DNA of 28,920 bases, from the IMG/VR virus record IMGVR_UViG_3300015242_000037, positions 1 through 28,920 of that record; one strand, written 5' to 3'. Below the pieces are notes generated by a model that had not been told where the DNA came from, did not search any database, and saw only the letters and a program-made list of their open reading frames with translations. A program made the translations under genes and the position numbers. Below, in pieces: positions 1 to 28,920 of the stretch (the stretch's first letter is position 1; each line of letters opens with the position of its first letter). Source of the DNA: a virus.

Positions 1-279
1 ATGCCTGACATATTCAAAGCCGGCGCGGGGAACGCCGACGCGAAGGCAATGGATCAGATCTTCCACTACGTGCTCACGGAAGGGGTCCGTGGACCGGTCC
101 CGGAGCGCAAAATCATCCGCTTCGCGAAGGACCTAGTCCCACTCCATTCCATCGAACGGGTGGTCCAAATAATGATAATGTCCCAAATGCTCCGCATGGT
201 GAGGCAAGACTTCCGCACCCAGGCCCGGTGGTTCAAAGCCGAGGTGCCGGATGTGGATGAGGATGGGAATTTGGTCTAG
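1..279 (+). CDS. Small hypothetical protein, only plus-strand gene
   Basis: A 92-residue protein of unknown function that I do not recognise. The ATG is the first base of the window, so the true start may lie further upstream. The composition is that of a normal soluble protein: a charged helical middle (residues 40-75, with several Met and Arg) and an acidic C-terminal tail ending DEDGNLV. There is no signal peptide or membrane segment. It converges with the minus-strand late operon, and its TAG stop shares the four bases CTAG with the TAG stop of the opposing gene. It is therefore probably the last gene of another module that lies to the left. No function is inferred. Confidence 0.6.
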   Translation: MPDIFKAGAGNADAKAMDQIFHYVLTEGVRGPVPERKIIRFAKDLVPLHSIERVVQIMIMSQMLRMVRQDFRTQARWFKAEVPDVDEDGNLV

Positions 280-578
280 GGGTATTCTCCGTCCACGGAG
301 GCCCGTGGGTGGGTCATCCACCCAGCACCCCGGCGAAGGTCTTCGTAATTCCTCTGAAGCATTGTCATCTGATTGTTCAGGTTGGTAATCTGATTCGTCT
401 GCACCGCTTGCATGATCACCACCTCAGCAAGCTTTTTCAATTCCGATTCCAACCCGGTCAGCTTCTGCCCCATGGCTTTGTTACTCCAATCATTACGCAA
501 TACCATACCATAGCCGCCGGCTAGGAAGAGCAAGGTTTGCACCCCTATGCCAACCAGAAATTCCCAGTGTTCCAGCAT
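276..578 (-). CDS. Membrane-anchored coiled-coil protein, spanin-like candidate
   Basis: This 100-residue protein has one N-terminal membrane segment (about residues 7-25, rich in Leu, Val and Gly). A predicted coiled-coil helix follows (about 40-80, with KLTGLESELKKLAEVV and repeated N/Q-L spacing), then a short polar tail. N-terminal anchor plus coiled coil is the topology of inner-membrane spanins (Rz type), and it lies next to endolysin and holin genes. No lipoprotein outer-membrane partner is visible, so spanin is an inference from shape and position only. A holin-associated or other lysis-region membrane protein is equally possible. It is the last gene of the late operon, starting one base after the TGA of the upstream gene. 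Confidence 0.7.
   Translation of the reverse strand: MLEHWEFLVGIGVQTLLFLAGGYGMVLRNDWSNKAMGQKLTGLESELKKLAEVVIMQAVQTNQITNLNNQMTMLQRNYEDLRRGAGWMTHPRASVDGEYP
287..324. other. Two adjacent hairpins at the convergent gene ends
   Basis: Just beyond the plus-strand gene's stop are CTCCG-TCCA-CGGAG (287-300) and a perfect 7-bp stem TGGGTGG/CCACCCA with a 5-nt loop (306-324). Neither is followed by a T-tract on either strand. They are therefore weak candidates for terminating or protecting the convergent transcripts. Both lie inside the C-terminal codons of the minus-strand gene, so they could be incidental. Confidence 0.25.
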
Positions 579-579
579 C

Positions 580-1146
580 TCACAGCCCCGGGATCGGTAC
601 CAGCTTGGCGATGCCTGCGGCGCCGGAAATGGCCGCGGAGATGAATTGAATCACATTGGCCTGGGCTAGCTGCGCCGCCCCTGCGCAAGAGGTGAAGAGC
701 TTCCCTTGTGGAGAGAGATTGTCAATGATCTCCGCAGCGGTTTCCACATCGGTGAACAGATGTGGATCGGGCTTGGCCATTGGGGTGCCATCCTTATTCT
801 TAAGCCCATCGCCATTTGACTGCTGGTTCACCACAATGATCGCATCCCAACATTGCTTCCGGATCGCGCCCCCGTTGGTCTGGGCCGCACCTGCCATCGC
901 AGAGGCGTATTGCAAATCCACAAGCGCTGCGGCTTGGATCTTGGCCCACAAGGCCTCCGCGTCTTTCTTCATATTCCCAGTGAGTTGCAACCCCGTGGAG
1001 GGATCTCCATGGAATTTGTTCTTCGCGTCTTCGACCAGATCACCCGTGAAGACCGGGCCCTGAGGAGCAGGAGCGGCTCGACGTGGGGCCTGAGCGAAAG
1101 CCGAGGTTGTTCCCAACGCCAGCACCAGTGCCAGTGCGATCCTCAT
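580..1146 (-). CDS. Exported protein of the lysis region
   Basis: A 188-residue protein with a clear Sec signal peptide: MRI, a hydrophobic Ala/Leu core, and an AFA-Q cleavage site after about residue 18. The predicted mature protein begins with a Pro/Ala/Arg-rich stretch and continues as an Ala-rich, probably helical domain. It contains two cysteines (RKQCWDA and LFTSCAG) that could form a disulfide in the periplasm. The C-terminus is hydrophobic (ISAAISGAAGIAKLVPIPGL). There is no lipobox. The start overlaps the holin stop by 4 nt (ATGA), so translation is probably coupled. I do not recognise a characterised family. Its place among holin, endolysin and spanin-like genes suggests a role at the envelope during lysis, but that is inference. 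Confidence 0.75.
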   Translation of the reverse strand: MRIALALVLALGTTSAFAQAPRRAAPAPQGPVFTGDLVEDAKNKFHGDPSTGLQLTGNMKKDAEALWAKIQAAALVDLQYASAMAGAAQTNGGAIRKQCWDAIIVVNQQSNGDGLKNKDGTPMAKPDPHLFTDVETAAEIIDNLSPQGKLFTSCAGAAQLAQANVIQFISAAISGAAGIAKLVPIPGL

Positions 1147-1502
1147 GACGCAGCCCTCGCGGTTGCATTCACTGCCGCCGTTGCACTCGGCACTGGGGCG
1201 ATCTTATCAATAGACTTGTCAGTGGCTATCTTGGCTAGGGTCGCGTTGGCTTTCTCGTTCACGTCAAGATGCTCCACTCCATCCATCGCTAGGACGGATT
1301 TAACCTGCGCCCCTTGGCCGGAGAACATCGTGACAAGGCCACCGAGGACCGCATTGCCAAGGCTACAGATCGATACGATGACATGTGCAGCGTTGGGGCC
1401 CATTAGATCAGTAAGCTGGGCCGTGGAGCCGATTAGGGCTCCGTTGACCACAAGGATGATACCGAGGATTTGTACCGCGGTGAGGTTCTTAAGCGTTTCC
1501 AT
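1143..1502 (-). CDS. Putative holin, two membrane segments
   Basis: A 119-residue protein starting METLKNLTAVQ. Two hydrophobic segments follow (about residues 9-30 and 39-62) with a short Asp-containing turn between them. The rest is a soluble, Ala/Lys-rich cytoplasmic tail. This is the class II holin shape, and the gene sits directly after the endolysin. A longer reading begins five codons upstream, but the Met at 1502 has GAAGGAG exactly 6 nt before it, so I chose 1502. The gene overlaps the endolysin end by 14 nt and the following exported-protein gene by 4 nt. The call rests on topology and position, not on a family motif. The long charged tail is larger than in the smallest holins. Confidence 0.65.
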   Translation of the reverse strand: METLKNLTAVQILGIILVVNGALIGSTAQLTDLMGPNAAHVIVSICSLGNAVLGGLVTMFSGQGAQVKSVLAMDGVEHLDVNEKANATLAKIATDKSIDKIAPVPSATAAVNATARAAS

Positions 1503-2028
1503 TCTGGACTCCTTCAATCATCTTCATTGCAACATCATGGACTTGCTTGTTCCTGTTGAGCCAACCTTTGGTGAACCGAGGCTGATGAAGGCCGATGTAG
1601 AACGCCTGCTTCTCAGCGGTATAGGCATTCAACAGCTTCACCGGATCGGCCAAGGCCTCCTTGAAAGCCTCCCGGGTAATAGCCCCAACCCTCCCATCCG
1701 CAGCAACTCCAAGCGCACGCTGGCCCAAGATGATTGCACGATGGGGACCGGCATTCACGCACATGTCGAAGAAAACATAATCCGTACCAATCGGAATCCG
1801 ATCGCACCACGGGTCCCAATATTCATCGTGGTAGATTGCACTGATCTCATCTTCCGAGGCATGGAAGACATCCTGCACTGCAAGGCCCTTCTCCCTCCGC
1901 CACGCGTCGTATTCCCTCTGGGTGATCCCTCGGGACGTACGCCCCCCATGGTCGGCGGGATCGTCATCATTTCCACCCTCGGACTTGAGCACTTCCCTCA
2001 GGCTCGCATTGAAATTCATCGCCGTCAT
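1489..2028 (-). CDS. Endolysin, GH108-type N-acetylmuramidase
   Basis: A 179-residue muramidase that would cleave the glycan backbone of host peptidoglycan at lysis. The N-terminus carries the GH108 signature, with SEGGNDDDPADHGGRTSRGIT at residues 16-36; E17 of EGG is the expected catalytic acid. A C-terminal PG_binding_3-type region follows (about 85-165), including VNAGPHRAIILGQRALG and ADGRVGAIT. There is no signal peptide or SAR segment, so release should depend on the adjacent holin. The ATG at 2028 overlaps the previous gene's stop as ATGA. Met4 (2019) is an alternative start but has no better ribosome binding site. Length matches the single-domain phage enzymes. Confidence 0.93.
   Translation of the reverse strand: MTAMNFNASLREVLKSEGGNDDDPADHGGRTSRGITQREYDAWRREKGLAVQDVFHASEDEISAIYHDEYWDPWCDRIPIGTDYVFFDMCVNAGPHRAIILGQRALGVAADGRVGAITREAFKEALADPVKLLNAYTAEKQAFYIGLHQPRFTKGWLNRNKQVHDVAMKMIEGVQNGNA
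1509..1515 (-). promoter_or_regulatory. Ribosome binding site that decides the holin start
   Basis: Minus-strand GAAGGAG lies 6 nt upstream of the ATG at 1502, inside the 3' end of the endolysin gene. It supports 1502 rather than 1517 as the start. Confidence 0.7.
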
Positions 2029-5000
2029 TTCTCAACCCTTAGCTTTGTGGTCCCTCGGGTAACCCCGCGTAGCAACTCACCAGGACCCTTGGGTCTATCC
2101 TGACGATTGGCGTAGTCAATGCCAAAGCGGGCAGCATTGGCGACCGCCTTGGGCATCATACCCGAGGCTTCGCCAGCGAAGGTGAGGAAGTCTTGAACGG
2201 TCTTCCCTGCGTGTTCACGGTTTAGGGCCACTTTGCCCTTCATTACATCCCGGACGGCCTTGTCGAGATCGCCCTCGGCGGAGGTCAATAGGCCGGCACC
2301 TGGGGTGTGCCCGGAGGTGAAGGCATCGATTAGGTCGCGGAGGTAGAGGAATGAGGAGCCCGCACCCTTAAGGCCACCAAGGAGCACTCGTTCGCCAAGC
2401 CCCCGACGGTCGTCTTGGTTCAGCCCCGTGACCCATTCCTCGATCGCGGTGGGGATGACGTAGTAGGTGAGAATATCTGCAGAGAGCCCTGGGAGGAGCT
2501 TGGCGGCCGAGGCAATCTCCCCACGTTTCCCAAGCTGGAACGTGTCGTTCATGGTGTGCATGATCTCAATCCGCCGTTGCATCACCGTGCCGAAGAAGCC
2601 GTAGACCGACGTGAGCCATCCGTGCAAAGGCCCCCCACCGCGGACCAACGCGGGTTGGTTCGTGGTTGCGGTGGATCCATGTTGACTCCGCACCGAACGA
2701 TCCGCAATGTCCACCGCTTCGCCAAAGGAGGAGCCCTCCCCCAGGGACCGTTCAAACCTCGCGACCCAAAGTGGCACCGCGGAGAGCTTATCCGACATCG
2801 CCACTGGCCACGCGCCCCATTGCATTACCTTCTCCCGCATGGAGGGGTAGCCGTATTGTTCCGACAAGGCCCCACCGAGGGTTTCTCGCCAGTTGCGCTC
2901 CCGGCGTTGGAGTTCCTCTGAAGCGTCGAGGGCGAATTTCCACCATGTCTTCCCGACCTCCGGCGATTGCCCGAAGAGCTTCCCGTAGGACTGCGCCATC
3001 GCGACCGGACCGACATCGCGCATGGACATGAAGAAGGCAGTGGGGGCGTGTTTTAGCACTGTATAGAGATTGGCCCCGATGTACGTAGAGATCGTATTCT
3101 GCCGGAGTATCTCACTCGCCTGCCCCAACTTGGCCCAAACCGCGCCGTTGATGGATTGCTTCCCAGCGAGGTCTTCGAGATACGGCTGGAGAAGCTGGGC
3201 GTAGTGCTTGCCGTAGTGCTGGGTGATTGTGTTTTGCAACGAGGGATCCATCAGGATCTTCTGGGTCTCCAGCAGGGGCTCCCGGAAGTTGATATCATGA
3301 ATCATCTGATCCAAGTGCTTCGGGATCATTCGGAAGCTGAGGTCCACTGGATACACCGCCCCGGTGCGGCTCTTGGTATAGCCGTTCGATGTCAGGATAT
3401 GCCCAAAGTCCCCATCCTTATACGGCCCCCCACGCATTTTCATCTTCTCCGAGAGCCAGATGGGATCGGGAATGAGCTTGTGGTACCATCCCCGATAGGT
3501 TCCAAATGGGGTGTCGATTGGTTCCAGCGGGATCTTATCCACCGTTTGCCCATTCAGGCGCTCATAGACGTTGTCCGCCCGCTTGATGAGATCGTTCCAG
3601 ATCGTATCCCCAAACTTCTGTGCCCGGTCCCAGTCGGCCTTCGTGGTATTCCGATGAAGCCATTGCATCAACGCTTCGGGATCCGCGCCCCAGCCCTTCG
3701 CGAGGACGTTCCAGTTGGACCGATTCCCAGCATTCTGAAGCATCGCCAGGACGTTTTCCCTGGTGAAGGTACTGTATCGGAAGATCTCCGGATCCAACGG
3801 TGGGGGATCCATCTTCTTCTTCATATCCCCCCAGTCTCCAAGGGCCCGATAGGCGGTGGAGATCTCTCGGGAGAGCTTAGCTTCGCTGTTCGCCGCCCGC
3901 GAGAGGGGATAGGTGACGAATTTGTGAAACAGCCCCCGAGCATCCGCGCGGTCGAAGCGATTCATCAGCGTGGGGATCGAAGTGCTACCGGCGATGTATT
4001 GCTTCGCGAGCCCAGGTTCATACCCCGCGGGCACGGCCTTCTCCCGGAAGGTCTTCACCTGATCTTTCATCTCCCCCAGGATCTGCTTGCGATCAAACGC
4101 CTCCCCTTCGCGGTAGACCTTGCGTTCCCCACGACCGTTTTCTACAAGGGCGTCAATGGTGCCTTTGACCTCTTTGAAATCTGCGTAGGGAAGCTGATCC
4201 ACCGGCTTGCGAAACTGAGGGTCCTGCAAAACATCCGCGAGGGGCATATCCCGCAGGCCCATTGACTCCGTTAGCTTCGCCTGGAGGAATTGCTCCAAGG
4301 TGGTCTCGGCCTGCCTTCCAATATTCTCCTGGATGTTCTGCACCGAGCGGGCACCCTTATATCCAATCCGCCGCAAGACATCCTGAATATGATTCCTATA
4401 CTCCCCTTCCACAGAGGGGACCTCCCTCTTGGCAAAGGTCTTCGCGGTTCGGTTCAACTGGGTTCGTTCTCGTTCGTACTCCCGGGCCAGCTTTGCAGCA
4501 ATAGTTGCATGATTCCGCTGTTGCGAAAGGCGGTAAGCCTCCGCCCAATCGCCCCTAGAAGCCGCATCTTCGATCTTCCTCCCTAGCTTCCCCGCAGTTT
4601 GCACAATCCGATCGAACTTAATCTGGCCCACAGGCGTTTGATCAAACACCCCTTTGACCATGGCCCGGGTTTGCTCCTTCGTAAACTGCGGTTCTTCCCC
4701 CGCCGCCAGTGCATACGCTAAGGTCTCCTCATGGACGAGGTTAAGCTGGGTCTCACTAACCGCCTGGTCCTTCGCTTCTTCCATGATCTTCTGGCCAAGG
4801 TCTCCAAACTCTGCGTTAACCCTGCGGTCTGTCTCGACGTCAATAAGCCGGTTGAGATAGTCTCGTTGAGACATTCCTGCAACTCGGCGATCTTGCGTAA
4901 GCATCCCAAGTCTCTCGACGAGTGCGTCTCCGGAGGTGTATCCGAAATGCGGAGCGAGGTCATCGGGGGAGACTCCTTTCGCTTTCTGCACGTATTCCTT

Positions 5001-7826
5001 CGGGAGGATCGAGCGCTGCTCGGGGGTTAGGGCATCCGGATGCAGCTTGATGTCCCCCTTCGCGAAGAGTTCATCCGTGGCGAGATCTGGCCGGCCGGCG
5101 AATTGCTCGCGGACTTCGTCACGGATCTCCGTCCGGCGGTCTTTCCATTCCTTGGTCATCGTCCGCTTATGCTGCCGCTCGGCACGGGCGGTGGCGGCTG
5201 AGAGGTCTTCGTTGTTCCTCTTCTCGATCAGGCGAAGCATCCGATCCATATGGGCCTGGGTCACCCCAAGCGCCTTGGCCTCGGCGAAGATTCCTTCGCG
5301 TTCGGGGATGCCTGGGGCGACCTCGCGGGCAGGGGGTTTGTCGTCGGGTTGGAACTTCGGATCGCCTTCGTCTTCCTTAGCTTTCCGAGCAGCGATCTTC
5401 TCGTCCAGTTCTTTCTGGAAGTCCTGAAGCTCACGGAAGGCCAAATCTGACTTCTGTTTGCGTGCCTCGCGCCCGGTCAACTGTTGGTTTTGATTGGCTG
5501 CTCGGCGAAAATTGGTGACGTTGTCATCTTGCTGCGCTGCGAAGCGATTGAACGATGGCTTGGCCAGTTCAGCCTTGGGCTCCCTAGAGCCGATCTCTCC
5601 CGAATCAATCTTCTCAAAGATCTTCTCCCAAGAAAGATCATGCCCCAGCATCTCCCCAAACCTCTGCCGCAGGCCTTCGAAGAAATCCTTAATCCGTTGG
5701 AATAGGGTGGCGTGGGCTTTGTCAAACGCGCCCCCATTGGCCCAGTGCTGATAGGCCTCGGCGATGCCTTCCTCGGTAAAATTGGCACCCTCATACTTCC
5801 CCCACCGTTCCGCAACGCTGTAGCGTTTGACCCAATCCCTCTGGGAGGCCTTCTCAAGAGTGCTCCATTCCGCATCGGAGAACATCCCCATTTTCTTCAA
5901 CGCGTGGATGGACTCGTGCCGGGCGGACCCAATCGGATCTCGGTTGTTCAGAGAGACAACGATCTGGCGCAGGTTCGGGAAGAACACCCCCCGGGGATTG
6001 CCGACTCCGTCCACGGAGATGTCGTGGGCCACATCGCGCCCGGCGTCGGGAACGATCCGACGGAGTTCATTCAGGACAATCCGGCCCATCGGAGTGTCCG
6101 AGGCAAGGCCTTTGCCTTCGCTTTCGAACAGGGCGGAGACCCCAGCATGGAGATCTTCCCAGTTTTGGGAGAGCAGATTGCGGAAGTGCTCGTGGGTGAT
6201 TGCGTCAAAGGCGTCGCCGCTCTGGACCTTGATCGTGGCCGGGCCCGTGCGCCCCGCACGCTCGCGAGCACCAGAGATCCGGAAGCCACCGATCTCTTTC
6301 ACGTTTGGGTAGGCGGATTTGATCTGGGCCAGCAGGGATCGGGTCAACCCTGGCCCGAAGGAATTAGGCCCAAAGCCTTGTGCCTCCAGTCCACCGATGT
6401 TGTCGATGTAAACCTTGGTCCCACCCTCCCTGGCAGTGGCCTCAAGGAATCCAACCTTCTTGCCAGTCTCGTCGAGGATACGGAATTGATCCGACCCGAT
6501 CACGCCAGTCTTGGCATCGATATCAGGGCCTTTGGCCTCCAGCGTCAGCTTGCGATCCCCGATCTGGAACATCGGCTCCATGCCACCCGATCCGCGGACC
6601 AGCTGGACCGGATCGGCAATCGCCGAGCGTTCTCCCAGCCCAGAGAGCTTCGTCTCGTCCAGGGTCAGCCCACCATCCCGAAGGCGAGTGAAGTCGTGGA
6701 GTTCCTTCGCCACTTCGGGTTCGATGTGGGCGAGGTAATCCGCGAGTGGGATCTGCACATCCCCACCGTAGCCCTCCGCGGCTTCTAGCGATTGGCGAAG
6801 CCCGGGGACAAAGCCGAGGATGCCATCATCCGCCGTTGGAACCTTGTCCCCATAGAGCTTTCGAATGGCGTCAGCGTCAATCCCAATCTCACGATCCCCA
6901 ACGTGAGATCGTACAAACTGGGCGTAGAGTTCCGGGCTGCGATCTCGGGTAGCGGACTTGTTTCCCTCAGCCAGAGCCTGTTTAAATGCATCGCCGTCGA
7001 CCTTCGCCTGTTGGGTTTTCACATCGTCGATGATCGGGTGGACCCCTAGAGGGGGCTCTCCCGAGGGGTATTTATCCGCGATGTCCAGGCCGGATTTCAT
7101 CTTCGCCAGGAGATCGGCGTTTTTGTTCAATAGGTCCCCTGGGCCACCTTGTGGGTGAACGCCAACATCCCCCCGCATCATGGCCCATTCGGCCATGGCT
7201 CGGGCTTCGCGAGCCACCCCGGCGCCGAAGACCTTGGTGATGCCATCCTCGCCCAATTGGAGAAACCCAGAGGTCACCCGAGAGAGCGACTCCGCACCGA
7301 TTTCACCGAGGCCCAGGGCCCGGGTCACTGGGCTCAACAACGACGCCGTGCCAGGGTGCTTCAACGCCCATTCCATCTCCGAAGGGCGATCGCTGTAGCC
7401 TTTGTAAAACCGCTGGTAGCCCTCGGGCGCGAGGGGTTGCTCGCCGAAGCCTTGCATGAAGGATCGGGCGATCGAGTCACTCTTGAGCCAGCCCTCCAAG
7501 CCCGATTGGTCCCCAAGCCGAGAGAGATGCTGGGAGGCAACATCCAGCTGCCCAAGGTCATCGTGGCTGACGCGAGCGGCCATGGGATGGGAGTTGAGAT
7601 AGTCTGCGATGTGAAAGTTATCACCGATGATGGATGAGCCAAGGGCGGCCTTGTGCTGTCGTTCGAACCCATCGATGTCCCCATAGATCGCGGTTGAGGG
7701 CACCCCGGTGGCTTGGGAAAGCTCCAGCGCCCGTGCGGCCTCATCCGCGTTTTCATCCATCGCGGAGTAGTTCGCCATCTGCGCCGTGCGGGCTTCGTCG
7801 GTAAAGAAGTCTTCGGACATGCTCAT
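2025..7826 (-). CDS. Giant internal virion/ejection protein with zincin motif (T7 gp16 position)
   Basis: A 1933-residue protein at the position of T7 gp16, so probably a virion core protein ejected with the DNA. Visible parts are as follows. The N-terminal 440 residues are helical. A compact alpha/beta segment at about 448-521 (GKKVGFLEA, YIDNIGG, SFGPGLTRSLL, GFRISGAR) looks GNAT-like. A zincin-type site has HESIH at 637-641 and EEGIAEAY at 685-692, supplying a probable third zinc ligand. Long charged helices run from about 780 to 1250. A C-terminal section from about 1577 (NTISTYIGANLYTVLKH...) resembles the large polyvalent protein domain LPD38. No membrane segment is certain, although the last 300 residues contain hydrophobic helices. 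Start and stop both overlap neighbours as ATGA. Roles in crossing the envelope or cutting a host protein are inference. Confidence 0.85.
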   Translation of the reverse strand: MSMSEDFFTDEARTAQMANYSAMDENADEAARALELSQATGVPSTAIYGDIDGFERQHKAALGSSIIGDNFHIADYLNSHPMAARVSHDDLGQLDVASQHLSRLGDQSGLEGWLKSDSIARSFMQGFGEQPLAPEGYQRFYKGYSDRPSEMEWALKHPGTASLLSPVTRALGLGEIGAESLSRVTSGFLQLGEDGITKVFGAGVAREARAMAEWAMMRGDVGVHPQGGPGDLLNKNADLLAKMKSGLDIADKYPSGEPPLGVHPIIDDVKTQQAKVDGDAFKQALAEGNKSATRDRSPELYAQFVRSHVGDREIGIDADAIRKLYGDKVPTADDGILGFVPGLRQSLEAAEGYGGDVQIPLADYLAHIEPEVAKELHDFTRLRDGGLTLDETKLSGLGERSAIADPVQLVRGSGGMEPMFQIGDRKLTLEAKGPDIDAKTGVIGSDQFRILDETGKKVGFLEATAREGGTKVYIDNIGGLEAQGFGPNSFGPGLTRSLLAQIKSAYPNVKEIGGFRISGARERAGRTGPATIKVQSGDAFDAITHEHFRNLLSQNWEDLHAGVSALFESEGKGLASDTPMGRIVLNELRRIVPDAGRDVAHDISVDGVGNPRGVFFPNLRQIVVSLNNRDPIGSARHESIHALKKMGMFSDAEWSTLEKASQRDWVKRYSVAERWGKYEGANFTEEGIAEAYQHWANGGAFDKAHATLFQRIKDFFEGLRQRFGEMLGHDLSWEKIFEKIDSGEIGSREPKAELAKPSFNRFAAQQDDNVTNFRRAANQNQQLTGREARKQKSDLAFRELQDFQKELDEKIAARKAKEDEGDPKFQPDDKPPAREVAPGIPEREGIFAEAKALGVTQAHMDRMLRLIEKRNNEDLSAATARAERQHKRTMTKEWKDRRTEIRDEVREQFAGRPDLATDELFAKGDIKLHPDALTPEQRSILPKEYVQKAKGVSPDDLAPHFGYTSGDALVERLGMLTQDRRVAGMSQRDYLNRLIDVETDRRVNAEFGDLGQKIMEEAKDQAVSETQLNLVHEETLAYALAAGEEPQFTKEQTRAMVKGVFDQTPVGQIKFDRIVQTAGKLGRKIEDAASRGDWAEAYRLSQQRNHATIAAKLAREYERERTQLNRTAKTFAKREVPSVEGEYRNHIQDVLRRIGYKGARSVQNIQENIGRQAETTLEQFLQAKLTESMGLRDMPLADVLQDPQFRKPVDQLPYADFKEVKGTIDALVENGRGERKVYREGEAFDRKQILGEMKDQVKTFREKAVPAGYEPGLAKQYIAGSTSIPTLMNRFDRADARGLFHKFVTYPLSRAANSEAKLSREISTAYRALGDWGDMKKKMDPPPLDPEIFRYSTFTRENVLAMLQNAGNRSNWNVLAKGWGADPEALMQWLHRNTTKADWDRAQKFGDTIWNDLIKRADNVYERLNGQTVDKIPLEPIDTPFGTYRGWYHKLIPDPIWLSEKMKMRGGPYKDGDFGHILTSNGYTKSRTGAVYPVDLSFRMIPKHLDQMIHDINFREPLLETQKILMDPSLQNTITQHYGKHYAQLLQPYLEDLAGKQSINGAVWAKLGQASEILRQNTISTYIGANLYTVLKHAPTAFFMSMRDVGPVAMAQSYGKLFGQSPEVGKTWWKFALDASEELQRRERNWRETLGGALSEQYGYPSMREKVMQWGAWPVAMSDKLSAVPLWVARFERSLGEGSSFGEAVDIADRSVRSQHGSTATTNQPALVRGGGPLHGWLTSVYGFFGTVMQRRIEIMHTMNDTFQLGKRGEIASAAKLLPGLSADILTYYVIPTAIEEWVTGLNQDDRRGLGERVLLGGLKGAGSSFLYLRDLIDAFTSGHTPGAGLLTSAEGDLDKAVRDVMKGKVALNREHAGKTVQDFLTFAGEASGMMPKAVANAARFGIDYANRQDRPKGPGELLRGVTRGTTKLRVEK

Positions 7827-9625
7827 TGTGTAGCGCTCGCACCGGCGGCGGGTTTGCCGTAGAGTTCCTTATATTTCTCCGCGTGGTAGAAACGCTGGAT
7901 CATCGAATCGGTTGGGTTGGTAATGCCTCGCTTCTGCCAGATATCCAACCCTCGAATGCGCTCGGCGTCCTCGTCGGAGACGGGCATTTGGTACAACGGG
8001 GTGGTTTCCTTATTGAACACAAACCACCCTCGGCGCCCGGTTAGCTGTTCCTGAACCAACCGCGACCCCATGGTCCGGATCTCTTCCGGGGTGGGCACCT
8101 TCCCGGTCTTGCCAGAGTCGAACTGCTCCAGGGCGTCCTGAAGCCCCCCGACGAATTGGTAGTACCCTTCCTTGTCCCCTCCAGTGTGCGAAATCCCCGC
8201 GGAGTTCAAATCCGGTCCGAGGATCGCCAGTGCCCTGGCCACTCTTGGATCTTGTTGGGATTGCTTCTTCATCCCATCCTGAAGACTCATCAGCCGTTCC
8301 TTCTGCTGAACGGTTAACTTCGCTTCCGATGCGAAGTCCTTCCCAAGGAACGCCACCCGGGTTTCGTTATCTGGGGAATTGGCCATCCCTACAAAGCCGT
8401 GAGTGATCTGGAGGTTCTCCGGCGTGGTGGGGATGCGGTATTCCCCAGTGGCGTTCCGGCGAAGTTGTTCGTTTATCTGCTGAACCTTCGCTGGGTTGCG
8501 GCTCAGTGCATCCAGCGCTGGGGACACGTTGGGATCCAGAGCCTTCAACTGTTCAATACTGGTCGGTGGCGACCCTTCAGCGTTGGCTTTGAGCATTGCC
8601 TTGCCCACAGTGACAAGGTTTTGGTTATCACTATCCCGTTCCACCCGCTTTTGCAGGCCGTAGTCGGTCATGATCCGCTGGCGAACGTAGTCTTTGAACA
8701 GGTCGTCTTGGATGCCGGTTTTCTTCATGATCGCATCCGCTCGGGTCATCCCATCTGCGAGGTATTGCTCCTCGGTTTTCTCATCCTCATCGCCTTCCTT
8801 ACGCCCGGCCAGGACCTGATCGGATATGATCCGCGAGCCTTGTTGGCGGAAGTTGGTCTGGACTGTGGCTTGGACCCGAAGGGCATCGGCCGGGAGCAGG
8901 GCCCCGGTCTTAGCAGCGGCATCCGCGAGGGATTGCGCCCCAATCGCATCGGTCTTTGCCAGCCCCACCACTCGCTTTGCGGTTGCGGCGGAGACATTCT
9001 GCGCGGAGGTTTCCTTGATCTGATCCGTGCTCCAACCCGAGTTCCGCCCTTGGGCTTCGGTCTCTGAGGCGATGGTTCGCACACCGCGTTGGTACGAGAG
9101 TTCATCGGTCGGGTGCTCGCCGATGAAGTCCGAGGCTTGGTCGACTCGGGCCGTGGAGGCCCCATTCGCGGCCACTCGGGCTTGGCGGGCCGCGTGCCCG
9201 GCCGCAAGGCGGATCATCGAGCCCATGTTTGCCAAGGAGGATCCGTCGTACATGGTCTGGGCTTGGAGATTGCCTAGTTTGTCCCGGAACTGCCCGCGCA
9301 TGGTGCGGAGGTTGTCGATGTGGGCCGAGAGGGCTTCGGGCGAGGCGTTCTCGCCTTCCCGGGACATGAACTCCGCGTCGGCCTTGCCTGCGGCGACCAT
9401 GTAATCGGCGTCGGCGTTCTTGGCGGCGGTTTCGTTTTGCAGACCCTTCAGCTGAACCGCTTGTTCCCAGATGCGATCCGAGGATTTCTCAATGTCGGCC
9501 CCGAGGCCCTGGAGCGCATGGCCTACCGCGCCGCCAAAGGCCTCGACCGGTACGGCGAGGTTCGGCCCGGCTACGCCTTGGGTTGAAGGGGCTACGGAGG
9601 GGACCAGATCGGGAACGGCAACCAT
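7823..9625 (-). CDS. Internal virion protein (T7 gp15 position)
   Basis: A 600-residue, largely helical, Ala/Gln/Glu-rich protein in the slot of T7 gp15, between gp14-like and gp16-like genes. It probably forms part of the ejected core or trans-envelope channel. The N-terminus (MVAVPDLVPSVAPSTQGVAG) is Pro/Val-rich and leads into repeated amphipathic helices (roughly 50-170 and 190-400). There are no enzymatic motifs, membrane helices or signal peptide. A 12-codon upstream extension exists. I prefer the ATG at 9625 because it forms a TAATG overlap with the preceding stop, the same arrangement used across the operon. The family assignment comes from synteny, length and composition; direct similarity to T7 gp15 cannot be judged by eye. 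Confidence 0.7.
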   Translation of the reverse strand: MVAVPDLVPSVAPSTQGVAGPNLAVPVEAFGGAVGHALQGLGADIEKSSDRIWEQAVQLKGLQNETAAKNADADYMVAAGKADAEFMSREGENASPEALSAHIDNLRTMRGQFRDKLGNLQAQTMYDGSSLANMGSMIRLAAGHAARQARVAANGASTARVDQASDFIGEHPTDELSYQRGVRTIASETEAQGRNSGWSTDQIKETSAQNVSAATAKRVVGLAKTDAIGAQSLADAAAKTGALLPADALRVQATVQTNFRQQGSRIISDQVLAGRKEGDEDEKTEEQYLADGMTRADAIMKKTGIQDDLFKDYVRQRIMTDYGLQKRVERDSDNQNLVTVGKAMLKANAEGSPPTSIEQLKALDPNVSPALDALSRNPAKVQQINEQLRRNATGEYRIPTTPENLQITHGFVGMANSPDNETRVAFLGKDFASEAKLTVQQKERLMSLQDGMKKQSQQDPRVARALAILGPDLNSAGISHTGGDKEGYYQFVGGLQDALEQFDSGKTGKVPTPEEIRTMGSRLVQEQLTGRRGWFVFNKETTPLYQMPVSDEDAERIRGLDIWQKRGITNPTDSMIQRFYHAEKYKELYGKPAAGASATQ

Positions 9626-10164
9626 TAGGAGAACATCCCTTGTTTGGAGCCTTGGGACCATTTCGAGGCGACCGAGGACCCGGCGTTGATGAAGGAACCG
9701 ATTTCGGATATGGTCCCAGCGGTTTCATCTTGCTGGGCGGTCATCTGATCAAGGTTGGCCTCGGCCGTGTCCGTGGCGGCTTTGACCTCGTATCCATACG
9801 CGGTCTTCGACGCGTCCCATTTGATTACGTTTTGATCGTACGCGGCCACGGTGGACATATCCGAACGGACCTTCTCCCCGGTGCCAGAGTTGACATCGAA
9901 CCCCGAGCCACTCTGCACGACCTTCTCCTGGGCTATCTGCTGTCGGGCCTGGAGACCCTTGCCCTCGGCCTGGGCTTCGCCTGCTTGCAGGGCCCACGAG
10001 GCGTTTTGTTCGGAGACTTGTTTGTTGATCAGGGCCACGCCGGCTTTGTACCGTGCCGCACCCGCTGCGGCGTCGGCGGATTCCTTCGCGCCTAGGCCCC
10101 CAACGGCGCCACCAATCGCGGTGCCGACCATTGCCGTTACGGCCATTGTTCCTGGGTCAACCAT
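9625..10164 (-). CDS. Internal virion protein (T7 gp14-like)
   Basis: A 179-residue protein with a Gly/Ala-rich hydrophobic N-terminus (TAMVGTAIGGAVGGLGA, about residues 10-26). A long Ala/Gln-rich helix follows (30-80), then a polar region with SGSGFDVNSGTGEKVRSDM. This pattern is typical of gp14-type ejection proteins, which insert in the outer membrane and begin the channel. The order gp13-like, this gene, gp15-like, gp16-like matches T7. ATG 10164 has GGAG 8 nt upstream, and the start overlaps the preceding gene by 8 nt. Function is inferred from synteny and composition. Confidence 0.7.
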   Translation of the reverse strand: MVDPGTMAVTAMVGTAIGGAVGGLGAKESADAAAGAARYKAGVALINKQVSEQNASWALQAGEAQAEGKGLQARQQIAQEKVVQSGSGFDVNSGTGEKVRSDMSTVAAYDQNVIKWDASKTAYGYEVKAATDTAEANLDQMTAQQDETAGTISEIGSFINAGSSVASKWSQGSKQGMFS

Positions 10165-10555
10165 TCTGAGGGCTCCGGATTTCGAAGGGGATTAGCCCTG
10201 AGTGGGGTTGACCAAACTCCGCGCCGAGCCAACCGAGCCAACGCATGGACCCGGTGCCGAGATGGCAATGGCCGGTGATGCTGGGCCAGCGCCAGAGAAG
10301 GGCGGAGATGACCTTGCGGGAATAGCGGCCGAGGAGGATTGGGTGGCGAATGGGGAGGTTTAGCATCCAGAGATAGGCTGTGTCGGCCATGAACGATGGG
10401 GGGATGACTCCCCAGCAGGCTTCGAGTTCGCCGTTGACATGACCGGCCCAGACCTCTCCGGCGATGGCGCAGTAGTCGAACATCTGGTGGTCCCTGGGAG
10501 ACATTGCGAGGTGCGGCGGGAGATGCGGCGGGCCGTGAGTGATTTGGATGTTCAT
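10157..10555 (-). CDS. T7 gp13-like internal virion protein (DUF2833/GNAT-like)
   Basis: A 132-residue protein resembling T7 gp13 and the DUF2833 group, which have an acyltransferase-like fold. Features are a Trp/aromatic core (EVWAGHVNGELEACWGV), a central LGRYSRKVISALLWRWPSI helix and strand, and the characteristic end SMRWLGWLGAEF followed by a short strand (GLIPFEIRS). The last motif corresponds to the 'IRFLKTIGAVF' end of T7 gp13, which I compared from memory. In T7, gp13 is needed for infectious particle assembly. Here it stands between tail tubular B and the gp14-like gene, as in T7. The start overlaps the upstream stop as ATGA. Catalytic activity is not implied. Confidence 0.75.
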   Translation of the reverse strand: MNIQITHGPPHLPPHLAMSPRDHQMFDYCAIAGEVWAGHVNGELEACWGVIPPSFMADTAYLWMLNLPIRHPILLGRYSRKVISALLWRWPSITGHCHLGTGSMRWLGWLGAEFGQPHSGLIPFEIRSPQNG

Positions 10556-13176
10556 TTCTGCGAGTCCCCTACTTCGATCTCAGGGATGACGCCGAGCACG
10601 GATGCGGGGTATGGGTTGGGCTGTTGGATGCAGTATTGACCAAAGACGTCCCATTGCGGATCGACGATTATCCGGGCGTCGGTGGTTTGGAGCCCGGCCA
10701 CCAGAGCGTTTGACATGGTACCGACGTTGCCTAAGGCAAGGTCCTTCATCGGCAAGGCGGTGGCGAAGCTTCGCCCCGCGGAGAGCCCAAGGGCGTCTTT
10801 GGCACGGACGGTCACCGCGGAGACTTTCTTCCGTTTGCCTTGGACGGTGGGTTGGCCGAGGTCTAGGGCGAGGGTTTGGATCTGGGGAAGGAAGGCCAGG
10901 CCGACGGTTACGATCGAGGCGTTGGGGATGGCTGTGAGGCCGGTGGTTCCACCTGGGCCGAAGACGAAGGTACCAGAGATGGGCATGGTGAAGTTGATCA
11001 CGACCCCGTCGGCAAGACCAGTGACGACTGCGCCGGCGAGGTGTTGGGCGCCGGAGAAGCTGGTCGCTGGAGCACCGTTGTAGCCGATCCCCGCGTCGAC
11101 CTGCCAGGAGGATTTGTAATTGTTCGGGTAGGTTAGTTCAACGAAGCGTTCGATGTAGTAGACCAACGCGCCGTTGATGTTGCGTTGGACACAGTGGTAG
11201 ATGGCGTCGACCGCGCCGATGGCGGTGGTTTCGGTGACGGTCGCGATGGATTTGAACGCCCCTTGAGTGTCGGAGTGGGCCCAGGCGATCATCTCTTGTT
11301 CTTTGAGGAAGGTCAGGGAGAGCAGTTGACCATCGTTGCGGACCGCCCAGACGACTTTGAAGGGTTCCTCCGCCCAGGCCCACTCTAGAAGCTGGAAACC
11401 GTAGAATAGGTGCGAGGAGAGGATTGAGATGTCAGTCCCGGTGAAGACCTGAGTGTAGAAGTTGAACACGAGGTCGCGGACGATCGAGCCTTTGGCCTGG
11501 AGGTAGAGGATGTTGTCGTTGGCGACGATTGGAGGGCAGACGCCGGCCGCGCCGTTGTAGGACTGCGGTCGGGCGGAGAAGCTAGTTGCGGAGATGGGTG
11601 CGCCTGAGGTGCCTCCATTGACGATCCAAGAGAGCTTATCGGCGAGAACGATCAGGCCTTGAGGCTGAGGGATCAGCCATTGGAGTGTGCTCAAGACCCC
11701 GGAGACAAGGGTGCCTTGGATGGCGTTATCTGGGGCGGTGGGGAAGGTTGTGTCGAAGTTGAACGGCGAGCCGGGCTGGGAGAAGTTCATCTGTTGAACG
11801 GATTGAACCGGCGCAGCGAGGCAAAGGCGTTGGTCTTGGAACCCTGGGACGGAAGGGTTGCCGGCGGATGGGGCGCCGAGGACGGCCGTGGCTGCACCGC
11901 CGCCTCCAGAGAGTCCGCCTACGGCTGGCGGGGAGCCGTAGCCGGTACCAGGAGAGGTCATGGCGATCGAGGCTAAGGTCCAGGTGACATTGAATCGGGC
12001 CGAGCCGTCGCCGTGACCGGAGGTGGAGAAGAAGCCGGTGGGGGAGATGGTCTGGCCATTGCCCGAAGCGAGGGACCCGGCGGCGATGATGACCACGCCG
12101 GATAGCGTGCCAGCGAAGCCAGTGGTGGAGGTGACTTGTAGGGTGGCCCCACCCGCGAGGAGGATGGTATCGCCGACATTCCATCCGGTGCTAGCCACGG
12201 CGATCGATACCGCGGTGAGTTGGCAATAGGCGATCGCAGCCGCGCCGGATCCGCCTCCGCCGGTGAAGGTCGGGGTTGGGACGGTTACGTTGGTGAAGTT
12301 GCCCGGGTTAGTGATGGTGACAGATTGGACCCCGGTTCCAGAGAATGGGTTCTGTGGGATCGGTGGGCCCTGGGAGAAGTCCGGGGTGATGTTGGTGTCG
12401 TTGAAGGTGATCCCGGTGAAGTTCCCTGCGAAGCCATATTGGGCCCCGGCGGCAACGGTGTTGGTCATGCTCACGAGGGATTTGTAAACGTTGTAGCTGA
12501 CGGCGCCGGCGACGGAGGCGATGTTGATGGTGTTGGTGTAGTTGGTACCGAGAAAGGTCCGGTTCGCGAATGGGACCTGCGCGGTGGGATCGGATTCCTG
12601 CCCGTTGGCATCGACGGAGGTCAGCAAGTAGGCCACGCACTGGGTGCCCGCAGGGGCATTGGATGCGGCGGTGATTCCGCCCGGCGGGGAGATGGTCGCG
12701 CCGAAGGTGATTGGGGCCAGGGTCCAATTGGTCGCGGAGATCAGGGTGAGGATGTAGGGCGGGTGGTTCGGGTGGCAGATGATGAGTTGGTTGACGTTCT
12801 GGGCGAACTTTAGCTGGGAGAGTTCGGCGGAAGTGTAAGGCGAGGCGATGGTGTAGATCGGGCCCCCAGAGAAGACCGGCGCGCCGTTGTTGTAGAACGC
12901 GAGGTAGCCTGCGCCGTTGAGGACGCCGAATTCGAGAATGTAGGCCACGGTGAATGAGGCCTGGAAGGGGATCAGCCGCGGTGGGCCCGAGCCATTGTTC
13001 TGCGACTTGGCGACGAAGCGAGTGCCGGGTCGGGTAGTTGCGCCACCGCGGTAGTCTACGAAGAAATTCCGTAGAAGGGCCGCACCGGAGTGGTACTTGG
13101 CTAGGTCCACCCGAGCGTTCAGCTGCGGGGCCCATTCGCCGGCGTTCCAAGAGGTTTGGATTGCGTTATCGGACAT
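10552..13176 (-). CDS. Tail tubular protein B-type (T7 gp12-like) with beta insert
   Basis: An 874-residue nozzle/tail-tube protein. Its N-terminus (SWNAGEWAPQLNARVDLAKYHSG, then LLRNFFVDYRGGATTRPGTRFV, about residues 9-55) is the standard signature of podovirus gp12/stabilisation-type proteins. An Fn3-like region follows (about 165-260: YLLTSVDANGQES, GAVSYNVYKS). A Gly-rich repeat region then runs from about 282 to 434 (VTITNPGNF, STGWNVGDTILLAGG, SPGTGYGSPPAV). The propeller-like C-terminal half contains FQDQRLCLA, VWAVRNDGQLLSLTFLKEQEMIAWAHSDTQG and YIERF. It should form the lower tail with tail tubular A. The gene starts in a TAATG overlap with tubular A. The repeat insert is similar in kind to one in tubular A and makes the protein somewhat longer than T7 gp12. 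Confidence 0.9.
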   Translation of the reverse strand: MSDNAIQTSWNAGEWAPQLNARVDLAKYHSGAALLRNFFVDYRGGATTRPGTRFVAKSQNNGSGPPRLIPFQASFTVAYILEFGVLNGAGYLAFYNNGAPVFSGGPIYTIASPYTSAELSQLKFAQNVNQLIICHPNHPPYILTLISATNWTLAPITFGATISPPGGITAASNAPAGTQCVAYLLTSVDANGQESDPTAQVPFANRTFLGTNYTNTINIASVAGAVSYNVYKSLVSMTNTVAAGAQYGFAGNFTGITFNDTNITPDFSQGPPIPQNPFSGTGVQSVTITNPGNFTNVTVPTPTFTGGGGSGAAAIAYCQLTAVSIAVASTGWNVGDTILLAGGATLQVTSTTGFAGTLSGVVIIAAGSLASGNGQTISPTGFFSTSGHGDGSARFNVTWTLASIAMTSPGTGYGSPPAVGGLSGGGGAATAVLGAPSAGNPSVPGFQDQRLCLAAPVQSVQQMNFSQPGSPFNFDTTFPTAPDNAIQGTLVSGVLSTLQWLIPQPQGLIVLADKLSWIVNGGTSGAPISATSFSARPQSYNGAAGVCPPIVANDNILYLQAKGSIVRDLVFNFYTQVFTGTDISILSSHLFYGFQLLEWAWAEEPFKVVWAVRNDGQLLSLTFLKEQEMIAWAHSDTQGAFKSIATVTETTAIGAVDAIYHCVQRNINGALVYYIERFVELTYPNNYKSSWQVDAGIGYNGAPATSFSGAQHLAGAVVTGLADGVVINFTMPISGTFVFGPGGTTGLTAIPNASIVTVGLAFLPQIQTLALDLGQPTVQGKRKKVSAVTVRAKDALGLSAGRSFATALPMKDLALGNVGTMSNALVAGLQTTDARIIVDPQWDVFGQYCIQQPNPYPASVLGVIPEIEVGDSQK

Positions 13177-14297
13177 TAGCTAAACCCAGGCCACATTCCG
13201 CCCCAATCGAATCCGGTGTTGTATGGGCCTGAGGCCCCATCGGTGTAATCGACGCCTCGCATCCGGATCCAATCAGGGATGACGTTGTTCACAGTCAGCG
13301 CCTCATTGCCATCGTTCCCTCGGGCGATCCGGATGACCTCGTTGCCTTGGGTGATTACAAGGTTCGAGAGGGACTTGTCCCCGGTGAGGGCTTTGCAAAG
13401 GGCCCCGCCGAGTACGAAGGCGTAGGCTTCTTGGAAGTCGTCATCGAAGACGTTTTCATCGGTGATGTTCTTCACGTAGTTCAAAAGGCCGAATTCTTGG
13501 TTGGTGAGGATTACTCGCTGGTCCCCTGCGGCGGCGGTGAAGGTGAGGTTGAAGGTGGCACCGGTGCCGAGGCCGGTTGTGCCTGTGCCGCCAAGGTTGC
13601 CTGGGTTGGGACCCTGAGCGGATGGGTTCGCAACCGGCGCGAAGTAGCTCCCGGAGAATGGAACGACTTCGTTTGGGATGATAGGGACAATAGCGACAGA
13701 AGTGACAACCCCAAGAGCACCAACCCCAGTGACCTGCAAAGTAGCTGGGCATCCAACTGGGGGAAGGCCTTGTGCACCTTGTGCGAGAGTGATAAGATCG
13801 CCCAGAGCATAGCCGGCGCCTCCTGAGGCCACAGTGGCAGCGGTGACGGAGAAGAATTGGTCGACGGCGACTTTGAACTGGACTGGCGGGCCTTGCCAGA
13901 ACGAGGCTGCGCCACCGGTCACGGCGGTGGTGATGGGAACGCCGCCAGCGAAGCCAGTTGCGGTTTGAGGGGTGATCCAACAGGCGCGGATGCAATCGAA
14001 GGGGTATTGGTATTCGTACGCCCACGGCGGGGCCGGTTGGCCCTTTTGCCATAGTTGGGTCGCGGGGGAGGTGTTCTCTGGGGTGCCGGGGATGGAGGTG
14101 ATGAAGTTGAGGGCGATGGTTTGGAACGCGAAGGACCAAGGGGCCATCCGAAGCAAACGTCGGCGGAAGGAGTCGTAGATGATGTTACTCTGAATCGCTT
14201 CGTTGCTTCCATTGCTAGCAAGCTCTGCAGCCGTAACTGTGGTCCTAGACCCAAAGGTTTGCAAAGCACGATTCACCATGTCTACTTTGGCAGTCAT
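13176..14297 (-). CDS. Tail tubular protein A-type (T7 gp11-like) with beta insert
   Basis: A 373-residue adaptor that would form the gatekeeper ring below the portal. The gp11-like parts are the N-terminal helices (VDMVNRALQTFGS, NIIYDSFRRRLLRMAPWSFA, residues 5-58), the CIRACWITP strand (102-110), and the C-terminal bundle RVILTNQEFGLLNYVKNITDENVFDDDFQEAYAFVLG (261-297, split here only for description). Between residues about 151 and 253 lies a Gly-rich segment (GGAGYALGDLITLAQG, GTGATFNLTF) that the basic fold does not need. It is of the same kind as repeats in tubular B. The ATG overlaps the HNH gene's stop as ATGA and the stop overlaps tubular B as TAATG. Confidence 0.9.
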   Translation of the reverse strand: MTAKVDMVNRALQTFGSRTTVTAAELASNGSNEAIQSNIIYDSFRRRLLRMAPWSFAFQTIALNFITSIPGTPENTSPATQLWQKGQPAPPWAYEYQYPFDCIRACWITPQTATGFAGGVPITTAVTGGAASFWQGPPVQFKVAVDQFFSVTAATVASGGAGYALGDLITLAQGAQGLPPVGCPATLQVTGVGALGVVTSVAIVPIIPNEVVPFSGSYFAPVANPSAQGPNPGNLGGTGTTGLGTGATFNLTFTAAAGDQRVILTNQEFGLLNYVKNITDENVFDDDFQEAYAFVLGGALCKALTGDKSLSNLVITQGNEVIRIARGNDGNEALTVNNVIPDWIRMRGVDYTDGASGPYNTGFDWGGMWPGFS

Positions 14298-14731
14298 TTA
14301 AGCCATCCCCAATTACGGCCGCTGCGAATATAACTGATAGCGGTCCAAGACATGTCATATGCTTTGGCTATAGAGGCGACAGAATAGCCTTCGACGATGA
14401 ATTGACGAATGTCTCTCACATCCTGCTCAGTAAGCTTTGCCTGCCCTTGGCGTTCTCCAAATACATGGCGACCTTTAGCGATCTCATCATCTTTGTTGTC
14501 TTTATGTGTTCCTAAGAATAGATGCTTTGGATTGATGCAAGGCTTGTTATCACAAGTGTGACAGACTATCATACCTTTAGGTACAGGGCCTTTGTGGTGC
14601 TCAAATGAAACTACGTGAGCACCACGGTCGCAAATAGCACCATAACCTGAGCCTGACATAGCGCCAGTAAACACCCAACAGTTGTTAGGCGCCATCGCTA
14701 TCCTATCGAGCAATTTACTGGCGATGTCCAT
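14294..14731 (-). CDS. HNH endonuclease, homing type
   Basis: A 145-residue HNH nuclease. The N-terminal part has the HNH_3-like pattern: CWVFTGAMSGSGYG, VVSFEHHKGPVPKGMIVCHTCDN, KPCINPKHLFLGTHKDNKDD. Zinc-type cysteines and the His-Asn-His residues lie at about 40-75. The C-terminus (residues 95-140: KLTEQDVRDIRQFIVEGYSVASIAKAYDMSWTAISYI, a predicted helix-turn-helix) would give DNA-binding specificity. This is the layout of free-standing phage homing endonucleases. Base composition is clearly more AT-rich than in the adjacent tail genes, which suggests transfer. It is nevertheless set into the operon with a TAATG start and an ATGA end. Alternatively it could serve packaging, but packaging HNHs usually lie beside terminase. 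Confidence 0.9.
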   Translation of the reverse strand: MDIASKLLDRIAMAPNNCWVFTGAMSGSGYGAICDRGAHVVSFEHHKGPVPKGMIVCHTCDNKPCINPKHLFLGTHKDNKDDEIAKGRHVFGERQGQAKLTEQDVRDIRQFIVEGYSVASIAKAYDMSWTAISYIRSGRNWGWLK

Positions 14732-14937
14732 TAGTAGCGCCCCTGTGAGCCGCAGCAGCCGTTATTGACCCCGCCAAGGCCAGGGCGGCCGCTTTCAGAG
14801 CCGGGGGAATCCGGTCCGTTCACGATGCCATGGTTCTTGCCATGGAGGCCTGGGGATTGCGGATCGTTGATGTTCTTCGGTCCGCAAGGGGGTTGGTAGT
14901 TGTTAACGTCCTTTGACGTTTGCTTGCCTCCGGACAT
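14731..14937 (-). CDS. Small Gly/Pro/Asn-rich protein with GSQG terminus
   Basis: A 68-residue, disordered-looking polar protein (MSGGKQTSKDVNNYQPPCG...) ending GCCGSQGRY. It has no domain I can name. Its end resembles the end of the small protein encoded at 15289-15552, where NGP, SG-PG-G and a final GSQG plus a basic residue are shared. The two may be related. It starts in a TGATG overlap and ends in a TAATG overlap with the HNH gene, which supports it as a real gene. A minor virion or assembly component is possible from its position only. Confidence 0.65.
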   Translation of the reverse strand: MSGGKQTSKDVNNYQPPCGPKNINDPQSPGLHGKNHGIVNGPDSPGSESGRPGLGGVNNGCCGSQGRY

Positions 14938-15287
14938 CAGAGCCTCCTTCGGGGAAGAGCGGAGGGCCGAGCAGCAGCGGCAGGATCAGCCTTGAGATCG
15001 GCTTCGGCCTCAGGCTCTTCCCCGGCCTCTTCTTCAGTCTCCTCCGACGCAGCCTCATCTGAGGCCTCTCCGGAATCGGTCCGCTGGGCAGCCGCGCCGG
15101 GTTCCTGTTCGGCGAACCCAGCGAAGGTTTCCGTTTCCTGTGGGCGGCCGAAGCCATTCGGGCCCATTTCCTCGTTGATCTGGCGCAGGCGGCTAAGCGC
15201 AGCGCCGGAGATGTTGGTCAGGTTGCCCACCTCGTGAGCGGTTTTGTGGATATGGAGGAGGGCGGCGATTTCATCGATGGTGTGCAT
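14937..15287 (-). CDS. Acidic-tailed small protein
   Basis: A 116-residue protein of unknown function. The first 45 residues form a helical domain (MHTIDEIAALLHIHKTAHEV, LSRLRQINEEMG). Residues about 60-100 are strongly acidic (SEETEEEAGEEPEAEADL), and a short basic end (LPRRRL) follows. A reading 33 codons longer exists, but ATG 15287 follows the upstream TAA by one base, has AAGGA in its leader, and begins a protein-like sequence. The extra codons overlap a real gene. The acidic tail could bind a basic partner or mimic DNA, but nothing in the sequence decides this. Confidence 0.7.
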   Translation of the reverse strand: MHTIDEIAALLHIHKTAHEVGNLTNISGAALSRLRQINEEMGPNGFGRPQETETFAGFAEQEPGAAAQRTDSGEASDEAASEETEEEAGEEPEAEADLKADPAAAARPSALPRRRL

Positions 15288-15288
15288 T

Positions 15289-15552
15289 TTAGTGCTTTCC
15301 TTGTGAGCCAGAGGAACGGATGACTCGACCCGCGCCAGGGCCGGAGCCATCCCAGCCCTCAACCGGGCCGTTTGGGGAGAACCCATTGCCGAGGTCCATG
15401 TTGGGGTATTTCGGGGTGAAGTCCCCCGAGTCGGTGGTGTGGTTGCCCTTGGCGTTGCCGAGATAGGACACCGCAGCGGGGTTTTTAATCTGGGGCCGCG
15501 GTTCGACCTTTTGGTCCCGCGGGCCTTTGATATCTGCTTGGCCTTGTTTCAC
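15289..15552 (-). CDS. Small polar protein with GSQG terminus
   Basis: An 87-residue protein beginning with a GTG codon (MKQGQADIKGPRDQ...). It is rich in Gly, Pro, Asn and Lys and looks unstructured. Its last 25 residues (NGPVEG...GPGAGRV...SSGSQGKH) resemble the end of the protein at 14731-14937. The GTG overlaps the preceding stop as GTGA, a coupled arrangement that supports translation. No function can be assigned. It lies in a run of four small genes between the fibre-like gene and the tail tube genes. Confidence 0.65.
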   Translation of the reverse strand: MKQGQADIKGPRDQKVEPRPQIKNPAAVSYLGNAKGNHTTDSGDFTPKYPNMDLGNGFSPNGPVEGWDGSGPGAGRVIRSSGSQGKH

Positions 15553-15956
15553 TTTGCTTCTCCGTTGGTTGGCTTTGCCAGTTGGCGGCTGTGATCGTAG
15601 CGAGGGGTAACGGGATGTTTGGTCATATCCCGGCGGACCTTTTCAAAGTGCCCACCGTCACTGTGGAGATCGTGGAGGATTTGCCTGGCCCGATCGTGGT
15701 TGCGCTCCATTTCCTTGTCGATCTCCTCCGGGGGCTGAAGGCCAAGGGTGACGTATTCACCCTTGACGTGGACGACGTCGTGGAAGTAGTTCATGAACCG
15801 ACGCATCTTCTCGGGCACCTCCTTTTCTGCCTCACCCATGGCGTAGAGGGCTTTGGACACACCTTGGCGAATGGTTGTTAGTTCGCGGGCGATTCGGAAG
15901 AGGAGATCGCGTTCGGTCACCGAGTCGTCGAGTTTGAATTCAGGTTCGTCGGCCAT
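15549..15956 (-). CDS. Hypothetical helical protein
   Basis: A 135-residue soluble, helical and charged protein (TERDLLFRIARELTTIRQGVSKALYAMGEAEKEV; NHDRARQILHDLHSDGG), with an acidic start and a basic end. No signal peptide, membrane helix or known catalytic motif is present. ATG 15956 has AGGA upstream. The first codons overlap the end of a small membrane ORF (15940-16035). The neighbours are other small late genes, so a minor structural or assembly role is likely but unproven. Confidence 0.7.
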   Translation of the reverse strand: MADEPEFKLDDSVTERDLLFRIARELTTIRQGVSKALYAMGEAEKEVPEKMRRFMNYFHDVVHVKGEYVTLGLQPPEEIDKEMERNHDRARQILHDLHSDGGHFEKVRRDMTKHPVTPRYDHSRQLAKPTNGEAK

Positions 15957-16035
15957 TGAGTAATCCTATGGTTAATACAACAGCCCCAGCCAGGGGTAGC
16001 ATGGATAAGCAGATCAGTAGAGATTCGAGGTTCAT
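15940..16035 (-). CDS. 31-residue single-membrane-segment peptide
   Basis: A short reading frame that standard gene length cut-offs would miss. It encodes MNLESLLICLSMLPL and continues AGAVVLTIGLLNGRRT. That gives one hydrophobic segment (about residues 5-26) and a basic C-terminus, so the predicted topology is N-out/C-in. Its ATG overlaps the stop of the exported 114-residue protein as ATGA, like many real junctions here. Its end overlaps the next gene by 17 nt. It fills what would otherwise be the only 75-nt gap in this part of the operon. Function unknown; chance cannot be excluded at this length. Confidence 0.5.
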   Translation of the reverse strand: MNLESLLICLSMLPLAGAVVLTIGLLNGRRT

Positions 16036-16376
16036 TTGTCTATCCTTGGCACGTGTGGGGTGTTGAGGGCATCGAGGATCGAGGCGATGAATTTGAGCGT
16101 GGGGGTTCTGGCAAGGGTGGCGGCACGTTCACAGGCGGTGATCGCGGGGTCGATCGCATCGGACTTCTTGGCCTGGGCGAGGGCCTCGAAGCAAATCCGG
16201 CGGGCCACGAAGATTGGGTGGCGGTTGTCGCTCCACATCGCGACGAGCTTTTGTAAGGCATCGGGTGGGATCTTCGCTAGGCGAGCAGAGAGTTCAGCTG
16301 TGGTCACCTCAGGGAGTAGGCCCTGAGCGAAGGCCGGACTGGCAAGTAGCAGGATCGCGAGGATGATTTTGATCAT
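16032..16376 (-). CDS. Small exported protein
   Basis: A 114-residue protein with a textbook Sec signal peptide (MIKIILAILLLASPAFA, cleavage AFA-Q after residue 17). The predicted mature part is about 97 residues, helical, with two cysteines (RRICFEA and ITACERA) spaced for a possible intramolecular disulfide between helices. It is coupled to the preceding fibre-like gene by an ATGA overlap and has no ribosome binding site of its own, so it is probably made together with that protein. No family recognised. A periplasmic partner or chaperone of the exported fibre-like protein is a speculation from the coupling. Confidence 0.75.
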   Translation of the reverse strand: MIKIILAILLLASPAFAQGLLPEVTTAELSARLAKIPPDALQKLVAMWSDNRHPIFVARRICFEALAQAKKSDAIDPAITACERAATLARTPTLKFIASILDALNTPHVPRIDK

Positions 16377-18256
16377 TGTTGCGACGTCGGTCCGTTGTTG
16401 TCGATATCGGTGAAATCCCAGGTCCCGGCGGTTGGGACTACCCCGCCCGCGTTGTTGCAGTCGGTGTAGAGAGAGAAGGTTCCGCCGACGTGGTAGAGTG
16501 GGACCGGGGACATTGAGGTTGGGAAGACAATATTAGCTACCTGCCCAGCTGCCTGGAGACCGAAGGTCAAAGCACCATTTCCGGTGTTGACGAAACCTCC
16601 CATGAAGATGTTACAGCCAATCCAAGAGGCCGCTGTTTTCCACTCTAGCTTGCCCCAAACGTGCCCGACGGTGTTGTGAACTTCGCCGAAGGTCATGGCT
16701 TCGAGATCGTTGGTGTTGTAGCCGTATAGGGTCGGCGCGGCTCCGCCAAGGGCTGCGGTTGGGAAGTTGACTATGTCTGGGGTGAGGAGCGGTGGGTTCC
16801 AATGGGAGAAGGCGACGGTTTTTTCATAGGTGTTGGTGTGGAGTTGCGACTGGACCATCGACGGAACGAACGCGGCAGTCGGGAGGCAGACGTCGAATAC
16901 GTCGCCAGAGTTGCCGGAGGGTTGGAAGCCAAACTGCACGGAGGTTGCGGTTTGGGAAATGGTTCTGGTGACGGATACGAATTGGTACCCGCCGAGGCTA
17001 ACACCGGTCAGGGCGGAACTGAAAGTGGTCCCAGCGCTGTCTTGGATGTAGATGTTCCCTGTGCTTCCGCCGCCTTGGATGCGTTGGAAGATGGCCATGC
17101 CCAAGGTGACGGTTTGACCTCGGTAGAGAGGGAGAAGGGCCGGGGTGATGTCGTCGATCAAAAGTTCATTGCCGGTGGTCCCCTTACGGAGCCCGAGTGG
17201 GCGTTCGCAGCCGGGGTAGACGGTGGAGATGGGAGTGGAAGCGGCGCCCCAATCGTCGGGGAAGGCACATAGCGTGCCAGTCTTGGTCCAGCCGTCCGGG
17301 CCGGTGGAGGAGCCACAGTCGAGGGGGGAGACGGGGATGATGGTCGCGGCTGCGGAGGCTGCGGGGGAGATGCCACTTAACGCAGGCGAATGCAGGGTAA
17401 CGGAGGTATTGGCTATTACATTGGTGACCCGCGCCGCAGTGACGTAGCCGCCGTTACATTGAACTTGCACACAGGTGATGAAGCCACCGCCGGCGAAGCC
17501 CCAGAAGGACACAATGTTGGAGACGATCGCGATGTCGCCAACGCGGAGGGTTTGGGTGTTGGCGCAGGTGAAGACCGGGTCCGCCGTAGAGATGGTAAAG
17601 GCAGTACAGGAAACGTTGGTTTGATTCGCCGTACCTGCGGCGTTTTGCTTTGTGCTGAAAGCAATGCAACACCACAGCCGCCATTGGTTGTTCTGGAGCA
17701 GGTTGTCGACGGTGCCGCCAGTGGTGGAAATGGTGGTCGGAACGGCTGCGCCACCTGAGCCGGGGTAGACCGGGACTTGGCCAGCGGTCGCGGCTGCTTG
17801 GCTTCCGCCCAGGCCACCGTTGGCGAGGCTGACCGGGAAGGCAAGAGCGGCGCATTGGAGACCAGAGGCGTTCACGTAGACGAGGGCATGAACACCGTCG
17901 TTGGCGCAGGGCGGGACAGCGATGTTCTGCATGTCCGCGGTGCCAGCGGTGGGGTTGATCCAGATCGAGTTCGCAATGCCTTGTGGAAGCTGGGCGAGGG
18001 TGGCACGGCCGGAGAGGTTGGAGAAGGCCGGTTGGGCACAGACCGAGGCAGCCCCGACCACGTTGACGAATTGATTCGCCGGACAGGTGATGAAGCCGGG
18101 GATGGAGGAGGCAGCGATCTGGGCCAGAACGAAGCGAGTGTTGGCACAGGCGTTTGTGTTATCGCCAAGGGTGCGATCGGAGCATTGGGTGTTTTGGGCC
18201 AGCGCAGGGAAGGCGAAGAGGGCTAGCGCAGCCGCGAGGAGGAGCTTCCGAATCAT
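16373..18256 (-). CDS. Large exported cysteine-rich fibre-like protein
   Basis: A 627-residue protein starting with a Sec signal peptide (MIRKLLLAAALALFAFPALA, cleavage ALA-Q near residue 20). The predicted mature protein is Gly/Ala/Thr/Ser-rich and beta-like. A fibre-type N-terminal section (about 60-100) contains FSNLSGRATLAQLPQGIANS, the pattern of tail-fibre 'L-QLPQG-A' repeats. Middle and C-terminal beta domains follow, with a concanavalin-like flavour (TVTLGMAIFQRI, GNIYIQDSAGT). I count 18 cysteines in the mature part, including adjacent WCC. A 24-codon upstream extension exists, but ATG 18256 begins the signal peptide and overlaps the previous stop as ATGA. It is the best receptor-binding or fibre candidate in the window. 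Why a tail fibre would be exported is unexplained. Confidence 0.75.
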   Translation of the reverse strand: MIRKLLLAAALALFAFPALAQNTQCSDRTLGDNTNACANTRFVLAQIAASSIPGFITCPANQFVNVVGAASVCAQPAFSNLSGRATLAQLPQGIANSIWINPTAGTADMQNIAVPPCANDGVHALVYVNASGLQCAALAFPVSLANGGLGGSQAAATAGQVPVYPGSGGAAVPTTISTTGGTVDNLLQNNQWRLWCCIAFSTKQNAAGTANQTNVSCTAFTISTADPVFTCANTQTLRVGDIAIVSNIVSFWGFAGGGFITCVQVQCNGGYVTAARVTNVIANTSVTLHSPALSGISPAASAAATIIPVSPLDCGSSTGPDGWTKTGTLCAFPDDWGAASTPISTVYPGCERPLGLRKGTTGNELLIDDITPALLPLYRGQTVTLGMAIFQRIQGGGSTGNIYIQDSAGTTFSSALTGVSLGGYQFVSVTRTISQTATSVQFGFQPSGNSGDVFDVCLPTAAFVPSMVQSQLHTNTYEKTVAFSHWNPPLLTPDIVNFPTAALGGAAPTLYGYNTNDLEAMTFGEVHNTVGHVWGKLEWKTAASWIGCNIFMGGFVNTGNGALTFGLQAAGQVANIVFPTSMSPVPLYHVGGTFSLYTDCNNAGGVVPTAGTWDFTDIDNNGPTSQQ

Positions 18257-18639
18257 ACGTTGCTCTCTATAACGGTTAGGGGGTTGGTCGTGCCAGTTGC
18301 GGCGAGGGCCTGCCATGCCTTCTGGCATTCGCCATCGACAACTAGGCTTCCACCGTTGCCGAAGACACGAAGGGTACCACCGAGGAGGGCGGTGGTTGGG
18401 GTGAATGGGACATCCGAAGGGGAGACCGGGGCGGTGCCGAGCACCCCTTGGATTGTTGTTTGCGAGACGAAGATGTCATTCGGGCCAGGGTTGTGAAAGG
18501 TGAGTTTCTGGCGCGAAGGGTTGGCCTGGGCAACGACAACGTTGGCGGCGTTGGTGATGTTGTTGAAGCCGTAGGTCTTGCCTCCATTGGCCCCGGCTAC
18601 AGTTCCGGAGTCGCCGGGGCTTCTGGAGATGATACCCAT
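18253..18639 (-). CDS. Beta-rich virion-associated protein
   Basis: A 128-residue protein predicted to be mostly beta strands. Features include NITNAANVVVAQANPSRQKL, then TFHNPGPNDIFVSQ and LLGGTLRVFGNGGSLVVDGE, then WQALAATGT. The 'NP-R-LTFHNPG--DI-V' core recurs in small phage decoration or head-fibre-type proteins. There is no signal peptide. It starts in a TAATG overlap and ends in an ATGA overlap with the large exported protein. A decoration protein is likely from fold and position between capsid and tail genes. The exact role is unknown. Confidence 0.7.
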   Translation of the reverse strand: MGIISRSPGDSGTVAGANGGKTYGFNNITNAANVVVAQANPSRQKLTFHNPGPNDIFVSQTTIQGVLGTAPVSPSDVPFTPTTALLGGTLRVFGNGGSLVVDGECQKAWQALAATGTTNPLTVIESNV

Positions 18640-19385
18640 TAGATCCTCCGCTCGACTACGGTCTTGCGGGCGCGGAGACGGGATTCGGCTTCGCGGGCCC
18701 TGGCAGCTTCGGCGGCCTCGGCGAGTTCTTCTTCGGTCGGCTCCGCTGTGGGAAGCTCGTCTTCGAACTCAGCGTGTTTGGTCTCGCCCGATTCGCGAAC
18801 GATGCGATCGAACTCGTCCTGTGCGGGCTCGGGGGCTGAGGTCACTGCCACTGCGGCAAGGGATTCCATCGGGGCCTTACCAGTCATGATCGCGATCAGC
18901 TGGGCATTCTGGGCCATCACGGCGGCCATGGCTTCCATCATTTTGTCCAGACCGTGGGTTGCGGAGGGTTGGAGAGCCGTGGTGGCGCGAAGGTCCGTCA
19001 GGGAGGTGATCAATTCGTCACCCAGACGGGCGTAGAACCCGGCCCGCTGCGACTCTTCATCGATGCCCTGAGTGGGGATCCATTTGAACTTCGCGGTGAC
19101 CTCGCGGGCCTCGTCGTCGAGGGGGACCATGCCAGGGGTGGGATCGCCTTCGAAGACGATGTCTCTGGGATTGCCCTTGCCCGGCCAGCAGACATGGATC
19201 TCGCCGTCCATTTCGTTGTTGGGGAATTTCACGTTCCAGTCGTCTGCCACTCGGGGGTCGAGATGCAAGGGGACTTTGAACATCTTCCTCGTGGGCTTGC
19301 CAGTGCGGGAGTCGATCGCGGTTTGTTCCCAACGGGAATCGGGGGCGTTGAGGTAGTGGGGTTCCGTCAATTTCCATCGTGCCAT
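18639..19385 (-). CDS. Conserved phage structural-region protein, unknown function
   Basis: A 248-residue protein. The N-terminal domain (about 1-110) is MARWKLTEPHYLN...RKMFKVPLHLDP, then PRDIVFEGDPTPGMVPLDDEA. I recognise this pattern as recurring in phage head-region genes without a known function. The C-terminal half has a helix (LDKMMEAMAAVMAQNAQLIAI) and a highly charged Glu/Ala/Arg tail that is probably coiled. A reading 24 codons longer exists, but ATG 19385 has AAGGAG 7 nt upstream and matches the family start. It lies 14 nt after the preceding stop. Confidence 0.75.
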   Translation of the reverse strand: MARWKLTEPHYLNAPDSRWEQTAIDSRTGKPTRKMFKVPLHLDPRVADDWNVKFPNNEMDGEIHVCWPGKGNPRDIVFEGDPTPGMVPLDDEAREVTAKFKWIPTQGIDEESQRAGFYARLGDELITSLTDLRATTALQPSATHGLDKMMEAMAAVMAQNAQLIAIMTGKAPMESLAAVAVTSAPEPAQDEFDRIVRESGETKHAEFEDELPTAEPTEEELAEAAEAARAREAESRLRARKTVVERRI

Positions 19386-19392
19386 GTTAAGG

Positions 19393-19398
19393 CTCCTT
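19393..19398 (-). promoter_or_regulatory. Ribosome binding site that decides the 19385 start
   Basis: Minus-strand AAGGAG lies 7 nt before ATG 19385. It argues against the longer reading from 19457. Confidence 0.7.
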
Positions 19399-19399
19399 T

Positions 19400-19840
19400 T
19401 CAGAATTGTGCGTACCAGATCAACACCGACATGGTAGCTGCGGATGAGGTGGCGCATAGCGCCTGTGAGAGGTTGCTGGAATTGGATGCGTATTGTGAAT
19501 GATCTTGGTTTGGTGAGTTTGAGCTAACGTTGAACGTCGGCGATAGCTTCTTGGTGCCGGTGTCACATGGGTTGGTGGTTTGGGTACCGGTGGTAAAGGC
19601 GATGGTGCCATTGGCACCTGTGTTGGTTACGTTCCAACCACAGAGGAAGATGGTCTGGCCAGCGACCGCAGGAACGATCGCGGTCGAGGTTGTGAACCCA
19701 ACTTCCTGTACCGCGACCTTGTTGCATAGGATGAGATTGGTCGGGCCAGATACGTTCTCTGCGTTCGCGGTTGGCGCCCAAGCCCACAGGCTCAGGCTCA
19801 GCGCAGCGAGGAGACAGATGGAGAGCCTGAGCTTGTGCAT
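19400..19840 (-). CDS. Small exported beta protein with four cysteines
   Basis: A 146-residue protein with a signal peptide (basic MHKLRL, hydrophobic core, cleavage ANA-E near residue 27). The mature part is beta-rich, with ILCNKVAVQEVG, GQTIFLCGWNVTNTG, GTQTTNPCDTGTKK and SQALCATSS ending in WYAQF. It has four cysteines that could pair as two disulfides. The 'FLCGW-V-NTG' through '-ALC-' to 'YAQF' pattern occurs in other small phage-encoded proteins near capsid genes that I cannot name further. It starts in a TAATG overlap with another signal-peptide gene. A surface or decoration role outside the cytoplasm is inferred. Confidence 0.75.
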   Translation of the reverse strand: MHKLRLSICLLAALSLSLWAWAPTANAENVSGPTNLILCNKVAVQEVGFTTSTAIVPAVAGQTIFLCGWNVTNTGANGTIAFTTGTQTTNPCDTGTKKLSPTFNVSSNSPNQDHSQYASNSSNLSQALCATSSAATMSVLIWYAQF

Positions 19841-20316
19841 TAGCGTACCCTATACCAAGAGGTGGTTGAGAGAGCGTATCGGAACTCGACCGACGAGCCC
19901 GCAGCGAGAGTGGCGAAGGAAGTGTTGTTGACGAGAGTTGAGCCGTCAGAGACGGTTACGGTCGCGCCGGTGAAGGCACCGCCAGAACCGTTGACCCATT
20001 CGAAGATTTCCCCATCCCAAGGCAGCGGGGGAAGGGTCACTGCGAGCGAGGCAGAGGCGGCGGTGGAGACGAGGGTGCCGGTGGCAGTGGTCAAGACCAA
20101 GGTGCCAGAGGTCAAAGCCGTGGTGGTGAGACCAGTGGCGTTGCGAAGTTGGGAAGACGGCGCGAAGATAGACGGGCCACCGGGTCCGCCTTGAGCCATG
20201 GTCACGACTTCCGAACCGGACATAGTTCGGTTCGTCAGTGCGGTTTGGGCCCAGACTGCCCCGATGATTGCCAGGGCCGCTAGGGCCCCAGCCAGAAGTG
20301 TGCGGAAGCGAGTCAT
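19840..20316 (-). CDS. Exported head-fibre/decoration-like protein
   Basis: A 158-residue protein starting MTRFRTLLAGALAALAIIG with a predicted cleavage site VWA-Q after residue 23. The mature part has TMSGSEVVTMAQGGPGGPS, then a beta-rich C-terminal domain: SLAVTLPPLPWDGEIFEWVNG, FTGATVTVSDGSTLV, and SVEFRYALSTTSWYRVR. The C-terminal pattern is common in phage decoration and head-fibre proteins. A longer reading to 20601 is rejected, because its extra 95 residues are an out-of-frame copy of the Bbp16-like gene, and GAGGG lies 8 nt before ATG 20316. It contains no cysteine. A virion-type domain behind a Sec signal is unusual. Confidence 0.75.
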   Translation of the reverse strand: MTRFRTLLAGALAALAIIGAVWAQTALTNRTMSGSEVVTMAQGGPGGPSIFAPSSQLRNATGLTTTALTSGTLVLTTATGTLVSTAASASLAVTLPPLPWDGEIFEWVNGSGGAFTGATVTVSDGSTLVNNTSFATLAAGSSVEFRYALSTTSWYRVR

Positions 20317-20326
20317 GCCATTTCCC

Positions 20327-20881
20327 TCAATTCGCCACAACAACGCCGGCGGGATATCCACCGAGCACTGCGTTGGCTTGTTCTGGGAGATCGTGACGGT
20401 CGAGGACGAGGTAGGCCTGGAGTTCCCCGGCGGAGTGGGTGCCGACGGAGATGTATTGGAGTTGCAAGAACCTCGGAAGGGGCTGCCCAGCAACGGGCCG
20501 GGGGATGTCGATGTCCGCAAGGCGGGCGCCGAGGATGAGGATTGCCTCGGCGTAGACCGGCGAGGTGTACATGGTGACGTAGGCACCGGCTGCGCCAGCA
20601 CCGTTGTCAGGGGCGCCTTGGAGGTTCACTTGGAGCGAGGTGCCACCGGTGATTGCGACGGTGACCACGGCGAGGATTTTCATCGCCGGGTCATCGCCGA
20701 TGCCGATGTCACGGGCTCCGCCACCTTGGGCGGAGAGTGGGATGCCCAGGAGGCCTAGGTCAAAGGCGTTGGAGGAGACCTGGGTGCCTGTGGTCGGGCG
20801 GTCGGATTGGGGTCCGAGAACGGGAGGACCAGAAGCTCCCTTTGAAGAACCAGTGAAGCACAGAAGACCATCGAGGATCAT
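20327..20881 (-). CDS. Bbp16-family capsid cement protein
   Basis: A 184-residue protein matching the Bbp16 pattern: MILDGLLCFTGS at the start, SSNAFDLG, GGGARDIGIGDDPAMKILAVVTVAITGGTSLQVNLQGAPDN, and a C-terminal strand pair LQYISVGTHSAGELQAYLVLD. In BPP-1-like phages such proteins bind and stabilise the capsid shell. It lies two genes after the major capsid protein, as expected. ATG 20881 has GGGAG 7 nt upstream and follows the preceding TAA by one base. There is no signal peptide. Confidence 0.88.
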   Translation of the reverse strand: MILDGLLCFTGSSKGASGPPVLGPQSDRPTTGTQVSSNAFDLGLLGIPLSAQGGGARDIGIGDDPAMKILAVVTVAITGGTSLQVNLQGAPDNGAGAAGAYVTMYTSPVYAEAILILGARLADIDIPRPVAGQPLPRFLQLQYISVGTHSAGELQAYLVLDRHDLPEQANAVLGGYPAGVVVAN

Positions 20882-20882
20882 G

Positions 20883-21101
20883 TTAAACTCCCTTGAATTG
20901 AGAAGTGATCATCACAGGTGCCCAGCTATTGGGTGTAGTCTGCGTATCATCACGAGTTGCAACTGGGTTGGATACGTTCCAGGCACCATCGAAATAAAGG
21001 ATGTGGGAATCCACTCCGTTATCATCAGCAGCCAGACCGGGACAGATCTGACTGTTGACGGTAGTGTATGTGACCGGAGTTCCTTTAGGAATGATCGACA
21101 T
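20883..21101 (-). CDS. Small hypothetical protein after the capsid gene
   Basis: A 72-residue beta-like protein (MSIIPKGTPVTYTTVNSQICPGLAADDNGVDSHILYFDG...). It has no recognised family. A GTG one codon upstream could also start it, but ATG 21101 makes a TGATG overlap with the capsid stop. The gene is visibly more AT-rich than its neighbours, which may mean recent acquisition. Its place between capsid and cement genes suggests a minor head component; this is inference. Confidence 0.7.
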   Translation of the reverse strand: MSIIPKGTPVTYTTVNSQICPGLAADDNGVDSHILYFDGAWNVSNPVATRDDTQTTPNSWAPVMITSQFKGV

Positions 21102-22150
21102 CACACCACCTGGGCTTCGTTCGAGAGAATGGCGTCCACGGTACGGATGGGGATGCCACGGAAAGTGGTGATGGGCTTGCCGTTGAATTCCTCCAGGCGG
21201 AGCAGGACGTTGGTCTTGTTCATCGCTTGGAGATCGAGGTAGGTCCGGATGATACGGTTCGCGTAGATCACGGTGCGACCCATGTCGGCGCGGACCATCG
21301 GGGTGTCGGAGGTTTGGATGGTCGTTGCGGAGACGGGAGCGGTCGGGAGGCGGTAGAGAGCGCGAACGAGGAGGTTGATCAGGTTCGCTGCGGAGACGCC
21401 GGTTAGCTGAGTGACGTCAACGTTGGCGATCCGTGCCATGTAGCGCCAGTCGCGTTGGGCAAAGCCGATTTCCCACTTGAAGTGCTCGCGGTAGGCCTGA
21501 TACGTATTTCCCAAGGAGTCGGTCACGGGCCACTCGCCCATGTCACGCTGCTGGAGGCCAGCGAGCTTGCCCTTGGGGAAGATCGCGTGGTTGGTATCGG
21601 TGCCCCAGGTCATCACCCAGATGGAGGTGTTGGTGTTGGAGGTGCCTTGGCCATCGAGGACGTTGTTCGCGGTGACGGAGTTGGCGACGGTTTTGGTCGA
21701 GTAGCGAGGGGCCCAACCGGTGAAGCGTTCCGGGTTGGCGAACTGGTTGCCGTAGACCAGGGTGGAGGCGACCTGTTGGGACATGCCCTCGAGGAAGGCG
21801 CGGGATTCGGAGAGACGGAACTCCGGGGTGTTGCCGTTGAGGTCCGCGATGTCCTTGTCGATCACGGAGTAGGTTTCGAGGTTACCGCAGGCTTCGACCA
21901 GCTGGGCGGTGGTGGATTTGGCGTTGGGCACGCCGGTGTTCAGCAGGCGCCAAGTGGCCTGGGGGATGCCGGTGCGGACGGTGGTTTTGTGACCGGTGGG
22001 GAGGTTGCCTTCGACGACCATCATGTCATCGAGGACTTCGTTCGTCTGGGAAAGGAGTTCAATGATGGCGGCGACTTTGTAGCCGTCGTCCATACGCTTT
22101 GCCCAATCGGCGTAGGTAAGTGCCGTTGTGCCAATGGTGACTTGTGCCAT
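21101..22150 (-). CDS. Major capsid protein, BPP-1 (Bbp17) type
   Basis: A 349-residue HK97-fold-type coat protein by position and sequence character. The N-terminal helix (LTYADWAKRMDDGYKVAAIIELLSQTNEVLDDMMVVEGN) leads to HKTTVRTGIPQATWRLLNTGV. The spine-like region LVEACGNLETYSVIDKDIADLNG and FLEGMSQQVASTLVYGNQ follow. The C-terminal part has YIANR-like IYANRIIRTYLDLQAMNK and ITTFRGIPIRTVDAI. It follows the scaffold gene and precedes a Bbp16-type cement gene, as in BPP-1-like podoviruses. AGGA lies 7 nt before ATG 22150. It has its own 98-nt leader, the only real gap in the head genes, fitting a need for high expression. Confidence 0.92.
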   Translation of the reverse strand: MAQVTIGTTALTYADWAKRMDDGYKVAAIIELLSQTNEVLDDMMVVEGNLPTGHKTTVRTGIPQATWRLLNTGVPNAKSTTAQLVEACGNLETYSVIDKDIADLNGNTPEFRLSESRAFLEGMSQQVASTLVYGNQFANPERFTGWAPRYSTKTVANSVTANNVLDGQGTSNTNTSIWVMTWGTDTNHAIFPKGKLAGLQQRDMGEWPVTDSLGNTYQAYREHFKWEIGFAQRDWRYMARIANVDVTQLTGVSAANLINLLVRALYRLPTAPVSATTIQTSDTPMVRADMGRTVIYANRIIRTYLDLQAMNKTNVLLRLEEFNGKPITTFRGIPIRTVDAILSNEAQVV

Positions 22151-22248
22151 GTTAGTTCCTAATGGGGGTTGAACGGTTTCATTTTAGGGTATCCTCGGTT
22201 CCTCTGGGCTTTGCCGTTCAACCGCCATGCGGTGGACGTCGGGGATTG
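22151..22248 (-). promoter_or_regulatory. Capsid gene leader with inverted repeat and mini-ORF
   Basis: In this 98-nt leader, GGTTGAACGG (22167-22176) and CCGTTCAACC (22214-22223) form a perfect 10-bp inverted repeat around 37 nt. On the minus-strand transcript the stem closes just before the capsid ribosome binding site. A seven-codon frame (M-K-P-F-N-P-H-stop) overlaps the 3' arm and ends at the AGGA of the capsid gene. No T-tract follows, so it is not an intrinsic terminator. An RNA processing or translation-control structure is possible. Confidence 0.4.
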
Positions 22249-23025
22249 CTATTGGCCTCGGTTCGCGGCCAAATGGGGGTACATCGCTTCGGCGAGCGAT
22301 GGGCGATCGGGGGCTCCGGGAGGCTTGTTGGCCTGAGGCGATTGGCCCCCAACCGGAACGGGTTTGCCCTCGATGTGGGACTTCGCAAGGATAGAGAGGC
22401 CCTCGAAGATGTCTGGGTTGGATCCGCCGCCGGTGATGTCCAGGGCGGTGCGGAATGATTTCGCTAGCGATGGGGGCATGGCATTGGTGATGGCTTCGTT
22501 TATGTCACGGCGGGTGGCTTCGGCTTTGGACCCAAAGCGCTCGTGGATGTCGGAGACCCATTCTTTCTGGGTGTCGGCCCATTGTTTGTACGGGGCTTCG
22601 GCGGAGGCGAGGAGGTTCTTGCCGTAGTAGTCGACGAGTTTGTTGGCTTGGTCCTGGCTTAATCCAAGGTCTTTGAACAGGGCGGTGACTTCCTTCGAAC
22701 CTTCCTCAGAAAGGGTGTAGCCCTCGGGGAATTTGAACTCGTATTTCTCGGGAGCGGCTGCGGCTGGATCCGGCTTCGGCTTGTCTTCGCCTTCCGGCTT
22801 CTTATCCCCTTCGGGCTTGGGATCGCCCTCGACGGGCTTTTTGTCCTCAGGCTTCGGGGGGTCCTGGGTGAGGAACGATCCGCCTTCAGGTTTCTTCTCC
22901 GGCGTCGGCGTAGGGGTCGTATTCCCCAACGGCGCCGGGTTCTGGTCCTTCAGGGTCCCGTCCGAGGTCCGAGCTTCCGGTTGGTTCCCCTGAGGCGGAT
23001 CGTTGGTTACGTTCGTGTCCGACAT
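22249..23025 (-). CDS. Scaffold protein
   Basis: A 258-residue scaffold by composition and position immediately upstream of the capsid gene. Residues 1-90 are disordered and Pro/Lys/Glu/Gly-rich with KPEG-type repeats (KKPEGG, DPKPEGDKKPEGEDKPKP). A helical region follows from about 95 to 225 (YEFKFPEGYTLSEEGSKEV, LGLSQDQANKLVDYYGKN, WVSDIHERFGSKAEAT). That helical pattern is typical of phage scaffolds and their capsid contact. ATG 23025 has AGGAG 10 nt upstream. The first 140 nt overlap, in a different frame, the end of the Bbp19-like gene, which is far more than elsewhere in the operon. Confidence 0.88.
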   Translation of the reverse strand: MSDTNVTNDPPQGNQPEARTSDGTLKDQNPAPLGNTTPTPTPEKKPEGGSFLTQDPPKPEDKKPVEGDPKPEGDKKPEGEDKPKPDPAAAAPEKYEFKFPEGYTLSEEGSKEVTALFKDLGLSQDQANKLVDYYGKNLLASAEAPYKQWADTQKEWVSDIHERFGSKAEATRRDINEAITNAMPPSLAKSFRTALDITGGGSNPDIFEGLSILAKSHIEGKPVPVGGQSPQANKPPGAPDRPSLAEAMYPHLAANRGQ

Positions 23026-23329
23026 TTTCTGCGATCTCCTTATGCGTGGCTTCTTGGATCATTAGGATGTATTCGGTTGGGCAATGGGTGACGATGTCGA
23101 GGAAGAGTTGCTTGCCCACGGCTTGGCGCCCTAGGTTGTGTCCGGTGGCGTCTGGGGCTCCACGAACGAAGGGCTCGGAGAAGGTGTAGCAGGATTCCAA
23201 CAGGGCATGGATCCATTGGCGGCCAAGGGATTCGGACATGATTCGGCGGGTGTAGGAGACCCTAGCGGCATCGGCCAGGTTTGCCTTCTTCTCTGCTCGC
23301 CGGACGTCTTTGCGATTCGAGGCATCCAT
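22886..23329 (-). CDS. Bbp19-family protein
   Basis: A 147-residue protein of the Bbp19 type, common next to portal and scaffold genes of BPP-1-like phages; its role is not established to my knowledge. The family core is at about residues 30-95: SESLGRQWIHALLESCYTF, FVRGAPDATGHNLGRQAVGKQ, and THCPTEYILMIQEA. The residues after about 100 (SGEPTGSSDLGRDPEGPEP...PYADAGEET) are polar and acidic. They are encoded entirely within the overlap with the scaffold gene. The start forms a TAATG overlap with the preceding small gene. Confidence 0.85.
   Translation of the reverse strand: MDASNRKDVRRAEKKANLADAARVSYTRRIMSESLGRQWIHALLESCYTFSEPFVRGAPDATGHNLGRQAVGKQLFLDIVTHCPTEYILMIQEATHKEIAENVGHERNQRSASGEPTGSSDLGRDPEGPEPGAVGEYDPYADAGEET
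23036..23040 (-). promoter_or_regulatory. Ribosome binding site of the scaffold gene
   Basis: Minus-strand AGGAG lies 10 nt before ATG 23025, inside the Bbp19-like gene. It supports the scaffold start and therefore the 140-nt overlap. Confidence 0.6.
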
Positions 23330-23520
23330 TACTCCAGGGTCCAGGTTTTGCCGACTAGGCGAGCCTCAGGATGGGCACGGAGGAACTCGACAGTCCAGGC
23401 TTCGAGTTGGGCCGGGTCGGCGCCGAATGGGGCGTGGATGTCAATGCGGCGGGTGGACTTACGCCCGCGGTCGTCCACGGCGGAGAGGATGTATGTGGCG
23501 TGGTGTTGCTGGAGGGTCAT
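23329..23520 (-). CDS. Small hypothetical protein after portal
   Basis: A 63-residue protein (MTLQQHHATYILSAVDDRGRKSTRRIDIHAPFG...), predicted to have two or three strands and one helix (QLEAWTVEFLRAHPEA). I do not recognise it. It is tied into the operon by an ATGA overlap with the portal stop and a TAATG overlap with the Bbp19-like gene, which supports translation. No function inferred. Confidence 0.7.
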   Translation of the reverse strand: MTLQQHHATYILSAVDDRGRKSTRRIDIHAPFGADPAQLEAWTVEFLRAHPEARLVGKTWTLE

Positions 23521-25274
23521 CCTGCGAGCATCTTTTGTACGAGGTTCTGGCCTCCGCCGACGTCGATGTTGGAAGCGTTGGCGCCGGCTTTGGATAGGGC
23601 TTCGATCTGTTGGGCCTGAGCGGCTTGCTGTTGCTGCTGGGCGCGTTGCTGTCGGATCGCGGTGAGTTGGGCTGGGGAGCGGATGATGCGCGGATCGGTG
23701 TCGAGGAGCCGAGCGTAGATGTCCAGGCCCATGTCGAAGTCGACGTTGTCGGTCACGGCTGGGTCGATGCCAGCGAGGGTCGAGGCGGTTTGGAAAATGC
23801 GTTCGATGGAGCCGGCTTGGGCCGCTTGCTGGGAGACTTGGAGGATGGAGAAGAATTCAATGTCGATGTTTTGCCCGGCGATTTCTGGGGGCGGGGCCGG
23901 GAGGATCCGGGCACGGGACATGATGCCCCAGACGCGTTCGATCGCGGGCTGGAGGACTTCGAACCGGAGGCGATCGAGGACGGGCCCGAGCATGACCATG
24001 GATTCGGACTTGCGCATGTCCCATTCGACCGCGGTTATGTTGGATCGGGTTTCGAATTGGGAGGCGACTTGGAAGAGGTTGTTGTAGAAGGTGTCTTTGA
24101 CTCGGGCTTGGACTTCTTTGATGTCTTCGGCGATGGCGGAGATGTCGGGCTTCCACGAGCCGTAGGCGGGTTTCATTCCGTCGTTGCCGGTGGTCATCAT
24201 GCCTTGGAGGAAGGTCATGCCACCGGGCAGGAGGGAGGCGGGTTGGTTTTTCAATTGGGCGTCGGCGATGAGGGGCGGGTTGATGCCTTTGTCGATGCCT
24301 TGCGCCTTGCGGCGGGTTTCTTGTTGGAGTTGTTTGATATCAGGGAGGGCGTCCATGCCTGGGGAGCGGCCGTAAGGGTCGTTGGCGACTAGGTCCCATC
24401 GGCCGACGATGTGGGCGCGTTCGTTGAAGCCGCGTTTGCGAAGGAAGCCTTTGGAGATTGTGCCGCCCTGGGGGGTGGTGGTGCCACCCCATTCCCAGAA
24501 GGTCTCGCGGTATTTGAAATGGGCGGGGATGCCGTATTTCTCGGGATCCGTGTTGGGTTCGATCGCGTGGGCGATGATGACTTCGCGAGTGAGGTAGGCG
24601 CCCGAGGCGTTGTCGTAGGCGGTTTGGATCATCGAGGAGCAGTTTTCCCAACCGAACTCGTCGACGGTTTGGGAGATGGTGTAGGTGAATTCCCTATAGA
24701 AGATGACTGGGCGGTACTTGCCATCGATGTCGACGTAGTATTCGCCGAAGCAAGGGTTGATGCAGGTGATGACGTTGTCGAAGTCTTCGTAGATCAGCAG
24801 GGCGGCGGTGCCGAAGACCACGAGGTCGAAGAGGAACACGGCCATGGAGGTGTAGAAGCCGGAGGCCGCGAGGACGGCGTAGGTGAGTTCTTCACATTGC
24901 TTGAGCCAGATCGGGATCGGGCCGGATTGGGTCGAGTCGATCCGACCGTATTTGTACTTGATCCACGGGCGGGTTGGGGGGCACACACCGGAGAAGATAC
25001 CTGCGGCGAGGTTGCGTGCCGCGAGGGTGCCGGTGGAGTCGAGTATATGCTGGTTGATTGGGGATCCGCGAGATTGCTGGTTCTGGGTTATGAGCCATTT
25101 GTAGCGCCTGGGGAGGATGAAGTCGGCCAACTCCCGGGCGTGGGTCCACCAAGAGTAGCGGTTGGAACGAAGGCCCAGGAGCCGCCCTTGTTGGAACGCA
25201 CGCAGCTTCATATCCGACGCGGTTGCAGTGTCGGTGTTGCGGGCGAATTGGCGGTGGTCGACCAAGGCGTTCAT
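23517..25274 (-). CDS. Portal protein (head-tail connector)
   Basis: A 585-residue podovirus portal of the head-to-tail connecting protein type. It would form the dodecameric ring through which DNA is packaged and to which tail tubular A attaches. Typical elements are RYSWWTHARELADFILPRRY (39-58), ILDSTGTLAARNLAAGIFSGVCPPTRPWI (about 75-103), RDLVANDPYGRSPGMDALPDIKQLQ-like WDLVANDPYGRSPGMDALPD, MTFLQGM, and a Gln/Ala-rich C-terminal helix (IRQQRAQQQQQAAQAQQIE). The length is as usual for the family. Start and stop overlap neighbours as ATGA. No anomalies seen. Confidence 0.95.
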   Translation of the reverse strand: MNALVDHRQFARNTDTATASDMKLRAFQQGRLLGLRSNRYSWWTHARELADFILPRRYKWLITQNQQSRGSPINQHILDSTGTLAARNLAAGIFSGVCPPTRPWIKYKYGRIDSTQSGPIPIWLKQCEELTYAVLAASGFYTSMAVFLFDLVVFGTAALLIYEDFDNVITCINPCFGEYYVDIDGKYRPVIFYREFTYTISQTVDEFGWENCSSMIQTAYDNASGAYLTREVIIAHAIEPNTDPEKYGIPAHFKYRETFWEWGGTTTPQGGTISKGFLRKRGFNERAHIVGRWDLVANDPYGRSPGMDALPDIKQLQQETRRKAQGIDKGINPPLIADAQLKNQPASLLPGGMTFLQGMMTTGNDGMKPAYGSWKPDISAIAEDIKEVQARVKDTFYNNLFQVASQFETRSNITAVEWDMRKSESMVMLGPVLDRLRFEVLQPAIERVWGIMSRARILPAPPPEIAGQNIDIEFFSILQVSQQAAQAGSIERIFQTASTLAGIDPAVTDNVDFDMGLDIYARLLDTDPRIIRSPAQLTAIRQQRAQQQQQAAQAQQIEALSKAGANASNIDVGGGQNLVQKMLAG

Positions 25275-25480
25275 CTGACAACCCTCAGCTTCTTGGCGCC
25301 TTTAGGCATTTTGCCAGTTTGCAAAGGGGTGCCTGTGGGGACTGGGGCCGAGAGCGATCCGGATTGGTGCAGATCCGCAGCGGCCATTAGGTAATGCGCT
25401 GGGGACACACCGCCCATTTGCTCGCCAACGGGGGCCGAGGGCATTTGGTCCGGGGGGAGCATTGGGGCCTGTGGCATCAT
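25271..25480 (-). CDS. Small Pro/Met-rich protein
   Basis: A 69-residue protein (MMPQAPMLPPDQMPSAPVGEQ...), probably unstructured, with a basic C-terminus (KMPKGAKKLRVVR). No family recognised. The start overlaps the preceding stop as ATGA and its stop overlaps the portal start as ATGA. It lies between terminase and portal, where small accessory genes are common. Function unknown. Confidence 0.6.
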   Translation of the reverse strand: MMPQAPMLPPDQMPSAPVGEQMGGVSPAHYLMAAADLHQSGSLSAPVPTGTPLQTGKMPKGAKKLRVVR

Positions 25481-25671
25481 TGGCCTACCAGTTGCTTGCC
25501 GGCCCCGGCGTTGTCATTCCCGGGCACTGCGGAGGAGTTCAGGTAGGATGGGGTGGCCGGTTTCTTGCTGGGTTTCTGCCCTTGGGGGGCCTGGGCAAAC
25601 ACCGGTGGCGGGGGCGGTGCGGATGGCATCGCGGGCAGGGCGGGTTGGGCAGGACCGGATAGCATGGTCAT
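25477..25671 (-). CDS. Small proline-rich protein
   Basis: A 64-residue, Pro/Ala-rich, probably disordered protein (MTMLSGPAQPALPAMPSAPP...) ending NAGAGKQLVGQ. The ATG at 25671 forms a TAATG overlap with the terminase stop. A longer reading from 25791 is rejected because its extra codons lie over the terminase C-terminus. The Pro-rich composition resembles that of the next small gene. No function can be assigned. Confidence 0.6.
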   Translation of the reverse strand: MTMLSGPAQPALPAMPSAPPPPPVFAQAPQGQKPSKKPATPSYLNSSAVPGNDNAGAGKQLVGQ

Positions 25672-27185
25672 TATGCGGCCTCCATGAATTTTGGATCGAA
25701 GGGGTCGTATTCCGAGACGTGAAGAATGGGCTGGGGCCCTTCCCCACCGGCAGCGACATGGGGCATCAAGGGCCCGCCGAAGGTGAGCCAAAGCGCATCG
25801 AGGGAATCCAGATCGAGGTTCGGGTTGTCTTCGAGGAGTTCCTCTTTGGAAACCAGTTGGATCTCATCTCGGGAGTTGAAGGTATAGCGGATGGAAAGCA
25901 TCGCGGTGCGCAGGTCGGAATCGTTCGGAAGGGCCCCGCCCGGGAGCCATGCGCGGCAGGCGCCGGCCATTGCGGCACGCATGTTGGCGTATTTTTCCCC
26001 GGAGGTGTTGCTCTGGGTGGAGGTGATGGAATCCTTCGCGCCGAATTGGATTTCCCAAACGTACATAGACTTAGCGCGGCAGTTGTCGACGACGCCGCCG
26101 CCGACGCCACCACCGTCGATGAAGATCCCATCCGAATGGAGCCGGAGCGAGTGGTCGAAGACATTGTTGGCTAGCTCGACGGTGGAGATGCCATTGTAGA
26201 TCGAGCGACGAATGGACCTGGCATCGCGGCCCTTGCGGGGGTAGATCACGGAGTTGTTCCGCCCATAGCGGGCCACGTCGACCCCGAGGGCGAGTGGAGT
26301 CGAGGAGTCCACATGAACCTGCCGTTCGTCGGACATGGCGGCATCGATCTCGGAGGCGGAGAAGAACTCCATCAAGCCTTGGCGGGGGAACTGGCCCAGG
26401 ATACGGATCCGGACGTAGTCGTTGTCCAGGCCGCCGTAGGATTTGATCAGGGCATCCAGACGCTTCTTATTAGTGATCGGCACCTCTCGGGAATCAATCT
26501 GATTCGTGTGCCAGAACGAAGCGAACTGACCGCCTTCAAAGCACTCCCGGAACCGGCCGAAGTTCCGTGTGGGGTTGCCAAAGGCGAGCCAGATCAACTG
26601 CGTGTCCGCGTCGGAAAATGCCCCTTCGGTGGTCTCCCAGATTATGTCTTCGATCTCCGACGCCTCGTCGAAGACGACGATCAGCCGGTTGCCCTTGTTG
26701 TGGAGCCCCGCGAAGGCCTGGGGGTTGGTCTTCGACCAAGGGATCATATCGATCCGCCAAGTGCGCTCGCGGGTGGGATCGCGGGAGAGGAGGGAGGTGG
26801 CCTTGAGTTCGAAGAACTGACGGATATCTGGCGCGAGGAGGTTGAACCACTTTCCTAGCTCAGCCCAGGTCTTGGTCTTCAGCTGGGTTTCGGTGTTCGC
26901 GGTGACCACCCCTCGGCAATCGGGGAAGGTGGTGAAGGCCCAGAGTACAAGCTGCGCCACGGTGGTGGACTTCGCGATGCCGTGGCCCGAAGCGGTGGCT
27001 TCGCAGATGGCCTCCTCTGGGGTGAGGAGCCCGAGGCGGACCCGTTCCATCAGTGCGATGGCCCAAGGCATCGGGCCGGAGAAGGCCTCTAGCGGGCCGG
27101 GTTGGCCCCAAGGGAACGCCCCCATGACCCAGGCGTAGGGGTCATCGCGGACAGAGGTGAGCCATTTAACTAGCTCTGGATGCAT
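25671..27185 (-). CDS. Terminase large subunit
   Basis: A 504-residue packaging motor and nuclease. The ATPase domain has a Walker A-like ASGHGIAKST (65-74) and Walker B LIVVFDEA (168-175), with E174 as the expected catalytic residue, and an AFGNPTR coupling motif (201-207). The RNase H-like nuclease domain has GVDVARYG (301-308, D303), IFIDGGGVGGGVVD (354-367, D357) and D463 in LDSLDALW. The Walker A has Ala before the lysine, where related terminases as I know them usually have Gly. A GGAAGG-type site precedes ATG 27185. A 90-nt gap separates it from the small subunit. Confidence 0.96.
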   Translation of the reverse strand: MHPELVKWLTSVRDDPYAWVMGAFPWGQPGPLEAFSGPMPWAIALMERVRLGLLTPEEAICEATASGHGIAKSTTVAQLVLWAFTTFPDCRGVVTANTETQLKTKTWAELGKWFNLLAPDIRQFFELKATSLLSRDPTRERTWRIDMIPWSKTNPQAFAGLHNKGNRLIVVFDEASEIEDIIWETTEGAFSDADTQLIWLAFGNPTRNFGRFRECFEGGQFASFWHTNQIDSREVPITNKKRLDALIKSYGGLDNDYVRIRILGQFPRQGLMEFFSASEIDAAMSDERQVHVDSSTPLALGVDVARYGRNNSVIYPRKGRDARSIRRSIYNGISTVELANNVFDHSLRLHSDGIFIDGGGVGGGVVDNCRAKSMYVWEIQFGAKDSITSTQSNTSGEKYANMRAAMAGACRAWLPGGALPNDSDLRTAMLSIRYTFNSRDEIQLVSKEELLEDNPNLDLDSLDALWLTFGGPLMPHVAAGGEGPQPILHVSEYDPFDPKFMEAA

Positions 27186-27274
27186 CCCCCCGGCCTTCCC
27201 CTAGCCAATGGCATGTAAGACTCAACCCGAAGGAAAGAGAGAACGGCGCCAATGGCCCCATGCCAGAAACCCTG

Positions 27275-27937
27275 TCAGCCATTCTCTCCCCCATCATCCC
27301 CCGAAGGCCCCGAAGGGACCAGCCGGGCCAACGGAGGTGATTCGGTCCGCACCGGCTCTGGGAGGGTGCGGTAGTTTGCCTTCGCGTCGATCACGTTGGA
27401 CCGGCCCGTGCTGCGCCCGTATTGTTCCATGATCGCAGCGAAGTCGAAGATCTCGTTCTTCTGGGTGGTCTTCTTCCCGTAGCCGAAGCGATCGGCGCGA
27501 TCGCCAATGCCTTTGAACAGCAGAGAGAGTGGGATCCGCTCTTGGGTCTCCTCAGCCTCATCGAGATGGTCCTCAACCATCCGCTCCATCCGCAGCATGT
27601 TCGAGGTGGCGGTGGAATAGAACTCATCCACCGCCTCGACAAAGGCCTCGTCGACCTTGGCCTTGTACTGAGTGACCAGTTCCTGAAAGGCCGGGCTGGC
27701 CCGCAGCTGCAAAAGCCGGGTCGACGAGTACCCAGTGCGGGAAAGGATCTCCCCAACCGGAACCCCAGCCGCAACCAACCTCGCCAAGCGATGATGCGTC
27801 TCCCTCATCGCCCTCGGCCTCCCCTGCGGCGGGCGGGGATCGCGGAGCGTCAGCATATCCTCCCGCGTGAGCGCACGCACTCCCAATACCCTCGGGGCGC
27901 GAGCCAACTTTCCGCGATGCAAGGTAGGCGTAGCCAC
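27275..27937 (-). CDS. Terminase small subunit
   Basis: A 220-residue DNA-recognition subunit for packaging. The N-terminus is basic. A helix-turn-helix follows at about residues 45-85 (THHRLARLVAAGVPVGEI, LSRTGYSSTRLLQLRASPAF), then a long oligomerisation helix (YKAKVDEAFVEAVDEFYSTA). The C-terminal segment contains DRADRFGYGKK and may contact the large subunit. It starts with GTG at 27937, supported by AGGAG 7 nt upstream, and is followed by the large subunit as usual. It is the first gene after the 300-nt control region. The call rests on HTH plus neighbour. Confidence 0.87.
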   Translation of the reverse strand: MATPTLHRGKLARAPRVLGVRALTREDMLTLRDPRPPQGRPRAMRETHHRLARLVAAGVPVGEILSRTGYSSTRLLQLRASPAFQELVTQYKAKVDEAFVEAVDEFYSTATSNMLRMERMVEDHLDEAEETQERIPLSLLFKGIGDRADRFGYGKKTTQKNEIFDFAAIMEQYGRSTGRSNVIDAKANYRTLPEPVRTESPPLARLVPSGPSGDDGGENG

Positions 27938-27944
27938 AACGAAG

Positions 27945-27949
27945 CTCCT
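27945..27949 (-). promoter_or_regulatory. Ribosome binding site of the GTG-started small terminase
   Basis: Minus-strand AGGAG lies 7 nt before GTG 27937. It confirms the non-ATG start. Confidence 0.65.
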
Positions 27950-28069
27950 AAGCCAGATGCAATCCTATCCCAAGTGTATCAGATTCCTCAGGGTTTGTCA
28001 ACCGGTACCCCTCAGTACCTTCCCAGGGTCCCACTAGCCGGCACTAGACCTCCCGGACCAAAAGCCGAT

Positions 28070-28099
28070 ATAATAATTTCCAATAGGGCGCATTTACAA
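28070..28099 (-). promoter_or_regulatory. Candidate sigma70-type late promoter
   Basis: Reading the minus strand, TTGTAA (28094-28099) and TATTAT (28070-28075) are separated by 18 nt. They match the -35 and -10 consensus at 4/6 and 5/6 positions, in the only AT-rich island of this GC-rich region and about 130 nt before the small terminase. The same island also reads TATAAT on the plus strand (28069-28074), but no plus-strand gene follows. Confidence 0.4.
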
Positions 28100-28153
28100 A
28101 ATCTCATTTTTTGCGGGGAGGAAGTCTGCGGCCACGGGCGAAGACAGAATTTT

Positions 28154-28180
28154 GGCCCCCCGGGTCTGAGCCGGAGGGCC
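28154..28180 (-). terminator. Strong GC-rich hairpin between transcription units
   Basis: Arms 28154-28163 and 28171-28180 pair over 10 bp around a 7-nt loop. On the minus-strand transcript the single imperfect pair is a G-U wobble, whereas on the plus strand it would be a C-A mismatch, so the hairpin fits minus-strand RNA. There is no U-tract afterwards, so termination or RNA processing is possible rather than clear. Confidence 0.35.
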
Positions 28181-28216
28181 TGTTGCATTGCGGTAGCTGC
28201 ACTGCGGGATGAGGAA

Positions 28217-28231
28217 TGAGGCTTTGCCTCA
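28217..28231 (-). terminator. Weak hairpin after the 28242 gene
   Basis: TGAGGC-TTT-GCCTCA lies 10 nt beyond the stop of the 99-residue gene. On the minus strand it is followed only by TTCCTCAT, a poor T-tract. It may be a weak terminator for that gene. Confidence 0.3.
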
Positions 28232-28241
28232 ATCGTCAGGG

Positions 28242-28541
28242 CTAGTCCTTGGTGGCGAGGAGGGCGGAGTTGGCGGAGATGAAGGCCTCAAGCTGGGGGA
28301 CTGCGGCGATCAGGCGTTCCCATTGGCCGCGATAGAGCGTGATCGGGAAGCGGCCAAGGCCATAGATCGAGATGGCCCCAGAGGTGCCGGTCATCTCGCC
28401 AGTCTTGGGGTCGGGCTTAGGCGCGGTGACTTTCATCGTGATGGGCTTGGCTTTGGAGGCTTCGGCCAGCTTCGCGGCCATCGCGGCCAGTTGCGCCTTG
28501 AGAGCTTCGTTCTCTTGAGAGAGGTTCGGGAGGATAGCCAT
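28242..28541 (-). CDS. Conserved-type small phage protein, unknown function
   Basis: A 99-residue protein. It has an N-terminal coiled coil (SQENEALKAQLAAMAAKLAEA, residues about 8-28, broken here for length) followed by a compact domain with GTSGAISIYGLGRFPITLYRGQW and a C-terminal helix (LIAAVPQLEAFISANSALL). The 'GAxSxYGLGRFPxTLYxxQW' motif recurs in small phage proteins of unknown role, as I recall. GGAG lies 8 nt before ATG 28541. It is set apart from the late operon by 300 nt with hairpins, so it may be regulated separately, perhaps with early or middle genes outside the window. Confidence 0.75.
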   Translation of the reverse strand: MAILPNLSQENEALKAQLAAMAAKLAEASKAKPITMKVTAPKPDPKTGEMTGTSGAISIYGLGRFPITLYRGQWERLIAAVPQLEAFISANSALLATKD

Positions 28542-28768
28542 GCTCGTATCTCCGGGAGTAGCGCCAGTTGGCGGGTTGCCGTGGCGACGATTGCAGGATG
28601 CGCCCCGATTGTGGCGCGATTAAGGCCGAAGGATCACGAAATGTTACAACGATGGTGCGTTGCAGCATGGTAAGACAGAGGGTGCAGTGCAGCATCGACT
28701 GGGCCAATCCCTTGCCGATCTGGCTAAGCGCCAACCTTCGCCATCCCATGTGACCCTGAAGTCCCCCA

Positions 28769-28790
28769 GATGGTACTCTGATGGTACTCT
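28769..28790. repeat. Tandem 11-bp direct repeat
   Basis: GATGGTACTCT occurs twice head to tail (28769-28779 and 28780-28790) and a third copy begins (GATG at 28791) before diverging. It lies in non-coding sequence. An 11-bp spacing is about one helix turn, as for tandem protein-binding sites. Confidence 0.75.
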
Positions 28791-28835
28791 GATGCGGTCC
28801 CTCTGACACCCTTCCCCTCGTGACCCCTCTTGGTT

Positions 28836-28863
28836 CTAGGTCTAGACCTAGGTCATTAGACCT
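28836..28863. promoter_or_regulatory. Palindromic cluster of four AGGTC half-sites
   Basis: CTAGGTCTAGACCTAG (28836-28851) is a perfect 16-bp palindrome. Half-sites AGGTC occur at 28838-28842 (+), 28845-28849 (-), 28850-28854 (+) and 28859-28863 (-), giving two adjacent inverted pairs with 2-nt and 4-nt spacers. An outer imperfect inverted repeat (TCTTGGTTCTAGG at about 28829 against CCTAGACCAAGA at about 28899) encloses it. Looks like an operator or replication-initiator site; the binding protein is not in the window. Confidence 0.55.
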
Positions 28864-28920
28864 CCTCCTCTGTCTTCTCTCTCTCTCGAAGGAACGCACC
28901 TAGACCAAGAATAGGCCACC

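Follow-up and report, generated by a model that had tools for sequence, protein, structure and literature searches.

Tail fibres and small adhesion proteins of uncultured soil phages carry signals for export and cysteines in pairs, suggesting maturation outside the cytoplasm

Results

Gene content of the exported island

The window (the whole stretch of 28,920 nucleotides that was analysed) comes from a podovirus akin to phiV10, epsilon15 and BPP-1. Five of its genes begin with signal peptides, four of them within an island flanked by the genes for capsid cement and tail tube, and the fifth in the lysis region (Table 1). All five open reading frames are found on the minus strand where the sequence-only reading had placed them, and the leaders, cleavage sites and mature cysteine counts (2, 18, 4, 0 and 2) are as it claimed. 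With the home-made scorer that was used for signal-peptide calls throughout, the five proteins score 6.1 to 7.1, and nothing else in the window registers except the holin (4.8). The enlarged tail tubular protein A was considered as a docking feature and rejected, because its size does not sort phages with exported fibres from those without.

Table 1. Exported proteins of the window, their neighbours and the genes that border the island
Feature	Coordinates	Strand	Signal peptide (cleavage)	Mature Cys	Remarks
Exported 188-aa protein after the holin	580..1146	-	1093-1146 (AFA|Q, after residue 18)	2
Tail tubular protein B-like	10552..13176	-			phrog_376, 4e-142
Tail tubular protein A-like	13176..14297	-			Downstream border of island; phrog_394, 1.5e-31; enlarged by an inserted domain
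Exported 114-aa protein	16032..16376	-	16326-16376 (AFA|Q, after residue 17)	2
Exported fibre, 627 aa	16373..18256	-	18197-18256 (ALA|Q, after residue 20)	18	Signal peptide followed by module QNTQCSDRTLGDNTNACANTRFV
Non-exported fibre partner, 128 aa, type B	18253..18639	-			Proposed virion anchor; stop overlaps fibre start (ATGA)
Conserved non-exported island protein, 248 aa	18639..19385	-			42 homologues in loci, 0 signal-peptide-positive; no match in Pfam or PHROG
Exported beta-sandwich protein, 146 aa	19400..19840	-	19760-19840 (ANA|E, after residue 27)	4
Exported 158-aa protein	19840..20316	-	20248-20316 (VWA|Q, after residue 23)	0	Predicted domain like the attachment domains of TSP4, T4 gp10 and T4 gp9
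Bbp16-like capsid cement protein	20327..20881	-			Upstream border of island; Pfam Bbp16 2.8e-7, phrog_427
Major capsid protein	21101..22150	-			phrog_212, 1.4e-80; 32-54% to most cultured phiV10/BPP-1/epsilon15-type phages

Leaders and cysteines

The leader of the 158-residue protein is kept in 37 of 38 homologues by the scorer, despite divergence of the leader sequence itself. For the 146-residue protein the scorer finds a leader in 31 of 37 homologues and most of the other six read as leaders, which brings the figure to about 35 of 37. Genes homologous to the non-secreted genes of the window served as controls, and none of 488 scores as secreted; among the cultured relatives one protein of 120 does, and that one is a fibre. 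Homologues of the 627-residue fibre start at the same short leader. Dozens of diverged homologues retain both leader and cleavage site, which makes wrong starts very unlikely. Some leaders in the exported class look like Tat signals. Retention at the cell surface by a lipid anchor, as in an exclusion lipoprotein of the Llp/Cor type, was rejected, since a lipobox-like sequence with Cys at +1 occurs in only 3 of 393 exported proteins and in none of those of the window.

Of the exported proteins with cysteines, 133 have an even number in the mature form and 8 an odd one, compared with 160 and 166 among non-exported proteins (Fisher p=7e-24). The four cysteines of the 146-residue protein are invariant across 36 homologues, down to 31% identity; odd counts are found in 15 of the 85 complete exported fibres. 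The bias towards even numbers points to folding under oxidising conditions. Leader pattern and cysteine bias together are well beyond chance, and we regard the export signals and paired cysteines of this class of proteins as strongly supported by sequence comparison.

The exported fibres

The N-terminal module of the 627-residue protein is also found on 50 exported fibres or tailspikes of relatives, and it corresponds to a fibre motif of cultured phages (GDNST..ATTAFV), where leader and cysteines are absent. No recognised domain was found in the C-terminal half of the 627-residue protein. Exported proteins of relatives, many of them plainly fibres or tailspikes, have hits to the domains Collar, Pect-lyase and Beta_helix and to the PHROG families for tail fibre, tail spike and EPS depolymerase. 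Domains of the fibre, collar or beta-helix spike kind are present in L188, L057, L016 and L030; what the window protein shares with such proteins is the N-terminal module only. The 85 complete exported fibres, which were collected by cysteine-containing motifs (one pattern includes AQC, so that the signal-peptide fraction of that type is biased), carry two types of N-terminal module and fall into 57 C-terminal clusters, four of which are common to both types. One N-terminal module joined to unrelated C-termini is what adhesins attached to virions usually show, and the assignment of the exported class to fibres and tailspikes seems to us strongly supported. In the complete-looking genome G009 every large non-core late gene is exported, leaving no non-exported fibre candidate; L159 has fibres of both kinds, and G010 keeps small exported genes next to fibres that are not exported, so some relatives offer candidates other than an exported fibre. 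The 627-, 146- and 158-residue proteins have no homologue among 50,697 phage records, and the first of them gave no match in cultured phages. A scan of bacterial genomes gave matches only in three MAG contigs, and 398 genomes of one phylum gave weak motif matches and no exported fibre of this type.

The small exported proteins

The predicted domain of the 158-residue protein superimposes on TSP4 of CBA120 (7rfo) with a Z of 10.5 (2.5 A over 93 residues), followed by a gp10-like protein (10.4), T4 gp10 (8.8) and gp9 (7.8); the next, unrelated structure scores 5.7. The model thus resembles the attachment-domain fold of the T4 gp10/TSP4 type. For the 146-residue protein the matches are weak: the Ena spore appendage (Z 8.0) is tied with turret, XepA, YomS and cement proteins, and the Bd2133 tip, from a mosaic adhesive trimer (MAT) protein of Bdellovibrio, scores 6.8. 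A homologue of the 114-residue protein was looked for among 80 capsid-matched loci and none was found; it is possibly a periplasmic accessory. The 188-residue protein, whose place is also taken by exported genes in G001, G004 and G008, is probably a separate lysis accessory.

A partner gene for each fibre type

A type-B partner lies immediately before each of 48 fibres that have the module of the window (FIBC) and never precedes the other fibre type; 36 type-A partners precede CNGVF fibres. Read from partner to fibre, the pairings number 39 and 44, with 0 cross-pairs. Two relatives have the type-A partner and a non-exported spike as one fusion protein (L050, 803 aa with 5 Cys; L053, 736 aa with 7 Cys), an arrangement known for type A only and not for the type B of the window. 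Profile comparison of the partner families with the small exported proteins gave no reliable relation. That the two fibre types are each coupled to a partner of their own is, judging from these pairings, strongly supported; we infer that the partner sits on the virion and binds the N-terminal module of the fibre.

Discussion

We propose that the adsorption apparatus is exported, disulfide-bonded and joined at lysis to a virion that bears an anchor made in the cytoplasm, and we put the probability of this reading at roughly 0.6. The main fibre and the two adaptor-like proteins of 146 and 158 residues would leave by their Sec signal peptides, be cut after AxA, fold and acquire disulfides in the periplasm. 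Meanwhile the 128-residue partner, made in the cytoplasm, would provide the docking site on the virion during assembly. Virions released by holin and endolysin would then meet the periplasmic fibres, and assembly would be finished outside the cytoplasm; the joining of fibre to virion, and its timing at lysis, we infer. The sequence-only reading had described real export, disulfides and at least two virion-like proteins, all of which we retain, and had left three options for them; a coupled, non-exported partner for each fibre type and its fusion to spikes in two relatives favour the one in which fibres are added outside the cytoplasm. That this two-compartment build (the cytoplasm for the particle and its docking protein, the oxidising periplasm for the fibres, with no union before lysis) extends across a large lineage, and that the cassette of partner and fibre has passed to an unrelated lineage of phages, we hold to be somewhat better than an even bet.

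The exported fibres may instead be no part of the virion, working at the surface of the infected cell, in its medium or unattached in its periplasm, for example as depolymerases that clear capsule ahead of release, receptor masks or agents of superinfection exclusion. This is unlikely in our judgement, yet it is the alternative to be taken most seriously: the export signals are real, the spike domains are enzyme-like, some relatives have non-exported fibres as well, and Bdellovibrio places phage-fibre-like adhesins on its own surface (PMC10769870). It leaves unexplained, however, the invariant, type-specific partner and its fusion to non-exported spikes, and G009 would be left with no fibre candidate. 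The surface mask or exclusion layer of the sequence-only reading, which belongs here, still stands, weakened by the scarcity of lipoboxes and by the finding of no tyrosine integrase in 12 long relatives.

Polymerisation of the exported proteins by disulfide links, giving the dying cell or its debris a coat or appendage that serves dispersal or retention of progeny with no direct link to the virion, would suit the four invariant cysteines of the 146-residue protein and its faint likeness to the disulfide-linked Ena appendages. A Z of 8 is common for such folds, though, with turret, cement and XepA proteins equally near, and the partner coupling is again unexplained; we think this hardly likely. 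Equally little speaks for uncleaved leaders by which, as hydrophobic anchors, the fibres would be fastened to the virion while still in the cytoplasm, the last of the earlier options. The hydrophobic N-termini do occupy the usual site of virion-binding domains, but AxA|Q persists while the leader sequence diverges, the cysteines behave as oxidised, and some leaders look Tat-like, so that we consider it very unlikely. Least probable of all, to the point of being negligible, is that wrong starts or chance hydrophobicity created the leaders: the scoring is home-made, but leader and cleavage site survive in dozens of diverged homologues, the controls are blank and the single positive among cultured relatives is itself a fibre.

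Since tails are held to assemble in the cytoplasm, stable fibre disulfides before release would not be expected. In a large group of soil phages not yet cultured, that of the window among them, tail fibres and small adhesion proteins bear signals for export together with cysteines in pairs, and the data suggest that these parts mature outside the cytoplasm and join the particle only when the cell bursts. If this is true, such phages could harden their adhesins and hold them out of the cytoplasm until lysis, perhaps with the further effect that receptors of the dying cell are blocked by the exported fibres. Virion assembly would gain a step, and the cysteine-rich fibre genes of soil viromes would be explained; annotators would also have to reckon with secreted phage proteins that may belong to the virion.

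Comparison with known systems

Virion proteins with Sec signal peptides are familiar from filamentous phages, where pIII (which has disulfides) and pVIII are membrane-anchored and extruded through the envelope; those phages are not lytic tailed phages. Podoviruses of the Uetakevirus/Rauchvirus type (phiV10, epsilon15, BPP-1, BcepC6B) have capsid, cement, portal and tail-tube genes and gene order in common with the window. In seven cultured or complete relatives, however, the gap from cement to tail-tube gene, where the window has its exported island, holds only 1-2 small ORFs, and fibre genes, where seen, come after the ejection proteins. Known collar fibres and pectate-lyase spikes of tailed phages have the same C-terminal domains and GD(N/S)S..ATTAFV motif as the exported class, but are cytoplasmic and carry the virion-binding domain on their own chain, whereas the exported class has a signal peptide, added cysteine pairs and the proposed binding domain in a separate partner gene; the two are on one chain only in the non-exported L050 and L053. 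The Bdellovibrio MAT proteins are phage-fibre-like adhesins behind a signal peptide, as here; they are bacterial, displayed on the surface and encoded outside a phage operon, and the accessible part of the report mentions no partner gene (PMC10769870). A literature search, with most subscription journals outside its scope, found an exported fibre described for no tailed phage. The closest parallels are gp19 of the Burkholderia phage BcepC6B and orf035 of the Xanthomonas phage PBR31, fibre-like proteins with a signal peptide and 4 and 2 mature cysteines, respectively, whose genes adjoin a tailspike gene. Their export has apparently gone unremarked (the text of PMC10975493 does not mention gene 35), and they differ from the exported class in having an unrelated N-terminal module and in accompanying a non-exported spike. 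As cultured phages that encode exported fibre-like proteins, BcepC6B and PBR31 open the idea to direct test.

Export signals and cysteine content

On re-reading of the sequence, the five ORFs proved to be as the sequence-only reading had described them, and so did their leaders, cleavage sites and numbers of cysteines. Signal peptides were scored with our own set of rules, which ask for a net positive n-region, a hydrophobic core and an AxA-type site. This scorer passed four E. coli proteins that are known to be exported and turned down two that are cytoplasmic. Among genes called on 80 virus loci, picked by capsid similarity only, it called secreted 37 of 38 homologues of 19840-20316 and 31 of 37 homologues of 19400-19840, and most of the other six have leaders on visual reading. 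Two island proteins of relatives have twin-arginine leaders (MKISRRELLAG, MKVSRRGFLLA), whose sequence suggests that some island members may be exported by Tat.

Exported proteins of the capsid-chosen loci with a mature cysteine count above zero comprise 133 even and 8 odd, against 160 even and 166 odd for non-exported proteins (Fisher p=7e-24); late genes of cultured relatives, with 28 even and 38 odd counts, have no comparable bias. All four cysteines of the 19400-19840 family are invariant (36 sequences), and one collar-type domain comes with a cysteine pair in exported fibres (loci L188, L194) and with a single cysteine in non-exported ones (L050, L159). Such a pattern is expected of proteins that fold oxidatively outside the cytoplasm. 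An island protein of locus L026 (725 aa, 17 cysteines) matches the Sortilin-Vps10 domain; no leader was found at its called start.

Features of the window and of related loci
Position	Strand	Feature
580-1146	-	Exported; lysis region
13176-14297		Tail tubular protein A; inserted domain matches head-decoration PHROGs
14294-14731		HNH_3 homing-type endonuclease; overlaps tail tubular protein A start
16032-16376	-	Small, exported; 3' of fibre
16373-18256	-	Exported fibre, 627 aa
18253-18639		Partner B (g18253), non-exported
19400-19840	-	Exported
19840-20316	-	Exported
L004:14332-17076		Island protein, twin-arginine leader
L009:5072-6484		Island protein, twin-arginine leader
L026:16481-18655		Island protein, Sortilin-Vps10 match
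L088:20959-22032		BcepC6B gp19
L241:5932-6741		PBR31 orf035

Exported fibres and their partners

In relatives, large exported island proteins have hits to the Pect-lyase, Beta_helix and Collar domains as well as to PHROG families for tail spikes, EPS depolymerases and tail fibres; such fibre and spike domains are already known. The N-terminal module of the window fibre, a signal peptide followed by QNxxCxxRPxGDxSNACAxTxFV, is common to 50 other distinct complete proteins (second scan), and a second module, a signal peptide followed by QCNGVFxxNTxCGN, is N-terminal in 36 further proteins. The C-termini after the two modules form 57 clusters, four of which occur with both. The motif of the window fibre's module is also found in cultured-phage fibres (for example AAGDSSSAVASTAFVQNA, Bordetella phage PHB04), which lack the leader as well as the two cysteines. 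These fibre sets were gathered by cysteine-containing motifs, one of which included AQC, and the choice of that motif itself accounts for a part of the leader fraction in its set. Neither the capsid-chosen set nor the partner-to-fibre count inside it is affected by this.

Directly before 48 fibres of the window type lies a gene for a g18253-like protein of ~120 aa (partner B), and directly before 36 of the other type one for an unrelated 141-aa protein (partner A). The partner-to-fibre count gave 39 cases of partner A followed by an exported fibre with the second module, 44 of partner B followed by an exported fibre of the window type, and no cross-pairing; most other cases are contig ends or leaders missed by the scorer. 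Stop/start overlap is the most frequent junction. At loci L050 and L053, partner A is fused to a non-exported spike as its N-terminal domain, and these spikes have odd cysteine counts. That one domain is part of a cytoplasmic spike in some phages and the product of a gene next to an exported fibre in others argues for a physical link between the two, and it is mainly this pattern of partner A, not the window's own partner B, that leads us to infer that the exported fibre is probably a virion part.

The same cassette of partner and exported fibre occurs in a second phage lineage, whose capsid protein is a different one (L175, L185, L195, L219, L227; capsid phrog_9953). At the level of whole genomes, G009 has a 66-base repeat at its ends and a signal peptide on all large late non-core genes, while in G010 fibres that are not exported, the majority with an odd number of cysteines, occupy the same place and the small exported genes are kept. 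The terS-terL interval is a second site of exported genes, with large ones in G009 (541 aa) and G012 (449 and 652 aa). A search of 12 long relatives found no tyrosine integrase (positive controls, 14/14 genomes).

Small exported proteins

Attachment domains are the matches at Z 7.8 to 10.5 for the predicted model of mature 19840-20316 (pLDDT 84): those of the CBA120 phage tailspike TSP4, a gp10-like baseplate protein, the Pa223 capsid spike, T4 gp10 and T4 gp9. The next unrelated match is at 5.7. Mature 19400-19840 (predicted model, pLDDT 89) has a beta-sandwich fold of a widespread type, with top matches of only Z 8 (HFTV1 turret, Ena appendages, XepA, YomS and cement proteins). The 80 capsid-matched loci yielded no homologue of the 16032-16376 product, which might act on the fibre as a chaperone in the periplasm. 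The 580-1146 product is possibly a spanin-like lysis accessory; exported genes with four cysteines occupy the same position, after the holin, in G001, G004 and G008.

Mechanism

Judging from these sequences, we favour a route in which the fibre would be exported and its leader cleaved, disulfides would form in the periplasm, and at lysis the fibre would join its virion-borne partner. The tailspikes of P22 and the long fibres of T4 can be added to finished particles in vitro, which supports such late joining. Of the options in the sequence-only reading, the partner genes favour fibres joined outside the cytoplasm. Uncleaved anchors, which it had also offered, seem unlikely; the cleavage motif is kept across homologues while leader sequences vary. 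We also consider an artefact improbable, and the scorer called secreted none of 488 homologues of the window's non-secreted genes in the capsid-chosen loci.

The strongest rival is that the secreted fibre works off the virion. Bdellovibrio MAT proteins are exported phage-fibre-like adhesins that work on the cell surface (PMC10769870). This explanation gives no account of the partner gene. No paper describing fibres that are exported, bear disulfides and have a split partner was found in the literature searched, subscription journals lying mostly outside it.

Comparison with cultured phages

BcepC6B gp19 and PBR31 orf035 are predicted to be exported, are fibre-like and adjoin a tailspike gene, and these cultured phages offer a practical test of exported fibres. 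The window (28.9 kb, with almost every gene on the minus strand) encodes terminase, portal, scaffold/protease, capsid, Bbp16-like cement, tail tubular proteins A and B, internal proteins, a GH108 endolysin and a holin-like gene. Its capsid protein is 32-54% identical to those of most cultured phiV10-, epsilon15- and BPP-1-type podoviruses. Tail tubular protein A has ~360-390 aa in most of its clade and ~200 in phiV10. In seven cultured or complete relatives, the ejection proteins precede the fibre genes, where seen; the window has no fibre-like gene 3' of the last internal protein. The cement-to-tail-tube gap of those seven holds just one or two small genes, whereas in the window it is filled by the 6 kb island.
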